Assembly: GCF_003201595.1 (NCBI RefSeq)
Contig: NZ_QJJS01000003.1
Span: 291,075 to 355,074, forward strand
Reading direction: 5' to 3'
Length of the DNA stretch: 64,000 nt
DNA from: Sphaerotilus hippei
GTDB lineage: Bacteria; Pseudomonadota; Gammaproteobacteria; Burkholderiales; Burkholderiaceae_C
Each line of letters opens with the position of its first letter. The first letter of the stretch is position 1. A program made the translations under genes and the position numbers. This document shows, in pieces, positions 1-64,000 of this stretch. A model generated the notes under the pieces. The model searched no databases. It was not told where the DNA came from and saw only the letters and a list, made by a program, of their open reading frames with translations.

Positions 1-511
1 TCCACAGCACCTCGTCGGCATAACACTGCAGGTCGGTCGACAGGTTGGCCATCGCGCCGTGCAGCCAGAACTCCTTGTGCAGCTCGGACTTGATGTACTG
101 GATCGCATCCTCGAAGTCACCGTCGCCGGCCGACAGGATCAGGCGGTCGTACACCCCCTGCGCCGCCAGCTTGATGATCAGCGTGGCGATGCCCACGTCC
201 ACGCCCTTCTGCATCGAGCGGGTGAACCCGTGGCCGCAGCTGGTGCAGCTGCAGTTCAGGTCCTTGAGCGCATAGAGCTGCACCCGCATCTTCGGGCCCC
301 GCGGCGGGGCCGACTTCAGCCAGCTGTGGAAGGCGTTCTGGCTGTCGGTGGACAGGTCCGGTGCGGTGTTGAGGTAGTAGCTCTCGTAGATCGGGCCGCC
401 GTTGGCACGCTCGATCTCCTCCTTGAGCTTCAGGTAGTCGAACGGGCGGTTGCGCCCGTAATTGAACAGGTACGCTCCGTCCACGATCCAGACGGTCTTG
501 CGGGGTTCCAT
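1..511 (-). CDS. NYN-domain (PIN-like) putative ribonuclease, 3' end cut by window
   Basis: The reading frame starts with ATG at 511 and runs off the left edge after 170 codons. The N-terminus reads MEPRKTVWIVDGAYLF, a typical first strand of a NYN/LabA (DUF88) domain with an early aspartate. It is followed by KGVDVGIATLI and SAGDGDFEDAI, the two other acidic motifs of this PIN-like fold. Proteins of this family are predicted metal-dependent RNases. A Cys-rich stretch (CSCTSCG) near residue 90 could bind a metal. The gene lies 157 bp downstream of ispD on the same strand. The substrate is unknown, and the nuclease role is inferred from the family only. Confidence 0.85.
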   Translation of the reverse strand, partial: MEPRKTVWIVDGAYLFNYGRNRPFDYLKLKEEIERANGGPIYESYYLNTAPDLSTDSQNAFHSWLKSAPPRGPKMRVQLYALKDLNCSCTSCGHGFTRSMQKGVDVGIATLIIKLAAQGVYDRLILSAGDGDFEDAIQYIKSELHKEFWLHGAMANLSTDLQCYADEVLW

Positions 512-565
512 AAGCTCTTTCTATACGGAGAAGTCATATCGAAGCCCTCCGGCTTCAGGTGCGAC

Positions 566-594
566 AGCATACGCGTTGCCGCACGGTGCTTCAG
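566..594 (-). promoter_or_regulatory. Possible promoter of the NYN gene
   Basis: Reading the minus strand, CTGAAG (594-589) and TATGCT (571-566) are separated by 17 bp and lie about 55 bp before the NYN start codon. The -35 match is weak, so this is tentative. Confidence 0.25.
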
Positions 595-668
595 GTCGAA
601 GGAGAACGCGAAAAACCGGCCATCCACCACGGCGCCACGGCGTCCGGAGGTGGCGGGCCCGCAGGCGC

Positions 669-1376
669 TCAGGCCGGACCGTGCGCCAGCAGCCGGGCCG
701 CCAGCGCGAAGTCCTCCGGCCAGGTGACCTTCAGGTTGCACAGGTCGCCGCGCACCAGAAGCGGAGCGTGGCCGAGCGCCTCGATCGCCGAGGACTCGTC
801 GGTGACCGCCTCGCCGGCCTGCAGCAGCGCCGGGCGCAGCAGGCCCAGGCGGAACATCTGCGGCGTCTGCGCGGCCCACTTGCCGGCGCGGTCGACGGTG
901 GCCCCGACCCGGCCCGACCGCTCCTGCTTGAGGGTGTCGGCCACCGGCAGCGCCAGCAGGCCGCCGACCTCGTCGGCCTCGCAGGCGTCGATCAGGCGAT
1001 CGACCCATTCCGGGCGGATCAGGCAGCGGGCCGCGTCGTGCACCAGCACCCAGTCGTGCGGCTGCACCCCGCGGGCCAGCAGCTCGGCCAGGCCGCTGGC
1101 GACCGATTCGGCGCGGCTGGCGCCGCCGCAGCGCGCCACCCAGGTGCGCTCGCCGGGGGGCAGGCTCACGTCGGCCTCGAAGCGCGTGTCCTCGGGCGAG
1201 AGCACGACCAGCGTGGCCTCCAGCCGCCGCACCCGCGACAGCGCGTGCAGCGTGTGCTCGACCAGGGGCCGGCCGGCCACCGGGTGGTATTGCTTGGGCC
1301 CGCCGACGCCGGCGCGCTGGCCCACCCCGGCGCAGGGCACCAGGGCAAAACAACGGGGAATGCTGTTGATCTGCAT
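669..1376 (-). CDS. ispD: 2-C-methyl-D-erythritol 4-phosphate cytidylyltransferase
   Basis: This 235-residue protein has the family's usual length. IspD makes CDP-methylerythritol from MEP and CTP, the third step of the MEP isoprenoid pathway, in the cytoplasm. The CTP-binding loop is visible near residues 15-35 (CAGVGQRAGVGGPKQYHPVA), with the PKQY signature. The central VHDAARCLIRP motif near residue 110 and the TPQMFR motif near residue 165 are also present. The gene starts 47 bp after the hisN-like gene on the same strand, so the two are probably cotranscribed. ispF, which often follows ispD in proteobacteria, is not the next gene here; a NYN protein is. Confidence 0.95.
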   Translation of the reverse strand: MQINSIPRCFALVPCAGVGQRAGVGGPKQYHPVAGRPLVEHTLHALSRVRRLEATLVVLSPEDTRFEADVSLPPGERTWVARCGGASRAESVASGLAELLARGVQPHDWVLVHDAARCLIRPEWVDRLIDACEADEVGGLLALPVADTLKQERSGRVGATVDRAGKWAAQTPQMFRLGLLRPALLQAGEAVTDESSAIEALGHAPLLVRGDLCNLKVTWPEDFALAARLLAHGPA

Positions 1377-1423
1377 GGGGCGCGATTGTGCCCGGCATGA
1401 CCACCGGCCCCGCGCCGGGTCGA

Positions 1424-2293
1424 TCAGGTACCTGCCAGCACCCCCAGCACCCCCAGCACCCCCAGCGCGAGCCGGTGCAGCTCGGGGCTGGCGGCCGCGA
1501 CCACGTCCCCCTCGCTGTGCATCGTCAGCGGCTGGCCGGCCCAGTCGGTGATGACCCCGCCGGCGCCTTCGATGACGGTGACCATCGACAGGTAGTCGTA
1601 GGGCTGCAGGCCGGCCTCGACCACCAGGTCGACCTGGCCGCTGGCCAGCAGGCCGTAGGCATAGCAGTCACCGCCGTAGCGGCGCATCGCCACCTGGGCG
1701 GTCAGGCGCTGGAAGGCCTCGAACTGCGCGGCCGAGAAGATGTCGGGCGAGGTGGCGTAGAGCCGGGCCCGGCTCAGCTCGGTCAGGCCGCTGGTGCGGC
1801 ACAGGTCCTGGCGACCGGGCGCGCGGTGGTCGTTGCGGTGCCGGGTCGGCCCGCCCAGCGCGCGGCTCCAGCGCTCGCCCAACGCGGGCACGTCGACCAG
1901 GCCGAGCACCGGGCGGCCGTGGTGCAGCAGCGCCAGCAGCGTGCCCCACAGCGGCAGGCCGCTGATGAAGCTGCGGGTGCCGTCGATCGGATCGATCACC
2001 CAGACGTATTCGGCGTCCAGCCGCTCGCGGCCGTGTTCCTCGCCGAGGATGCCGTGCCGCGGATGGCGCCCGGCCAGGTGTTCCCGCAGCGCCGCCTCGA
2101 CGCCACGATCGGCCAGCGTGACCGGGCTGTCATCGGCCTTGATGTCCACCGTCAGCGGCTGGCCGAACCACTGCAGCGACAGGCCGCGGGCCAGGTCGGC
2201 CAGATCGTGGGCGCAGGACATCAGCGCCTGCAGTTCGGCCTCGCTGGGCAAGGGCGCGGAAACGGGAGAGGAAGCGGTGCTCATCGGGGCCAT
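1424..2293 (-). CDS. hisN: Inositol-monophosphatase-family histidinol-phosphatase
   Basis: The protein carries the Mg-dependent IMPase fold. GEEHG near residue 75 and DPIDGTRSF near residue 95 supply metal and phosphate ligands, and GLQPYDYLSMV near residue 225 supplies the C-terminal aspartate. The wording around CYAYGLLASGQVDLVVEAG matches HisN-type histidinol-phosphatases better than inositol or CysQ phosphatases, so histidine biosynthesis (histidinol phosphate to histidinol) is the likely role. Other monophosphate substrates remain possible. Two start codons are available (2293 and 2284), neither with a clear ribosome site. The last 13 codons lie in a 9-bp tandem repeat that gives a repeated LGV tail. 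Confidence 0.85.
   Translation of the reverse strand: MAPMSTASSPVSAPLPSEAELQALMSCAHDLADLARGLSLQWFGQPLTVDIKADDSPVTLADRGVEAALREHLAGRHPRHGILGEEHGRERLDAEYVWVIDPIDGTRSFISGLPLWGTLLALLHHGRPVLGLVDVPALGERWSRALGGPTRHRNDHRAPGRQDLCRTSGLTELSRARLYATSPDIFSAAQFEAFQRLTAQVAMRRYGGDCYAYGLLASGQVDLVVEAGLQPYDYLSMVTVIEGAGGVITDWAGQPLTMHSEGDVVAAASPELHRLALGVLGVLGVLAGT
1436..1466. repeat. 9-bp tandem repeat at the 3' end of hisN
   Basis: The unit CAGCACCCC occurs three times in perfect register (1436-1444, 1445-1453, 1454-1462), followed by a partial fourth copy. On the minus strand it encodes the Leu-Gly-Val repeats that end the phosphatase, so changes in copy number would stay in frame. Confidence 0.9.
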
Positions 2294-2361
2294 CCAGGCA
2301 GGTCGATCGGGGCGGGAAGGAACGCAAGTATCGCCCGGCAGCGCCCCGCCCCCGCGCCCGC

Positions 2362-3402
2362 TCAGTGCCCGGGCGGGCGGTCCTGGCGCATGCGTCGCCA
2401 GGCCTGCGACGGCAGCTCGCCGAACATGCGGCGAAAGTCCTGGGCGAAATGGCTGAAATGCCAGAAGCCCCACTGCGCGGCCGCTTCGGTCACGGTCGGT
2501 GCGGTGCGCAGCGCCCGGCGCGCACCCGCCAGCCGCACGGCCCGCAGGAAGGCCGCCGGCGGCATGCCCAGCACCTCCTGGAAGGCCGACTGCAGCGTGC
2601 GGCGGCTGACCTGCAGCGCCTGGCACAGCATCGCCACCGTCATCGGCGTCTCCGGATCCTGCTGGACCCGCTCGCGGGCCTGCGCCACCAGCTTCCACTG
2701 CCGCTGCGGACTGACGTCGACGCTGTCGGCCGCCGCGCTCACCAGCGCCTCCAGCGCATTGGACAGCGCGGCCTGGCGCAGCATGCCACGCACCGCGCTG
2801 TTGCCCAGCAGCGCGGGCTGCGCATGCAGCATCTCGAAGGCGCCCTGCATGAACGCCTTCAGACCCGCCACGCCGGCCGCCGGGGCGTGGTGCAGGCTGG
2901 CCCGCTGGCCGATCTGCTCGATCAGCGCCTGCTCCGAGGCGGTCGCCAGGCCGGCGAGCTCGTCACGATCGAGCTCCAGCCCGGCCATCACCAGCCCCTC
3001 GGGCGTGAAGAACTCGAAGCCGTCCGCCCCGGAGAAGGTGCAGTAGCGCCCCGCGCCGGTCGAGGGCTCACCGGCCTGCCAGTCGCTCGCGCCGCAGAAC
3101 ACCGCCTGGCCCTCGCCCAGCGCCAGCGGCAGGCCCAGCGCCAGCCGGCCCGGGGCGAGCTCGCCGCGCTGCATCAGGCGCCGGCTGGTGCTCTCGATGA
3201 ACAGGTGCACGCCGTCGAGCCAGGCCTCCTCGATGCGGCCCTCGAACGGCCCGGCCGACAGCTGGGCGTACGACTGGTTCCAGCCCGACAGCAGCGCCGC
3301 CTGCTCGTCGACGTCTCGGGTCGCGGCCAGGTTCACGCCGCAGGACGAGGCGTCCGGCACGGCACGGCTGGCGGAGGGCGGGACATCGGGGCGGGCGAAC
3401 AT
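2362..3402 (-). CDS. eutR: AraC-family ethanolamine operon regulator (EutR type)
   Basis: This 346-residue protein is close to the length of E. coli EutR. An N-terminal sensor half holds WNQSYAQLSAGPFEG near residue 41, matching the EutR W-Q-Y-QL-G-F-G pattern. A C-terminal AraC double helix-turn-helix follows, with SRRTLQSAFQEVLGMPP and AAQWGFWHFSHFAQDFR near residues 260-320. EutR activates eut genes when ethanolamine and adenosylcobalamin are present. The gene is divergent from eat-eutB-eutC, which supports the assignment. The start at 3402 (MFARPDV) was chosen because upstream in-frame codons run into low-complexity promoter DNA. A 68-bp gap separates it from hisN downstream. Confidence 0.88.
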   Translation of the reverse strand: MFARPDVPPSASRAVPDASSCGVNLAATRDVDEQAALLSGWNQSYAQLSAGPFEGRIEEAWLDGVHLFIESTSRRLMQRGELAPGRLALGLPLALGEGQAVFCGASDWQAGEPSTGAGRYCTFSGADGFEFFTPEGLVMAGLELDRDELAGLATASEQALIEQIGQRASLHHAPAAGVAGLKAFMQGAFEMLHAQPALLGNSAVRGMLRQAALSNALEALVSAAADSVDVSPQRQWKLVAQARERVQQDPETPMTVAMLCQALQVSRRTLQSAFQEVLGMPPAAFLRAVRLAGARRALRTAPTVTEAAAQWGFWHFSHFAQDFRRMFGELPSQAWRRMRQDRPPGH

Positions 3403-3558
3403 GGCGGCGTGGTCCAGAGGCGATCGGCGGGCCGGCCGGGGCCGGGATGCACCGCCTTGTGGCGGGATCGGCAGGAAACGGGCCTGCCCGGGGTCTGCAC
3501 GCACACCCTGTTGCAAAAGTCACGCCTGTCCTCGCGCGGCCCACCGAAGCACGACCCG

Positions 3559-3621
3559 CCAGCAGCCAGCAGCCAGCAGCCAGCAGCCAGCACGAAGCAC
3601 GAAGCACGAAGCACGAAGCCC
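3559..3621. repeat. Compound heptanucleotide tandem repeat
   Basis: Nine consecutive 7-bp units are seen: four CCAGCAG, one hybrid CCAGCAC, three GAAGCAC and one GAAGCCC. The hybrid unit joins two related heptad arrays without loss of register. Confidence 0.92.
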
Positions 3622-3630
3622 GCGACGCTT

Positions 3631-3645
3631 GCCGATTCTGGATAG
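3631..3645 (+). promoter_or_regulatory. Direct repeat 1 upstream of eat, candidate EutR site
   Basis: GCCGATTCTGGATAG is repeated with one mismatch at 3753-3767, exactly 122 bp downstream. AraC-family activators often bind such direct repeats. Assignment to EutR is inferred from position only. Confidence 0.45.
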
Positions 3646-3752
3646 CGCCGCCCGCCCGGCCTGCGGCAGGCGCGGCGCACGGGCGCGGGCTGGAGCTGGC
3701 CCGGCCGCCCGGCGCACGGACCGGACCGGGTCGGCTCGCCCCCCGCGAGCCC

Positions 3753-3767
3753 GCCGAATCTGGATAG
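3753..3767 (+). promoter_or_regulatory. Direct repeat 2 upstream of eat, candidate EutR site
   Basis: GCCGAATCTGGATAG is the second copy of the motif at 3631. It lies about 90 bp before the eat start codon, and both copies have the same orientation. Confidence 0.45.
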
Positions 3768-3856
3768 CCCCGACCGCGGGCCCGCCGCAAGATCGCCCCG
3801 CAAGGCGTCATCGCCTGTCGATTCCTTCTGCCAACCGATCCACGGAGCGCACGCAC

Positions 3857-5221
3857 ATGATTCAACACCTCAAGCCCACGCTGAACGCGTGGCACCTCTG
3901 GGGCCTGGCCGTCGGCCTGGTCATCTCGGGCGAGTACTTCGGCTGGAGCTTCGGCTGGGGCAGCGCGGGCACGCTGGGCTTCATGGTCGTCGCGCTCTTC
4001 GTCGCGCTGATGTACACCAGCTTCATCTTCAGCTTCACCGAGCTGACCACCGCCATTCCGCATGCGGGCGGCCCCTATGCCTACGCCCGGCGGGCCTTCG
4101 GTCCCACCGCCGGTTTCATCGCCGGCTTCGCCACGCTGGTGGAATTCGTCTTCGCGCCACCCGCCATCGCGATGGCCATCGGCGCCTACCTGCAGGTGCA
4201 GTTTCCCGACGTCAGCGCCAAGGCCATGGCGGTCGGGGCCTACGTGGTCTTCATGACACTCAACATCGTCGGCGTGCGCACCGCGGCCACCTTCGAGCTG
4301 GTCGTCACGGTGCTGGCGATCTTCGAGCTGCTGGTGTTCATGGGCGTGGTCGCCCCCGGCTTCTCCACCGCCAACTTCGTCGCCAAGGGCTGGGCCGGCC
4401 AGGACACGTTCTCGATGGCCGCGCTGGGCGGCATGTTCGCCGCCATCCCGTTCGCGATCTGGTTCTTCCTGGCCATCGAAGGCGTGGCCATGGCCGCCGA
4501 GGAGGCCAAGGACCCGCGGCGCACCATCCCGCGGGCCTACATCGCCGGCATCCTGACGCTGGTCGTGCTGGCCATCGGCGTGATGGTCTTCGCCGGTGGC
4601 GTGGGCGACTGGACGAAGCTGAGCAACGTCAACGACCCGCTGCCCCAGGCGATGAAGGCCGTCGTCGGCGAGAACAGCGGCTGGCTGCACATGCTGGTAT
4701 GGATCGGCCTGTTCGGCCTGGTCGCCTCCTTCCACGGCATCATCCTGGGCTACTCGCGCCAGATCTTCGCGCTGGCCCGCGACGGCTACCTGCCGGGCTG
4801 GCTGGCGGCCATCCACCCGCGTTTCGGCACGCCCTACCGCGCCATCCTGGCCGGCGGCGTGGTGGGCATCGCCGCGATCTTCAGCGACGAGCTGATCAGC
4901 TTCGGCGGCCTGACGCTGACGGCCAGCATCGTGACGATGAGCGTGTTCGGCGCGATCGTGATGTACATCGTCTCGATGCTGTCGCTGTTCGGCCTGCGCC
5001 GCAGCGAGCCGACGCTCGAGCGCCCGTTCGCCGCCCTCGGCTATCCGGTGGTGCCGGCGATCGCGCTGGTGCTGGCCTGCGTCTGCCTGGTGGCCATGGT
5101 CTGGTACAACACGCTGCTGGCCGCGATCTTCGCCGGCCTGATGGCGCTGGCCTACCTGTACTTCCTGTCCACCCACCGCCAGCGCGCCGCGCTGCTGCCC
5201 GCCGCGGCCACCGCGGGCTGA
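3857..5221 (+). CDS. eat: Ethanolamine permease, APC superfamily
   Basis: This 454-residue polytopic membrane protein has the GLVISGEYFGWSFGWG segment in the first helix and PHAGGPYAYARRAFGP, both typical of Eat-type ethanolamine permeases of the amino acid-polyamine-organocation superfamily. About twelve hydrophobic segments are spread over the length. It imports ethanolamine across the inner membrane for the ammonia-lyase encoded next. The ATG at 3857 follows GGAG at 3844-3847 and fits the family start; the frame stays open further upstream but only through intergenic sequence. eutB follows after 40 bp, so the three genes form an operon presumably activated by the divergent EutR. Confidence 0.93.
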   Translation: MIQHLKPTLNAWHLWGLAVGLVISGEYFGWSFGWGSAGTLGFMVVALFVALMYTSFIFSFTELTTAIPHAGGPYAYARRAFGPTAGFIAGFATLVEFVFAPPAIAMAIGAYLQVQFPDVSAKAMAVGAYVVFMTLNIVGVRTAATFELVVTVLAIFELLVFMGVVAPGFSTANFVAKGWAGQDTFSMAALGGMFAAIPFAIWFFLAIEGVAMAAEEAKDPRRTIPRAYIAGILTLVVLAIGVMVFAGGVGDWTKLSNVNDPLPQAMKAVVGENSGWLHMLVWIGLFGLVASFHGIILGYSRQIFALARDGYLPGWLAAIHPRFGTPYRAILAGGVVGIAAIFSDELISFGGLTLTASIVTMSVFGAIVMYIVSMLSLFGLRRSEPTLERPFAALGYPVVPAIALVLACVCLVAMVWYNTLLAAIFAGLMALAYLYFLSTHRQRAALLPAAATAG

Positions 5222-5261
5222 GCGCCCCACGGACTGCCCGCACGCCAGGAACCCGCTGCCC

Positions 5262-6656
5262 ATGCGCTACCAGCACACCATCGCCGGCCACACCTGGCAG
5301 TTCCGCGACCTGAAGGACGTGATGGCGCGGGCGACGCCGCACCGCTCGGGCGATGCGCTCGCCGGCGTGGCCGCGGGCTCGGCGGTCGAGCGCATGGCCG
5401 CCCGGCTCTGCCTGGCCGACCTGCCGCTGCAGCGTTTCCTCGAGGAGGCGCTGATCCCCTACGAGGAGGACGAGGTCACCCGCCTCATCCTCGACCGGCA
5501 CGACCGGGCGGCCTTCGCGCCGATCGCCCACCTGAGCGTGGGCGGCCTGCGCGACTGGCTGCTCGGCGAGCAGGCCGACGAGGCCGCGCTCACCGCGCTG
5601 CGTCCGGGGCTGACGCCCGAGATGGTGGCCGCCGTCAGCAAGCTGATGCGCCACCAGGACCTGATCCTGGTGGCGCGCAAGTGCCGTGTCGTCACGCGCT
5701 TTCGCAACACCATCGGGCTGCCGGGTCACCTCGCGGTGCGCCTGCAGCCCAACCACCCGGCGGACTCGCTCAGCGGCATCGCCGCCTCGATGCTCGACGG
5801 CCTGCTCTACGGCGCCGGGGACGCGGTCATCGGCATCAACCCGGTCAGCGACAGCCTGCCGCTGCTGAGCGATCTGGTGCGGCTGCTCGACGAGGTGGTC
5901 CAGCGCTTCGAGGTGCCCACGCAGAGCTGCGTGCTGACCCACGTCACCAACACGATGCGCATGATCGACGCGGGCGTGCCGGTCGACCTGGTGTTCCAGT
6001 CGATCGCCGGCAGCCAGGCGGCCAACGCCAGCTTCGGCATCGACCTGGCGATGCTGCGCGAAGCCCGCGAGGCCGCGCTGTCGCTGGGCCGCGGCACGCT
6101 GGGCGATCACGTCATGTACTTCGAGACCGGCCAGGGCAGCGCCCTGTCGGCCAGCGCCCACCACGGCGTCGACCAGCAGACCTGCGAGGCGCGCGCCTAC
6201 GCGGTGGCGCGCGAGTTCCAGCCGCTGCTGACCAACACCGTGGTCGGCTTCATCGGGCCGGAATACCTGCACGACGGCAAGCAGATCATCCGCGCCGGCC
6301 TGGAGGACCACTTCTGCGGCAAGCTGCTGGGCGTGCCGCTGGGCTGCGACGTCTGCTACACCAACCACGCCGAAGCCGACTCCGACGACATGGACACGCT
6401 GATGACGCTGCTGGGCACGGCCGGCCTGAGCTTCATCATGGGCATCCCGGGCGCCGACGACATCATGCTGAACTACCAGAGCACCTCCTTCCACGACGCG
6501 CTCTACCTGCGCCAGGTGCTGGGCCTGAAGCGCGCGCCCGAGTTCGAGGCCTGGCTGCAGCGCATGGGCATCACCGACGGCGCCGGCGAGCTGCGCCGCA
6601 TCGGCAGCGGCCACACGCTGCTGCAGGGCTGGCCGCGCCTGGGCGCGGCGGCCTGA
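5262..6656 (+). CDS. eutB: Ethanolamine ammonia-lyase large subunit
   Basis: This 464-residue protein is close to the usual 450-470. EutB forms the TIM-barrel core of the adenosylcobalamin-dependent enzyme that splits ethanolamine to acetaldehyde and ammonia. Conserved stretches include NTIGLPGHLAVRLQPNHP near residue 149, INPVSDSLPLL near residue 190, and EADSDDMDTLMTLLGTAG near residue 370. It sits between the permease and eutC. No reactivating factor (eutA) and no shell-protein genes are present in the window. This points to the simple cytosolic pathway known from Pseudomonas and Burkholderia rather than the microcompartment type. Confidence 0.97.
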   Translation: MRYQHTIAGHTWQFRDLKDVMARATPHRSGDALAGVAAGSAVERMAARLCLADLPLQRFLEEALIPYEEDEVTRLILDRHDRAAFAPIAHLSVGGLRDWLLGEQADEAALTALRPGLTPEMVAAVSKLMRHQDLILVARKCRVVTRFRNTIGLPGHLAVRLQPNHPADSLSGIAASMLDGLLYGAGDAVIGINPVSDSLPLLSDLVRLLDEVVQRFEVPTQSCVLTHVTNTMRMIDAGVPVDLVFQSIAGSQAANASFGIDLAMLREAREAALSLGRGTLGDHVMYFETGQGSALSASAHHGVDQQTCEARAYAVAREFQPLLTNTVVGFIGPEYLHDGKQIIRAGLEDHFCGKLLGVPLGCDVCYTNHAEADSDDMDTLMTLLGTAGLSFIMGIPGADDIMLNYQSTSFHDALYLRQVLGLKRAPEFEAWLQRMGITDGAGELRRIGSGHTLLQGWPRLGAAA

Positions 6657-6683
6657 CTCCCCCCTCGAACCGGCCCGCCGCCC

Positions 6684-7517
6684 ATGTCCGCCCCCCTGCC
6701 TCCCGACCTGCCGGTGCCGCCCGGCCCGGCCACGCTCACGACCGACCCGTGGACCGACCTGCGCCGCCACACCCAGGCGCGCATCGCGCTGGGGCGCTGC
6801 GGGGTCAGCGTGCCCACCGCCGAGCTGCTGCGCTTCGGCCTGGCCCACGCCCAGGCGCGTGACGCCGTGCAGCTCGCGCTGGACGCCGACGCGCTGTGCG
6901 AGGCGCTGCACGCCGAAGGCTGGAGCAGCCTGCGCACCGCCAGCGCCGCGCCGGACCGCGCCACCTACCTGCTGCGCCCCGACCTGGGCCGGCGCCTGGC
7001 CGCGCCGCAGGTGCAGGCGCTGCGGACACGGCGCCCGGCCGCCGACCCGGAGCTGCTGATCGTCATCGGCGACGGCCTGTCGTCGCTGGCGATCGCCCGG
7101 CAGGCGCTGCCGCTGCTGCGGGCGATCCGGGCCTCGGCGCCCGAGGGCGAGGCGGCGATCGGACGGGCCGAGGCGCCGATCGTCGTGGCCACCCAGGCAC
7201 GGGTGGCGCTGGGCGACATGATCGGCGAGGCCCTGGGCGCGCGGATGGTCGCCGTGCTGATCGGCGAGCGCCCGGGGCTGAGCTCACCCGACAGCCTGGG
7301 CCTCTACCTGACCCGCGAGCCCCGCACGGGCCGCACCGACGCCGAGCGCAACTGCATCAGCAACATCCGCCCCGAAGGCCTGAGCCACGAGCGGGCGGCC
7401 TACAAGTTCTGGTGGCATGTGCTGCAGGCGCGGGCGCAGCAGGCCACCGGCGTGGCGCTCAAGGACATGAGCGACACCCAGCCTCTGCCCGGCCTGGGTG
7501 CGCCTCGACCGGCCTGA
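6684..7517 (+). CDS. eutC: Ethanolamine ammonia-lyase small subunit
   Basis: This 277-residue protein is a normal EutC, which binds the cobalamin tail at the subunit interface. The family segment ARVALGDMIGEALGARMVAV near residue 175 and the adjoining IGERPGLSSPDSLGLYLT are visible. ERNCISNIRPEGLSH near residue 217 is also typical. The gene starts 27 bp after eutB. A nested inverted repeat that may end the operon begins at its last codons. Confidence 0.96.
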   Translation: MSAPLPPDLPVPPGPATLTTDPWTDLRRHTQARIALGRCGVSVPTAELLRFGLAHAQARDAVQLALDADALCEALHAEGWSSLRTASAAPDRATYLLRPDLGRRLAAPQVQALRTRRPAADPELLIVIGDGLSSLAIARQALPLLRAIRASAPEGEAAIGRAEAPIVVATQARVALGDMIGEALGARMVAVLIGERPGLSSPDSLGLYLTREPRTGRTDAERNCISNIRPEGLSHERAAYKFWWHVLQARAQQATGVALKDMSDTQPLPGLGAPRPA

Positions 7518-7610
7518 CGGCGGTCACGCGCCAGACGTCTCGCCACCGCGGCCCGCGCAGCGGCCAAAGCGGGCAAAGCGGCCACCAGGCCGCGGTGCCC
7601 CGCCGTCAGG
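7513..7610. terminator. Nested inverted repeats between convergent genes
   Basis: Outer arms CCTGACGGCGG (7513-7523) and CCGCCGTCAGG (7600-7610) are perfectly complementary over 11 bp. Inner arms CACCGCGGCC (7544-7553) and GGCCGCGGTG (7588-7597) are perfect over 10 bp. There is no T-tract. The site overlaps the ends of both eutC and the convergent lipoprotein gene, so a two-way transcription block is plausible. Confidence 0.55.
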
Positions 7611-9702
7611 GCAGCGTGTAGCTGGCCAGCGCCTTCGGGAACTTCAGCAGCCACAGCCGCGTGGCGCGCTCGGCGTCGCTGCCGCGCGTGACCCGCACGC
7701 CGACCGCGCCGGTGGCGCAGGCCCCGTCGGCGACGATGGCCCCGTTGACGTCGACCGTGCAGGCCGTCGGGTCGCCATCGACGAAGGCGCCGCTGGCATC
7801 GACCAGCACCGAACGCAGGCCGAAGTCGTTGTCGTTGATCAGCGCCAGCGTGCGGCCGTCGACCAGCGTCAGGCCCTCGGCCTTCTCGGCCGACCAGCCC
7901 GCGGCGTTCAGGTCGAGCAGCACGGTCTTGCGCAGGCGCACCACCCGGGCCCAGGTCGTCGCCGAAGCCGTCGTGCCGTCGATGCTGTTCTTCTCCAGCT
8001 CGATGCCCAGGCCGGCGATGTCGGTGACGTCGGCAGGCACCTCGACCAGCATCAGGAAGTTGCGCACCACGCCCGCCTTGTCGGCGCCCTGCTCGATGAC
8101 GACAAAACGACCGTTGCCCAGCGAGACCACGTCGCCCAGCTTGGCGCTGCCCGTGCGGTTGCGGTCCCAGGCGCCGCCGCTGGCCGCCAGCGCGTGGCCG
8201 AGCGGATAGGCATAGAGCCTGGAGGTCTCGGTCGCGGGGTCGAACTCGATCCAGCGGGCGAACTGGGCGAAGTCGCGCAGCTTGACCTTGTCGGTGGTCT
8301 TGCCATCCTGGTCCATGTCGCTGGTGTCGGTGGTCTCGACCGACTTGCCGGTGCTGTCCAGCGGGTCGATCGGGCTCTGCAGGAAACCGTGCAGCCGGCC
8401 GCTGGCCGCATCCATCGTCAGGCCCTCCATGCCGCGGTTGGCGCGGCGATGGGCCAGCACCGCCGGCAGGTCGGTGGCGCCGGTGCCGGGGGCGTAGCGT
8501 TTCTGGATCACGCCGGTGGCCGCATCGATCCTGACGATGAACGGGCCGTACTCGTCGCTGGTCCAGAACGCCCCGCGGGCGGCGTCGTGCACCAGGCTCT
8601 CGCTGTCGAGGCCGTGGGCATCGAAGCCGACCTGGCTGGCCACGTGCTTCAGTTCGTCATTGAGTGCGGTCTCGCCCGAATTGCCGACCGCCCCGACGGG
8701 CAGCGGCCGGCCGGAGATCTTCGTCGTGGCGTCGGACTTCAGCGGCAGCAGCGACTGCAGCACCGCGCCGCCACGCCCCACCGAGATCACGCCGATCGAT
8801 GGCGTGAAGCTCGGCGCGGGGAACATCTTGGTGATGCCGACCTTGCTGGTGTCGGCCGGCGTGGGCGCGTTCGGGCTGTCGCCGTTGGGGCCCCGGTCGG
8901 TGATGCCCCAGAACTCCAGGCTGCCATCGGCGGCCGTGCCCTTGAAGGCCAGGCCCGAGCCGACCGCCGGGAAGAAGCCCAGCGGGAAATCCAGCTTCGC
9001 GGCGGCGTTGCTGCCCTCGTAAGACACATGCTGGGCCGCGCTCGCCAGCAGCGTGTGCTTGGTGATCAGCACCTCGCCGGCAGCCGTCGCCTGCGAGGTC
9101 GCCGAGGTGCCGGTGCGCCCGAGCGCACCGGCCAGCGTGCCCTCGAAGTGCTCCAGCGCCGCCGCACGGCGCAGCGTCAGCGTGCGACGGCTGTAGGCCT
9201 GGCCGAAGTCGTCCCGGACCGTGCCCGGCAGCAGCGCGGCCAGCGCGGCGTCGAAGGCGCCGGCGTCGAGCGAGAAGTCGAGGCTGCTGCCGGCCAGCGC
9301 CGTGGCCACCGCCGCGTCGATGCGCAGGCCGTTGACGGCCTGGTCGTCGGTGTCGAGCACCTGCAGGAACAGCAGTCGATTGGCCACCGCCACCTCCGTC
9401 AGCGTGCTGCTGCCGGCCAGGTCGAGCGGCGTGAGGGTCGAGCCGCACGCCGCGGTGCCCAGCTGGACGCCACCCAGCGCGAAACTGACCCGATCGCCGG
9501 CCACGCACTGGAACTGCCCTTGTGCATCGGTGGTGCCGCTGCGGCCCGACGGCAGGGCGCGGTAGGACAGGCCCTGCACGGCCGAATCCAGGAAGCTGCC
9601 GGTCACCACGGCGGGTCCGTCGTCGTCGCTGCCCATGCAGCCCGACAGGCCGAGCAGGGTGGCCAGCGCGGCCAGGGCGATGCGGGAGCGTTGCTTGTTC
9701 AT
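7606..9702 (-). CDS. Esterase-like phytase-domain lipoprotein
   Basis: This 698-residue protein begins with a lipoprotein signal peptide: a basic start, a hydrophobic core, then LSGC with the lipidated cysteine at residue 22. Residues 35-210 are a Ser/Ala-rich N-terminal region of unknown function. Residues of about 240-690 match the esterase-like activity of phytase domain (PF13449), a six-bladed propeller-like fold, with EFWGITDRGPNGDSP near residue 255 and RRANRGMEGLTMD near residue 420. It is probably an envelope-attached phosphate- or ester-releasing enzyme, but the substrate is not known. It is transcribed towards eutC and has an AT-rich regulatory region upstream. Confidence 0.75.
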   Translation of the reverse strand: MNKQRSRIALAALATLLGLSGCMGSDDDGPAVVTGSFLDSAVQGLSYRALPSGRSGTTDAQGQFQCVAGDRVSFALGGVQLGTAACGSTLTPLDLAGSSTLTEVAVANRLLFLQVLDTDDQAVNGLRIDAAVATALAGSSLDFSLDAGAFDAALAALLPGTVRDDFGQAYSRRTLTLRRAAALEHFEGTLAGALGRTGTSATSQATAAGEVLITKHTLLASAAQHVSYEGSNAAAKLDFPLGFFPAVGSGLAFKGTAADGSLEFWGITDRGPNGDSPNAPTPADTSKVGITKMFPAPSFTPSIGVISVGRGGAVLQSLLPLKSDATTKISGRPLPVGAVGNSGETALNDELKHVASQVGFDAHGLDSESLVHDAARGAFWTSDEYGPFIVRIDAATGVIQKRYAPGTGATDLPAVLAHRRANRGMEGLTMDAASGRLHGFLQSPIDPLDSTGKSVETTDTSDMDQDGKTTDKVKLRDFAQFARWIEFDPATETSRLYAYPLGHALAASGGAWDRNRTGSAKLGDVVSLGNGRFVVIEQGADKAGVVRNFLMLVEVPADVTDIAGLGIELEKNSIDGTTASATTWARVVRLRKTVLLDLNAAGWSAEKAEGLTLVDGRTLALINDNDFGLRSVLVDASGAFVDGDPTACTVDVNGAIVADGACATGAVGVRVTRGSDAERATRLWLLKFPKALASYTLP

Positions 9703-9808
9703 GTCGTGTCGGTCTCGAAGCGTGAAGCCCGAGACCGTAGTCCACCGCGGTGACAGGCCCGTGAAGCGGCGGACCGCGTCGATGGCTTTTCCATCTGATC
9801 GAGATGAG

Positions 9809-9842
9809 ACTATTCAATTCGACCAATCAATAGTCATTGATT
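9809..9842. promoter_or_regulatory. Overlapping inverted repeats in an AT-rich divergent region
   Basis: AATCAAT-AGTC-ATTGATT (9825-9842) is a perfect 7-4-7 inverted repeat. It overlaps a second pair, GACTATT (9809-9815) with AATAGTC (9829-9835). The stretch is markedly AT-rich against its surroundings. It lies between the lipoprotein gene and a small membrane-protein gene, so it may be an operator or promoter for either. Confidence 0.45.
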
Positions 9843-9885
9843 AAATTCTCTCCATGCCCGACCGGGTCAACTCCAGGAGCGACCG

Positions 9886-10062
9886 ATGCAAACGACCCCC
9901 ACCTCCCTCCCTCAGACCGCCGGCATGAATCCGGGCCACGCCCGGCCGGATCCGCGGTCGGCAGCGCCGGTGTCACCCCGCCGATGGCTCGGCCTGGCCC
10001 TGGTGGGCGCCGGCATGCTGATCGGCCTGGGTGACGTCGCCCGCCACGCGGGCGCTTCCTGA
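9886..10062 (+). CDS. Small single-pass membrane protein (58 aa), hypothetical
   Basis: An ATG at 9886 is preceded by AGGAG (9874-9878) at good spacing and opens a 58-codon frame. The N-terminal 33 residues are polar and Pro/Arg-rich. Residues 35-51 (WLGLALVGAGMLIGLGD) form one hydrophobic segment, giving a likely single-pass topology with a short tail. I do not recognise the family. Support comes from the ribosome site and the membrane segment, not from homology. Confidence 0.5.
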   Translation: MQTTPTSLPQTAGMNPGHARPDPRSAAPVSPRRWLGLALVGAGMLIGLGDVARHAGAS

Positions 10063-10175
10063 GGCACCGCCCGGACCACCGGCGGCGACCGGCGGCGACC
10101 GGCGCGGCCCGGACACCGGGTTGCGGCCATGTCCTGGACTAAAGTGGGGGCACCGCACAACCAACGCCCGCGACC

Positions 10176-10808
10176 ATGAGCGACACCCCCAAGGACATCT
10201 ACACCGAGCCCCGCGACATCGACGTCGACACCCTGGCCAACCTGGGCCCGCTGCGTGGCATGGCGGGCCTCTGGCAAGGCACCCGGGGCCTGGACGTCAA
10301 GCCCAAGGCCGAAGGCCCGAAGAAGCAGGCCTACGTCGAGCGCATCGAGCTGCAGCCCATCGACCCGCAGACCAACGGCCCGCAGCTGCTGTACGGGCTG
10401 CGCTACCACACCTTCGTCACCAAGCCCGACCAGATCAAGACCTACCACGACCAGGTCGGCTACTGGCTGTGGGAGCCGGCCACGGGCGCGATCATCCACA
10501 CGCTGACCATCCCGCGTGGCCAGGTCGCGCTGGCGGGGGGCACGGCCGCGGCCGACGCCACCGAGTTCGAGCTGAACGCCACGCAGGGCCTGGACACCTT
10601 CGGCATCTGCTCGGCGCCGTTCCTGGACGAGGCGTTCAAGACCACCTCGTTCCGCATCAAGGTGACGATCCACGCCGACGGCACCTGGAGCTACGACGAG
10701 GACACGGTGCTGCAGATCCGCGGCCAGGCCGAGCCTTTCCACCACACCGACCGCAACACGCTGCACCGGATCGGCGAGCCCACGCCCAATCCGCTGGCAC
10801 GCGGCTGA
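10176..10808 (+). CDS. Nitrobindin/THAP4-like heme-binding beta-barrel protein
   Basis: This 210-residue protein belongs to the FABP-like DUF1794 group. The signature G-x-W-x-G-x-G is present near residue 31 as GLWQGTRG. It is followed by alternating strands such as LLYGLRYHTFVT and GYWLWEPATGAIIHTLTIPRG, as expected of a ten-stranded barrel. Relatives such as bacterial nitrobindins hold ferric heme through a histidine and react with peroxynitrite or NO. A histidine near the C-terminus (FHHTDRNTLHRIGE, from about residue 189) is the likely heme ligand. The gene is alone between a small membrane protein and mfd; its physiological role is unknown. Confidence 0.75.
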   Translation: MSDTPKDIYTEPRDIDVDTLANLGPLRGMAGLWQGTRGLDVKPKAEGPKKQAYVERIELQPIDPQTNGPQLLYGLRYHTFVTKPDQIKTYHDQVGYWLWEPATGAIIHTLTIPRGQVALAGGTAAADATEFELNATQGLDTFGICSAPFLDEAFKTTSFRIKVTIHADGTWSYDEDTVLQIRGQAEPFHHTDRNTLHRIGEPTPNPLARG

Positions 10809-10821
10809 GCGCCCCTAGAAT
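10794..10821 (+). promoter_or_regulatory. Candidate promoter of mfd
   Basis: CTGGCA (10794-10799) and TAGAAT (10816-10821) are separated by 16 bp and end about 85 bp before the mfd start. The -10 matches sigma70 well and the -35 matches at four positions. Confidence 0.45.
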
Positions 10822-10906
10822 TCCCCGCTTCTGAACGCGCGGCCCGGCCACGGCGGACGACCCCGCCCCACGCAGGGCGGCGCTGTCGCCATTTCCGGTG
10901 CCCCGC

Positions 10907-13900
10907 ATGCAGCTCCCCTCGATCGCCTCCGGCAAACGCTACACCGTTGCCCGCCCCGTCGGTTCGGCCGACGCCCTGCTGCTGGCGCAGTTCGCCCGCG
11001 GCCGCCAGGCCGCCGGACAGACGCTGGCGATCATCGCCGCCGAGCCGGCCGACGTGCAGCGCCTGCCCGACGAGCTGGCCTTCTTCGCCCCGGAGCTGCG
11101 GGTGGCCGTCTTCCCCGACTGGGAGACGCTGCCCTACGACAACTTCAGCCCGCACCAGGACCTGATCTCCGAGCGCCTGGCCACGCTGTGGCGCATCCGC
11201 AGCGGCGAGGTCGACGTGGTGCTGCTGCCGGCGACCACCGCGCTGACGCGCCTGGCGCCGCCGTCCTTCATGGCCGGCTACACCTTCCACTTCAAGACCC
11301 GGCAGAAGCTCGACGAGGCCGCGCTGAAGTCGCAGCTGACGCTGGCGGGCTACACCCATGTCGGCCAGGTGGTGTCGCCAGGGGAATACGCGGTGCGCGG
11401 CGGGCTGATCGACCTGTTCCCGATGGGCTCGCTGGTGCCCTTCCGGGTCGACCTGTTCGACAACGAGATCGACTCGATCCGCGTCTTCGACCCCGACACC
11501 CAGCGCAGCCTGTACCCGGTGCCCGAGGTGCGCCTGCTGCCCGGGCGCGAGTTCCCGATGGACGAGGCCGCCCGCACCGCCTTCCGCGCCCGCTGGCGCG
11601 AGCGCATGGACGGCGACCCGACCAAGGCCAGGCTCTACAAGGACATCGGCACGGGCATCGCCACCGCCGGCATCGAGTACTACCTGCCGATGTTCTTCGA
11701 CGAGACGGCGACCTTCTTCGACTACCTGGGCAGCGATGCCGCGCTGGTGCTGCACGGCGAGGTCAACGAGGCGCTGGACCACTTCTGGACCGACACGCGC
11801 GAGCGCCACAAATTCCTGCAGCACGATCCGGAGCGGCCCATCCTGCCGCCCGAGGCGCTCTACCTGCGGCCCGAGGAGTTCTTCACCGTCTGCAACCGCC
11901 ACGCGCAGCTGGCGGTGCGGGGGAGCGAGCCGGTCGACTGGGCCCGCCCGCTGCCCGACCTGAGCGTGCAGCGCGGCGGCCAGGACCCGCTGCGGCGGCT
12001 GGAAGAACACCTCGAGCGCATCCGGCGCCCCGCACCGGCGGGCGAGCGTGCCACCCGGGTGCTGCTGCTGGCCGAGAGCGCCGGGCGGCGCGAGAGCCTG
12101 CTCGAGCTGCTGCGTGACCACCGGCTGGAGCCGCCGTCCATCGACACGCTGGCCGCCTTCCTGGCCTGCGACCAGCCCTACGCGATCACCACCGCGCCGA
12201 TGGCCGCCGGCTTCTTCTGGACCGATGCGGCCGCGGCCTTCGGCGTGCAGCTGGTCACCGAGACCGAGCTGTTCGACGCCACGCCCACCGCACGGCGGCG
12301 CCGCAAGCAGGAGCAGACCAGCGACGTCGACACGCTGATCAAGGACCTGTCGGAGCTCAAGGTCGGTGACCCGGTGGTGCACGCCAACCACGGCATCGGG
12401 CGCTACCAGGGGCTGGTCAACCTCGACCTGGCCGGCAACGGCCAGCCCTCCGAGTTCCTGCACCTGACCTATGCCGACGACGCCACGCTCTACGTGCCGG
12501 TGTCGCAGCTGCAGCTGATCAGCCGCTACACCGGCGTCAGCGCCGACGAGGCGCCGCTGCACCGCCTGGGCTCGGGCCAGTGGGAGAAGGCGCGCCGCAA
12601 GGCCGCCGAGCAGGTGCGCGACGCCGCCGCCGAACTGCTCAACCTCTACGCCCGCCGGGCCGCGCGCGAGGGTTTTGCCTTCCGCTACTCGCCGCAGGAC
12701 TACGAGGCCTTCGCCGCCAGCTTCGGCTTCGAGGAGACGGCCGACCAGGCCGCCGCCATCCATGCCGTCATCCAGGACATGATCAGCCCGCGCCCGATGG
12801 ACCGGCTGGTCTGCGGCGACGTGGGCTTCGGCAAGACCGAGGTGGCGCTGCGGGCGGCCTTCGTCGCGGTCACCGGCGGCAAGCAGGTCGCGCTGCTGGC
12901 CCCCACCACGCTGCTGGCCGAGCAGCACTACCAGACGCTGACCGACCGTTTTGCCCAGTGGCCGGTCAAGATCGCCGAGATGAGCCGCTTCCGCTCGCCC
13001 AAGGAGGTCAAGGCGGCGATGGCCGGCCTCGCCGACGGCACGATCGACATCGTCGTGGGCACGCACAAGCTGCTCAGCCCGGAGACGAAGTTCAAGAACC
13101 TCGGCCTGCTGATCATCGACGAGGAGCACCGCTTCGGCGTGCGCCACAAGGAGCAGATGAAGGCCATGCGCGCCGAGGTCGACGTGCTGACGCTGACGGC
13201 CACGCCGATCCCGCGCACGCTGGGCATGGCGCTCGAAGGGCTGCGCGACCTCAGCGTCATCGCCACCGCGCCGCAGCGCCGCCTGGCCATCAAGACCTTC
13301 GTGCGCAACGAGACCGGCGGCACGATCCGCGAGGCGGTGCTGCGCGAGCTCAAGCGCGGCGGCCAGGTCTACTTCCTGCACAACGAGGTCGACACGATCG
13401 AGAACCGGCGCCAGAAGCTCGAGGAGATGCTGCCCGAGGCGCGCATCGCCGTGGCCCACGGCCAGATGCCCGAGCGCGAGCTGGAGCGTGTCATGCGCGA
13501 CTTCGTCGCCCAGCGCCACAACATCCTGCTGTGCTCGACCATCATCGAGACCGGCATCGACGTGCCCAGTGCCAACACCATCGTCATCAGCCGGGCCGAC
13601 AAGTTCGGCCTGGCGCAGCTGCACCAGCTGCGCGGGCGCGTGGGCCGCAGCCACCACCAGGCCTACGCCTACCTGCTGGTGCCCGACATCGAGGGCCTGA
13701 CCAAGCAGGCGCAGCAGCGCCTCGACGCCATCCAGGCGATGGAGGAGCTGGGCAGCGGCTTCTACCTCGCGATGCACGACCTGGAGATCCGCGGTGCCGG
13801 CGAGGTGCTGGGCGACCACCAGAGCGGCAACATGATGGAGGTGGGCTTCCAGCTCTACAACGAGATGCTGTCGGAGGCCGTGCGGGCGATGAAGGCCGGC

Positions 13901-14389
13901 GAGGAGCCCGACCTGCTCTCGCCCACCGGCTTCTTCGGCGCCAGCACCGAGGTCAACCTGCACGCCCCGGCGCTGCTGCCCGACAGCTACTGCCCCGACG
14001 TGCACGTGCGGCTGAACCTCTACAAGCGCCTGGCCACCGCCGACCGCGGCGAGAAGATCGACACGCTGCTCGAGGAGGTCACCGACCGCTTCGGCAAGCT
14101 GCCCGCGCAGGGCCAGGCGCTGTTCGACCTGCACCGCCTGCGGGTGCAGGCGCGGCCCTACGGCATCACCAAGATCGACGCCGGCCCGGCGGTGATGAAC
14201 ATCCACTTCCGCCCCAACCCGCCGATCGACGCGATGCGCATCATCGACCTGGTGCAGAAGAACAAGAACGTCAAGCTCGCGGGCAACGACAAGCTGCGCA
14301 TCGAGCGGGCCTACCCCGACCCGAAGGACCGGGCGCAGTACATCCGCGACGTGCTGCGGGCGCTGGGGCAGCCCATCGTCATGACCTGA
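10907..14389 (+). CDS. mfd: Transcription-repair coupling factor
   Basis: This protein of about 1160 residues is full length. Mfd removes RNA polymerase stalled at DNA lesions and recruits UvrA. The N-terminal UvrB-homology module covers roughly residues 1-350. The RNA-polymerase-interaction (CarD-like) domain starts near residue 490 (VVHANHGIGRYQG). The translocase follows with Walker A GDVGFGKTE near 637, DEEH near 737 and TATPIPRTLG near 762. LRGRVGRSHHQAYAYLL is in motif VI near 910, and the C-terminal TRCF domain covers about 1000-1110. ATG 10907 (MQLPS) is preferred to the in-frame GTG at 10898. A palindrome begins 10 bp after the stop. Confidence 0.98.
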   Translation: MQLPSIASGKRYTVARPVGSADALLLAQFARGRQAAGQTLAIIAAEPADVQRLPDELAFFAPELRVAVFPDWETLPYDNFSPHQDLISERLATLWRIRSGEVDVVLLPATTALTRLAPPSFMAGYTFHFKTRQKLDEAALKSQLTLAGYTHVGQVVSPGEYAVRGGLIDLFPMGSLVPFRVDLFDNEIDSIRVFDPDTQRSLYPVPEVRLLPGREFPMDEAARTAFRARWRERMDGDPTKARLYKDIGTGIATAGIEYYLPMFFDETATFFDYLGSDAALVLHGEVNEALDHFWTDTRERHKFLQHDPERPILPPEALYLRPEEFFTVCNRHAQLAVRGSEPVDWARPLPDLSVQRGGQDPLRRLEEHLERIRRPAPAGERATRVLLLAESAGRRESLLELLRDHRLEPPSIDTLAAFLACDQPYAITTAPMAAGFFWTDAAAAFGVQLVTETELFDATPTARRRRKQEQTSDVDTLIKDLSELKVGDPVVHANHGIGRYQGLVNLDLAGNGQPSEFLHLTYADDATLYVPVSQLQLISRYTGVSADEAPLHRLGSGQWEKARRKAAEQVRDAAAELLNLYARRAAREGFAFRYSPQDYEAFAASFGFEETADQAAAIHAVIQDMISPRPMDRLVCGDVGFGKTEVALRAAFVAVTGGKQVALLAPTTLLAEQHYQTLTDRFAQWPVKIAEMSRFRSPKEVKAAMAGLADGTIDIVVGTHKLLSPETKFKNLGLLIIDEEHRFGVRHKEQMKAMRAEVDVLTLTATPIPRTLGMALEGLRDLSVIATAPQRRLAIKTFVRNETGGTIREAVLRELKRGGQVYFLHNEVDTIENRRQKLEEMLPEARIAVAHGQMPERELERVMRDFVAQRHNILLCSTIIETGIDVPSANTIVISRADKFGLAQLHQLRGRVGRSHHQAYAYLLVPDIEGLTKQAQQRLDAIQAMEELGSGFYLAMHDLEIRGAGEVLGDHQSGNMMEVGFQLYNEMLSEAVRAMKAGEEPDLLSPTGFFGASTEVNLHAPALLPDSYCPDVHVRLNLYKRLATADRGEKIDTLLEEVTDRFGKLPAQGQALFDLHRLRVQARPYGITKIDAGPAVMNIHFRPNPPIDAMRIIDLVQKNKNVKLAGNDKLRIERAYPDPKDRAQYIRDVLRALGQPIVMT

Positions 14390-14398
14390 AACCCGAAA

Positions 14399-14443
14399 TG
14401 AACTGACCCCTTGAAGTTTGTCCAACTTCTTGGGGTCAGTTCA
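14399..14443. repeat. 45-bp palindrome at the mfd / restriction-locus junction
   Basis: Two 20-bp arms (14399-14418 and 14424-14443) are complementary except at two positions and enclose the 5-base loop TGTCC. The outer arm sequence TGAACTGACCCC resembles ends seen on some IS3-type elements, from memory only. It could act as the mfd terminator, though no T-tract follows, or mark the left boundary of the inserted locus. Confidence 0.8.
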
Positions 14444-14519
14444 AACCCGGGGCGATTCAGGTTTCAGGAAGTGCCTTGAACAGGGGGGACGGTCTGCATC
14501 CAGCGCGCGCTCTGGATGT

Positions 14520-14566
14520 GTGATGATTCTCAAAAGTGCCGCGAAGCACTGACAAGAATCAATCAC
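14520..14566. promoter_or_regulatory. Interrupted 47-bp palindrome upstream of hsdR
   Basis: Outer arms GTGATGATTCT (14520-14530) and AGAATCAATCAC (14555-14566) pair with a one-base bulge. Inner arms AGTGC (14535-14539) and GCACT (14546-14550) pair around a 6-base loop. The element ends 55 bp before the hsdR start and may be an operator or an mRNA leader hairpin of the restriction operon. Confidence 0.5.
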
Positions 14567-14621
14567 AGCCTTGGCCGAGACCACCAGAACACGTGCGTCG
14601 CCGGCTGGCCCAGGGAGTTTC

Positions 14622-17108
14622 ATGGACAAACGCCGCCTCAGCGAGAGCGACATCTGCGACAAGTTCATCCGCCCGGCCATGGAGCGCGCGGGCTGGAACG
14701 GCATGGACCAGATTTACCGGGAGTACCCGCTGCGTGCCGGGCGCGTGGTGGTGCGGGGCCGCAAGGCCAAACGCGATATTTCCACCGTGCTGCGCGCCGA
14801 CTACGCGCTGTTCCACAAGCTCAACATTCCGCTGGCGGTGGTGGAGGCCAAGGACAACAACCACGCGGTCGGCGCCGGCATGGCGCAGGCGATCAACTAC
14901 GCGCAACTGCTCGACGTGCCGTTCAGCTTTGCCAGCAACGGCGACGGTTTCATCTTCCGCGACGCCACGCTGGCCGACGGCGTGCTGGAGCGCGTTCTCA
15001 CGCTCGATCAGTTCCCGTCGCCGGCCGAACTGTGGGCCAAGTACTGCGCCTGGAAAGGCTGGACACCCGAGGTGCGCAAGGTCGCCGAGTTCGACTACGC
15101 ACCCGCCAAGACGCCGCGCTACTACCAGCTCAACGCCATCAACCGCACGGTCGAGGCGATTGCCCAAGGGCGCCAGCGCGCGCTGCTGGTCATGGCCACC
15201 GGCACCGGCAAGACCTACACCGCCTTCCAGATCATCTGGCGCTTGTGGAAGAGCGGCGCCAAGAAACGCATCCTGTTCCTGGCAGACCGCAACATCCTGA
15301 TCGACCAGACCATGGTCAACGATTTCCGCCCCTTCAAGGGCGCGATGGCCAAGCTGAGCGCCAATGCAAAAGGCGTCGAACGCGTCGACGCGCAGGGCCA
15401 GGTCACGGTCGAGGACGTCACGCTCGCCGTCAACAAGACCACCAAGCAGGTCGACAAGAGCTACGAGATCTACCTGTCGCTGTACCAGGCGGTCACCGGA
15501 ACTAACGACGAGAGCAACATCTACAAGCAGTTCTCGCCCGACTTCTTCGACCTCATCATCGTCGACGAATGCCACCGCGGCAGCGCGGCCGAAGACTCGT
15601 CGTGGCGCGAGATCCTGAGCTATTTCAGCAGTGCCACCCAGGTCGGCCTGACCGCCACGCCCAAGGAAACCGAAGCCGTTTCCAACAGCGACTACTTCGG
15701 CGAACCGATCTACACCTACAGCCTCAGGCAGGGCATCGAAGACGGCTACCTCGCGCCCTACAAGGTGGTACGCATCGACCTCGACCGCGACACCTTCGGC
15801 TGGCGCCCGACCGAGGGCATGACCGACAAGCTCGGCAACGTCATCGAAGACCGCATCTACACCGGCGCCGACATGAACCGCCGCCTGGTGCTGGAGCGCC
15901 GCGACGAGGTGGTGGCGGCCAAGATCACCGAATACCTCAAGGCCACCGACCGCCACGCCAAGACCATCGTCTTCTGCGAGGACATCGACCACGCTGCCCG
16001 CATGCGCTCGGCCCTGAGTAATGCCAACGCCGACATCTGCCAGACCCAGCCACGTTACGTGGTGCAGATCACCGGCGACAACCCCGAAGGCAAGCGCGAA
16101 CTCGACAACTTCATCGATCCTGACAAGCCTTACCCGGTCATCGCCACCACCTCCAAGCTGATGAGCACCGGCGTCGATGCGCAGACCTGCAAGCTCATCG
16201 TGCTGGACCAGAACATCAAGTCGATGACGCTGTTCAAGCAGATCATCGGCCGAGGCACCCGGCTGCGCGAGGACCTGGACAAGACCTGGTTCACCATCCT
16301 CGACTTCAAGCGGGCCACCGAGCTGTTCGCGGACAAGGACTTCGACGGCGAGCCGGTGCAGGTCTACGAACCGAAAGGGGATGAGCCGGTGGAGCCGCCC
16401 GAGCCGGTGGCGCCTGTCGGTCCGGACGGCCAGCCCGTCGAGGGCGAGACGCCGACCGGGGATGGCGCAGCGCCCGGCGATCTGCCGCAGCCCGGTCCGC
16501 TCGGCCCCTTCGGCGATGGCGACGGCGACGGCGGGCCGCGGAAGTACGTCATCGGCGGCACGGTGAACGTGTCCGTGGCGCGCGAGCGGGTGCAGTACCT
16601 GAACGCCGACGGCAAGCTCGTCACCGAGAGCCTGCGCGACTACACGCGCATCCACCTCGGCAAACGCTTCGACTCGCTCGACCAGTTCCTGCAGACGTGG
16701 AACAGCGCCGAGCGCAAGGCGGCGCTGCTGGCCGAACTCGAAGCGCAGGGCATCTTCTTCGACGCGCTGGCCGACGAGGTGGGCCGGGAGCTGGACCCCT
16801 TCGACCTGCTGCTGCACGTCGCCTACGGCCAGCCGCCATTGACGCGCCGGGAGCGGGCGCGGCGGGTGAAGCAGCGCAACGTCTTCACCGCGTACGGGCC
16901 AATGGCGCGCAAGGTGATGGACGCGCTGCTGGACAAGTACGCCGACGAGGGCATCGCCACCATCGAAGGCCAATCCGTGCTCAGCGTGCAGCCCTTCACC
17001 GCGCTCGGGCGGCCGGCCGAACTCATCAAGAGCTTCGGCGGTCGGCCGCAGTACCTGCAGGCGCTGAACACGCTGGAGCGCGAGCTGTACGCGCCCGCAC
17101 AATCCTGA
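14622..17108 (+). CDS. hsdR: Type I restriction enzyme, restriction/translocase subunit HsdR
   Basis: This 828-residue protein starts with ATG at 14622, which follows GGGAG with a 4-base gap; an upstream in-frame ATG at 14571 lacks this. The N-terminal nuclease core shows D60 and the E75-A-K77 pair of the PD-(D/E)XK fold. The SF2 motor follows with Walker A ATGTGKTYT near residue 192 and DECH near residue 315. An acidic Pro/Gly-rich linker (residues of about 585-640) joins a C-terminal domain that probably binds the methylase. The protein cleaves unmethylated DNA after ATP-driven translocation when assembled with HsdM and HsdS. hsdM starts 86 bp downstream. Confidence 0.95.
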   Translation: MDKRRLSESDICDKFIRPAMERAGWNGMDQIYREYPLRAGRVVVRGRKAKRDISTVLRADYALFHKLNIPLAVVEAKDNNHAVGAGMAQAINYAQLLDVPFSFASNGDGFIFRDATLADGVLERVLTLDQFPSPAELWAKYCAWKGWTPEVRKVAEFDYAPAKTPRYYQLNAINRTVEAIAQGRQRALLVMATGTGKTYTAFQIIWRLWKSGAKKRILFLADRNILIDQTMVNDFRPFKGAMAKLSANAKGVERVDAQGQVTVEDVTLAVNKTTKQVDKSYEIYLSLYQAVTGTNDESNIYKQFSPDFFDLIIVDECHRGSAAEDSSWREILSYFSSATQVGLTATPKETEAVSNSDYFGEPIYTYSLRQGIEDGYLAPYKVVRIDLDRDTFGWRPTEGMTDKLGNVIEDRIYTGADMNRRLVLERRDEVVAAKITEYLKATDRHAKTIVFCEDIDHAARMRSALSNANADICQTQPRYVVQITGDNPEGKRELDNFIDPDKPYPVIATTSKLMSTGVDAQTCKLIVLDQNIKSMTLFKQIIGRGTRLREDLDKTWFTILDFKRATELFADKDFDGEPVQVYEPKGDEPVEPPEPVAPVGPDGQPVEGETPTGDGAAPGDLPQPGPLGPFGDGDGDGGPRKYVIGGTVNVSVARERVQYLNADGKLVTESLRDYTRIHLGKRFDSLDQFLQTWNSAERKAALLAELEAQGIFFDALADEVGRELDPFDLLLHVAYGQPPLTRRERARRVKQRNVFTAYGPMARKVMDALLDKYADEGIATIEGQSVLSVQPFTALGRPAELIKSFGGRPQYLQALNTLERELYAPAQS

Positions 17109-17194
17109 CCCTGCGCGCCGCCGCGCCGCCGCTCTGCCGATCTCCCGAACCCGACCAGCTCCGACTGGTCCCGCCCTTCCCTACCGGCTTCTCC

Positions 17195-18670
17195 ATGTCG
17201 AATCTCTCTGCAGTCATCAAATCCATCCAAGACGTCATGCGCCAGGACAGCGGCCTGGACGGCGACGCCCAGCGCATCTCGCAGCTCACCTGGCTGCTGT
17301 TCCTGAAGGTGTTCGACGCGCTCGAAGAAGAGCTGGAGCTGACCCGCGACGACTACCGCAGCCCGATCCCCGAGCGCATGCGCTGGCGGAACTGGGCGGC
17401 GGACGCCGAGGGGATCACGGGTGATGCGCTGTTGAGCTTCGTGGACAACGAGCTGTTCGTGACGCTGAAGAGCCTGAGCGCCGACCCGCAGCGCAACCCG
17501 CGTGGCTACGTGGTGCGCGGCGTGTTCGAGGATGCCTACAACTACATGAAGAGCGGGCAGTTGCTGCGGCAGGTGATCAACAAGCTCAACGCCATCGACT
17601 TCAACCGCCAGAGCGAGCGCCACCAGTTCAACGACCTGTACGAGAAGATCCTCAAGGACTTGCAGAGCGCGGGCAACGCGGGCGAGTTCTACACGCCGCG
17701 GGCGGTGACGCAGTTCATGGTGGACATGGTGGACCCGCGGCTGGGCGAGCGGGTGTTCGATCCGGCGACGGGCACGGGCGGCTTCCTCGTCTGCGCGATC
17801 GAGCACCTGCGGCGGCAGGTCCACAACACCGAGCAGGAGGCGGTGTTGCAGGCCAGCGTGCTGGGGGTGGAGAAGAAGCAGTTGCCGCACATGCTGTGCG
17901 TGACGAACCTGATGCTGCACGGGATCGAGGTGCCGAGTTCGGTCCGGCATGACAACACGCTGGCGCGTCCGCTGCGGGACTACGGGGCGGCGGACCGGGT
18001 GGATGTCGTGCTGACGAACCCGCCGTTCGGGGGCATCGAGGAGCCGGGGATCGAGCAGGGGTATCCGGCCGACGTGCGCACCAAGGAGACGGCGGACCTG
18101 TTCCTGGTGCTGATCCAGCATCTGCTGAAGCACAACGGGCGGGCGGCGCTGGTGCTGCCGGACGGGACGCTGTTCGGCGAGGGCGTGAAGTCGCGCATCA
18201 AGGAGCAACTGCTGACCGAGTGCAACCTGCACACCATCGTGCGGCTGCCGAACGGGGTGTTCGCGCCGTACACGGGGATCAAGACCAACCTGCTGTTCTT
18301 CACCAAGGGGGCGCCGACCCAGTCGATCTGGTACTACGAGCATCCCTATCCGGCGGGCGCGAAGAGCTACAACAAGACCAAGCCGATCCGGATCGAGGAG
18401 TTCGAGGCCGAGAAGGCGTGGTGGGGCAGCGAGGCGGACGGGTTCGCGGCGCGGGTGGAACACGAGCGGGCGTGGAAGGTGGACATCGCGGCGATCAAGG
18501 CGGCGGGCTGGAACCTCGACCAGAAGAACCCGCACGCGCCGGACGCGGTGAGCCATGACCCGGACCAGTTGCTGGCCGACTATGCGCGGCTGCAGGGCGA
18601 GGCGCAGGGGTTGCGGGATCGGCTCAAGGCGATCCTGGCGCAGTCGCTGGGAGGCGTGCAATGCGCATGA
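17195..18670 (+). CDS. hsdM: Type I DNA adenine methyltransferase HsdM
   Basis: This 491-residue protein has an N-terminal helical HsdM domain (residues 1-150) and an N6-adenine methylase core. Motif I reads FDPATGTGGFL near residue 187 and motif IV reads NPPFGG near residue 274. It methylates the target adenine to protect host DNA and forms the M2S core with HsdS. ATG 17195 matches the family start (MSNLSAVIKSIQDVMRQD). Its last 10 bases overlap the start of the DUF1016-type gene, so translation is likely coupled. Confidence 0.96.
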   Translation: MSNLSAVIKSIQDVMRQDSGLDGDAQRISQLTWLLFLKVFDALEEELELTRDDYRSPIPERMRWRNWAADAEGITGDALLSFVDNELFVTLKSLSADPQRNPRGYVVRGVFEDAYNYMKSGQLLRQVINKLNAIDFNRQSERHQFNDLYEKILKDLQSAGNAGEFYTPRAVTQFMVDMVDPRLGERVFDPATGTGGFLVCAIEHLRRQVHNTEQEAVLQASVLGVEKKQLPHMLCVTNLMLHGIEVPSSVRHDNTLARPLRDYGAADRVDVVLTNPPFGGIEEPGIEQGYPADVRTKETADLFLVLIQHLLKHNGRAALVLPDGTLFGEGVKSRIKEQLLTECNLHTIVRLPNGVFAPYTGIKTNLLFFTKGAPTQSIWYYEHPYPAGAKSYNKTKPIRIEEFEAEKAWWGSEADGFAARVEHERAWKVDIAAIKAAGWNLDQKNPHAPDAVSHDPDQLLADYARLQGEAQGLRDRLKAILAQSLGGVQCA

Positions 18671-19479
18671 ACAAAAAGAAAGCCACGGCGCCCGCGGACA
18701 AGACGGGCCTCGCCGCTGTCGAGGGCGATCCGGCGCAGGCACTCTACGCGCAAATCCAGGCGGTCCTGAGCCAGGCTCGGCAACAGGTGCGCCGCCAGAT
18801 CAACCAGGCCATGGTTCAGGCTTACTGGCAGGTCGGGCGCCTGATCGTGGAGCATGAACAGGCGGGGCAGTCGCGGGCCGCGTATGGCGAGCAGGTGCTG
18901 GCCCAATTGGCTGAACGGCTCTCGGCCGAGTTCGGCCCTGGGTTTGCCGTGCAGAGTCTGCGCAACTACCGCCAGCTCTATCTGACGCTGCCGGATGACG
19001 AGATTCGCTCCACGCCGTGGAGCGAATTGGGCTGGTCGCACCTGCGGGCGCTGATGCGCGTGGCCGATCCTGCCGCCCGGCAGTGGTACGCCCGCGAATC
19101 GGTCAGCCAGACCTGGAGCGTGGCGGCACTGAGCCGGCAGATCAGCACGCTGTACTACCAGCGCCTGCTGTCCAGCCAGGACCGTGCGGGTGTGGAGGCG
19201 GAAGCACAGGCGCTCATCCGCCGCGATGTCGGGCAGCTCGACATGTACGTGCGGGTATTCGACGAACGGGTGCGCCAGCCGGATGACCACCCGACCATCG
19301 GCCTGATCCTGTGCTCGGAGCGCAACGAGGCCGTGGCGCGCTATTCGCTGCTGGCCGAGGGTCGCCAGCTTTTTGCCAGCCGCTACCAGCCGTGGCTGCC
19401 CACGGAGGCGGAATTGCAGGCCGAACTGACCCGTGACCGTGCACGGATCGAACTCGCTCAACCGGAGGACCGGGCATGA
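18661..19479 (+). CDS. DUF1016/YhcG-type protein lacking its nuclease core
   Basis: This 272-residue protein is encoded between hsdM and hsdS. Residues 25-175 match the DUF1016 N-terminal domain (YWQVGRLIVEHEQAG, SLRNYRQLYLTLP). Residues 189-260 match only the final part of the C-terminal PD-(D/E)XK domain (GQLDMYVRVFDERVR, PTIGLILCSERNE, LFASRYQPWLPTEAEL). The roughly 100-residue middle that holds the catalytic FY-DLVFYN and VLIDLK motifs in relatives is absent, with the join near residues 177-189. The frame stays open, so this is an in-frame internal deletion, probably without nuclease activity. It overlaps hsdM by 10 bases and hsdS by 4, which keeps it in the operon. Confidence 0.8.
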   Translation: MRMNKKKATAPADKTGLAAVEGDPAQALYAQIQAVLSQARQQVRRQINQAMVQAYWQVGRLIVEHEQAGQSRAAYGEQVLAQLAERLSAEFGPGFAVQSLRNYRQLYLTLPDDEIRSTPWSELGWSHLRALMRVADPAARQWYARESVSQTWSVAALSRQISTLYYQRLLSSQDRAGVEAEAQALIRRDVGQLDMYVRVFDERVRQPDDHPTIGLILCSERNEAVARYSLLAEGRQLFASRYQPWLPTEAELQAELTRDRARIELAQPEDRA

Positions 19480-21164
19480 CGCCGTTGATCCCGCATTTCG
19501 ACCTGCTGGCCACCGCGCCCGGTGGCGTGGCGCGGCTGCGCGAGTTGATCCTGACGCTGGCGGTACAGGGCAAGCTGGTGCCGCAGGAGGCGGGGGATGA
19601 GCCGGCGAGTGTGTTGTTGCAGAGGATTCGGGCGGAGAAGGATCGGTTGATCGCTGCGGGGGAAATCAAGCGAGATAAGCCGATGGCTGAAATCTCTGAT
19701 GAGGAGTTGCCATTTGAAATTCCGACTGGCTGGACTTGGGCGCGCATACCTGCGCTGACATACAGCCTTGGACAAGGCGAGCCGAGCACTCCCTTTACGT
19801 ACATCGATGTAGCCGCGATCGAAAATATCAAGGGCGTGATCACGAATAATATTCAGGTCATACACCCTACGGACGCACCTTCTAGAGCCAGAAAGAATGT
19901 TGCTGTCGGCACAGTCTTGTACTCAACTATTCGCCCGTACCTCAAGAATATCGCCATCGTGGAGCAGGACTACCAACCCCGCCCGATTGCGAGCACTGCG
20001 TTCGCCACCATGCACCCGCATCAGGGCTTAATATCAAGGTATCTACTGACATATCTTAGAAGCAAGCCTTTCACAGATTTCGCAAATAGTAAATCTGTTG
20101 GCATTGCGTACCCCGCTATTAATGACGCAAATTTCTTTCAGGGTCTTATTGCACTTCCCCCAACTGCCGAACAATCCCGCATCGTCACCCGCGTCGAAGA
20201 ACTGATGCGCCTGTGCGATGCCCTCGAACAGCAGCGCCAGCTCGAAACCGCGCAGCACGTCAAACTGCTGAACACCCTGCTCGGCACGCTGACCGACTGC
20301 ACCTCGCCCGACGAACTCGCCGCGCACTGGCAGCGCGTCAGCGACCACTTCGACCTGCTGCTCGACCGCCCCGAAGCCGTGGACGCGCTGGAGCAAACCA
20401 TCCTGCAACTCGCCGTGCGCGGGCTGCTGGTGCCGCAAGACCCGGCGGACGAGCAGGCGAGTGTGTTGTTGCAGAGGATTCGGGCGGAGAAGGATCGGCT
20501 GATTGCGGCGGGGGAAATCAAGAGGGATAAGCCATTAACCGCAATTACGGATGAAGAAAAACCGTTTGCGCTGCAAGAGCCCTGGGCGTGGGTGCGGGTC
20601 GGTGACCTTGTAGAGATGTTGAATGGCTACGCATTCAAGAGCGAGTGGTTTAAAAATATCGGGACTCGGCTTTTACGAAATGTGAACATCAGTCATGGGC
20701 ACATAGACTGGTCGCAACCCGCGTTTGTCGATTCATCGACGGCAGATGCTTTTTCATCGTTTGCCCTCAAAGCAGGCGACATCGTGCTATCTCTTGATCG
20801 CCCCATAATTTCAACTGGCCTGAAATATGCGATCGTGAAAGCAAGTGATTTGCCATGTCTTCTTCTACAACGAGTTGCCAGGCTGTCCCCTTATGCGGCC
20901 GGCATGTCTGCTGATTTCTTTGTGCTTTGGCTGCAGTCAGATTTATTCATGCGGACAATTGATCCCGGACGCAGCAACGGTGTGCCACATATTTCAACAA
21001 AGCAGGTGGCGAATTTGGTGATTGGCTTGCCGCCACTCGCCGAACAAGCCCGCATCGTCGCCCGCGTCACCCAACTCCGCAGCCTCTGCGCCGACCTGCG
21101 TCAGCGCCTGTCAGCTCGCCAGAGCACGCAAAGTCGTCTGGGCGAGGCTCTGGTAGAGGTTTGA
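19476..21164 (+). CDS. hsdS: Type I restriction-modification specificity subunit HsdS
   Basis: This 562-residue protein has two target-recognition domains (residues of about 75-230 and 360-530). Each is followed by the conserved helix starting L-P-P-x-A-E-Q (LPPTAEQSRIV and LPPLAEQARIV). Each half is also preceded by the repeated segment ASVLLQRIRAEKDRLIAAGE. HsdS reads a bipartite DNA sequence, one half-site per domain. The DNA encoding both recognition domains is clearly richer in A/T than its surroundings, which suggests exchange with foreign alleles. The start ATGA overlaps the preceding stop. The target sequence cannot be predicted from the sequence alone. Confidence 0.95.
   Translation: MTPLIPHFDLLATAPGGVARLRELILTLAVQGKLVPQEAGDEPASVLLQRIRAEKDRLIAAGEIKRDKPMAEISDEELPFEIPTGWTWARIPALTYSLGQGEPSTPFTYIDVAAIENIKGVITNNIQVIHPTDAPSRARKNVAVGTVLYSTIRPYLKNIAIVEQDYQPRPIASTAFATMHPHQGLISRYLLTYLRSKPFTDFANSKSVGIAYPAINDANFFQGLIALPPTAEQSRIVTRVEELMRLCDALEQQRQLETAQHVKLLNTLLGTLTDCTSPDELAAHWQRVSDHFDLLLDRPEAVDALEQTILQLAVRGLLVPQDPADEQASVLLQRIRAEKDRLIAAGEIKRDKPLTAITDEEKPFALQEPWAWVRVGDLVEMLNGYAFKSEWFKNIGTRLLRNVNISHGHIDWSQPAFVDSSTADAFSSFALKAGDIVLSLDRPIISTGLKYAIVKASDLPCLLLQRVARLSPYAAGMSADFFVLWLQSDLFMRTIDPGRSNGVPHISTKQVANLVIGLPPLAEQARIVARVTQLRSLCADLRQRLSARQSTQSRLGEALVEV
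19605..19681 (+). repeat. hsdS internal direct repeat, copy 1
   Basis: This 77-bp segment matches 20457-20533 with five mismatches, and the first 42 bases are identical. It lies just before the first recognition domain. Confidence 0.92.
20457..20533 (+). repeat. hsdS internal direct repeat, copy 2
   Basis: This is the second copy of the 77-bp repeat, 852 bp after the first and just before the second recognition domain. Recombination between copies could delete or swap a recognition domain. Confidence 0.92.
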
Positions 21165-21291
21165 ATCCGCCCTCCATCAACGCGGCGACTGACCTTCGTC
21201 ATGCCGACACAAAAAGACATGCACGCGCCATGGCCGCGCAGCAGGTCCGGCGCCAGAATCAGGGTAAACACCAACTGAACTGGAGCTCGCC

Positions 21292-21786
21292 ATGAACCTG
21301 CAACGCCAATGGGTGACCCCGCTGACCATCGGTGCCTTCGTGCTGATGGCGGTGACCGGCGTCCTGATGTTCTTCCACCTCGACCGCGGCCTGAACAAGC
21401 TGGCGCACGAGTGGCTGGGCTGGGTCATGGTGGTCGGGGTGGTGCTGCACTCGGTGGTGAACTGGGGCGCCCTCGTGCGCCACTTCCGGCAGACCACCGG
21501 CCGGGTGCTGATCGGCGTGTTCGTGCTGGTGCTGGGGCTGTCGTTCTTCGCCGGTGCGGGCCAGGGCGGCGAGCCGCCGTTTGCCGCGCCGGTGCATGCG
21601 CTGGCCCGCGTGCCGCTGTCGACGCTGGCGCAGGTGGGCGGGCTGACCAGCGAGCAGCTGCGCGCCCGGCTGCAGGCCGCCGGCGTCACCGCGGCCACCG
21701 AGCAGCAAAGCCTGGAGGCGCTGATCGGTGCGGACCTGCGCCGGCAGGTGCAGGTGCTGGGGGCGGTGCTGAAGAAGGCGCCCTGA
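21292..21786 (+). CDS. DUF4405-type membrane protein
   Basis: This 164-residue protein has three hydrophobic segments (residues of about 8-28, 40-60 and 70-87), with histidines at the helix ends (FHLDRGLNKLAHEW, VVLHSVVNW) as in cytochrome-b561-like DUF4405 proteins, which may hold heme. Residues 90-164 form a soluble tail predicted to be helical. GGAG lies 8 bases before the ATG. It is not obviously part of an operon; serB follows after 159 bp. The function is unknown. Confidence 0.65.
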   Translation: MNLQRQWVTPLTIGAFVLMAVTGVLMFFHLDRGLNKLAHEWLGWVMVVGVVLHSVVNWGALVRHFRQTTGRVLIGVFVLVLGLSFFAGAGQGGEPPFAAPVHALARVPLSTLAQVGGLTSEQLRARLQAAGVTAATEQQSLEALIGADLRRQVQVLGAVLKKAP

Positions 21787-21870
21787 ACGGACCTCGGGCG
21801 AAGACACGGACACAGGCACGAACACGGGCAGGCGCAGGGGCACAGCGGTTACGATCACGCGCCTGAACGG

Positions 21871-21887
21871 CGCCGCAGCCTGCGGCG
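21871..21887 (+). promoter_or_regulatory. Hairpin in the serB leader
   Basis: CGCCGCA-GCC-TGCGGCG is a perfect 7-bp stem with a 3-base loop, about 60 bp before serB. A TACGAT box at 21850-21855 could be a -10 element just upstream. No T-tract follows, so its role is open. Confidence 0.35.
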
Positions 21888-21945
21888 ATGGCGCCGGCCT
21901 CACCCTGCTGACACCGGCGCCGCCGGTGCGCCTGACCTGCTACTG

Positions 21946-22659
21946 ATGCACATGACCCGAGAAATTGCACCCGGCCTGGTGGTCCAGGGCTGGACCCCTC
22001 CCCTGGCACTCGCCGACTTCCGGCTGATCGCGTTCGACATGGACTCGACGCTGATCAACATCGAATGCATCGACGAGATCGCCGATGCCGCCGGCCGCAA
22101 GGCGGAGGTCGCCGCGATCACCGAGGCGGCGATGCGCGGCGAGATCACCGATTTCAAGGACAGCCTGCGCCGCCGCGTGGCGCTGCTGCGGGGCGTGCCG
22201 GCCAGCGCGCTCGAGGCGGTCTTCCGGGAGCGCCTGCAGCTCAACCCGGGTGCCGAGGCGCTGGTGCAGGCCTGCCGGGCGGCGGGCCTGAAGACGCTGC
22301 TGGTGTCGGGCGGCTTCACCTATTTCGCCGATCGGGTGCAGGGCCTGCTGCAGCTCGACCACACCCGCAGCAACATCCTGGAGATCGTCGACGGCGTGCT
22401 GACCGGCGGGCTGGTCGAGCAGGACTGGGGCGACATCTGCGACGGCGCCGAGAAGCGCCGCACGCTGCTGGCGACCTGCGAGGCGATCGGCTGCCGGCCC
22501 GAGCAGGCCATCGCGGTGGGCGACGGCGCCAACGACCTGCCGATGATGGAGGCCGCCGGCCTGTCGGTGGCCTACCACGCCAAGCCGCGGGTGCGTGAGC
22601 AGGCGATGGTGGCGATCAACGAGGGCGGCCTGGACCGCCTGCTCGAGCTGCTGCGCTGA
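21946..22659 (+). CDS. serB: Phosphoserine phosphatase
   Basis: This 237-residue HAD-family protein performs the last step of serine biosynthesis, phosphoserine to serine. Motif I is FDMDSTLINIE near residue 30, with the nucleophile aspartate and the SerB-specific ECIDEIA continuation. Motif II is VSGGFTYF near residue 121, and motif III/IV is GDGANDLPMM near residue 188. It is the short form without an N-terminal ACT domain. An in-frame ATG six bases downstream is an alternative start. It converges on the HDOD gene with only 24 bp between stops. Confidence 0.94.
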   Translation: MHMTREIAPGLVVQGWTPPLALADFRLIAFDMDSTLINIECIDEIADAAGRKAEVAAITEAAMRGEITDFKDSLRRRVALLRGVPASALEAVFRERLQLNPGAEALVQACRAAGLKTLLVSGGFTYFADRVQGLLQLDHTRSNILEIVDGVLTGGLVEQDWGDICDGAEKRRTLLATCEAIGCRPEQAIAVGDGANDLPMMEAAGLSVAYHAKPRVREQAMVAINEGGLDRLLELLR

Positions 22660-22683
22660 GCCGGCGGCACGGCCGCCGCGGAC

Positions 22684-23559
22684 TCAGAAGCTGAGCTCGA
22701 GCTGGCTGTAGACCTCGTCGGCCCAGGCGTCGAACTCGTCGGGCGTCAGGCCCAGCACCCGCAGGGCCTGGTCGCCTCCGCGCTGCCATTCGGCGTGGCG
22801 GTTCAGCCCGGTGTGGCACTGGATGATGCGGTCGGCCACCAGGCCGAGCGCCACCAGCAGCTTCAGGCGCGGGGCCACCGGCGCGACGAAGACGCGGTAG
22901 TCGTGGTGCACGCTGACCGCCTCGACCACCTCGCTGTCGATGCCCCAGCTGTGGGCCAGCGCGGCGCCGACGGCGGCATGGTCGGTGCCATGGCGCCCGC
23001 GCTCGACGTCGGTGAACGGGCGGCGGCCCAGGTTGGCCTCGGCCAGCGTGACCTGGTAGCTCGGCGTGGTGCAGTGCTGCATCAGCAGCGGGATGCCGAC
23101 GTCGCAGAACAGGCCGAAGGTGTGGGCGACGTCGGGCTCGATCTCGCCATGGCGCTGCGCCAGCCAGCTGGTGACCATGCCACGCTTGCTCGCCACGTCC
23201 CAGAAGCGCTCGAAGGTGGGGCCGCGCCCGGACCAGACCTGGCGCATGACGTGATCGGTGAGGATGCTGATGCAGCGCTGGGCCCCCAGCCGCTCGAAGA
23301 CCAGCCGCAGCGTGCCGGCCGGCCGCAGCAGGCCGGCCAGCGGGGTGTTGGCGGTGCGCATCAGCGCCGAGGCGATCGCCACGTCGCCCGCGGCCAGCTG
23401 CACCAGCACGTCGGTACGGGGTCGGGCGCGGGCCAGCTCTCCGCGCAACTGCACCAGCAGGCCCGGCTGAGGCGGCACGTCGTAGCCCTCGATCAGGGCT
23501 TCGAGGCGATGCACATCCTGCGTGCGTGCGAGCAGTTCGGTCACCAGAGGTGCATTCAT
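22684..23559 (-). CDS. HDOD-domain signalling protein
   Basis: This 291-residue protein carries an HDOD domain over most of its length. This is a metal-independent relative of the HD superfamily used in bacterial signalling and second-messenger networks. Visible landmarks are LAAGDVAIASALMRTANTPLAG near residue 65, FGLFCDVGIPLL near residue 150, and AHSWGIDSEVVEAVSVHHDY near residue 205. The start at 23559 (MNAPLVTEL) has CGGAA nine bases upstream; 23568 is an alternative. It lies downstream of rraA on the same strand with a 109-bp gap. The partner is unknown. Confidence 0.8.
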   Translation of the reverse strand: MNAPLVTELLARTQDVHRLEALIEGYDVPPQPGLLVQLRGELARARPRTDVLVQLAAGDVAIASALMRTANTPLAGLLRPAGTLRLVFERLGAQRCISILTDHVMRQVWSGRGPTFERFWDVASKRGMVTSWLAQRHGEIEPDVAHTFGLFCDVGIPLLMQHCTTPSYQVTLAEANLGRRPFTDVERGRHGTDHAAVGAALAHSWGIDSEVVEAVSVHHDYRVFVAPVAPRLKLLVALGLVADRIIQCHTGLNRHAEWQRGGDQALRVLGLTPDEFDAWADEVYSQLELSF

Positions 23560-23667
23560 GTGGGGCATTCCGTTCACGCGACAGCACGGAACAGCCGGTT
23601 GCTGTCGCGCCTGCATGGTTTTATCGACCGGAGCCTGCCCGGATGTACCCCTGTCGCGCGACTTTTT

Positions 23668-24195
23668 TCAGGCGCGGCGATCCATGACGACGATGCCGTC
23701 CTCGTCGGCGTAGAGCCAGTCGCCCGGGCGGACCCAGACGCCCTGGATCTGCACCGCCAGATCACGCTGGCCGGGCTGGCGGCGCTCGGTGGGCAGCGGC
23801 ATCAGCGCCAGCGCCCGGATGCCGGTCTGGCTGACGGCCAGCTCGGCCGCGTCCCGCACGCAGCCGTCGACCACGACGCCGGCCCAGCCGTTGCGGGCCG
23901 CCGCGGCACCGAGGTTGCCGCCCAGCAGCGCCCGGCGCAGCGAGCCGCCGCCGTCGACCACCAGCACCTGGGCCACCGGCCCCTGCGGCGTCTGCAGGCG
24001 GCCATCGCTCTCGACCAGCTGCTTGACCACCGTGTTGTCCTCGTGGCATTTCACCGTGACCACCGGGCCGGCGAACTTGCGCACCGCGCCGTAGTCGCGG
24101 AACACCGGCGCCAGCACCCGGAAACTGCCGTCGGTGACGCCCTTGTGGAGGTCACAGAGGTCGCAGGTCGCAAAATCGGTCAGGGCCATGGTCAT
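23668..24195 (-). CDS. rraA: Regulator of ribonuclease E activity A
   Basis: This 175-residue protein is full length. RraA forms a ring that binds RNase E and lowers its activity; related proteins are class II aldolases. Conserved segments are TCDLCD near residue 10, VDGGGSLRRALLGGNLG near residue 80, and GVVVDGCVRDAAEL near residue 105. GGAG lies 5 bases before the ATG. It is divergent from the first Roadblock-like gene across 138 bp. Without the rest of the genome, a 4-hydroxy-4-methyl-2-oxoglutarate aldolase role cannot be fully excluded. Confidence 0.88.
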   Translation of the reverse strand: MTMALTDFATCDLCDLHKGVTDGSFRVLAPVFRDYGAVRKFAGPVVTVKCHEDNTVVKQLVESDGRLQTPQGPVAQVLVVDGGGSLRRALLGGNLGAAAARNGWAGVVVDGCVRDAAELAVSQTGIRALALMPLPTERRQPGQRDLAVQIQGVWVRPGDWLYADEDGIVVMDRRA

Positions 24196-24333
24196 GTCGC
24201 TCCATCGTTTCGTCGTTCGGAAAAAAGGAGTATCGCGATCATTGCCGCATCCGTGCTGACAAGTCCGGCGCGCGTTATGCTCGGTCACCCCGATCGATCC
24301 ACCCCCCGCGGCTCCACCTCGAGGGCACCCCCC

Positions 24334-25785
24334 ATGCTCAAGAGCCTCTTCGGCGACCTCTACCCCTCCCGCTCGCAACCCATCCGGCGCTCCGGCGAGA
24401 CGGACTTCGTGGCCACCGCCATCCTCGAGCACGTCAGCGGGGAGATGAACGAGGCCGGGCAGATCGTCGACCGGCACGAGCAGGACCTGTTCGTCATCGG
24501 CTCGGCCGCGCAGGCCATGCGGGCGCACTACACCAGCGTCCAGGAGAACGTCGATCCCACCCAGCGCAACATCACGCTGCTGGACCCGACCCGCATGTGG
24601 GCCGGTGCGGTGGTGCGGGCGCTGTCGGACGCCAGCGGCCAGCCGATCGAGCGCCTGCACCTGCGTGAACAGGCCTCGCTGGCCACGCTGGCGATGATCG
24701 AGCGCACGACGCTGTCGCGGCGCCAGGAAGAGACGCTGAAGGTCTACCACGCCGACGTGCGCACCCCGGGCAGCGACGGCCTGGCCATCCCGATGGCGCT
24801 GATGGAGCGCTCGGACCTGGCGGTCATCCTGATCGGGCCGCTGTCGCCCACCGCCATCGACCAGCTGCTGGCGTCGGTGCTGAACGCCTGCCGCTCGACG
24901 ACCTGGCGCTGCCCGCACCTGCTGTTCATGCTGCCGGTGGGCGCACTGTGGATCGCCAGCAAGGTCAGCGCCCTGCCCTGGCCCGCGAGCATGCAGGTCG
25001 ACAGCCTGTGCGAGCCGCTGACCAGCGCCAGCACGGTCTGGAACAAGCTGCTGGCGCACTGGGCCCGGCTCAAGACCCGCCCGACCGCCGAGCGGGGCCG
25101 GACCCTGGCCGGCACCGCCACGACCACCACGACCAACACCCCCGCGACCCCGACCGCCGCGGACGGCTTCTTCCGGCTGCCCCCGGCCCCGACACGCGGT
25201 CCGGGCGTGATGCAGGGTCTGGCGGCCGACACCGGCTTCGGGCCGATGCAGACGCTGCCGGCCACCACCGGCCACACCCAGTTCGGCACGCTGCCGGCCG
25301 AGACCGCGGGCAGCGCCATCACGCCGATGCGGCTGCACCTGCCCGCCGTGGCGCCGGAAGCCCCGGCCGACCCCGGCGTGTCGGCCAGCCGCTTCGACCT
25401 GCTCAGGACCCCGCCGGAGCGCCGCCAGGCCGAGGCGATCCTGAACTCGCTCGCCCACCTCGACGGCGTGATCTTCACCGCGCTGGTCGAGCTCGACACC
25501 GGCCTGGTGCTGGCGAGCAACACCCGGGGGCCGGACGTCGACCGGGCCGCCGCGGCCGCCTCGGACGTGCTGCGCGCGCACGCCAACTCGCTGCGCCTGA
25601 TGGGCCACCCCCGACCGGGCGATCCGGTCGACGAGGTGCTGGTCACCGCCGGCAGCCGCTACCACATCATCCGCACGCTGCAGGCCCACCCCAGCCATTT
25701 CCTGCTGGCCGTGCTCGACAAGCTGCGCAGCAACCTGGCGATGACGCGCTTTCGCGTGATGGAAGCGCAGCAGCAGTTCAGCTGA
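24334..25785 (+). CDS. Two-domain protein with Roadblock/LC7-like C-terminus (paralogue A)
   Basis: This 483-residue protein is not assigned to a named family. Residues 52-245 form an alpha/beta domain with SGQPIERLHLREQ near 101 and MERSDLAVILIGPLSP near 157. Residues 246-360 are a Pro/Thr/Ala-rich linker. Residues 365-476 (HLDGVIFTALVELDTG, then VDEVLVTAGSRYHIIRTL) resemble a Roadblock/LC7 domain, a fold that in bacteria often dimerises and regulates small GTPases. Two further genes in the window encode the same architecture (25850-27019 and 30401-31684). No signal peptide or membrane segment is evident. The start at 24334 gives MLKSLFGDL; the frame is open upstream. Confidence 0.6.
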   Translation: MLKSLFGDLYPSRSQPIRRSGETDFVATAILEHVSGEMNEAGQIVDRHEQDLFVIGSAAQAMRAHYTSVQENVDPTQRNITLLDPTRMWAGAVVRALSDASGQPIERLHLREQASLATLAMIERTTLSRRQEETLKVYHADVRTPGSDGLAIPMALMERSDLAVILIGPLSPTAIDQLLASVLNACRSTTWRCPHLLFMLPVGALWIASKVSALPWPASMQVDSLCEPLTSASTVWNKLLAHWARLKTRPTAERGRTLAGTATTTTTNTPATPTAADGFFRLPPAPTRGPGVMQGLAADTGFGPMQTLPATTGHTQFGTLPAETAGSAITPMRLHLPAVAPEAPADPGVSASRFDLLRTPPERRQAEAILNSLAHLDGVIFTALVELDTGLVLASNTRGPDVDRAAAAASDVLRAHANSLRLMGHPRPGDPVDEVLVTAGSRYHIIRTLQAHPSHFLLAVLDKLRSNLAMTRFRVMEAQQQFS

Positions 25786-25849
25786 TCCGGACAGGATTGC
25801 GCTTATCCTAGGCGGATCACGTCAGCGTGTGCTGCCGCTCCACCCGCCC

Positions 25850-27019
25850 ATGCTCAATCTCAAATCCAAGCGCCCCGCCTCGTCGTCCCGTGTCCCGTCC
25901 ACGCCGCCGGCCACGCCCCCCGAGGCCCCGGCCGCGGCGGACGGCGCCGTCAGCGTGACCGTGCGGGAGCTGCTCACCCGCGAAGCCATCCCGAAGGCGC
26001 CGCCGCTCGAATACCTGTTCGCCCGCGAGGGCTCGATGCCCAGCAGTTGCATCGTCTTCTGGGAGCCCGCCCGCAACTGGCCGCTGTTCAGCATCAGCCA
26101 GGTGGCCACCGGCCCGCGGCCGAAGGTGACGGAGACCCGGCTGCGGCAGGAGCAGGCCAGCCAGGTGCTGGCGCAGATCCAGCACACGCGCCTGCCCACC
26201 CCGGACGGCCAGGACCTGGGCATCGTGCGCATCAAGGCGGCGCTGACCGATCCGATGGGCGCCGCCGTGGCGCTGACGCTGCTCGAGCAGGCCGACCGGG
26301 CCGTGGTGCTCGCCGGCGGCTCCGGCGACCGGGAACTGGTGCGGCGCATCCAGGAACATTTCGAGCGTTCGCCCTGGGACGGCCCGTCCATGCTGATGCT
26401 CACGCCGGCCGACAAGCCCCAGCGGGCCGAGCGGCTGCGCAAGGCCGCGTGGCCGAACGCGCTGCGGGTGCATGTGCTCGAGACCTTCGCCAGCCCGGCG
26501 CCGGACTGGCCGCTGCAGCTGGTGTCGATGGTCACCGGGGCCGACCTGTCGGGCACGAACACCCGCGACGAGCTGCGCGGCGTGCCGCCGGCCGCGGATC
26601 CCGATGCGGCGCCGGTCGAGGGCGGCGACAGCCTCTGGCCGCAGGACGTGGCCAGCGACGCCACGGCGCTGTCGGCCGAGATGCCGCTCGCGCTGGACCT
26701 GACCGCGGCCGCACCGGGCGTGCTGGCCTGCGCGATCGTCGATCGTCGCCGCCGCGCGGTGCTGGGCTCGCGCGGCGAGGACGGCCGCATCAAGCCCGTG
26801 CTGGGCGACCTGGTGGCGCTGTGGAAGCTGCATGACCGCCGCCGGGAGCAGGAGCCGCTGTCGGAGCTGTCCTTCGTGCGGGGCGAGCAGCACTGCATCG
26901 CGCTGCCGGTTCCCGGCCAGGCCGAGCTGCTGCTGATGGTGGTGGCCAGCACCTCTTTCGGCGACCCGGCCCTGGTGCGCTGGCAGATGAAGGTCGCGCT
27001 CAACCACTTCGACACCTGA
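25850..27019 (+). CDS. Two-domain Roadblock-like protein (paralogue B)
   Basis: This 389-residue protein starts 64 bp after paralogue A and is probably in the same operon. It has a short Pro/Ala-rich start and an N-terminal domain in residues of about 35-220. There, LLEQADRAVVLAGGSGDRELVRRI aligns in position with MERSDLAVILIGPLSP of A. A short acidic linker leads to a C-terminal domain (residues of about 275-388) with PGVLACAIVDRRRRAVLGS, resembling the Roadblock-like end of A. It is the most divergent of the three. ATG 25850 (MLNLKSK) is chosen over the GTG at 25829 because A also starts CCCATGCTCAA. The function is unknown. Confidence 0.55.
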   Translation: MLNLKSKRPASSSRVPSTPPATPPEAPAAADGAVSVTVRELLTREAIPKAPPLEYLFAREGSMPSSCIVFWEPARNWPLFSISQVATGPRPKVTETRLRQEQASQVLAQIQHTRLPTPDGQDLGIVRIKAALTDPMGAAVALTLLEQADRAVVLAGGSGDRELVRRIQEHFERSPWDGPSMLMLTPADKPQRAERLRKAAWPNALRVHVLETFASPAPDWPLQLVSMVTGADLSGTNTRDELRGVPPAADPDAAPVEGGDSLWPQDVASDATALSAEMPLALDLTAAAPGVLACAIVDRRRRAVLGSRGEDGRIKPVLGDLVALWKLHDRRREQEPLSELSFVRGEQHCIALPVPGQAELLLMVVASTSFGDPALVRWQMKVALNHFDT

Positions 27020-27073
27020 GCCGGCAGCCCACCGATCGGCGCCCGGACGGCGGGTCGGCTAGGATAGCGGCCC

Positions 27074-28186
27074 ATGAATGACGTTCAGTTCGACTACACC
27101 CGCCAGGACGCCAGCGGCGCCAGCTGCACCGCCCATGCCTGGGCGAAGGTGCCCGCTCCCCTGACCACCGCCCAGCGCGACGCGCTCAAGCAGCGTGCCG
27201 CCGAGCTGCTGCGCCAGCAGCAGGCCGTGCTGGTGGCCCACTACTACGTCGACGGCGACCTGCAGGACCTGGCGCTGGCCACCGGCGGCTGCGTGTCCGA
27301 CTCGCTGGAGATGGCCCGCTTCGGCCGTGACCACGCCGCCGGCACGCTGGTCGTCGCCGGCGTGCGTTTCATGGGCGAAAGCGCCAAGATCCTGTCGCCC
27401 GCCAAGCGGGTGCTGATGCCCGACCTGGACGCGACCTGCTCGCTCGACCTGGGCTGCCCGGCCGACGAGTTCAACCGCTTCTGCGACGCCCACCCGGACC
27501 GCACGGTGGTGGTCTACGCCAACACCAGCGCGGCCGTGAAGGCCAGGGCCGACTGGATGGTCACCAGCTCCTGCGCACTGTCGATCGTGCAGCACCTGCA
27601 CGACCAGGGCCGCAAGATCCTCTGGGCCCCCGACAAGCACCTGGGCAGCTACGTGCAGCGCCAGACCGGCGCGGACATGCTGATGTGGAACGGCGCCTGC
27701 ATCGTGCACGACGAGTTCAAGGGCCTGGAGCTCGAGCTGCTGCGCCGCGAGCACCCGCAGGCCAAGGTGCTGGTGCACCCCGAATCGCCGCGCGAGGTGG
27801 TGGACCAGGCCGACGTGGTCGGCTCCACCGCGCAGATGCTGCGGGCGGTGATCGAGATGGACGCGCCGGAATTCATCGTCGCCACCGACAACGGCATGTT
27901 CCACCGCATGCGGCAGTCGGCCCCGGGCAAGCGCCTGATCGAGGCCCCGACCGCCGGCAACAGCGCCACCTGCAAGAGCTGCGCGCACTGCCCGTGGATG
28001 GCGATGAACGGCCTGCAGGGCGTGGTCGACTGCCTGGAGAAGGGCCTGGGCGAGATCCAGGTGGACGAGCCGATCCGCTCGCAGGCGCTGGGCTGCATCG
28101 ACCGCATGCTCGACTTCGTCGCGGCCCGGCCGGCCACGACCGGCCGCCCCGCCCAGGGCCTGGTGCCCCACATCGGCGCGGCCTGA
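27074..28186 (+). CDS. nadA: Quinolinate synthase
   Basis: This 370-residue protein condenses iminoaspartate with dihydroxyacetone phosphate to quinolinate, the second step of de novo NAD synthesis, using a [4Fe-4S] cluster. The substrate region [13 protein letters not shown] near residue 56 is clear. The three cluster cysteines are likely those of [16 protein letters not shown] near 120, [14 protein letters not shown] near 205 and [11 protein letters not shown] near 305. The partner gene nadB lies close by on the opposite strand. TAGGAT about 15 bp upstream may be a -10 box. A perfect palindrome follows 10 bp after the stop. Confidence 0.96.
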
Positions 28187-28195
28187 CGTCCTGCC

Positions 28196-28229
28196 GACCT
28201 CTGGCGGTCAAGTTTGACCGCCAGAGGTC
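28196..28229. terminator. Perfect 16-bp palindrome between nadA and comFB
   Basis: Arms GACCTCTGGCGGTCAA (28196-28211) and TTGACCGCCAGAGGTC (28214-28229) are perfectly complementary around the 2-base spacer GT. No T-tract follows. It could end nadA transcription or be a dimeric regulator's operator for the ComFB gene, which starts 45 bp downstream. Confidence 0.6.
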
Positions 28230-28273
28230 GATACAAGCGCTGAACCCGATCACTCTTCAAGGATCAGCGCAGC

Positions 28274-28558
28274 ATGAACGTCGATTTCAGCTCGGTGCAC
28301 AACCACTACGAACGCCCGGTGTTCGACGCCGTGGCCCGGCTGGCACCCAACTACCCCTACCTCGATGCGGACACGTTGCCCGACGTGTCCTGCGTGGCCC
28401 TGAACCGGCTGGGCGCCCGCTACATCCGCCACACCGTCGACCTCGCCTTCTACCTGACGGAGAAGGAGCGCCTGTCGATGGACCAGACCATCAACGACGC
28501 GGTGAACTACGCCTTCGAGTTCGTGCAGGCGCGCATCGCGATGCGCGCCCGCCGCTGA
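28274..28558 (+). CDS. ComFB-family protein
   Basis: This 94-residue protein matches the late competence ComFB family (PF10719) over its full length. VHNHYERPVFDAV opens the domain, LPDVSCVALNRLGARYIRH is the core motif, and DAVNYAFEFVQ closes it. The cysteine zinc site of Bacillus ComFB is not evident. Some ComFB-domain proteins, such as those of cyanobacteria, are reported c-di-GMP receptors, so a nucleotide-signalling role is possible. AAGGA lies about 11 bases before the ATG. It is convergent with nadB, 25 bp away. Confidence 0.78.
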   Translation: MNVDFSSVHNHYERPVFDAVARLAPNYPYLDADTLPDVSCVALNRLGARYIRHTVDLAFYLTEKERLSMDQTINDAVNYAFEFVQARIAMRARR

Positions 28559-28583
28559 GCCACCGGGGCCCGGCGCCTGCCGC

Positions 28584-30251
28584 TCAGCGGCACAGCCCCA
28601 CGGAATTGCGTTCGCGCGGCAGGCTGCGGTCGGCCGGCGAGCGGCTCGCCCGCGCATCGCGCACCAGGATGGTCGGGAAGCTCACCGGCAGCGCCTGCGG
28701 GTAGTCGCGGCTGTAGTGCAGGCCGCGGCTCTCGCGGCGCATCAGCGCCGAACGCACGATCAGCTCGGCGCAGTCGACCAGGTTGCGCAGCTCGAGCAGG
28801 TCGCGGTTGACCCGGAAGTTGGCGTAGTACTCGTCGATCTCGGTGCGCAGCAGCCGGATGCGGTGCAGCGCCCGCTCGAGGCGGCGGGTCGTGCGCACGA
28901 TGCCGACGTAGTTCCACATCAGCAGGCGCAGCTCGTCCCAGTTGTGGGCGATCACGACCTGCTCGTCGGCGTTCTCGACCTGGCTCTCGTCCCAGCCCGG
29001 CAGGACCGGTCGATCGACCGCCGGCTGCGCCAGGATCGACTCGCCGCAGGTGCGGCCCAGCACCACGCACTCGAGCAGCGAGTTGCTGGCCAGCCGGTTG
29101 GCCCCGTGCAGGCCGGTGTAGGTGGTCTCGCCCACCGCGTACAGCCCCGGCAGGTCGGTGCGACCGGCCAGGTCGGTCACCACGCCACCGCAGGTGTAGT
29201 GCGCCGCCGGCACCACCGGGATGGGCTGGCGGGCGATGTCGATGCCCAGCGCCAGGCAGCGGGCATGCACCGTCGGGAAATGCTCCTTCAGGAACGGCTC
29301 GCCCAGGTGCGTCGCGTCGAGCAGCACGTAGTCGACCCCGTGGCGCTTCATCTCGAAGTCGATCGCGCGGGCCACCACATCGCGCGGGGCCAGCTCGCCG
29401 CGGGCATCGTGGGCCTGCATGAAACGGGTGCCGTCGGGCAGCTTCAGGTGCCCGCCCTCACCGCGCAGCGCCTCGGTGATCAGGAAGCTGCGGTCCTCGG
29501 GGTGGTAGAGGCAGGTCGGATGGAACTGGATGAACTCCATGTTGCCGATGCGGCAGCCGGCGCGCCAGGCCATCGCGATGCCGTCGCCGGTGGAGGTGTC
29601 CGGGTTGGTCGTGTAGCGGTAGACCTTGCCCGCACCGCCGCTGGCCAGCACCACCGCGCTCGCCTGCAGCGTCTCGATGCGGCCCGACTCGATGTCGAGC
29701 GCATAGACGCCGTAGCAGCGGGGCGCGCCGTCGCCGCGGGCGTGGCGGGTGGTGATCAGGTCCACCGCCATCCACGGATGGCGCACCTCGATGCGCGGGT
29801 GGCGCGCCACCTCCTCGAGCAGCGCCTCGTGGATGGCCCGGCCGGTCGCATCGGCCGCATGGGCGATGCGGCGCACGGCGTGGCCGCCCTCGCGCGTCAG
29901 GTGCAGGCCCAGCGGGCCGTCGGGGTCGGGCGAGAACGGCACGCCACGCTCGACCAGCCAGGCCACGGCCGCCGCGCTGCGCTCGGCGATGAACCGGGCG
30001 GTGTGCTCGTCGACCAGGCCGGCTCCGGCCTCCTGGGTGTCGCGCACATGGCTGTCGATGCTGTCGTCGGGGCCGAGCACGCCGACGATGCCGCCCTGGG
30101 CCCAGTTGGTCGCGGCCTCTTCGAGGCTGCGCTTGGCCAGCACGATGACGTCCCGGTTCTGGGCCAGATGGAGTGCCACCGTGAGGCCGGCCAGGCCCGC
30201 ACCGATGATCACGACGGGGAGATGTTCTTCAGAGGTGTACTGGACGGACAT
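28584..30251 (-). CDS. nadB: L-aspartate oxidase
   Basis: This 555-residue flavoprotein oxidises aspartate to iminoaspartate, the first step of NAD synthesis. The FAD-binding motif is VVIIGAGLAGLTVALHLA near residue 13. NWAQGGIVGVL near residue 49, REGGHAVRRIAHAAD near residue 120 and HYTCGGVVTDLAGRTDLPGLYAVGE near residue 350 are typical of NadB. The closely related succinate dehydrogenase flavoprotein is excluded by these motifs and by the neighbouring nadA. The start is divergent from paralogue C across 149 bp. Confidence 0.95.
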   Translation of the reverse strand: MSVQYTSEEHLPVVIIGAGLAGLTVALHLAQNRDVIVLAKRSLEEAATNWAQGGIVGVLGPDDSIDSHVRDTQEAGAGLVDEHTARFIAERSAAAVAWLVERGVPFSPDPDGPLGLHLTREGGHAVRRIAHAADATGRAIHEALLEEVARHPRIEVRHPWMAVDLITTRHARGDGAPRCYGVYALDIESGRIETLQASAVVLASGGAGKVYRYTTNPDTSTGDGIAMAWRAGCRIGNMEFIQFHPTCLYHPEDRSFLITEALRGEGGHLKLPDGTRFMQAHDARGELAPRDVVARAIDFEMKRHGVDYVLLDATHLGEPFLKEHFPTVHARCLALGIDIARQPIPVVPAAHYTCGGVVTDLAGRTDLPGLYAVGETTYTGLHGANRLASNSLLECVVLGRTCGESILAQPAVDRPVLPGWDESQVENADEQVVIAHNWDELRLLMWNYVGIVRTTRRLERALHRIRLLRTEIDEYYANFRVNRDLLELRNLVDCAELIVRSALMRRESRGLHYSRDYPQALPVSFPTILVRDARASRSPADRSLPRERNSVGLCR

Positions 30252-30400
30252 GAATCAGACTCGATCGGCAACAACGGAAACACTGTCCGTCACCACAAAA
30301 CTGCGAAAGGCGGATGATAGGATGACATCGGGCTTGGATGTGGAAGGCCGCACACACCAGCACTGCAAAGTCCGTCCCATCGTGCTCCCGAGGCAGTGAC

Positions 30401-31684
30401 ATGAACCGTTTCCGTGATCCCTCCACGCCGTCCAGCCCGGGCGGCCTGTCCGAGGGCAAGACCGGCATCGCCGAGCTTGCGGCACCCAGGCACGCCGCGT
30501 CGTCGATGGGTGATCTCGGCCGCCCGAGCGGCGAGCACACGCGCGAGCTCTTCGTCTCGTGCGACCCCGCCTCGGCGCTGATCCAGCACTTCGAGCTGCA
30601 TCCGGCCACCTACGTGGCGCTGCACGACCTCGCCTGCAACGCCTCGCGGCGGCTGCTGCAGGCGCTGGCCGGCGCCACCGGCCAGCCGATCGAGCACCTG
30701 GTGATCCGCCGCCAGGGCTTCGGCACCCTGCTGGCCTCGATCGACTACCTCGACTGCCCGGCCGCGCATGGCCGGGTGCTGCGGCTGTACTGCTGCGACA
30801 CCGACACCGATCCGGCCACCCGCCAGGCGGTCAGCCATGTGCTGCTGGGCCGCTCGACGCTGGGCGTGGTGATGGTGGGCGAGCTGTCGGCCCAGGCGCT
30901 CAACGACCTGCTGCAGCCGCTGCGCGACCACCTGTTCGATCCGCACTGGACCTGCCGCCAGCTGCAGTTCATGCCGCTGGCCTCGGCCACCTCGACCTCG
31001 CTGGCGACGCTGGCCGGCGGCCTGGGGGCCGGCTCGGGCGTGACCACGCGCATCGCCCCGCTGGTGGTGGGCTCCAGCGAGGCCTGGAGTTTCCTCGCCC
31101 GGGCCTGGAACCAGTGGCAGCTGCAGCAGTACCCGCTGGCGCAGGCGCTGCTGCTCGAGCCGTTCCGCCCGGCCCGCGAGAGCTCGCAGCCGATGCCCCT
31201 GCCGGTCGGCAGCGCCACGACGGGCGCGGCCCCGCTGGTCTCGGCCCCGGCCGCGCTGACGACCACCAGCGCGCCGCTGCCGGCCAGCCCGCCCGCCCCG
31301 GCCCTGCCCCGCAACGCCCCGATGAGCCGTTTCGTGCGCGAGCTGGCGGACCTGCCAGGCGTGCACGCGCTGTGCGTGTTCGAGCAGGCCAGCAGCAAGG
31401 TCGTCGCCACGACGCCGGACGAGCCGCGTGCCGTCGACCTCGCCCGCCGCGGCACGCTGCTGATGGCGGCGGCGGCCACCAGCCGCCGCTCGCTGCACAT
31501 CAGCTCCGAGCCCAGCGAGCTGGTGATCGCGGGCGGCAGCCTGTCACAGGGCCTGAGGCTGATCACCAGCCAGCCGGGCCTGGCGGTGCACCTGCTGTTC
31601 GATCCGGCCGTGACCGACTGGCCGACCCTGAGGGCCCGCCTGGCGGCGATGGACGCAGCCCTGCCACGCTACACGCCGACCTGA
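30401..31684 (+). CDS. Two-domain Roadblock-like protein (paralogue C)
   Basis: This 427-residue protein is a clear relative of paralogue A. ALAGATGQPIEHLVIRRQ at 88-105 matches ALSDASGQPIERLHLREQ of A. LGRSTLGVVMVGELSAQ near 149 matches the next block, and a Pro/Ala/Thr linker (258-308) is followed by LPGVHALCVFEQASSKVVAT near 318 in the Roadblock-like end. GAGG lies 7 bases before the ATG at 30401. It is separated from A and B by nadA, comFB and nadB, so it has its own promoter; TAGGAT near 30321 is a possible -10. No known function. Confidence 0.6.
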   Translation: MNRFRDPSTPSSPGGLSEGKTGIAELAAPRHAASSMGDLGRPSGEHTRELFVSCDPASALIQHFELHPATYVALHDLACNASRRLLQALAGATGQPIEHLVIRRQGFGTLLASIDYLDCPAAHGRVLRLYCCDTDTDPATRQAVSHVLLGRSTLGVVMVGELSAQALNDLLQPLRDHLFDPHWTCRQLQFMPLASATSTSLATLAGGLGAGSGVTTRIAPLVVGSSEAWSFLARAWNQWQLQQYPLAQALLLEPFRPARESSQPMPLPVGSATTGAAPLVSAPAALTTTSAPLPASPPAPALPRNAPMSRFVRELADLPGVHALCVFEQASSKVVATTPDEPRAVDLARRGTLLMAAAATSRRSLHISSEPSELVIAGGSLSQGLRLITSQPGLAVHLLFDPAVTDWPTLRARLAAMDAALPRYTPT

Positions 31685-31688
31685 GCAC

Positions 31689-31722
31689 CGGCCCGGCGGC
31701 CCCGACCCGGGCCGCCGGGCCG
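31689..31722. terminator. 14-bp perfect inverted repeat between paralogue C and clpB
   Basis: CGGCCCGGCGGCCC (31689-31702) pairs perfectly with GGGCCGCCGGGCCG (31709-31722) around a 6-base loop, between two convergent genes. It is a strong GC-only hairpin without a T-tract and is likely a two-way transcription end. Confidence 0.6.
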
Positions 31723-31726
31723 CGCT

Positions 31727-34327
<2,601 letters not shown>

Positions 34328-34352
34328 GGGATGAATCCTCCGGTTGCAGAGG

Positions 34353-34380
34353 ATCTGAGGCGAGCGGACGCGATTTCAAG
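34353..34380 (-). promoter_or_regulatory. Heat-shock (sigma32-type) promoter of clpB
   Basis: On the minus strand, CTTGAAA (34380-34374) matches the sigma32 -35 consensus exactly. After a 13-bp gap comes CCTCAGAT (34360-34353), close to CCCCATNT. It ends 25 bp before the start codon. Confidence 0.72.
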
Positions 34381-34443
34381 GCAGGGTCGGACGGCCTTTC
34401 GATCTGGATCAAGCAGGCCGGCCGCGACCCCGGATCGGCGGGC

Positions 34444-34833
34444 TCAGGCGTCCCAGAGCCAGCGCCCGGCCGCATGGCCCGCGGCCGCGGCCAGCAGCGC
34501 GCCCAGCAGGTGCAGGCCGGCGTGCAGCAGGGCCGTGCCGTGGCGCCCGCCCGCCAGCAGCGTCAGCGTCTCGCCGGAGAAGGTCGAGAACGTGGTCAGT
34601 CCGCCCAGGAAACCGGTCACCGCCAGCAGGCGCCAGACCTGCTGGTCCGGGTGCAGCCGGAACCACACCAGCGCCAGCCCGATCAGCAGGCCGCCGGCGA
34701 CGTTGACCACCAGCGTGCCCAGCGGAATGCCCGACACCAGCACGCCGCAGCGCAGGCCGGCCTGCCAGCGCAGCAGCGCCCCCGCCGAGGCCCCCAGCGC
34801 GATGGCGCCGGCCTGCACCAGCACGGCGCTCAC
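34444..34833 (-). CDS. crcB: Fluoride ion channel/exporter CrcB (Fluc)
   Basis: This 129-residue protein has four hydrophobic segments. The family motif GGLTTFSTFSGE near residue 73 includes the Phe/Thr/Ser residues of the fluoride pore, and GTLVVNVAGGLLIG near residue 40 includes the conserved Asn. It lets fluoride leave the cytoplasm as a dual-topology dimer. The start is GTG at 34833 in a GTGA overlap with the moaE stop, so it is translated with the molybdopterin genes. No fluoride riboswitch is possible in this arrangement. Confidence 0.9.
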   Translation of the reverse strand: MSAVLVQAGAIALGASAGALLRWQAGLRCGVLVSGIPLGTLVVNVAGGLLIGLALVWFRLHPDQQVWRLLAVTGFLGGLTTFSTFSGETLTLLAGGRHGTALLHAGLHLLGALLAAAAGHAAGRWLWDA

Positions 34834-35318
34834 GCCACGCCGCCGTTGTCGGCCTCGAGCCCCCAGCGCCGCAGCGCCGCGTCGTCGCTGACACGGGCGT
34901 CGACCCAGCGCGCGCCCTCGGGCGTGGTCTCCTTCTTCCAGAACGGCGCCTGGATCTTCAGGTAGTCCATCAGGAACTCGCAGGCCAGGAAGGCCTGGCC
35001 GCGGTGGGCCGAGCTCACCAGCACCAGCACGATCTGGTCCTGCGGCTGCAGCGGCCCCACGCGGTGGATCACGCGCGCGGCGCGCAGGTCGAAGCGCTCG
35101 AAGGCCGCGTCGATCATCGACTCGATGCTGGCCTCGGTCATGCCCGGGTAGTGCTCAAGCTCCATCGCCTGCACGCTCGCGCCGTCGCTGCGCTCGCGCA
35201 CCGTGCCCAGGAAGCTGACCACCGCCCCCACGCCCCCATCACCCGCCCTCAGGGCCGCCACCTCGGCCGACAGGTCGAAGTCCTGCGTCTGGATGGACAC
35301 GCGGGCCGGTCGATTCAT
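34830..35318 (-). CDS. moaE: Molybdopterin synthase catalytic subunit
   Basis: This 162-residue protein inserts sulfur into precursor Z to form molybdopterin, with MoaD as sulfur donor. GAVVSFLGTVRERSDG near residue 33, LEHYPGMTE near residue 55, and the catalytic-lysine region KIQAPFWKKE near residue 120 are visible. The start at 35318 has GGAG six bases upstream; another ATG at 35324 sits directly on that GGAG. It follows moaD by 12 bases. Confidence 0.95.
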   Translation of the reverse strand: MNRPARVSIQTQDFDLSAEVAALRAGDGGVGAVVSFLGTVRERSDGASVQAMELEHYPGMTEASIESMIDAAFERFDLRAARVIHRVGPLQPQDQIVLVLVSSAHRGQAFLACEFLMDYLKIQAPFWKKETTPEGARWVDARVSDDAALRRWGLEADNGGVA

Positions 35319-35330
35319 GGCCATCTCCGT

Positions 35331-35594
35331 TCAGCCGCCGGTCACCGGCGGGAAGAAGGCCAGCTCGGCCCCTTCGTCGACCAGGGTCGACTCCGGGCAC
35401 AGCACCTGGTTGAGCGCGCTGCGCAGCGGCCGGCCGCGGGCGAGCACGCCGGCGTGCGGGTCGCCGCGGGCGATCAGCTGGTCACGCACGGCCGCCACGC
35501 TCGCGGGGCCGTCGATCTCCAGCGTCTCCTCGCTGCCCAGGGCCTCGCGCAGCGAAGCGAAATAACGCAGGCGGATCCGGATCTTGGTCGTCAT
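35331..35594 (-). CDS. moaD: Molybdopterin synthase sulfur carrier subunit
   Basis: This 87-residue ubiquitin-like protein ends in the required Gly-Gly (FFPPVTGG), whose C-terminus becomes the thiocarboxylate used by MoaE. IRIRLRYFASLREALGS is a typical MoaD first strand. The start ATGA overlaps the moeA stop, showing translational coupling. Confidence 0.94.
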   Translation of the reverse strand: MTTKIRIRLRYFASLREALGSEETLEIDGPASVAAVRDQLIARGDPHAGVLARGRPLRSALNQVLCPESTLVDEGAELAFFPPVTGG

Positions 35595-36940
35595 GTGAGT
35601 TCGCTCAGGGGCAGGAAAGGCAGCAGGTCGCCGGGCTCGACGGTCTGCCCTGGTGCCAGGTCGACCAGGCCGTCGGCCCAGGCCATCGAGGTCAGCACGC
35701 CGGAGCCCTGGTTGTCATGCAGCACGAGCCGGCCGTCGGCATCGAGCCGGGCGCGCACGAAGTCGCGCCGGCGGTCACCGACCTCGCGGCGGAAGGCCGC
35801 CGGCAGCAGGAAGCGCCGCGGCGCCAGCGCCGTGGCGCCCTGCATCCTCAGGATGAAGGGCCGCACCAGCAGCAGGAAGGTCACGCAGCTGGCCACCGGA
35901 TTGCCCGGCAGGCCGAGGAACCAGGCCTCGCCCTCGCCGCCCTCACCTTCGCCCTCACCCGGCGCGCGGCGCACGGCCCCGAAGGCCAGCGGCTTGCCCG
36001 GTTTCATCGCGATCTGCCAGAGGTCGAGCCGGCCTTCGGCCCGGACCGCCGGCTTGACATGGTCCTCGTCGCCGACGGACACCCCGCCGGAGGTCAGGAT
36101 CAGGTCGCTGTGGCGGGCCGCCTCGCGCAGCGCGGCGCGGGTGGCATCGAGCCGGTCGGGCACGATGCCCAGGTCCTGCACCTCGCAGCCCAGGCCCTGC
36201 AGCAGGCCACGCAGCGTGTAGCGGTTGGAGTTGTAGATCGCGCCCGGGCGCAGCGGCTCGCCGGGCATCAGCAGCTCGTCGCCGGTCGAGAACAGCGCGA
36301 CCCGCACCCGGCGGGCCACCTGCAGCTGCGCCGCGCCGACGGACGCGGCCAGCCCGAGCGATGCCGCATCGAGGCGATGACCGGCGGGCAGCACCACCGC
36401 CCCGGCGGCCACGTCCTCGCCGCGCCGCCGCACCCACTGGCCCGGGCGCACCTCGGCGCGCAGGCGCACCGCACCGAGCCCTGCCGCATCGGTACCGGCG
36501 GGATCGGCCAGGAACTCGCACTCCTCCTGCATCACCACCGCGTCGGCACCGGCGGGCAGGTGGGCGCCGGTGAACAGGCGCGCGGCCTCGCCCGGTGCCA
36601 GCGCGCGGCCCACCTGACCGGCGGCGATGCGCTGGCGCACCGGCAGCACCGTGCCGGCGGCCAGGCCCTCGGGCGCGACCACGGCGATGCCGTCCATCGC
36701 GCTGTTGTCGGCCGGCGGCACGTCGACCTGCGAGACCACCTCGGCGGCCAGCACCCGGCCGAGCGCATCGAAGGTCGACACGCTCTCGGCGGGCCGGCCG
36801 CGCGGCGACCCGGCGGCCGCCAGCAGCTGCTGCAGGGCCTCGTCGAAGGGGCGCATCGGGGCGCGGGTCGGCACGGCGGGCTCAGGCGGCATCGCCGGGG
36901 TCGGATTCATCGGGGGCGAGGTATTCATATCGCTGGGCAT
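35591..36940 (-). CDS. moeA: Molybdopterin molybdenumtransferase
   Basis: This 449-residue protein inserts molybdate into adenylated molybdopterin. DVPPADNSAMDGIAV near residue 73, RLFTGAHLPAGADAVVMQEE near residue 118, and the MPT-binding TSGGVSVGDEDHVK near residue 285 are present. LPGNPVASCVTF near residue 345 is also typical. The chosen ATG at 36940 has GAGG upstream and makes the gene overlap the end of mobB by 59 bases in another frame. A shorter start at 36856 (MRPFDEAL) would avoid the overlap but lacks a ribosome site. Confidence 0.93.
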   Translation of the reverse strand: MPSDMNTSPPMNPTPAMPPEPAVPTRAPMRPFDEALQQLLAAAGSPRGRPAESVSTFDALGRVLAAEVVSQVDVPPADNSAMDGIAVVAPEGLAAGTVLPVRQRIAAGQVGRALAPGEAARLFTGAHLPAGADAVVMQEECEFLADPAGTDAAGLGAVRLRAEVRPGQWVRRRGEDVAAGAVVLPAGHRLDAASLGLAASVGAAQLQVARRVRVALFSTGDELLMPGEPLRPGAIYNSNRYTLRGLLQGLGCEVQDLGIVPDRLDATRAALREAARHSDLILTSGGVSVGDEDHVKPAVRAEGRLDLWQIAMKPGKPLAFGAVRRAPGEGEGEGGEGEAWFLGLPGNPVASCVTFLLLVRPFILRMQGATALAPRRFLLPAAFRREVGDRRRDFVRARLDADGRLVLHDNQGSGVLTSMAWADGLVDLAPGQTVEPGDLLPFLPLSELT

Positions 36941-37442
36941 GCTGCCTCAGAAAGGCGGCCACCGTCGCGGGCTGGTCCAGATCCAGCACCGGCAGTCCGG
37001 TCGGCTCGGGCAGCGGCGTGGTGGTGGCCACCGCCACCACGTAGGGATCGACGGGATAGAGCAGGGCCGCGGGACGGGCCTCGCGCCAGACCTCGATCTT
37101 GGGCAGGTCGGCGTGCTTGAAGCCTTCGACCAGCACCCAGTGCTCGTGGCCCAGCACCGACAGGTCGGCCAGCTCGGCCAGCAGCTGGTGCACGTCGGGC
37201 TCGTGCTCGGTCTCGTGCTCGCGCATCAGCGCCAGCCGGCGGCTGTTGGCCACCAGGACCTCGAAGGCCCCGGCCTCGCGGTGACGCCAGCTGTCCTTGC
37301 CGGGGGTGTCGATGTCGAAGCGCTTGTGGGCGTGCTTGACCACCGACACCTTGCAGCCCGCGGCCTTCAAGGCCGTGATCACGCCTTCGGCCAGGGTCGT
37401 CTTGCCCGACCCCGAGGCGCCGCAGAGTCCGACGACTTTCAT
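36882..37442 (-). CDS. mobB: Molybdopterin-guanine dinucleotide biosynthesis adaptor MobB
   Basis: This 186-residue GTP-binding protein has Walker A GASGSGKTTL at residues 8-17 and the MobB motif VVKHAHKRFDIDTPGKDSWR near residue 34. EGFKHADLPKIEVWR near residue 110 completes the nucleotide site. It assists attachment of GMP to molybdopterin. It lies 10 bp after thrC and overlaps moeA. Confidence 0.92.
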   Translation of the reverse strand: MKVVGLCGASGSGKTTLAEGVITALKAAGCKVSVVKHAHKRFDIDTPGKDSWRHREAGAFEVLVANSRRLALMREHETEHEPDVHQLLAELADLSVLGHEHWVLVEGFKHADLPKIEVWREARPAALLYPVDPYVVAVATTTPLPEPTGLPVLDLDQPATVAAFLRQHAQRYEYLAPDESDPGDAA

Positions 37443-37452
37443 CGCCGCGGCA

Positions 37453-38871
37453 TCACAGCGGCACGTGGTCGCGCACGTACTGCTGGATCACCGCCGTGTC
37501 GGCCGGCACGACCTGGAAACGCTTGGGCCGCGACTCCAGATCGGCCAGCGCGGCCGGGCGCGGGGCGTGCACGTCGGCGCCCAGCGCCTCGGCGATGGTC
37601 GCCTCGAACTTGGCCGGCAGCGCCGTCTCCAGCACGATCATCGGCACGCCGGGCTCGCGCAGCTCACGCGCCACCTTGACGCCGTCGGCGGTGTGGGTGT
37701 CGATCAGCACGCCCTGGCCCGCGTGGGTCGCGCGGATCGTCGCGAGGCGGTCGGCATGGGTCGAGCGGCCGGACTGGAAGCCGTAGGCGGGAATGCGGGC
37801 GAACTCGTCGGCGCTCAGCGTGAACACGCCGTCCCGGGCGATCGCCTCGCCGAACAGGGCCTTGGTGCGCGCGCCGTCGCGGCCGAGCAGGTCGAACACG
37901 AAACGCTCGAAGTTCGACGCCTTGCTGATGTCCATCGACGGGCTCGACGTTTCCCAGGTCTCGGCGCTGCCGCGCACGCGGTAGCTGCCGGTGCGGAAGA
38001 ACTCCTCGAGCACGTTGTTCTCGTTGGTCGCGACCACGAGGTGCTTGACCGGCAGGCCCATCATGCGCGCCACGTGGCCGGCGCAGACGTTGCCGAAGTT
38101 GCCCGACGGCACGGTGAAGCTGACCTGCTCGTCGTTGGACTTCGTGGCCTGGAAATAACCGGCGAAGTAGTAGACGACCTGCGCCAGCAGCCGCGCCCAG
38201 TTGATCGAGTTGACGGTGCCGATGCGGTAGGCGCGCTTGAACTCGAGGTCGTTGGAGACGGCCTTGACGATGTCCTGGCAGTCGTCGAACACGCCCTCGA
38301 CGGCGAGGTTGTGGATGTTCTCGTCCTGCAGCGAGAACATCTGCGCCTGCTGGAACGGGCTCATGCGGCCGTGCGGCGACAGCATGAACACGCGCACGCC
38401 GGCCTTGCCGCGCATCGCGTACTCGGCCGCGCTGCCGGTGTCGCCGGAGGTCGCGCCCAGGATGTTGAGCTGCTCGCCGCGGCGCCCCAGTTCGTACTCG
38501 AACAGGTTGCCCAGCAGCTGCATCGCCATGTCCTTGAAGGCCAGCGTCGGGCCGTTGGACAGCGACTCCAGGCACAGGCCCGGCTCCAGCGGCCGCAGCG
38601 GGACGATCGCTTCGGTGCCGAAGACTTCCGCGGTGTAGGTCTTCTCGGCCAGGCGCTTGAGGTCGAGCGGCGGGATGTCGTCGATGTAGAGCGACAGGAT
38701 CTCGAAGGCCAGCTCGGCATAGCTCAGGCCGCGCCAGCGCGCCAGCGTGGCCGCGTCGACCTTCGGGTAGCTCACCGGCAGGTAGAGCCCGCCGTCGGGC
38801 GCCAGGCCCTCGAGCAGGATCTCGCAGAAACGGCGCTCGGTGCGATCGCCGCGGGTGCTGATGTACTTCAT
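37453..38871 (-). CDS. thrC: Threonine synthase
   Basis: This 472-residue PLP enzyme converts phosphohomoserine to threonine. The PLP lysine lies in SNGPTLAFKDMAMQ near residue 110, and the phosphate cup is GATSGDTGSAAEYAM near residue 135. Its ATGA start overlaps the hom stop, so the two steps of threonine synthesis are translated together. It is of the long ThrC class. Confidence 0.96.
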   Translation of the reverse strand: MKYISTRGDRTERRFCEILLEGLAPDGGLYLPVSYPKVDAATLARWRGLSYAELAFEILSLYIDDIPPLDLKRLAEKTYTAEVFGTEAIVPLRPLEPGLCLESLSNGPTLAFKDMAMQLLGNLFEYELGRRGEQLNILGATSGDTGSAAEYAMRGKAGVRVFMLSPHGRMSPFQQAQMFSLQDENIHNLAVEGVFDDCQDIVKAVSNDLEFKRAYRIGTVNSINWARLLAQVVYYFAGYFQATKSNDEQVSFTVPSGNFGNVCAGHVARMMGLPVKHLVVATNENNVLEEFFRTGSYRVRGSAETWETSSPSMDISKASNFERFVFDLLGRDGARTKALFGEAIARDGVFTLSADEFARIPAYGFQSGRSTHADRLATIRATHAGQGVLIDTHTADGVKVARELREPGVPMIVLETALPAKFEATIAEALGADVHAPRPAALADLESRPKRFQVVPADTAVIQQYVRDHVPL

Positions 38872-40178
38872 GCCAGCTCTTCCTTGCGCAGGCTGACGAT
38901 GGGTGCGAGCACCGTGGGCAGCGACTGCATCTGGGTCAGGGCGTGACGCATCGCGCCTTCGACCGTCTCGTGGGTCAGGATGATCAGGTCGGTCTGGTTC
39001 TCGCCTTCGGCCGACTCGCGCTGCAGCACGGCGTCGATGGAGATGTCGCTGTCGGCCAGGATGCGCGTGATGTTGGCCAGCACGCCCTTCTGGTCGGCCA
39101 CGCACAGGCGCAGGTAGAAGGCGGTGCGCACCTGGTCGATCGGCAGGATGGGCGTGGAGGCCAGCGAGTCGGGCTGGAAGGCCAGGTGCGGCACGCGGTG
39201 GTCCGGGTCGGCCGTGGCCAGGCGGGCGATGTCGACCAGGTCGGCCACGACGGCCGAGGCGGTCGGCTCCGAGCCGGCGCCCTTGCCGTAGTACAGCGTG
39301 GTGCCCACGGCGTCGCCCTGCACCATCACCGCGTTCATCGCGCCTTCGACGTTGGCGATCAGGCGCTTGCTCGGCACCAGCGTCGGGTGCACGCGCAGCT
39401 CGATGCCCTCGGCCTGGCGCTTGGCGATGCCCAGCAGCTTGATGCGGTAGCCCAGCTGCTCGGCGTAGCGGATGTCGGTGGCCGACAGCTTGGTGATGCC
39501 CTCGATGTGGGCACGGTCGAACTGCACCGGGATGCCGAAGGCCAGCGCGCTCATCAGCGTGGCCTTGTGGGCGGCGTCCACGCCCTCGATGTCGAAGGTC
39601 GGGTCGGCCTCGGCGTAGCCCAGGCGCTGCGCCTCCTTGAGCACCACGTCGAAGTCGAGGCCCTTGTCGCGCATCTCCGACAGGATGAAGTTGGTCGTGC
39701 CGTTGATGATGCCGGCGATCCACTCGATGCGGTTGGCGGTCAGGCCTTCACGCAGCGCCTTGATGATCGGGATGCCCCCGGCGACCGCTGCCTCGAACGC
39801 GACCATCACGCCCTGCGCGCGGGCGGCGGCGAAGATCTCGCTGCCATGCACGGCCAGCAGCGCCTTGTTGGCGGTGACCACGTGCTTGCCCGCGGCGATC
39901 GCCTCGAGCACCAGGTCGCGGGCGATGCCGTAGCCGCCGATCAGCTCGACCACGATGTCGATGTCGGGGTTGGCGATGATCTCGCGGGCATCGGCGACGA
40001 TGCGCACCCGGTCGCCGACGATGTCGCGCGCGGCGTCGAGGTTGCGGCGCGAGACCATGGTCAGCTCGATGCCGCGGCCGGCACGACGCTGGATCTCTTC
40101 CTGGTTGCGGGACAGAACGTGGAACACGCCAGCGCCGACGGTACCAAGGCCCATGAGGCCGACCTGGATGGGTTTCAT
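38868..40178 (-). CDS. hom: Homoserine dehydrogenase
   Basis: This 436-residue enzyme reduces aspartate semialdehyde to homoserine. The Rossmann motif GLMGLGTVGAGV is near residue 8, the catalytic region SALAFGIPVQFDRAHIEGI near residue 210, and a C-terminal ACT domain (about 350-430, VADQKGVLANITRILAD) gives threonine feedback. It is the monofunctional form without aspartokinase. alaA ends 60 bp upstream; no leader attenuator was seen in that gap. Confidence 0.97.
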   Translation of the reverse strand: MKPIQVGLMGLGTVGAGVFHVLSRNQEEIQRRAGRGIELTMVSRRNLDAARDIVGDRVRIVADAREIIANPDIDIVVELIGGYGIARDLVLEAIAAGKHVVTANKALLAVHGSEIFAAARAQGVMVAFEAAVAGGIPIIKALREGLTANRIEWIAGIINGTTNFILSEMRDKGLDFDVVLKEAQRLGYAEADPTFDIEGVDAAHKATLMSALAFGIPVQFDRAHIEGITKLSATDIRYAEQLGYRIKLLGIAKRQAEGIELRVHPTLVPSKRLIANVEGAMNAVMVQGDAVGTTLYYGKGAGSEPTASAVVADLVDIARLATADPDHRVPHLAFQPDSLASTPILPIDQVRTAFYLRLCVADQKGVLANITRILADSDISIDAVLQRESAEGENQTDLIILTHETVEGAMRHALTQMQSLPTVLAPIVSLRKEELA

Positions 40179-40238
40179 GCGATCAGAGCGCCTTCGACGG
40201 CGCGGATATGGAGAGGAAAAGGACGAACGACCACCGGC

Positions 40239-41468
40239 TCAGGCGCCGTGGCGCTTGCGGTAGTGGTCGAGGAAACGGGCGATGCGGCCGACCGCTTCGG
40301 TCAGGTCGTCGGTGTTGGGCAGGAACACCAGCCGGAAATGGTCCGGCTGGGCCCAGTTGAAGCCGGTGCCCTGCACGATCAGCACCTTCTCCTCGGCCAG
40401 CAGCTCGTAGGCGAACTGCTGGTCGTCGGCGATCGGGTACATCTTCGGGTCGAGCCGCGGGAACATGTAGAGCGCCGCCTTGGGCTTGACGCAGGTGACG
40501 CCGGGGATCTCGGTCAGCAGCTTGTGGGCGAGGTCGCGCTGGCGGCACAGCCGCCCGCCCGGCACGACCAGGTCCTTGATGCTCTGGTAGCCGCCCAGCG
40601 CGGTCTGGATCGCCAGCTGGCCGGGCGTGTTGGCACACAGCCGCATCGAGGCCAGCATGTTCAGGCCCTCGATGTAGTCGCGCGCCCGGCGCTTGTCGCC
40701 CGACACCACCATCCAGCCGGCGCGGTAGCCGCAGGAGCGGTAGTTCTTGCTCAGGCCGTTGAAGGTGACGAAGAAGACGTCGTCGGCCAGCGAGGCGATG
40801 CTGGTGTGGGTCTCGCCGTCGTAGAGAGTCTTGTCGTAGATCTCGTCGGCGAAGATGACCAACTGGTGCTCACGCGCCAGCTCGACGATCTCCTGCAGCA
40901 CCGACTCCGGATAGAGCGCACCGGTCGGGTTGTTCGGGTTGATGACGACGATGGCCTTGGTGCGCGGCGTGATCTTGGCGCGCATGTCGGCGATGTCGGG
41001 CAGCCAGTCGCTCTGCTCGTCGCAGAGGTAGTGCACCGGCGTGCCGCTCGAGAGCGCGACCACCGCGGTGTAGAGCGGGTAGTCCGGCGACGGGATCAGC
41101 ACCTCGTCGCCATCGTCGAGCAGCGCGTTCATGCTCATGGCGATCAGCTCGGAGGCGCCGTTGCCCAGGTAGACGTCGTCGACCGAGACCCCGCGGATGC
41201 CTTTTTCCTGCGTGTAGTGCACCACCGACTTGCGGGGCGCGAACAGGCCCTTGCTGTCGGTGTAGCCGGCCGCGTTCGAGAGGTTGCGGATCATGTCCTG
41301 CACGATCTCGTCGGGCGGCTCCAGCCCGAACACGGCCAGATTGCCGATGTTCAGCTTGATGATCTTGTGCCCTTCTTCTTCCATCTGGCGGGCTTTTTCC
41401 AGCACCGGGCCGCGGATGTCGTAGCAGACATTGGCGAGCTTGCTGGATTTGGCGACGGTCTTGGGCAC
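40239..41468 (-). CDS. alaA: Alanine-synthesizing aminotransferase (AlaA type)
   Basis: This 409-residue fold-type I PLP enzyme matches AlaA-like pyruvate-glutamate transaminases. IKLNIGNLAVFGLEPP near residue 37, the NPNNPTGALY motif near residue 178, and the PLP lysine in FNGLSKNYRSCGYRAGW near residue 240 are visible. The start codon is GTG at 41468. Its position directly before hom-thrC is common in betaproteobacteria. Exact amino-donor preference cannot be read from the sequence. Confidence 0.9.
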   Translation of the reverse strand: MPKTVAKSSKLANVCYDIRGPVLEKARQMEEEGHKIIKLNIGNLAVFGLEPPDEIVQDMIRNLSNAAGYTDSKGLFAPRKSVVHYTQEKGIRGVSVDDVYLGNGASELIAMSMNALLDDGDEVLIPSPDYPLYTAVVALSSGTPVHYLCDEQSDWLPDIADMRAKITPRTKAIVVINPNNPTGALYPESVLQEIVELAREHQLVIFADEIYDKTLYDGETHTSIASLADDVFFVTFNGLSKNYRSCGYRAGWMVVSGDKRRARDYIEGLNMLASMRLCANTPGQLAIQTALGGYQSIKDLVVPGGRLCRQRDLAHKLLTEIPGVTCVKPKAALYMFPRLDPKMYPIADDQQFAYELLAEEKVLIVQGTGFNWAQPDHFRLVFLPNTDDLTEAVGRIARFLDHYRKRHGA

Positions 41469-41546
41469 TCAGGCTTCCTTCCGAGAGGCCCCGGAACGGG
41501 TCGGGGCCGATGAGGCAAAAGCTAGAATTTTACTCACATGCCCCCA

Positions 41547-41562
41547 CCTGATCCCGATCAGG
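41547..41562. promoter_or_regulatory. Palindrome in the alaA / Mth938-gene divergent region
   Basis: CCTGATCCCGATCAGG is a perfect 7-2-7 palindrome, 79 bp before alaA and 44 bp before the plus-strand gene. TAGAAT at 41523-41528 (plus) and TAAAAT on the minus strand nearby could be -10 boxes, so an operator is plausible. Confidence 0.4.
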
Positions 41563-41605
41563 CCCTCAGGGGCGCCGTGGCCCGAACCCCAGCGAAGAAG
41601 ACGAC

Positions 41606-42001
41606 GTGAAATTCCAACCCGACAAGATGGACGGCGTGAACGCCGTCCAGGCCCACACCCCCGACAGCATCACCATCCTGGGCACGACGTGGCGACAGAG
41701 CGTGCTGGTGCCCTCGCGGGGCCAGGTCCTGACCTGGGACTGCCGCTCCTTCGACGAACTCGAGGCCGAACATTTCGAAACGATTCTGGCGCTCGAGCCC
41801 GAACTGGTGATCTTCGGCAGCGGCAGGAAGCTGAGATTTCCCGCGCCCGCCCTCTGTCGCGCGCTGATCCAGCAGCGCGTGGGCATCGAGAGCATGGACA
41901 CCGGCGCGGCCTGCCGCACCTACAACATCCTGGTGTCCGAGGGGCGCCGAGTGGTCGGTGCATTCCTGATCGAATCCGATCGGGGCCCGGGCCACTTATA
42001 A
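41606..42001 (+). CDS. Mth938-like domain protein (DUF498)
   Basis: This 131-residue protein matches PF04430 across its length: MKFQPDKMDGVNAVQAH at the start, LEPELVIFGSGRKLRFP near residue 63, and GIESMDTGAACRTYNILVSEGRRV near residue 93. Mitochondrial relatives assist complex I assembly; the bacterial role is not settled. The start is GTG at 41606, and it overlaps the stop of a 23-codon frame that opens with ATG at 41538. Its stop codon lies inside a TATAAT that may serve the next gene. Confidence 0.82.
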   Translation: MKFQPDKMDGVNAVQAHTPDSITILGTTWRQSVLVPSRGQVLTWDCRSFDELEAEHFETILALEPELVIFGSGRKLRFPAPALCRALIQQRVGIESMDTGAACRTYNILVSEGRRVVGAFLIESDRGPGHL

Positions 42002-42002
42002 T
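41997..42002 (+). promoter_or_regulatory. Possible -10 box for bcp
   Basis: A perfect TATAAT overlaps the stop codon of the upstream gene and lies 45 bp before bcp. No convincing -35 box was found at 16-18 bp. Confidence 0.3.
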
Positions 42003-42046
42003 CGACGGATTGTGCACCGTTCCGCACACAGACTATAGAAACCTGC

Positions 42047-42523
42047 ATGACACCCGCTATCAACAAACCTCTTCCGGAATTTGAAGCGAATGCAACCGGT
42101 GGCATGAAGTTCACGCCACAAGCCCTGCTCGGCAAGGTCGTGGTGCTGTACTTCTACCCGAAGGACAACACGCCCGGTTGTACCACTGAAGCAATGCAGT
42201 TTCGCGATCATCACCAGGACTTCGCCGATGCCGGCGCCGTGGTGTTCGGCGTCTCGCGAGACAACATGGTCTCGCACGACAAGTTCAAGCAGACGCTCGA
42301 GCTGCCCTTCGAACTGGTGGCCGACACCGAGGAGAAGCTCTGCCACATGTTCGGCGTGGTCAAGAACAAGATCATGTACGGCAAGAAGGTCAAGGGCATC
42401 GAGCGCAGCACCTTCCTGATCGATGCCGAGGGCATGCTGCGGGCCGAATGGCGCGGCATCAAGGTCGCCGGCCACGTCGACGAGGTGCTCAAGGCGGTGC
42501 AGGACCTGAAAAATCCCGTCTGA
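42047..42523 (+). CDS. bcp: Bcp/PrxQ peroxiredoxin
   Basis: This 158-residue thiol peroxidase reduces hydroperoxides. The peroxidatic cysteine is C45 in YPKDNTPGCTTEA. The resolving cysteine usually found five residues later is replaced by methionine (position 50); the only other cysteine is C99. It may therefore work as a 1-Cys enzyme with an external thiol, as reported for one Burkholderia Bcp. It is followed by a short promoter-terminator unit. Confidence 0.94.
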   Translation: MTPAINKPLPEFEANATGGMKFTPQALLGKVVVLYFYPKDNTPGCTTEAMQFRDHHQDFADAGAVVFGVSRDNMVSHDKFKQTLELPFELVADTEEKLCHMFGVVKNKIMYGKKVKGIERSTFLIDAEGMLRAEWRGIKVAGHVDEVLKAVQDLKNPV

Positions 42524-42548
42524 ACGGGACTCGCACCCGGGCGCCGGC

Positions 42549-42576
42549 CTGGCGCCTGTCGCACGGTGTGCATAAT
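42549..42576 (+). promoter_or_regulatory. Candidate promoter between bcp and phoH
   Basis: CTGGCG (42549-42554) and CATAAT (42571-42576) are 16 bp apart, the same arrangement as the candidate mfd promoter. A terminator lies only about 40 bp downstream. Confidence 0.4.
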
Positions 42577-42582
42577 GGGGCT

Positions 42583-42650
42583 CATGCGATCGAGCATTGA
42601 ACCGCATTCCCCCGAAAAGCCGTACAGCTTGCTGTGCGGCTTTTTCTTTT
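42583..42650 (+). ncRNA. Candidate short transcript (about 65 nt), small RNA or leader
   Basis: A transcript starting after the CATAAT box would end at the intrinsic terminator about 65 bases later. No credible coding frame ends before the terminator. It may be an independent small RNA, or a terminated leader of phoH. The evidence is only the promoter-terminator spacing. Confidence 0.3.
42615..42650 (+). terminator. Rho-independent terminator after bcp
   Basis: The stem AAAAGCCGTACAGC / GCTGTGCGGCTTTT (42615-42628 with 42631-42644) has one G-U-type mismatch and a 2-base loop. It is followed by a T-rich tract to 42650. Confidence 0.85.
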
Positions 42651-42712
42651 CCGGCCTCCGTGTGCCGCGGGCCCGTCCCGTGGTGCACCTCGTCATGTGA
42701 CTGCCACTGCCC

Positions 42713-44584
42713 ATGCCTCTGCCGAAACCCCCTGCCAAACGCGGATCTCTCCTCGACCTCTCCGACTACGCCGGCACGCTCGCCCAGCGACCTGCCCGGC
42801 GCGGCGGCAAGACCCCGGCGGCCGATGACACGGCACTGCTGGAGCCTGCGGTGCTCGCCGCCGAAGCGCCCCAGGCGGCGGCCGCCGCCGTGAGCGTCGC
42901 GCCCCCGGCGCGCAGCACCGGGCGCAAGGCCCGGACCGCCGTCGCCGGCACGCCGGTGGCCCGTGACACGAGCCCGAAGGCCGTGCCCCAGGCCACGCCA
43001 GCCCAGGCCGCCGCGCAGGCGGCACCGGTCGCCCCGCCGCAGGCCAAGGGCCGCAACACCCCCAAGGGCCGGGCCCGGACCGAGCCCAGGCCCGCGGCCG
43101 TCACCCCGCCCGCCGCGCCCGCCGCCGTCGTGGTGGCCGAGCGTGCTCCGGCGGTCCAGCCGGCCACGCGCCGCGCCCGCACGCCGCGCAACACCGGTCC
43201 GGCCAAGCTGTTCGTGCTCGACACCAACGTGCTGATGCACGACCCGATGTCGCTGTTCCGCTTCGAGGAACACGACATCTACCTGCCGATGATCACGCTC
43301 GAGGAGCTCGACGGCCACAAGAAGGGCATGAGCGAGGTCTCGCGCAACGTGCGCCAGGTCAGCCGCGAGCTCGACGGCCTGGCCAAGGACAGCTCCCTGG
43401 CGCCGGCCGAGGGCATCGCCCTGGCCAAGACCGGCCACCGCGAAGCCGGCGGCAAGCTGTACTTCCAGACCACGCTGCTGGACGTGAAGCTGCCCGCCGG
43501 GCTGCCGCAGGGCAAGGCCGACAACCAGATCCTGGGGGTCGTGCAGAGCCTGCGCGAGCAGCATCCCGAGCGTGAGGTGGTGCTGGTGTCCAAGGACATC
43601 AACATGCGCATCAAGGCGCGTGCGCTGGGCCTGGCCGCCGAGGACTACTTCAACGACAAGACGCTCGAGGACGGTGACCTGCTCTACACCGGCGTCATTG
43701 CCCTGCCGCCGGACTTCTGGGAGCGCCACGGCAAGACGATGGAGAGCTGGCAGCAGAACGGCTCGACCTTCTACCGCATCAGCGGGCCGCTGGTGCCCTC
43801 GCTGATGGTCAACCAGTTCGCCTACCTCGAGTCGCCGGGCAATGCGCCGCTCTATGCCAAGGTCACCGAGATCACCGGCAAGACGGCGGTGCTGCGCACG
43901 CTCAAGGACTACAGCCATGCCAAGAACGCGGTGTGGGGCGTGATGTCGCGCAACCGCGAGCAGAACTTCGCGCTGAACCTGCTGATGGATCCGGAGTGCG
44001 ACTTCATCACGCTGACCGGCACGGCGGGCACCGGCAAGACGCTGATGACGCTGGCCGCCGCGCTGTCGCAGGTGCTCGACGAGCGCCGCTACAGCGAGAT
44101 CATCGTCACCCGCGTGACCGTGCCGGTGGGCGAGGACATCGGCTTCCTGCCCGGCAACGAGGAGGAGAAGATGAGCCCGTGGATGGGCGCGCTCGACGAC
44201 AACCTCGAGGTGCTGGCCCGTAGCGACAGCGGCGCGGGCGAATGGGGCCGCGCGGCCACCAACGACCTGGTGCGCAGCAAGATCAAGATCAAGAGCCTGA
44301 ACTTCATGCGCGGGCGCACCTTCCTGAACAAGTTCGTCATCATCGACGAGGCGCAGAACCTGACGCCCAAGCAGATGAAGACGCTGATCACGCGCGCCGG
44401 CCCGGGCACCAAGATCATCTGCCTGGGCAACCTGGCGCAGATCGACACGCCCTACCTGACCGAAGGCAGCTCGGGCCTGACCTACGCGGTCGACCGCTTC
44501 AAGGGCTGGCCGCACTCGGGCCACATCACGCTGGCGCGCGGCGAGCGGTCGCGCCTGGCGGACTTCGCCTCCGAAGTGCTCTGA
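42713..44584 (+). CDS. PIN-PhoH (PhoH2/YlaK-type) RNase-helicase
   Basis: This 623-residue protein joins a PIN nuclease domain (residues of about 163-310, LFVLDTNVLMHDP with catalytic aspartates) to a PhoH ATPase domain (about 400-620, Walker A GTAGTGKT near 437 and IIDEAQNLTPKQ near 545). PhoH2 proteins unwind and cleave RNA. The first 160 residues are an Ala/Pro/Arg-rich, probably disordered extension with basic patches, not seen in the core family. A strong terminator follows the stop. Confidence 0.9.
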   Translation: MPLPKPPAKRGSLLDLSDYAGTLAQRPARRGGKTPAADDTALLEPAVLAAEAPQAAAAAVSVAPPARSTGRKARTAVAGTPVARDTSPKAVPQATPAQAAAQAAPVAPPQAKGRNTPKGRARTEPRPAAVTPPAAPAAVVVAERAPAVQPATRRARTPRNTGPAKLFVLDTNVLMHDPMSLFRFEEHDIYLPMITLEELDGHKKGMSEVSRNVRQVSRELDGLAKDSSLAPAEGIALAKTGHREAGGKLYFQTTLLDVKLPAGLPQGKADNQILGVVQSLREQHPEREVVLVSKDINMRIKARALGLAAEDYFNDKTLEDGDLLYTGVIALPPDFWERHGKTMESWQQNGSTFYRISGPLVPSLMVNQFAYLESPGNAPLYAKVTEITGKTAVLRTLKDYSHAKNAVWGVMSRNREQNFALNLLMDPECDFITLTGTAGTGKTLMTLAAALSQVLDERRYSEIIVTRVTVPVGEDIGFLPGNEEEKMSPWMGALDDNLEVLARSDSGAGEWGRAATNDLVRSKIKIKSLNFMRGRTFLNKFVIIDEAQNLTPKQMKTLITRAGPGTKIICLGNLAQIDTPYLTEGSSGLTYAVDRFKGWPHSGHITLARGERSRLADFASEVL

Positions 44585-44608
44585 CCCGGCGACGCCGCGT
44601 CACCCCGG

Positions 44609-44632
44609 ACGGGCGCCTCGGCGCCCGTTTTT
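44609..44632 (+). terminator. Rho-independent terminator of the PIN-PhoH gene
   Basis: ACGGGCGCC-TC-GGCGCCCGT forms a perfect 9-bp stem followed by a run of T. It lies 25 bp after the stop codon and between convergent genes. Confidence 0.9.
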
Positions 44633-44683
44633 CATGGGGCGCGGCCCGGGAGACGAGGCCGGCAGGGCCTGCCGGTCTCGCCT

Positions 44684-46342
44684 TCAGGACGGGTCGAGCA
44701 CCCGGGCCACGTCGGCCGAGGCGGCCAGCAGCGCCCGGGTGAAATCGCTGCGCGGCTGGCGCAGCACCTCGTCGGTCGGGCCGGACTCGACCAGCCGGCC
44801 GTCCTTCATCACCACCACGTGGTGGGCCATCGCGGCGACGACGTCGATGTCGTGGGTGATCAGCAGGTAGCTCAGGCCACGCTCGTGCTGCAGGCGCTGC
44901 AGCAGCTGCAGGATCTGCTGCTGCACGGTGACGTCCAGCGCGCTAGTGGGCTCGTCGAGCACCAGCAGGCCCGGCTGCACCACCAGCGCGCGCGCCAGCG
45001 CCAGCCGTTGGCGCTGGCCGCCGGAGAACTCGTGCGGGTAACGCGCCAGCAGGCCGGGGAAACGGTCCGGCGACAGGCCGACGTCGGCCAGCGTGTCCAG
45101 CACGCGCTGGCGGACCTCGGCCGGGCCCAGCGACGGGTGGTGCACGCCCAGGCCCTCGGCCACGATCTGCTCGACGGTGCGCCGCGGCGACAGCGACGAG
45201 AACGGATCCTGGAACACCACCTGCACCCGCCGGCGCAGCGCCCGGTCGGCGCCGAGCCGGCCGGTCCAGGCCTGCCCGTCGATGCTCAGCTCGCCGGTGC
45301 AGGGCAGCAGCCCCAGCGCGGCCAGCGCCAGCGTCGACTTGCCGGAGCCGGATTCGCCGATGACCCCCAGCGTGCGGCCGACCGGCAGGTCGAGGTCGGC
45401 GCCCTGCACCGCCACCCGCTCATCCGTGCCGAACCAGCCGCGCAGGCCCGGCCGGGGGATCGTGTAGGCCACCCGCAGGCCGCGCGCGCGCAGCAGCGGC
45501 ACGGCCTGCGTCGGGGCCGGCCGCAGGTCGCGGCGCGGCCGGCTGTCGAGCAGGCGGCGGGTGTAGGGATGGGCCGGGGTCTCGACGACCTGCTGCACCG
45601 GGCCCTGCTCGACCAGCCGGCCGCGCTCCATCACCATCACCCGGTCGGCGAAGCGCCGCACCAGGTGCAGGTCGTGGGTGATCAGCAGCACGGCGAGGCG
45701 GTGCTCACGCTGCAGCTCGTCGAGCAGGTCGAGGATCTGCAGCCGCACGGTCGCGTCCAGCGCGGTGGTCGGCTCGTCGGCGATCAGCAGGCGCGGCTCG
45801 CCGGCCAGCGCCATCGCGATCATCGCGCGCTGCCGCTGGCCGCCCGAGAGCTGGTGCGGGAAGGCGCAGGCACGCTGCTGCGGCTCGGCGATGCCGGTGC
45901 GCGCCAGCAGCGCCACCGCCTGGCGCCAGGCCTGGGCGCGGGAGACGAGCTGGTGCACCTCGATGACCTCGGCGATCTGGTCGCCGATGCTCAGCAGCGG
46001 GTTCAACGCCGTCATCGGCTCCTGGAAGATGGTCGCCACCTGCCGGCCGCGCACGGCCCGCAGCTCGGGCAGGTCGAGCTGCAGCAGGTCACGCGGGCCT
46101 TCGCCGGGGCCGCCCGGATCGAACAGCGCCTGCCCGCCGACCTGGGCCTGGGGCACCAGCCGCAGCAGGCTGAAGGCGCTCACCGTCTTGCCCGAGCCGG
46201 ACTCGCCGACCAGCGCCAGCCGCTCGCCGGCCTGCAGCTCGAAGCTCATGCCCTGCACCACCGGCCGGCCGGCGAACGAGACCGACAGGTCCCGCACCGA
46301 CAGCAGCGGCCGCGGGCCGCCGGGACGGGTGGCCGCGTTCAT
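44684..46342 (-). CDS. yejF: Peptide ABC transporter, fused double ATPase (YejF type)
   Basis: This 552-residue protein has two complete ABC ATPase halves. The first has [13 protein letters not shown] near residue 40 and [16 protein letters not shown] near residue 165. The second has [13 protein letters not shown] near residue 327 and [15 protein letters not shown] near residue 438. It powers uptake of peptides through the YejB/YejE channel. The start ATGA overlaps the yejE stop. Confidence 0.93.
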
Positions 46343-47418
46343 GGCTGCATCTCCTTGCGCGGATCGAGCGCATCGCGCAGCGCGTCACCGATGAAGGTCA
46401 GCAGCAGCAGCGTCAGCACCAGCACGGCGAAGGTCGACAGCGAGATCCACCACGCGTCGATGTTGTTCTTGCCCTGGGCCAGCATCTCGCCCAGGCTGGG
46501 CGTGTCCGAGGGCACGCCCAGACCGAGGAAGTCCAGCGAGGTCAGCGCCAGGATGGCCGCGCTCATGCGGAAGGGCAGGAAGGTCACCACCGGCGTGAGG
46601 CTGTTGGGCAGCACGTGGCGCCAGATGATCTGGCCGTGGCTCAGGCCCATCGCCCGCGCGGCGCGCACATGGTCGAGCTGGCGGTTGCGCAGGAACTCGG
46701 CACGCACGTAGTCCGACAGCCCCATCCAGCCGAACAGGCTCAGCAGCACCAGCAGCAGGCCCAGGCCGGGCTCGAACACCGCCGCCAGGATGATCAGCAG
46801 GTAGAGCTCGGGCATGGAGCTCCAGATCTCGATGAAACGCTGGAAGGCCAGGTCGGTGCGCCCGCCGAAATAACCCTGGAGCGCGCCGGTCAGCACGCCC
46901 AGCAGCGTGCCCACCGCCGTCAGCGCCAGCCCGAACAGCACCGAGACGCGAAAGCCGTAGAGCAGCCGCGCCAGGATGTCGCGGCCGCGGTCGTCGGTGC
47001 CCAGCCAGTTCTCGCTCGACGGAGCGGCCGGGTTCGGTGAGGAGGCGAAGTAGTTGATCGTGCGGTGGTGGTAGCGGTTGGGCGGATAAAGCGCGAAGTT
47101 GCCCGGCCGGGCCAGCTGGGCGGCGATGAACGGGTCGAGGTAGTCGGTCGGGGTCTCGAAGTCGCCGCCGAAGGTGGTCTCCGGCAGGGTCTGGACCAGC
47201 GGCACGTACCAGCGGCCGTCGTGGCGCACCAGCAGCGGCAGGTTGTTGGACAGCAGCTCGGCACCCAGGCTGAGCAGCACCAGCCCCCCGAACAGGCACA
47301 GGCTCCACCAGCCCAGCCGGTGCTGGCGAAAGCGCTGCCAGGCGCGCCGCGAGGGCGACAGGGACGGAGCCGGCGCCACGGGCCCGGCAGCGGGAGGAGA
47401 CACGATGGCACTCATCAT
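46339..47418 (-). CDS. yejE: Peptide ABC transporter permease (YejE type)
   Basis: This 359-residue inner-membrane protein has a first helix near residues 38-58 and a BPD-type permease domain at about 155-350. WLGTDDRGRDILARLLYGFR near residue 140 and the EAA-loop segment RAARAMGLSHGQIIWRHVLP near residue 253 are typical. LGLGVPSDTPSLGEMLAQG near residue 298 closes it. It lies 7 bp after yejB. Confidence 0.93.
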   Translation of the reverse strand: MMSAIVSPPAAGPVAPAPSLSPSRRAWQRFRQHRLGWWSLCLFGGLVLLSLGAELLSNNLPLLVRHDGRWYVPLVQTLPETTFGGDFETPTDYLDPFIAAQLARPGNFALYPPNRYHHRTINYFASSPNPAAPSSENWLGTDDRGRDILARLLYGFRVSVLFGLALTAVGTLLGVLTGALQGYFGGRTDLAFQRFIEIWSSMPELYLLIILAAVFEPGLGLLLVLLSLFGWMGLSDYVRAEFLRNRQLDHVRAARAMGLSHGQIIWRHVLPNSLTPVVTFLPFRMSAAILALTSLDFLGLGVPSDTPSLGEMLAQGKNNIDAWWISLSTFAVLVLTLLLLTFIGDALRDALDPRKEMQP

Positions 47419-47425
47419 CCGGACT

Positions 47426-48463
47426 TCAGTCGAAGCGCACCCGGGGGTCGACCCAGACGTAGCAGAGGTCGCCGATCAGCCGGGTCACCAGCCCGATCAG
47501 CGTGAACAGGTAGAGCGTGCCCAGCACGACCGGGTAGTCGCGCCGCATCACCGCCTCGTAGCCCAGCAGGCCCAGGCCGTCGAGCGAGAACAGCGTCTCG
47601 ATCAGCAGCGAGCCGGTGAAGAAGGCGCCGATGAACGCCGCCGGAAAGCCGGTGATCAGCGGGATCGAGGCGTTGCGCAGCACATGGCGCCACAGCACGC
47701 GCCGCTCGTCCAGGCCCTTGGCCCGGGCGGTGATGACGTACTGCTTGCCGATCTCCTCGAGGAAGGTGTTCTTGGTCAGCATCGTGATCACCGCGAAGCT
47801 GCCCAGCACGCTGGCGGTCACCGGCAGCGTGATGTGCCAGAGGTAGTCGACCACCTTCGCGCCGACGCTCAGCTCGTCCCAGTTCGCCGAGGTCAGCCCG
47901 CGCAGCGGGAACCAGGCCAGCAGGCTGCCGCCGCCGAACAGCACCAGCAGCGCCACGCCCAGCACGAAGCCGGGGATCGCGTAGCCGGCCAGCACCAGCA
48001 GGCTGCTCACCGCGTCGAAGCGCGAGCCGGCGCGCACCGCCTTGGCGATGCCCAGCGGCACCGAGATCAGGTAGCTGAGGACAAACGTCCACAGCCCCAG
48101 CGAGATCGACACCGGCAGCTTCTGCCGCACCAGGCTCCAGACGTCCTGGTGGTGGTGGAAGCTCTGGCCCAGGTCGAAGCGCGCGAAGGACTTCAGCATC
48201 TGCCAGAAGCGCTCCAGCGGCGGCTTGTCGAAGCCGTAGAGCTTGCGGATCTCCTCGAGCTGGGCCGGCTCGACGCCCTGGCGGCCGCGGTAGCCCGTCG
48301 CCCGCGCGGCGGTCTCGCCCCCGCCCTGGCGGCCCTCGAGCTGCGCGACCATCTGCTCGACCGGCCCGCCCGGCACGAACTGGATCACCGCGAAGGTCAG
48401 CGCCAGCACGCCCAGCAGCGTGGGCACCATCAGCAGCAGGCGCCGCAGCACATAGCTCCACAT
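47426..48463 (-). CDS. yejB: Peptide ABC transporter permease (YejB type)
   Basis: This 345-residue inner-membrane protein begins MWSYVLRRLLLMVPTLLGV, a typical DppB-class first helix. The Yej-type insertion VEQMVAQLEGRQGGGE (residues of about 35-50) distinguishes it from general dipeptide permeases. ARAKGLDERRVLWRHVLRNA near residue 245 is the EAA loop. Its ATG shares bases with the stop of the binding-protein gene (TGATG). Confidence 0.94.
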   Translation of the reverse strand: MWSYVLRRLLLMVPTLLGVLALTFAVIQFVPGGPVEQMVAQLEGRQGGGETAARATGYRGRQGVEPAQLEEIRKLYGFDKPPLERFWQMLKSFARFDLGQSFHHHQDVWSLVRQKLPVSISLGLWTFVLSYLISVPLGIAKAVRAGSRFDAVSSLLVLAGYAIPGFVLGVALLVLFGGGSLLAWFPLRGLTSANWDELSVGAKVVDYLWHITLPVTASVLGSFAVITMLTKNTFLEEIGKQYVITARAKGLDERRVLWRHVLRNASIPLITGFPAAFIGAFFTGSLLIETLFSLDGLGLLGYEAVMRRDYPVVLGTLYLFTLIGLVTRLIGDLCYVWVDPRVRFD

Positions 48464-50322
48464 CAGCGCTTTCCTTCCACCGGCGCGACGCTCCACCAGC
48501 AGCTCAGCGCCCAGTCCTCGGGTTCGTAGAAACGCGGCAGTCGCGCCGGCTGCTCGAAGCGGCCCGCCCGCCAGGCCACCCGGTGCACGCCCGAATACCA
48601 GTGCGGCACGGCGTAGTGCCCGTGGCGCAGCACCCGGTCGAGCGCACGCGCGGCGCTCACCAGCTCGGCGCGGGTGCGTGCGGCCATCAGCCGCGTGATC
48701 AGCGCATCGACCGCCGGATCGGCGACGCCGCCGGCGTTGGTCGAGCCCGGCGTGTTCGCCAGGCTGGAGTGGAAGGCCTGGAACTGCTCGGCGCCCGGGT
48801 TCAGCCGGCCGAGGATGCGGCGGGTCATCAGCTCGAAGTCGAAGGCCTTCATGCGCTTCTCGAACACCGCGTAGTCGACCACCCGGAAGCTCGCCCGGAT
48901 GCCCAGCTTCTCCAGCGACCGCAGCACCGGCAGCACGACCCGGCCCATGCTTTCGCTGTTGTCGAGGAACTCGAGCGTGAAGGGCTCGCCGCGGGCATCG
49001 CGCAGCGCGCCGTCCCGATAGGTCCAGCCCGCGGCGGCCAGCAGCGCGCGTGCCTGGCGCAGGTTGTCGCGCAGCGAGCCCGGTGGCGCGGTGCTGGGGG
49101 GCATGGGCACCGGCTGCTCGAACACCGCCGGAGCCAGCTGCGCACGCAGCGGCGCCAGCAGCGCCAGCTCGTCGGGCCCGGGCAGGCCGCGGGCCTCGTA
49201 TTCGCTCTGGGTGAAATACCCGCGCAGCCGGCCGTAGGCGCCGTAGAACAGCTGGCGGTTCATCCACTCGTAGTCCATCGCCAGCCCGATCGCCTGGCGC
49301 ACCCGCGCATCGGCGAGCCGGGGCAGCCGGGTGTTGAAGATGAAACCCTGGAAGCCGGTCGCGTTGCCATGCTGCAGCTCGCGCTTGATCAGCTCGCCGC
49401 TGTCGAAGCGTCCGCCCTTGTACTGGCGGGCCCAGTCCTTGGCGGTGAAGGCCTGGATGAAGTCGAACTCGCCGGCCTTGAAGCCCTCGAAGGCGGCGAC
49501 GTTGTCCGCGTACATCTGGTAGGTGATGCGGTCGAAGTTGAACTGGCCGCGGCGCACGTTCAGGTCACGCGCCCAGTAGGCCGGGTCCCGCTCGTAGCGG
49601 ATCTCCTTGCCGAAGTCGACCCGCCCGATCCGGTAGGGGCCCGAGGCGATCGGATGCTCGGTGACGATGCGGTCCAGCGCCCGCGGCTGGCCATCGACCT
49701 GGCCCCAGCGGCGGCTGAACACCGGCAGGCTGCCGACGATCAGCGGCAGCTCGGCATTGGGGCGCCGGAAGTCGAAGCGGATGCGGCGCTCGTCGAGCAC
49801 CACGGCCGCGCGCACGTCACCGAAATAGGCCGAATACTGCGGCGAGGCGCCCGGGCCGGTGAGCTGGTCGAAGGTGTGCTTGACGTCGGCGGCCCGCACC
49901 GGCTCGCCGTCGTGGAACCGGGCCTTCGGGTTCAGGCGGAACAGCACCGACAGGCCGTCGGGTGCCACCGCCACGTCCTCGGCCAGCAGGCCGTAGGCGG
50001 TGGCGGGCTCGTCGAGGGTGCCCACCAGCAGCGTGTCGAACACCAGGCTCAGCAGGCCCGGGGGCTCGGTGCCCTTGAGCGTGAACGGATTGAACTTGTC
50101 GAAGGTGCTGGCGATGACCGGCGCCACCAGCGAGATCGCGCCCCCGCGCGGGGCCTCGGGGTTGACGTAGTCGAAGTGGCGGAAGCCGGCCGGGTAGCGG
50201 ATGTCGCCGAACTGCGCATGGGCGTGGGCGGCCCAGGCGCCGGCCGGGCCCAGCAGCATCAGCAGGCCGAGCAGCCCGCCCCGCAGGGATGCACGCAGCA
50301 GCGCCTCGGCCCGTCGACTCAT
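48463..50322 (-). CDS. yejA: Periplasmic peptide-binding protein (YejA type)
   Basis: This 619-residue protein has a signal peptide (hydrophobic residues of about 14-30, ending AGAWA). It is followed by HFDYVNPEAPRGGAISL near residue 50, the YejA opening. The SBP_bac_5 domain covers the rest, with RFHDGEPVRAADVKHTFDQL near residue 125. YejA relatives bind peptides such as microcin C or, in alphaproteobacteria, cell-wall muropeptides. Its start overlaps the stop of the LD-carboxypeptidase gene by 4 bases, which supports a wall-peptide ligand here. Confidence 0.93.
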   Translation of the reverse strand: MSRRAEALLRASLRGGLLGLLMLLGPAGAWAAHAHAQFGDIRYPAGFRHFDYVNPEAPRGGAISLVAPVIASTFDKFNPFTLKGTEPPGLLSLVFDTLLVGTLDEPATAYGLLAEDVAVAPDGLSVLFRLNPKARFHDGEPVRAADVKHTFDQLTGPGASPQYSAYFGDVRAAVVLDERRIRFDFRRPNAELPLIVGSLPVFSRRWGQVDGQPRALDRIVTEHPIASGPYRIGRVDFGKEIRYERDPAYWARDLNVRRGQFNFDRITYQMYADNVAAFEGFKAGEFDFIQAFTAKDWARQYKGGRFDSGELIKRELQHGNATGFQGFIFNTRLPRLADARVRQAIGLAMDYEWMNRQLFYGAYGRLRGYFTQSEYEARGLPGPDELALLAPLRAQLAPAVFEQPVPMPPSTAPPGSLRDNLRQARALLAAAGWTYRDGALRDARGEPFTLEFLDNSESMGRVVLPVLRSLEKLGIRASFRVVDYAVFEKRMKAFDFELMTRRILGRLNPGAEQFQAFHSSLANTPGSTNAGGVADPAVDALITRLMAARTRAELVSAARALDRVLRHGHYAVPHWYSGVHRVAWRAGRFEQPARLPRFYEPEDWALSCWWSVAPVEGKR

Positions 50323-51278
50323 CCCGCGTGGCCCCAGGCCAGCAGCGCGTCGCGCCCCTGCACCACGAACTCGACCTTGCGGCCGACCGGCAGCGTGACC
50401 TTGGTCTGGACATGGCCGAACGGCAGGCCGGTGACGATGGGCGTGGTGCAGACCGAGCGCAGGTGGGCCACCATGGCCTTGAGGTTGTAGCCGCGGTCCA
50501 GCGGCGACTTCTTCCAGCCGCCGAAGTCGCCCAGCACGACGGCCTTCTGCGCCCCCAGCACTCCCGCCTGCTGCAGCTGCAGCAGCTGGCGCTCGACACG
50601 GTAGGGGTGTTCGTTGACGTCCTCGAGGAACAGGATGCCGCCCTTGACCCGGGGCCAGTGCGGCGTGCCCAGCAGCGAGCACAGCACCGTCAGGTTGCCG
50701 CCCCACAGCAGGCCCTTGACGTCGAGCCCGTCCAGGCCGGCCTCGGTGCGGAAGCCCACGGCCTCGAGCTCGCCGGTCATGGCCTCGACGAAGCAGTCGG
50801 GCGTGATCTCGTCGAGGCCGCCGTCGGCCTCGGGGCGACCGAAGTCGTCGCAGGCGAGCGGGCCCGCCCAGCTCGGCGCCTTGGTGTGCGCCAGCAGGCC
50901 CAGCTGCAGGGCGGTCTGGTCGCTGTAGCCGACCCAGCGGGTGCCCTGCTCGACCGAGCGGGCCAGCAGCGCCCAGTCGATGCGGTCGAGCAGGCGAGTC
51001 AGCCCATAGCCGCCGCGGGTGGCCAGCGCCACCGACGGGGCCGCCGCGGCCACCCGGTGCAGCGCCGCCAGCCGCACCTCGTCGTCACCGGCGAAACGCT
51101 GGAAACGGGCGCCGGCGCTCTCGTCGATCGTCACGTCGAAGCCCAGCGCGGCCAGGCGGCGCGCGGCCAGGCGGATCGATGGGGCCTTGGCCACCACCCC
51201 GGACGGACTGTAGATCGTCAGGTCGAGCGCCTCGCTCGGCAGTTCGTGGTGGTCCGGGGAAGTCTCGAGGTCGCTCAT
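50319..51278 (-). CDS. ldcA: LD-carboxypeptidase (muramoyltetrapeptide carboxypeptidase)
   Basis: This 319-residue protein is a full-length S66-family peptidase. It removes the terminal D-alanine from tetrapeptides during murein recycling, in the cytoplasm. LTIYSPSGVVAKAP near residue 19, ATRGGYGLTRLLDRIDW near residue 85, and GGNLTVLCSLLGTPHWP near residue 195 (Asn-Leu motif) are family landmarks. No signal peptide is present. It is between tadA (4 bp) and yejA (4-base overlap). Confidence 0.9.
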   Translation of the reverse strand: MSDLETSPDHHELPSEALDLTIYSPSGVVAKAPSIRLAARRLAALGFDVTIDESAGARFQRFAGDDEVRLAALHRVAAAAPSVALATRGGYGLTRLLDRIDWALLARSVEQGTRWVGYSDQTALQLGLLAHTKAPSWAGPLACDDFGRPEADGGLDEITPDCFVEAMTGELEAVGFRTEAGLDGLDVKGLLWGGNLTVLCSLLGTPHWPRVKGGILFLEDVNEHPYRVERQLLQLQQAGVLGAQKAVVLGDFGGWKKSPLDRGYNLKAMVAHLRSVCTTPIVTGLPFGHVQTKVTLPVGRKVEFVVQGRDALLAWGHAG

Positions 51279-51282
51279 GCGG

Positions 51283-51909
51283 TCAGTCCAGGTGCGGGGT
51301 CGGCGGGTCGGGCTCCAGCTCGCTCGCCTCGCCGGTCGGGATGACCTCGGGCGCCTCGCTGGCGGCCGGCGATGGTAGCGCAGCGGTCTGCGGCGGCTGG
51401 CGCCGGGCCTTCTGCTCGGCCCGGCGGCGCGCGAAGAACTCGCGCAGCAGCTGCCCGCAGGGCTCGGCCAGCACGCCGCCCTGCACCGCCGTCTGGTGGT
51501 TGAGCTGCGGCTGGGCGAACAGGTCGACCACCGAGCCGGCCGCACCGGTCTTGGGGTCCCAGGCGCCGAACACGACCCGCTTGAAACGGGCGTGCATCAG
51601 CGCCATCGCGCACATGGCGCAAGGCTCGAGCGTGACGAAGAGCTCGCACTCGGGCAGGCGGTAGTTCTCCAGCAGCGTGGCCGCATGGCGCAGCGCCACC
51701 AGCTCGGCGTGCGCCGTCGGGTCGTTGGTGGTGATGGGCCGGTTGTAGCCGGTGGCGATCACCTGGCCGTGGCGCATGATCACCGCACCGACCGGCACCT
51801 CGCCGATCAGCTCGGCGTTGAGCGCCTGGTCGAGCGCCAGGCGCATGGCGTGCTCGTCGGCGGGCGAGACCGGCGGTCGGGCCTCGGGGTCCAGCAGGGG
51901 TTCAGACAT
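51283..51909 (-). CDS. tadA: tRNA-specific adenosine-34 deaminase
   Basis: This 208-residue zinc deaminase converts A34 to inosine in tRNA-Arg(ACG). The zinc and catalytic motifs are HAELVALR near residue 67 and TLEPCAMCAMAL near residue 92. The last 45 residues are an acidic, Pro/Ala-rich tail beyond the usual enzyme. The start overlaps the diguanylate cyclase stop by 8 bases. Confidence 0.95.
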   Translation of the reverse strand: MSEPLLDPEARPPVSPADEHAMRLALDQALNAELIGEVPVGAVIMRHGQVIATGYNRPITTNDPTAHAELVALRHAATLLENYRLPECELFVTLEPCAMCAMALMHARFKRVVFGAWDPKTGAAGSVVDLFAQPQLNHQTAVQGGVLAEPCGQLLREFFARRRAEQKARRQPPQTAALPSPAASEAPEVIPTGEASELEPDPPTPHLD

Positions 51910-53044
51910 GGGCCGAGATCATAGCCACGGGCGCGGGCCCGCCGGCCACCACGACCCGGTTGCGCCCCAGCCGCTTGGCCTGGTAGAGCGCGCGGTCGGC
52001 CGCGGCGACCAGCGCCTGCGTCGAGCCGCCCTGCGCGGGATGGCTCGCCACGCCGATCGACCAGGTCATGCGCAGGGCCCGGCCCCCGGCCTCCAGCGGC
52101 CGCTCGGCCAGCTCGAGGCAGCAGCGCTGCGCACAGGCCTCGGCCTGCGCCTCGGACATGCCCGGCAGCAGCACCAGGAACTCCTCGCCGCCGTAGCGGC
52201 AGACGGCGTCCCCGGCGCGCACCTGGGTGCGCAGCAGGGCCGCCACGCGGCGCAGCACCTCGTCGCCGGTCTGGTGGCCGCAGTCGTCGTTGACCTGCTT
52301 GAAATGGTCGAGGTCCATCAGCATCAGGCTCAGCGGCACGCCGTGCCGCACGGCCTGCGCCAGCTCGCGCTCCATCGTGTCCACCAGGTAGCGGCGGTTG
52401 AACAGTCCGGTCAGCGGGTCGCGGATGGCCTGCTCCTCGAGCTGCGCGTGCAGGCGCCGGTTCTGCTCGAGCTGCTGCTGCAGCGCCTGTTCGCTGGCGC
52501 GCAGCTGCTGGCGCGCCTCGTGCAGCTTGACCGAGCGGCGCTGCGCGCTCAGCGCCACCAGCGACAGGTAGACGTGCAGCGTGAGCACGCCCAGCGCCGT
52601 CGCCAGCCCGCCCATCTGCGGGCGCCACGCCAGGCTGCCGAGCGCCACGACCACCAGCACGCCGGCGGCCATCGAGGCCAGCGCCTCGGCCAGCCCGCGC
52701 AGACCGCGGAAGGCCGTCAGGTTGAAACAGGCCCCGATCGACAGGATCAGCGTGAGCACCAGCGGGAAACCCAGCGCGGCCATCCACAGGCCGAAGCCCG
52801 CGCCGTCGACCAGCATGTTGAAGAACTCGGCCCGGATCGGCCGCGTCGACCGGCGGGCCAGCAGGTACTGCAGCTGCGGGCCGATCAGGAACTGCAGCAC
52901 CAGCGCCACCCAGGCCCACGGCCCCAAGGGCTGATCGAGCAGCTGCACCCCGATCGCGGCGAACAGCAGCACGAAGCAGCTGGTCCGGTTGCGGTGATTC
53001 ATCCGGACGATCCAGTGCACGATCGGCGGCGGGGTGGAGGACAT
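51902..53044 (-). CDS. MASE2-GGDEF diguanylate cyclase
   Basis: This 380-residue protein has an N-terminal membrane sensor of the MASE2 type (residues of about 8-165, opening WIVRMNHRNRTSCFVLLF). A short coiled coil (about 172-205) precedes a GGDEF domain. The active site reads RYGGEEF at 283-289, and the inhibitory I-site RAGD at 277-280 is intact, five residues before it. It should make c-di-GMP under product control. It begins a compact minus-strand run with tadA, ldcA and yejABEF. Confidence 0.92.
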   Translation of the reverse strand: MSSTPPPIVHWIVRMNHRNRTSCFVLLFAAIGVQLLDQPLGPWAWVALVLQFLIGPQLQYLLARRSTRPIRAEFFNMLVDGAGFGLWMAALGFPLVLTLILSIGACFNLTAFRGLRGLAEALASMAAGVLVVVALGSLAWRPQMGGLATALGVLTLHVYLSLVALSAQRRSVKLHEARQQLRASEQALQQQLEQNRRLHAQLEEQAIRDPLTGLFNRRYLVDTMERELAQAVRHGVPLSLMLMDLDHFKQVNDDCGHQTGDEVLRRVAALLRTQVRAGDAVCRYGGEEFLVLLPGMSEAQAEACAQRCCLELAERPLEAGGRALRMTWSIGVASHPAQGGSTQALVAAADRALYQAKRLGRNRVVVAGGPAPVAMISAHV

Positions 53045-53143
53045 GAGGGGGCTCGAGGCTGGGCGACCCCCGCAGTCTACCGACCGGAGCCCCCCGGGGT
53101 ACCGTCCAGCCCCCGGCTTCGATGCCGGCTATGCTGCGCGGCC

Positions 53144-54178
53144 ATGCCCCGTCCGCCCCCGCCCCCCGCCGCCCCGGTGCAGGACCTGCTGTTCGACGCG
53201 CCGGCCGACCCGGCGCCGATCGTGCAGGCGCACGACGCCGGCCCCGAGCTGCGCACGCTGGCCCGCCAGCTGCCCCCGCGGGTGCACCTGGGCACCTCGT
53301 CCTGGAGCTTTCCCGGCTGGGCCGGCCTGGTCTGGGCCGGCCGCCATGCCGACGGCACGCTGGCCCGCCACGGCCTGGCCGCCTACGCCCGCCACCCGCT
53401 GCTGCGCACCGTCAGCCTCGACCGCAGCTTCTACCGCCCGATGAGCGCGGCTCAGTTCGCGGCCTGCGCCGCGCAGGTGCCCGACGATTTCCGCTTCATC
53501 GTCAAGGCGCCGGCCCTGGTCGCCGACGCCGTGCTGCGGTCCGCGAACGGCCAGGGGCTGCAGCCCAACCCCGGCTTCCTCGACCCGGTGCTGGCGAGCG
53601 AGGCCTTCGTGAGCCCGGCGCTCGAGGGCCTGGGCCACCGGATCGGGGCGCTGGTGTTCGAGATTCCGCCGCTGCCCGCCGACCTGCGGCGTGACCTGCC
53701 GGCGCTGTTCAGGCGGCTGGCGCGCCTGCTCGGCGCGCTGCCCGCGCTGGCGCCCACCGCGCCGGACGCGGTGATCGCCGTCGAGGTGCGTGACCCGGAC
53801 TGGCTGGTGCCCGACCTGCGCGACGTGCTGCGCGAGACCGGCGCACGCTACTGCCTGGGCCTGCACCCTCGCCTGCCACCGATCGCCGCCCAGCTGCCGC
53901 TGCTGCGCGCGCTGTGGCCGGGGCCGTTCGTCTGCCGCTGGAGCCTGAACCGGCGGCACGGCGCCCAGGGCTACGACGCCGCCAAGGCCACATACGCACC
54001 GTTCGACCGGCTGCTCGACCCGGACCCGGACACGCGCGAGGCGCTGGCCCGCATCATCCGGGGCACGGCCGGCGCCGGATTCCCGGTCTACGTCTCGGTC
54101 AACAACAAGGCCGAGGGCTGCGCCCCCCGCTCGGTGATCGAGCTGGCGCGTGCCATCCTGGGTGACCTGAGCGCCTGA
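53144..54178 (+). CDS. DUF72 (YecE-family) protein
   Basis: This 344-residue TIM-barrel-like protein of unknown function matches PF01904. VHLGTSSWSFPGWAGLVW near residue 47 is the family opening, FRFIVKAPALVADAV near residue 117 follows, and YVSVNNKAEGCAPRSVIELA near residue 312 closes it. A TATGCT box about 13 bp before the start could be a -10 element. It is divergent from the cyclase gene and convergent with the eptA-like gene. Confidence 0.85.
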   Translation: MPRPPPPPAAPVQDLLFDAPADPAPIVQAHDAGPELRTLARQLPPRVHLGTSSWSFPGWAGLVWAGRHADGTLARHGLAAYARHPLLRTVSLDRSFYRPMSAAQFAACAAQVPDDFRFIVKAPALVADAVLRSANGQGLQPNPGFLDPVLASEAFVSPALEGLGHRIGALVFEIPPLPADLRRDLPALFRRLARLLGALPALAPTAPDAVIAVEVRDPDWLVPDLRDVLRETGARYCLGLHPRLPPIAAQLPLLRALWPGPFVCRWSLNRRHGAQGYDAAKATYAPFDRLLDPDPDTREALARIIRGTAGAGFPVYVSVNNKAEGCAPRSVIELARAILGDLSA

Positions 54179-54202
54179 GCGCCGGCCGCAGGCGCCCCGG
54201 GC

Positions 54203-55948
54203 TCAGGGCGTGACGGCAAGCCGCCCCGGGCGGACGGGCGCCCGGTCGCACAGGTCGTCGGCCGCGGGAATGCCGCCGTCGGGCGAGCGCACGCCGATGC
54301 AGCCCAGCATCGAGGCGAACAGGTTGTGGTGCCCGGCCTGGTCGGGCGCCAGCTGCGCCGCACGGGCCTGCAGCTGCCGATAGGGCTGCGCCAGCGCCGG
54401 ATCGGCCAGGAAACGCCCGGTGGCCCAGAACACCAGCGGCACCATGAACTGCTCGCGGGGCGCCAGGCGCCTGGGCGTGGCATGGAAGTGGGTGCGCTCG
54501 TCGATGGACTCGCCATGATCGGGCACGTAGATCACCAGGGCCCGGCGATCCCGCACGGTGTCGCGCACCGACTTCAGCACCTGGTCGGTGTAGAGCACGC
54601 TGTTGTCGAAGGCGTTGAAGAGCTCCTCGCTGCTGCAGGCCGCATGCGTGTGCAGGCATTCCGGGCCCCAGCGCGCGAACGAGCGGGGATAACGCTGGGA
54701 GTACTGGTAGTGCGAGCCCTTGGTGTGCAGGATCACCAGCTGGGGCTGCGCCCCGCGGGCCGCACGGTGCTGCGCGACGGCCCGAGCCAGCTCGGGCACC
54801 AGCAGCATGTCGTCGACCTCGCGGCCGGCGTTCTCCGGCTGGGCGGCGATCATCTCGCGCAGCTTGTAGGCGTCGGCGCCGGTGCGGTTGTAGAAGCCGG
54901 CCTCGCCCTGCATCGCGAACAGGTCGATGCGAAAGCCCAGCCGGCGGTAGACCGAGAACACGCCGTGTTCGGTGACGGTGTCGGGTTGCAGCCCCTCGCC
55001 CGGGCGCACGCTGGCGGGCCGCACGAACATGCAGGCCAGCGACAGCTGGGTCGCCGTGTCGCAGGACCGGGCCGCCAGCGCGACCAGGTCCGGCTCGGCC
55101 GCCAGGTGGGGCGTGGTGTCGCGATGGTGGCCCAGCAGGCCGAAGCGGTCGTAGCGCGCCGTCTCGCCGATGACGAGCACCACCAGCAGCTCGTCGAGCG
55201 AGGCCCCCGGCACGTAGGTGTGGCGCTGCGCCGGATCGACCAGCTCACGCTCGAGCTGGCGCGCCACCCAGGCCCGGCTGGCCAGCATGCCCACCCCGGC
55301 CATCCAGTTGCTGGGCACGTAGGCATGGGCCGCGACGCCGGCCACGCCCGGTCGCTGTCCGCCATCGTCCGGGTGCAGGTGGCGCTCCACCGTCGCGAGG
55401 GAACGCCCGGCCAGCACGAACATCAGCACCGCCAGCAGCAAGCCGGCCAGCAGGCGAGCGAGGGCCACCCGCCGCCGCGGCTGGCGCCACCAGCACGGCG
55501 GCACCCGGCGCCACCACCAGACCGCCGGCCCCAGGCCCAGCAGCAGGCACCAGGCCAGCAGACCCGCGCCCAGCACCTCGCTCGACAGCTCGTGATCGCT
55601 GTGGAGCGTGGCCTGCACCACGCCGAAGCCGATGATCACGTTGAAGAAGGTCATGTAGTAGGCGCAGGCCGCGCTGACCAGGATCAGCAGGCCGCCCAGC
55701 ACCCGCGCGCCCCAGCGCCCCAGCAGCGCCCCCAGGCCGAAGACCAGCGCGGCGAACCCGAGCACCAGCGCGACCTCGCTGCCCAGGCCCCAGGCCGCCA
55801 GGACCGGATCGGCCCAGGCGTATTCGTCGGCCAGCCGGCGCCGGAACACCGGCAGGTTGAACACCCCACCCACCCAGAGCACCGCCACCACGATCGGCGG
55901 CAAGGCACCGCGGCGATGCCACCCGTTCAAAACATCCATGCCCGGCAT
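54203..55948 (-). CDS. EptA-like phosphoethanolamine transferase
   Basis: This 581-residue inner-membrane enzyme has about five N-terminal helices (residues 15-185) and a periplasmic alkaline-phosphatase-like domain. VIGETARYDRFG near 259 and the nucleophile region CDTATQLSLACMF at 296-308 are present. HTKGSHYQYSQRYP near 408 and VPDHGESIDE near 475 bind metal. Such enzymes add phosphoethanolamine to lipid A or core sugars and can lower polymyxin binding. Two starts (55948, 55939) are possible. A terminator hairpin lies only 14 bp upstream. Confidence 0.85.
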   Translation of the reverse strand: MPGMDVLNGWHRRGALPPIVVAVLWVGGVFNLPVFRRRLADEYAWADPVLAAWGLGSEVALVLGFAALVFGLGALLGRWGARVLGGLLILVSAACAYYMTFFNVIIGFGVVQATLHSDHELSSEVLGAGLLAWCLLLGLGPAVWWWRRVPPCWWRQPRRRVALARLLAGLLLAVLMFVLAGRSLATVERHLHPDDGGQRPGVAGVAAHAYVPSNWMAGVGMLASRAWVARQLERELVDPAQRHTYVPGASLDELLVVLVIGETARYDRFGLLGHHRDTTPHLAAEPDLVALAARSCDTATQLSLACMFVRPASVRPGEGLQPDTVTEHGVFSVYRRLGFRIDLFAMQGEAGFYNRTGADAYKLREMIAAQPENAGREVDDMLLVPELARAVAQHRAARGAQPQLVILHTKGSHYQYSQRYPRSFARWGPECLHTHAACSSEELFNAFDNSVLYTDQVLKSVRDTVRDRRALVIYVPDHGESIDERTHFHATPRRLAPREQFMVPLVFWATGRFLADPALAQPYRQLQARAAQLAPDQAGHHNLFASMLGCIGVRSPDGGIPAADDLCDRAPVRPGRLAVTP

Positions 55949-55961
55949 TCAGCGGCGACGC

Positions 55962-55987
55962 AAAAAAAAGCCGCCCCCCAGGGCGGC
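55962..55987 (-). terminator. Rho-independent terminator or attenuator between terC and eptA-like gene
   Basis: On the minus strand, GCCGCCC-TGGG-GGGCGGC is followed by eight T. This is a canonical terminator for the terC-family gene. It ends just 14 bp before the eptA-like start codon, so it must be read through or the next gene uses a promoter upstream of or within it. Confidence 0.85.
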
Positions 55988-56119
55988 CGCCTCGGCGGTC
56001 GGGGGCTGCAGCAGCAGCGACCCGGCCCGACGTGGCGCTGATTATGCTCATCGACCTCAGCCGAGGAATGCGTGTATACGCGCAGCCCGGCGGGCGCCGC
56101 CGCGGCCCGGTCGGCAGCG

Positions 56120-57109
56120 TCATGCGGGCTCGACCGCGCCCTGCCCCCGGGTCTTCCACAGCGACACCAGCACGCCACCGGCGATCAGGCTGAAGGTCAC
56201 GCCCAGCGAGATGCCCGCCGGGATCTTGCCGATGATCCCCACCAGGAAGATCTTCGAGCCGATGAACACCAGCACCAGGGCCAGGGCGTATTTCAGGTAC
56301 TTGAAGCGATGGATCATCGCCGCCAGCGCGAAGTACAGCGCGCGCAGGCCGAGGATGGCGAAGATGTTGCTCGTGTAGACGATGAACGGGTCGGTGGTGA
56401 TCGCGAAGATGGCCGGCACCGAGTCCACCGCGAAGATCAGGTCGACGAACTCCACCAGCATCAGGGCCAGCAGCAGGGGCGTCGCGAAACGTTCGGTCCG
56501 GCCCGTGGCCGGGTCGATCTCGCGCACCCAGAAGGCCTTGCCGCGCAGGCTGTCGGTCACGCGCACGTGCCGCTTCAGGAACTTCAGCAGCGGGTTGTTC
56601 GCGATGTCGGGCACATGATCGGCCAGGACCCACATCTTGATGCCGGTGACCACCAGGAAGGCGCCGAACAGGTAGAGCAGCCAGCTGAACTGACTGACCA
56701 GCGCAGCGCCGAGCCCGATCATCAGGGCACGCAGCACGATCACGCCCAGGATGCCCCAGAACAGCACCCGGTGCTGATGGCGCCGGGGAATCGCGAAGAA
56801 GCTGAAGACCAGCGCGATGACGAAGACGTTGTCCATCGACAGCGACTTCTCGATCATGAAGCCGGTGTAGTAGTCCATGCCGCTCTGCGCGCCCAGATAC
56901 CACCAGACCCAGGCACCGAAGAGCAGCGCCGCGCTGATGTAGCCGGCCGACAGCAGCAGGCTCTCGCGCACGCCGATCTCGTGGTCATCGCGGTGCAGCA
57001 CGCCCAGGTCGAAGGCCAGCAGCGCGACGACGATGCCGATGAAGGTCAGCCAGACCCAGGCCGGCTTGCCCAGGAAATCGGCCGTGAGGACAGCGAGCAG
57101 GAATTCCAT
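56120..57109 (-). CDS. TerC-family membrane protein (Mn exporter-like)
   Basis: This 329-residue polytopic protein has MIEKSLSMDNVFVIALVF near residue 70 and VEFVDLIFAVDSVPAIFAIT near residue 200. These are the two acidic repeats that form the metal path in TerC/Alx proteins. Some relatives export manganese or metallate secreted proteins; older links are to tellurite resistance. The start at 57109 has AGGAGA seven bases upstream. No yybP-ykoY riboswitch was recognised in the leader. Confidence 0.9.
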   Translation of the reverse strand: MEFLLAVLTADFLGKPAWVWLTFIGIVVALLAFDLGVLHRDDHEIGVRESLLLSAGYISAALLFGAWVWWYLGAQSGMDYYTGFMIEKSLSMDNVFVIALVFSFFAIPRRHQHRVLFWGILGVIVLRALMIGLGAALVSQFSWLLYLFGAFLVVTGIKMWVLADHVPDIANNPLLKFLKRHVRVTDSLRGKAFWVREIDPATGRTERFATPLLLALMLVEFVDLIFAVDSVPAIFAITTDPFIVYTSNIFAILGLRALYFALAAMIHRFKYLKYALALVLVFIGSKIFLVGIIGKIPAGISLGVTFSLIAGGVLVSLWKTRGQGAVEPA

Positions 57110-57180
57110 GGTTCTCTCCTGAAAGGGGTGATCGCCGCGGGCCGTGGGCCGCGGGGCGTTGTCGAAGGTCGTGAAGCCTC

Positions 57181-57212
57181 GCCAGGTCACGGTGCGAAGA
57201 CCGCGACCTGGC
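57181..57212. promoter_or_regulatory. Inverted repeat upstream of the terC-family gene
   Basis: GCCAGGTC-A-CGGT and ACCG-C-GACCTGGC pair over 12 bp with one mismatch around a GCGAAG loop. It lies between the small membrane-protein gene and the terC-family gene and could be a terminator for the former or a leader hairpin for the latter. Confidence 0.45.
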
Positions 57213-57222
57213 TGCGGCGCGC

Positions 57223-57639
57223 TCAGCCGGTCGCCAGCGAGGGCCCGGCGTCAGGCCGCGACCCGCCACCGCGGCGGCGCCACAGGGCGATGAGCAGGTG
57301 CAGTCCGGCCCCCAGCAGCAGGATCAGCACGCTGCCGAGGCCCCAGATCACCCAGGTCGCCACCGTCAGCCCACCGGCCAGCGCGGGTGCGGCCTGCAGC
57401 AGGCGATCGATCACGGGCCCCAGGCCCGCCAGCCAGGCGCCGAGCGCCGCCACGAGCTCCGGCGGCACCCAGGGTGCCAGCACCGCCGGCAGGCTCAGGG
57501 CACCGGCACCCGAGGCGGCACCGGACAGCACGCCGGCGTTCGAGACCGTCCAGACCGCGGCGGCATGCAGCGCCCAGGCGGACAGGGACCAGAGCGCCAG
57601 CAGCGCGGCGACGAAGAACCAGTTGAGGGCGTAGAACAT
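57223..57639 (-). CDS. Hypothetical small membrane protein
   Basis: This 138-residue protein starts MFYALNWFFVAALLALWSLS, with the first hydrophobic segment at once. A Pro-rich loop follows, and a second and third segment lie near residues 65-78 and 93-120. A basic tail (WRRRGGG) ends it. I do not recognise a family. It shares the strand with the terC-family gene, 113 bp upstream of it. Confidence 0.6.
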   Translation of the reverse strand: MFYALNWFFVAALLALWSLSAWALHAAAVWTVSNAGVLSGAASGAGALSLPAVLAPWVPPELVAALGAWLAGLGPVIDRLLQAAPALAGGLTVATWVIWGLGSVLILLLGAGLHLLIALWRRRGGGSRPDAGPSLATG

Positions 57640-57692
57640 GATGGGGACTTCGATGAAGGGGAAGTGCCCGCAGTGTGGGGACGGAGTCACCC

Positions 57693-57735
57693 CGGAAAAA
57701 CCATGATCTTTCGCACTCAGGTTCCGGTTTTTCCG
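57693..57735. terminator. Inverted repeat after the phosphoesterase gene
   Basis: CGGAAAAACC (57693-57702) and GGTTTTTCCG (57726-57735) are perfectly complementary with a 23-base spacer. It begins 3 bp beyond the phosphoesterase stop and may act in termination. Confidence 0.4.
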
Positions 57736-57738
57736 AAC

Positions 57739-58536
57739 TCATGCCCGGGCGGGACGGACCTGGCGGAGCCGGGCGAGCACGAAGGCCTGCGCGTCGGCCG
57801 CGAAGTCCCATTGTTCGATCCGGCAATGGTCGGACCCCTCGCCCACCCGCCAGCGCAGCAGGTTGACCGAGTTGGGGGCGCCGCGACGCACCCGCGACGA
57901 GACCGCCGTGCCCGCCTGCACCGCCCACATCGGGCGTTCCAGGCCGGGCAGCGCCAGCACGTCGGGCAGGTGGATGTGACCGCCCATGACCAGATCGGCG
58001 CCGGCCGCAGCCCAGCGCTGCAGCGCGGGGGCACGCCCTCGCAGCAGGTTGGGCAGGTCCTGCGCGACGGTCACGGCCACGGGCTGATGCACCACCACCA
58101 CCCGCAGCTGGGCGGGCGCGGCCTGCTCCAGCAGCCGGGCCACACGCTCGACCTGCGGCCCGGAGACCTCGCCATGCTTGTGGCGCCAGGCCCGCGTGGT
58201 GTTCACGCCCACCACCAGCAGCTCGGGTGAGCGGTGCACGGGTTCGAGATCGCCCCCGAACGCGGCGACGTACCGTGCATAGGGCCGACACAGGCGCGCC
58301 CACGGATCGAACAGCGGCAGGTCGTGGTTGCCCGGCACCGCCAGCACCGGCGCGCCCAGGCGGTCCGTGAACGCGCGCGCCACCCGGAACTGCGCCGGGC
58401 GCGCACGCTGCGTGATATCGCCCGACAGCACGATCAGGTCGGGCCGCTGCTGGCGCGCCAGCGTGGCCAGCGCGTCGACGACCGCTGCCCTCTCGGTCCC
58501 GAAGTGGGGGTCCGAGATCTGCAGCAGCACGCTCAC
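57739..58536 (-). CDS. Class III metallophosphoesterase
   Basis: This 265-residue protein has all five metallophosphoesterase motifs: SDPHFG near residue 8, LSGDITQR near residue 37, PGNHDLP near residue 68, VVHQP near residue 152 and GGHIHLP near residue 188. Relatives include CpdA-type cyclic-nucleotide phosphodiesterases. The start is GTG at 58536 within a GTGA overlap with the lipid kinase stop, so translation is coupled. The substrate is unknown and could be a phospholipid-derived or nucleotide phosphoester. Confidence 0.85.
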   Translation of the reverse strand: MSVLLQISDPHFGTERAAVVDALATLARQQRPDLIVLSGDITQRARPAQFRVARAFTDRLGAPVLAVPGNHDLPLFDPWARLCRPYARYVAAFGGDLEPVHRSPELLVVGVNTTRAWRHKHGEVSGPQVERVARLLEQAAPAQLRVVVVHQPVAVTVAQDLPNLLRGRAPALQRWAAAGADLVMGGHIHLPDVLALPGLERPMWAVQAGTAVSSRVRRGAPNSVNLLRWRVGEGSDHCRIEQWDFAADAQAFVLARLRQVRPARA

Positions 58537-59531
58537 CCGCCGGCCCCCTCGGGGTCGTGCGCACCCTCCGTGGCGGACTCGTCGGGCTGCGGCTTCAGCA
58601 GGTACAGGGGCCGGGCGAGCACACGGAAGTCGAGCGGCGCGCGCATCGTCGTCACCTCGCCGTCGAAGGCCACCTTCATGCCGCGGCGGCGCTGCGGCAG
58701 CGTGGGCTTGACCAGCAGGTGCCTGAACTCGAAGCGCTCCACGCTCTGCGCCTCCCCGAGCGTGCCCATGGCCCCGCGCAGCATCAGCCCGATCATCGAC
58801 AGCGTGCCGACCGGGCGCAGCATGACGGCGGTGACGCAGGCCGGCGCCGGGGTGCCGCCAGGGGGTGACGGCGGCTGCACGCCGACCTGTTCCAGCTGCA
58901 GCCGGTTGTTGCCCACGAACAGCGTCAGGGCGCGCACGGTGCGCACCGAGGTGCCGTGCTCGATGTGCAGCCGCAGTTGCCGCTGCGCACGCAGCAGCGT
59001 CGCGGCGGCCGCGCAGAACGCCACCCACCGGCTGCGCCCGAAGCGGGCCTTGTAGGCCTCGCGGTCCTCCAGCAGGTCGGGATAGAGCCCGAGGCTGGCG
59101 TTGACCAGGAACACGCGGTCGTTGATGCCCGCCACCTGCACCGGGGCGGGCGCCGCGTGCAGCAGCAGGCGGACCGCTTCGGCCGGATCGGCGGGAATGC
59201 CGTGCGTGCGGGCGAAATAGTTGAACGTGCCCTGCGGCACCACGCCCAGGGCGCAGCCCGCGGCGTGCGCGGCCTGCGCCACCGTGTTGATGGTGCCATC
59301 GCCCCCGACGGCGACCACCGCCGTGCGGGTCGACAGCGCCCTGGCCGCGGCCTCGTGCGCCACGCGGGCCAGCTCGGCCGGGCCGCAGAAGTGCAGCTCA
59401 CCACGCCGGCCCCGGGCCTGCAGCACCGACTCGATGACGTCGCGTCGGGCGTCGGCGCCGCTGCTGCCCGCCGCCGCATTGATGACGAACTGCATCGGCG
59501 CAGCGGGATCGAGCTCGGGGCAGGTGGTCAT
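58533..59531 (-). CDS. Diacylglycerol-kinase-family lipid kinase
   Basis: This 332-residue protein has the DAGK catalytic fold. INAAAGSSGAD near residue 17, VAVGGDGTINTVAQ near residue 73 (GGDGT nucleotide loop) and VPQGTFNYFART near residue 98 are clear. The C-terminal beta domain ends with KVAFDGEVTTM near residue 286. It probably phosphorylates a lipid alcohol such as diacylglycerol or sphingoid base at the inner membrane. It overlaps the phosphoesterase gene, which suggests a shared kinase-phosphatase theme. Confidence 0.88.
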   Translation of the reverse strand: MTTCPELDPAAPMQFVINAAAGSSGADARRDVIESVLQARGRRGELHFCGPAELARVAHEAAARALSTRTAVVAVGGDGTINTVAQAAHAAGCALGVVPQGTFNYFARTHGIPADPAEAVRLLLHAAPAPVQVAGINDRVFLVNASLGLYPDLLEDREAYKARFGRSRWVAFCAAAATLLRAQRQLRLHIEHGTSVRTVRALTLFVGNNRLQLEQVGVQPPSPPGGTPAPACVTAVMLRPVGTLSMIGLMLRGAMGTLGEAQSVERFEFRHLLVKPTLPQRRRGMKVAFDGEVTTMRAPLDFRVLARPLYLLKPQPDESATEGAHDPEGAGG

Positions 59532-59561
59532 GGGCGTCCGGACCCGTCGTGGTGGACGCGC

Positions 59562-60650
59562 TCAATCGCGGCGCAGCAGGTCACCGAAGACGGTGCATTC
59601 ACCGTCCCTGCGGTCCGCGCCGGGCGCGTCGTACAGCACGAGCCAGCGGGCCTGGCCGGCCGCCAGCGCCGGCGGCAGCTCACAGATCGCCTCGGCCCGG
59701 TTGCTGCCCCGTCCGTGCGGCAACGCGACCGAATCGGTCAACGCCGCCTCGAAGCGCACCGGCTCGCGGTTGGCCGCCAGCACGGCACGCGCGCCTGGCC
59801 ACTTGAAGACGCGGATGTCACCGTTCAGCACCATCGTCGGGCCGGCCAGGATGTAGAGGTCATCCCCGGAGAAGTGCAGGTCCCGCACGCCCAGGCCGTC
59901 GAGCTGCAGGAAGTGCTTGCGGATCAGCGTGCCGCGGTCGTCCAGCGGCGCCAGGCGCAGGTGTTCGCCACGCACCTCGACCTCGATCTCGAGCAGCGCC
60001 GACCAGCCCCGCAGCACCGGCCCGCGCAGGCCGAGCAGCAGCCGTCGGCCATCCACGGCCAGGCCTTCGATGTCCAGGCCGTTGTCCTTGCCCGGGATGG
60101 CCATGTAGGGGCCGAAGTGGGGGTCGTCGGCCAGCGCGCGGGTGAGCAGGTTCGCCTGCGCATCGCCCTTCAGGCGCAGCGCCTGGCGGCCATCGCGGGC
60201 GCGTCGCACCAGGCAGGGCTCGCCGTTGGCATCGGGCTCGATGGGCAGGCAGGCCAGCAGCCGCCGGTTGGCGTCGAGCGTGACCTTCGCCAGCCGCCGG
60301 GCGTTCTCGGCGTGGTCCCGGTCCGGCTTGGCGTTCTTGCGCTTCAGGCCATGCGAGCCGACCACCCACAGGAAACCATCGGCCACGGCCATGCCTTCGA
60401 GGTCGGCCTCGTCCCCGGACTCACCAGGCAGGTCCAGCAGATCGGCCAGCAGGAAGTCGCGCACCTCGCCGAAGCGCAAGGTCTCCCGCCCGGAGGGCTC
60501 GAGCCGGCGCAGCCGCTCCAGGCCGCAGGCTTCGTCGCCGGCCACCCAGAGCCAGTCGCCGGTGAAGGCCGCACCGGACAGGTTGGACTGCACCAGGGAA
60601 CCCGGCACGAACTCCAGACGGACGGCATTCACGGATCGAGCGTTGGGCAT
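59562..60650 (-). CDS. DUF3616-domain protein
   Basis: This protein of about 362 residues fits the DUF3616 family, a beta-propeller-like domain. NLSGAAFTGDWLWVAGDEA near residue 24, DLEGMAVADGFLWVVGSHG near residue 84, and LDIEGLAVDGRRLLLGLRGP near residue 193 are the repeated blade motifs. No signal peptide is present. AGGAG lies nine bases before the ATG at 60650. Function unknown; it is 30 bp upstream of the lipid kinase on the same strand. Confidence 0.75.
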   Translation of the reverse strand: MPNARSVNAVRLEFVPGSLVQSNLSGAAFTGDWLWVAGDEACGLERLRRLEPSGRETLRFGEVRDFLLADLLDLPGESGDEADLEGMAVADGFLWVVGSHGLKRKNAKPDRDHAENARRLAKVTLDANRRLLACLPIEPDANGEPCLVRRARDGRQALRLKGDAQANLLTRALADDPHFGPYMAIPGKDNGLDIEGLAVDGRRLLLGLRGPVLRGWSALLEIEVEVRGEHLRLAPLDDRGTLIRKHFLQLDGLGVRDLHFSGDDLYILAGPTMVLNGDIRVFKWPGARAVLAANREPVRFEAALTDSVALPHGRGSNRAEAICELPPALAAGQARWLVLYDAPGADRRDGECTVFGDLLRRD

Positions 60651-61058
60651 CGGGTGTTTCTCCTGGAAGCGAAGCACCGAGCCCGGGCGCGGGCGGCCCG
60701 GACGGCGTGCGGCTTTCAGGTTTATACGATGTTTCGAGGCCGGCCCGTGAAGCCGTGCCCTTCAGATCCGTTTGATGCATCGACGGCGTTCGCGCTGGCG
60801 GGATTCAGGGGCCGCTCGCGTGGGAGGCGGGCCGTGGGGCCTGAGCAGGTCGAGCTGCCCCAGAGCGGCACCATGACGATGCTCGTACAGGTGATGGGCG
60901 ACGACACCGAGACAAATTCCTCTTGATTTCTGTGGCCTTGTTATTAAATAGAAATCATTCTCATTAGTAATTAGAATATTCACCAACATGCAACCTGTCG
61001 GATGGCGGAGCGACTCCCAACGAATGCACCGCCACCACGACACTCGGAGAACTCCCCC
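60651..61058. promoter_or_regulatory. Divergent intergenic region upstream of the iron-uptake operon
   Basis: This 408-bp region has no convincing gene. Its right part (60935-60985) is AT-rich and holds a Fur-type site; the left part is ordinary GC-rich DNA in which I see nothing specific. Confidence 0.7.
60947..60965 (+). promoter_or_regulatory. Candidate Fur box
   Basis: AATAGAAATCATTCTCATT, read on the other strand as AATGAGAATGATTTCTATT, fits the AT-rich NAT-repeat pattern of Fur sites. It lies about 95 bp before the siderophore-receptor start. Iron-dependent repression is expected. Confidence 0.65.
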
Positions 61059-63194
61059 TTGAAGACTCGGCACCCTCTGCTGTTCACCCGCAGCACCTGC
61101 GCCCTGGCCACCCTGGTCGCGATGAGCACGAGCCAGGCTCAGACCCAGACGACACCAGCACAGACCTCGGAGGCCACGTCGCTCCAGGAAACGACGCTGA
61201 AGCCATTCGTCATCACCGGCAAGCGCGAGCGCCGCATCTCCAAGGGTGCGACTCATCTGGATCTGGAGATCAAGGACACGCCGCAGACGATCAGCACGAT
61301 CGACAAGGACACCCTGCGCGACTTCGGCACCACCGGTAGCAATGACGCGCTGCGCTTGGGCACCGGCCTGAACGTCGATGAATGGGAGACCAATCGCACC
61401 AGCTATACCGCGCGCGGCTTCGATGTGATGCTGACGCAGATCGACGGGCTGGGCATGACCAACGACTGGGGCCTGGTCGTCGGCCAGCAGGACACCTACC
61501 TGTTCGACAAGATCGAGCTGATCCGCGGCGCCAACGGCCTGCTGACCGGCGTGGGCAATGCCTCGGGCACGATCAACTACGTGCGCAAGCGCCCGACCAA
61601 CAAGGACGGCGGCGAAGTGATCGCGACTCTCGGCTCCAACAGCCAGAAACGCCTGGCGCTGGACTACAACAAGATCCTCACCGAGGACGGCAGCTGGGCA
61701 GCACGACTGGTGGTCGCCCACGAGGACAAGGACTCACACCTGCGCGCGCTGAACGACCGGCGCAGCTCGCTCTACGGTGTCGTCGAGGGTCAGGTCAGCC
61801 GCGACGGGGTGCTGACGCTGGGCTTGTCCACCCAGGACAACCGGCAGCGCGCCCCGATGTGGGGCTCGCTGACGCTGACACGCTCGGACGGCATGCAGGC
61901 CGAGTTCGACAGCTCGGCCTCGACCTCGCAGGACTGGACGTACTGGAACACTCGCTCGACCACCGCCTTCGCCGAGTACACCCACGCGCTGTCGCCCGAC
62001 TGGGAAGCCAAGGCCAGCTACAACCACACCCGGGGCAGCAGCGCCACCAAGCTGTTCTATGCCTACACCTTCACCGGCAGCCTGAACGCCGACGACACCG
62101 GCCTGTACGGCTGGCCCTATCGCAGCGAGGGCGAGTCGCGCAGCGACATTCTCGATGTCAGCCTCACCGGCCGCTTCGGCGCCTTCGGTCGCCAGCACGA
62201 CGCGGTGATCGGCGTGAGCCACTCGAAGCAGGACAGCCTGACCGAAGCCTATGCGGTGAGCAGCGCGCCATCGTCCGTGCTGCCGGCCTTCCCGTATGCC
62301 GGCAACGTGTATGCCGAGCCGGTCTGGGGCGCGAAGTCGGTCAGTGCCGACGGCAACCAGGGCATCACCCGGCTGTACGCCTCCACGCGGCTGTTGCTGA
62401 CCGACCGCCTCAAGGGCATCGCCGGCCTGAACGCGATCCGACTGAAGCGTGACGGCACCGCGATCTACGGCGGCGGCACCCAGCTCGACAACGAGACGAC
62501 CGAGAAGGTCAGCCCGTACGTCGGCATGACCTACGACATCACGCCCGACACCCTGGCCTACGCCTCCTACTCCGACATCTACCAGGCGCAGGACCAGCGC
62601 GATGTCAACGGCGCCTTCCTCGCTCCGATGAAGGGCCTGAACACCGAGGTCGGCCTGAAGGCCGAGTGGCTCGACCGCAAGCTGCTGACCACGCTGGCTG
62701 TCTTCAGCGCGAAACAGAAGGGCCTGGCCACCGAAGCCGGCTTCGATGCGGTAGCCCAGCGCTCCTACTACGCGCCGAAGGACGTGAGCTCGCGCGGCTT
62801 CGAGCTCGAGGCCACCGGCAGCATCCATGCGGACACCCGGATCACTGCCGGCTTCACCTCGCTCAAGCTCACCGGGCCGGACGGCGGCGACATCTACGAA
62901 TGGATCCCGCGCCGCACGCTGAAGCTGCGCGCCGACACCCGGGTGCCGATGCTGCCAGCGCTGCGGGTGGGCTCGGGCTTGCGCTGGCAGTCTGACACCT
63001 TCAAGACCGGTGGAGCCCGTCAGGATGCTTACACCCTGGTTGACGCCTTCGCGGCCTACGAGCTGTCCTCGGCCGCCACCGTGCGCCTGAACGTCAACAA
63101 CCTGTTCGACCGCAAGTACCTGCGCACGGTGCAGTACGGCGCGATCTACGGCGCACCCCGTACCGCGTCGGTATCGCTCGAGTACAAGCTGTGA
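61059..63194 (+). CDS. TonB-dependent siderophore receptor (FhuE/coprogen-like)
   Basis: This outer-membrane receptor has a signal peptide (residues 1-29, ending SQAQ), a TonB box/plug domain (about 50-190, with LIRGANGLLTGVGNASGTIN) and a beta-barrel to a terminal VSLEYKL. Its wording matches FhuE-like hydroxamate receptors. No N-terminal signalling (STN) domain is present. The start is probably TTG 61059, with GGAGA 8 bases upstream and a proper signal peptide; the in-frame ATG at 61002 would add 19 polar residues. Confidence 0.9.
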   Translation: MKTRHPLLFTRSTCALATLVAMSTSQAQTQTTPAQTSEATSLQETTLKPFVITGKRERRISKGATHLDLEIKDTPQTISTIDKDTLRDFGTTGSNDALRLGTGLNVDEWETNRTSYTARGFDVMLTQIDGLGMTNDWGLVVGQQDTYLFDKIELIRGANGLLTGVGNASGTINYVRKRPTNKDGGEVIATLGSNSQKRLALDYNKILTEDGSWAARLVVAHEDKDSHLRALNDRRSSLYGVVEGQVSRDGVLTLGLSTQDNRQRAPMWGSLTLTRSDGMQAEFDSSASTSQDWTYWNTRSTTAFAEYTHALSPDWEAKASYNHTRGSSATKLFYAYTFTGSLNADDTGLYGWPYRSEGESRSDILDVSLTGRFGAFGRQHDAVIGVSHSKQDSLTEAYAVSSAPSSVLPAFPYAGNVYAEPVWGAKSVSADGNQGITRLYASTRLLLTDRLKGIAGLNAIRLKRDGTAIYGGGTQLDNETTEKVSPYVGMTYDITPDTLAYASYSDIYQAQDQRDVNGAFLAPMKGLNTEVGLKAEWLDRKLLTTLAVFSAKQKGLATEAGFDAVAQRSYYAPKDVSSRGFELEATGSIHADTRITAGFTSLKLTGPDGGDIYEWIPRRTLKLRADTRVPMLPALRVGSGLRWQSDTFKTGGARQDAYTLVDAFAAYELSSAATVRLNVNNLFDRKYLRTVQYGAIYGAPRTASVSLEYKL

Positions 63195-63505
63195 GCGGCG
63201 CTGGCATGAAGGACAAATCGATACGCGGGCCGGATATCGCCGCACGGGTACTGGCAGGCATCTTCGGCAGCTATGCCTTCACCTGGGGTTTCAGCGCAGC
63301 AGGCGTGACGGCCCTGGTCGGTCTGGGGGTGGAGTACCACGATGCCGAGATGGGCATGCTGATGCTCGCCTTCCTGATGTTTCCAGGCCTGCTGCTCTGG
63401 TGTTTTGCCGTGCGACGCATCGGCTGGGCCTGGATGGGGCTGGGCAGCGGCACGCTGCTGCTGTGCGGCACCGCCTGGGCGATCCAGCGCACCCTGCTGG
63501 CCTGA
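63191..63505 (+). CDS. DUF3649 iron-uptake-associated membrane protein
   Basis: This 104-residue protein has three hydrophobic segments (residues of about 18-45, 53-73 and 79-100). It matches the small DUF3649 proteins found next to siderophore receptors and PepSY proteins. The start is GTG at 63191 in a GTGA overlap with the receptor stop; ATG 63206 is an alternative. A role in siderophore-iron import is inferred from context. Confidence 0.75.
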   Translation: MSGAGMKDKSIRGPDIAARVLAGIFGSYAFTWGFSAAGVTALVGLGVEYHDAEMGMLMLAFLMFPGLLLWCFAVRRIGWAWMGLGSGTLLLCGTAWAIQRTLLA

Positions 63506-63517
63506 GAGGAGACCGCG

Positions 63518-64000
63518 ATGTTCCAGAACTTCCGCCAGTCGATGGCCTGGCTGCACACCTGGTTCGGCCTGGTGATGGGCTTCGTGCTGATCGTGGTGTT
63601 CTTCTTCGGCTCGCTGTCGGTATTCGACCGCGAGATCGACCGCTGGGCGCTGCCCGACACCCGCTTCGAGCCACAGCCCATGCCCTCGTTCGACCGGGTG
63701 CTGCTGCCAGCGCTGCGGCGCGTCGAGCCTGATGCCACCGACTATGCGGCCCACATGCCCGCACTGCATGACCCGGCGCGCGGACCGATGACGCCGCGCC
63801 TGGCGCTGCCGGCCGACGAGTACTGGGTCTACGTCACCCACCGCGATCCGGTGCTGCGCATGGGGGTGGGCTTCGGCGTGCCACAGGCTCGGGATCCGGA
63901 TGGCCACAACCACATCCACGGCGAGTCCACCATCGACCCGCGCAGCGGCGCGGCGGTACGCGCCGACCAGCTCAAGATCGGCAGCGAGTGGTTCTACCCG
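63518..64000 (+). CDS. PepSY-associated membrane protein, 3' end cut by window
   Basis: The ATG at 63518 follows AGAGGA and opens a frame of 161 codons to the window end. The start MFQNFRQSMAWLHTWFGLV and the helix to residue 35, followed by SVFDREIDRW, are typical of PepSY-TM proteins that act as ferric-siderophore reductases in such operons. HNHIHGE near residue 130 is in the periplasmic part. It lies 12 bp after the DUF3649 gene. Confidence 0.85.
   Translation, partial: MFQNFRQSMAWLHTWFGLVMGFVLIVVFFFGSLSVFDREIDRWALPDTRFEPQPMPSFDRVLLPALRRVEPDATDYAAHMPALHDPARGPMTPRLALPADEYWVYVTHRDPVLRMGVGFGVPQARDPDGHNHIHGESTIDPRSGAAVRADQLKIGSEWFYP

Follow-up and report, generated by a model that had tools for sequence, protein, structure and literature searches.

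Apparently independent in-frame losses of the predicted nuclease core from a DUF1016 gene in a Sphaerotilus type I restriction-modification operon

Genes of the widespread DUF1016/YhcG nuclease family often adjoin restriction systems; to our knowledge no mechanism has been assigned to the family, which is catalogued only as a candidate for phage defence. The window analysed here, a stretch of 64,000 nucleotides from Sphaerotilus hippei, contains a type I restriction-modification operon in which a gene of this family lacks its nuclease core. Why, then, is the rest of the gene still there, in frame, between hsdM and hsdS? The first-pass annotation had offered two answers: either an adaptor without catalytic function is being selected, or an in-frame deletion happened recently. 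In its available text, PMC1189080 predicts YhcG to be a PD-(D/E)XK nuclease with the motif E-D-ExK and a helical N-terminal domain of about 200 residues whose role is left unassigned, and it mentions a Methanosarcina acetivorans homologue located in a type I cluster. The accessible part of PMC8649781 counts COG4804 among the restriction nucleases in Tn7 cargo. According to PMC2672614, loss of E. coli YhcG is synthetically lethal when combined with weak alleles of dnaB, dnaN and parE. We found no description of a core-deleted DUF1016 protein in the portions available of the literature searched, which included PMC1913061, PMC11341870, PMC10855318 and PMC8767337.

Profile matches show HsdR, HsdM and HsdS to be full length, and the operon is apparently an intact EcoAI-like type I system. 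HsdR matches the NCBIfam equivalog NF046051 over profile positions 1-768 of 768 with 1120 bits (cut-off 550); its start was taken as the first ATG, at 14622, the listed open reading frame opening at a TTG at 14571. The hsdS product matches the PADLOC model Specificity_I at 3.6e-161. The HsdR equivalog match, HsdM and the two-domain HsdS are likenesses to EcoAI/FtnUII-type systems, to which the window adds the DUF1016 gene between hsdM and hsdS. This frame is open from 18661 to 19479 on the forward strand (272 amino acids counted from 18661). We prefer the ATG at 18667 as its start (MNKKKAT...), because the orthologue from Sphaerotilus mobilis begins there (MNKKATPP...). With that start, both borders of the gene become 4-bp ATGA overlaps, and the intact reading frame and overlaps with hsdM and hsdS reported in the first-pass annotation hold. 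A GGAGG lies 7 bases upstream of the hsdS ATG, within the DUF1016 gene. The features of the operon are:

14622..17108, forward strand: hsdR, EcoAI/FtnUII-type restriction subunit (NCBIfam NF046051 equivalog)
17195..18670, forward strand: hsdM, N6-adenine methyltransferase subunit (Pfam N6_Mtase 2.1e-69, HsdM_N 2.9e-14)
18665..18670, forward strand: hsdM/DUF1016 overlap, GCATGA, read from the sequence
18667..19479, forward strand: core-deleted DUF1016/YhcG gene between hsdM and hsdS; alternative start 18661
18751..19164, forward strand: complete DUF1016_N domain (Pfam PF17761), residues 31-168 of the 272-aa frame
19222..19227, forward strand: deletion junction, codon R188 (CGC) joined to D189 (GAT), from codon alignments
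19225..19479, forward strand: C-terminal remnant of YhcG_C (VGQLDMY ... LPTEAELQAEL ...), from Pfam and alignment
19464..19468, forward strand: GGAGG inside the end of the DUF1016 gene, by inspection the likely Shine-Dalgarno sequence of hsdS
19474..19479, forward strand: DUF1016/hsdS overlap, GCATGA, a hexamer identical to 18665-18670, read from the sequence
19476..21164, forward strand: hsdS, specificity subunit with an ATGA overlap with DUF1016 (Pfam Methylase_S, two stretches)

The same genome carries a second DUF1016 gene, on the reverse strand of contig C30 (L002). Its 400-aa open frame belongs to another subfamily, extends over the full length of the protein and retains both FYIDLLFYN and VAVELKIG.

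The N-terminal domain of the window protein is complete (PF17761, profile 1-137 of 137, E 1.4e-42, 145.5 bits against a cut-off of 32.8), and YhcG_C is matched in its C-terminal part only (profile 60-156 of 157, 65 bits against 32.5), which is the division that the first-pass annotation had described. For comparison, seven full-length DUF1016 genes were found in the same operon elsewhere (L033, L034, L036, L037, L039, L048 and L198). The HsdM proteins of these operons are 67-87% identical to that of the window; in this comparison L037 seems to have a broken HsdR and L039 a partial one. Over common columns, the window protein is 70-75% identical to the orthologues L033, L034, L036, L037 and L039 and 88% identical to that of S. 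mobilis; thus, the frame is not a chance one. Aligned with the full-length proteins from the same operon, it shows a single in-frame gap of 94 residues (282 bp) at about 19224/19225, close to the roughly 100 residues estimated at first. The gap corresponds to residues 198-291 in L033 numbering and takes in the aligned catalytic residues D267 and E282-L-K284, together with a conserved helix containing E226 and E230. The catalytic D and the E-x-K of a PD-(D/E)XK enzyme are therefore both absent and, read as it stands, the window protein cannot be a PD-(D/E)XK nuclease. It resembles the YhcG/DUF1016 family (COG4804; PF17761 plus PF06250) in its complete DUF1016_N, its C-terminal tail and its orthologous slot in the hsd operon, but differs in lacking the 94 residues that hold the active site. 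No long repeat flanks the junction, and microhomology there, judged from relatives, amounts to 2-3 bases. In two of the full-length operons (L034 and L048) an extra open reading frame begins about 20 bases after DUF1016, ahead of hsdS, and at another locus a second, partial N-domain match (L041:7074-7313) lies just 3' of the full-length copy.

The model of L033 has strands at 248-259, 262-272, 277-287 and 316-323. Mapped onto it, the window gap takes out the helices between 203 and 243, all three strands within 248-287 and the beginning of helix 290-306. The window sequence still contains the remainder of this helix, strand 316-323 and the helices at the C-terminus. The model of the window protein itself has a helical N-domain, in which most 10-residue blocks between 21 and 180 reach pLDDT 83-95 and one reaches 70, followed by a region without structure (204-248, blocks at pLDDT 36-58) and a retained helix at 249-266. 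It contains no strand of three or more residues, so that the core beta-sheet of the PD-(D/E)XK fold is missing. For full-length L033, no solved structure was found by sequence at E <= 0.1; Foldseek gave 2vld, a NucS/EndoMS-type nuclease, as its best match (E 1.0e-3, TM 0.22 on the query, weak support), with ParB below the NucS-type nucleases (E 0.065). A 26-residue match of the window protein to 8fje_A (E 7e-4) was taken as chance.

To ask whether the deletion is an oddity of one genome, we turned to its relatives, and that explanation was rejected. S. mobilis DSM 10617 (G007, NZ_SGWV01000010.1), whose HsdM is 94% identical to that of the window, has an orthologue in the same hsdM-hsdS slot (L004 1501-2406, 301 aa; the same gene in L032 and L197) that has also lost its core in frame. 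Its deletion is a different one: 66 codons, corresponding to L033 residues 258-323, with about 4 bases of microhomology (GCGC, judged from relatives). The S. mobilis protein keeps IRDPYVLEFL...FVARQRHL, in contrast to the window protein, and lacks the stretch from there to CSE. The two deletions overlap in 34 residues (L033 258-291), which contain D267 and E282-L-K284. To judge from these alignments, the core loss in S. mobilis is independent of that in the window. In a third congener (G009), hsdR and hsdM are 90% and 93% identical to those of the window, hsdM and hsdS overlap directly by ATGA (L191 6000-7469 and 7466-9202), and the genome contains no DUF1016 match at E <= 0.001. The fused hsdM/hsdS border of this species reads GCATGA, as do both borders of the window gene, so the gene may have been cleanly excised between short repeats. 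What appears to be new here is that one active site was lost in frame, independently, in two Sphaerotilus species, and that the gene was lost cleanly in a third. HsdS is only 48-49% identical between the window and each of the other two species, against 93-94% for HsdM, and target specificity has thus probably changed among the three.

These relatives also bear on the suspicion that assembly or sequencing has joined the two flanks of the core. The exact junction is known from one genome only, a draft in 46 contigs; however, it lies inside a 358-kb contig with the frame kept and no long repeat beside it, and the S. mobilis genome, deposited independently, lacks this core through a separate deletion. 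We regard an artefact as very improbable.

If the deletion is real, its remnant should reveal whether the protein still matters. Here we used NG86 values, YN00 values being unavailable for many pairs. Between the window and S. mobilis, the N-domain (163 codons) has dN 0.065 and dS 0.368, a ratio of 0.177, and the common C-tail (48 codons) a ratio of 0.015, or 0.066 by YN00. A full-length pair of similar distance, L036 and L037, gives 0.127 and 0.105 for the same two parts, and for the window and S. mobilis the ratios are 0.165 for HsdR (dS 0.42) and 0.063 for HsdM (dS 0.47). The DUF1016 gene, with a dS near those of HsdR and HsdM, thus seems to have diverged with its operon. In a three-species codon model, the window branch has an omega of 0.05, and an omega of 1 is rejected by 4.2 lnL units with L033 as outgroup and by 8.2 with L034. 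For S. mobilis the branch omega lies at 0.10-0.14, and an omega of 1 is not rejected (1.0 lnL units; at most 1.7-2.0 in a later test). Had the remnant evolved neutrally since the deletion, neutral evolution could account for at most about 15% (L033) or 5% (L034) of the window branch at 2 lnL units, whereas the same test sets no useful limit on the S. mobilis branch. Conservation of at least 90% across 48 other family members defines 90 columns. Of these, 57 are unchanged in the window protein, 29 fall in its gap and 4 differ, 2 of the latter (R187 and R188) being misaligned junction residues; the S. mobilis protein keeps 62, loses 28 and differs in none. Outside its deletion, the window protein thus appears free of decay. 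Of the two signs whose combination the first-pass annotation had named as counting against its proposal, one is present, as the exact deletion occurs in the window genome only, among the genomes searched, and the other, subsequent decay, is not seen outside the gap. Purifying selection and the kept conserved residues mean either that the deletion is recent or that the remnant is useful, and these data cannot choose between the two.

The second of these options is the adaptor proposed at first: a non-catalytic subunit or regulator, from which selection would have removed the nuclease and whose ParB/Noc-like N-domain would bind DNA or HsdMS and modulate restriction, for example as a brake or a targeting subunit. 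Purifying selection along the window branch and an N-domain that is modelled intact and well fit it as well as they fit a recent loss, and the N-domain ratio is like that of HsdR. When the window model was compared with VIA, the top 12 rows were all DNA-binding domains of ParB, Noc or Spo0J (Z 8.1-6.1, next row 5.1), and the text available of PMC2672614 reports that E. coli YhcG was found associated with HsdMRS and McrABC. However, helical models commonly reach a VIA Z of about 8, which makes the ParB likeness a lead, and the Pfam HTH_ParB profile scores the window protein at 14.9 bits, below its cut-off of 22.6. The selection measured also includes time before the deletion, neutrality is not rejected on the S. 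mobilis branch, and the congener G009 does without the gene. We consider a selected adaptor possible but rather doubtful.

To see how often such losses occur, we paired N-domain and C-tail profiles so as to find both ends of DUF1016 genes in 284 loci. This gave 199 pairs, in which L200 is counted twice (as L202); other overlaps were removed by sequence key, and a few duplicates may remain. Spacing was normal in one open frame in 175 pairs and normal with a frameshift or stop in 13; it was longer in 2, and in 9 rows, representing 8 distinct genes, the core was lost. Another 30 N-domain matches without a C-tail were left unclassed, although in 29 the locus continued for over 800 bases, and matches below the score or length limits were dropped. 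Six of the 8 core deletions are in frame: those of the window and S. mobilis, L200 (G608), L265 (G1329), L266 (G1257) and L281 (G154). The other two, L038 from Limnohabitans and L201 from a Thiodictyon plasmid, break the frame, and L201 is broken elsewhere too. If one deletion in three is expected in frame, six of eight has P = 0.020; several loci were fetched for a short frame or an unbroken match, however, which may bias the count towards in-frame cases, and 8 in about 198 is not a random sample. In a set of 80 loci drawn by peptide patterns from genome contigs, the core was lost in 2 (L032 and L038), one other (L049) was frame-broken and one (L092) was unclassed. Among the 80 plasmid matches listed (the best 40 for each of two queries), one is an orphan, H54/L201, that lacks the core and is interrupted at several points; 12 phage records have a match to the window protein.

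Genes for hsd subunits adjoin 4 of the 8 core-deleted genes, and all four are in frame: the window, S. mobilis, L200 (in the order hsdR-hsdM-DUF1016-hsdS) and L266, where hsdM and hsdS are followed by what we read as a nucleotidyltransferase-like frame and then by DUF1016. No hsd match was found near the other four, L265 and L281 in frame and L038 and L201 frame-broken; the neighbourhood of L265 is bounded by its 5.8-kb contig. Thus, where the first-pass annotation had suggested looking for the same deletion in other hsd operons, it is the type of loss that recurs (S. mobilis, L200 and L266) and not the exact junction. A possible association between core deletion and hsd context was set aside, as too few cases bear on it. 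At loci of at least 9 kb with an N-to-C pair, those with hsd-like genes within 3 kb comprise 16 full-length and 1 core-deleted gene, and those where none were found comprise 36 full-length, 3 core-deleted and 4 with a frameshift or stop; this table omits the window, S. mobilis, L265 and L266, whose rows (L001, L004, L240 and L241) are short loci, and its tblastn search, made with few queries, misses distant hsd genes.

We also asked whether core-deleted proteins form a clade with one common junction. No junction common to two species was found in the genus Sphaerotilus (13 genomes), the family of G608 (43 genomes), the genus of G154 (11 genomes) or the family of G1329 (74 genomes), and such a clade was rejected across all four; each of the other cases has a junction of its own. 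Several genes related to that of L265 in the G1329 family (in G1352, G1245, G1376 and G1253) are short or have interrupted reading frames, which looks like decay of this subfamily there. The different junctions, none found in two species, together with the loss of the gene in a congener, favour repeated recent loss over a long-maintained adaptor, and 2 of the 8 core deletions broke the frame, which also counts against an adaptor, although the recurrence of in-frame deletions counts for it. The alignment bears out an in-frame deletion, and of the two first proposals the pattern of losses leans towards the recent one.

The same survey bears on whether the window gene is simply a recent neutral pseudogene, in which a chance deletion happened to preserve the frame and selection acted neither on the loss nor on the frame. 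Chance alone leaves one deletion in three in frame, few genes in the genome-contig sample are core-deleted and each case is singular, and orphan copies with similar deletions and broken frames do exist (L038 and L201). On the other hand, two independent losses of one segment in one slot of one genus, alongside a clean absence, go beyond a single accident, and the in-frame excess, even with some search bias, points the same way. We judge neutral loss quite improbable.

The reading that we favour, and hold to be somewhat better than an even bet, is that an operon-borne nuclease has been disarmed repeatedly and probably recently, with the frame kept through translational coupling to hsdS. In this lineage the nuclease would have turned into a burden or ceased to be needed, perhaps with the divergence of HsdS specificities, and alleles without nuclease activity would then have spread. 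Since the start codon and the likely Shine-Dalgarno sequence of hsdS overlap the end of the DUF1016 gene, frame-shifting deletions would disturb the translation of hsdS; the deletions that survive inside the operon would be those in frame, or those that remove the gene cleanly, as in G009. What remains would be a helical N-terminal domain and a disordered tail, with nuclease activity gone. Several cases sit badly with hsdS coupling as the reason for frame keeping. In L266, the DUF1016 gene follows hsdS; L281, an orphan, is in frame without such coupling, and L265 is likewise in frame with no hsd genes seen nearby. The in-frame excess can also be read as selection for the protein. A bolder proposal would make nuclease-less DUF1016 proteins a convergent functional class, ParB-like DNA-binding adaptors that arise by recurrent in-frame core deletion and modulate HsdMRS in type I operons, perhaps as dead-nuclease regulators or competitors of active DUF1016 paralogues such as the intact copy on contig C30; we put this forward as unlikely.

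Annotation of this family may be affected as well. The window protein has as its best PADLOC model PDLC04820 (1.5e-144), a model of the phage-defence candidate PDC-S02, to which it is thereby likened. Full-length L033 aligns to this model with 355 residues against 319 model positions, which suggests that its seed is itself short of about 36 core columns. The 286-aa core-deleted protein of G154 (L281:5117-5977, reverse strand) matches PDLC04817 over positions 1-286 of 286 (605 bits), a fit so complete that this protein or a close relative may have served to build the model. PDLC04803 (269 positions) was considered as a further core-deleted family and rejected, since it begins late in the N-domain, the window N-part aligning to positions 5-89 from residue 90.

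PDLC04820 and PDLC04817 thus appear to include core-deleted members, so that a PDC-S02 call need not mean a nuclease. Within the genus Sphaerotilus, a single operon thus offers two natural in-frame deletions and one clean loss as a ready-made set of test alleles. The question they raise is whether the nuclease is a costly add-on that these operons shed, or whether the N-terminal domain has a job of its own.
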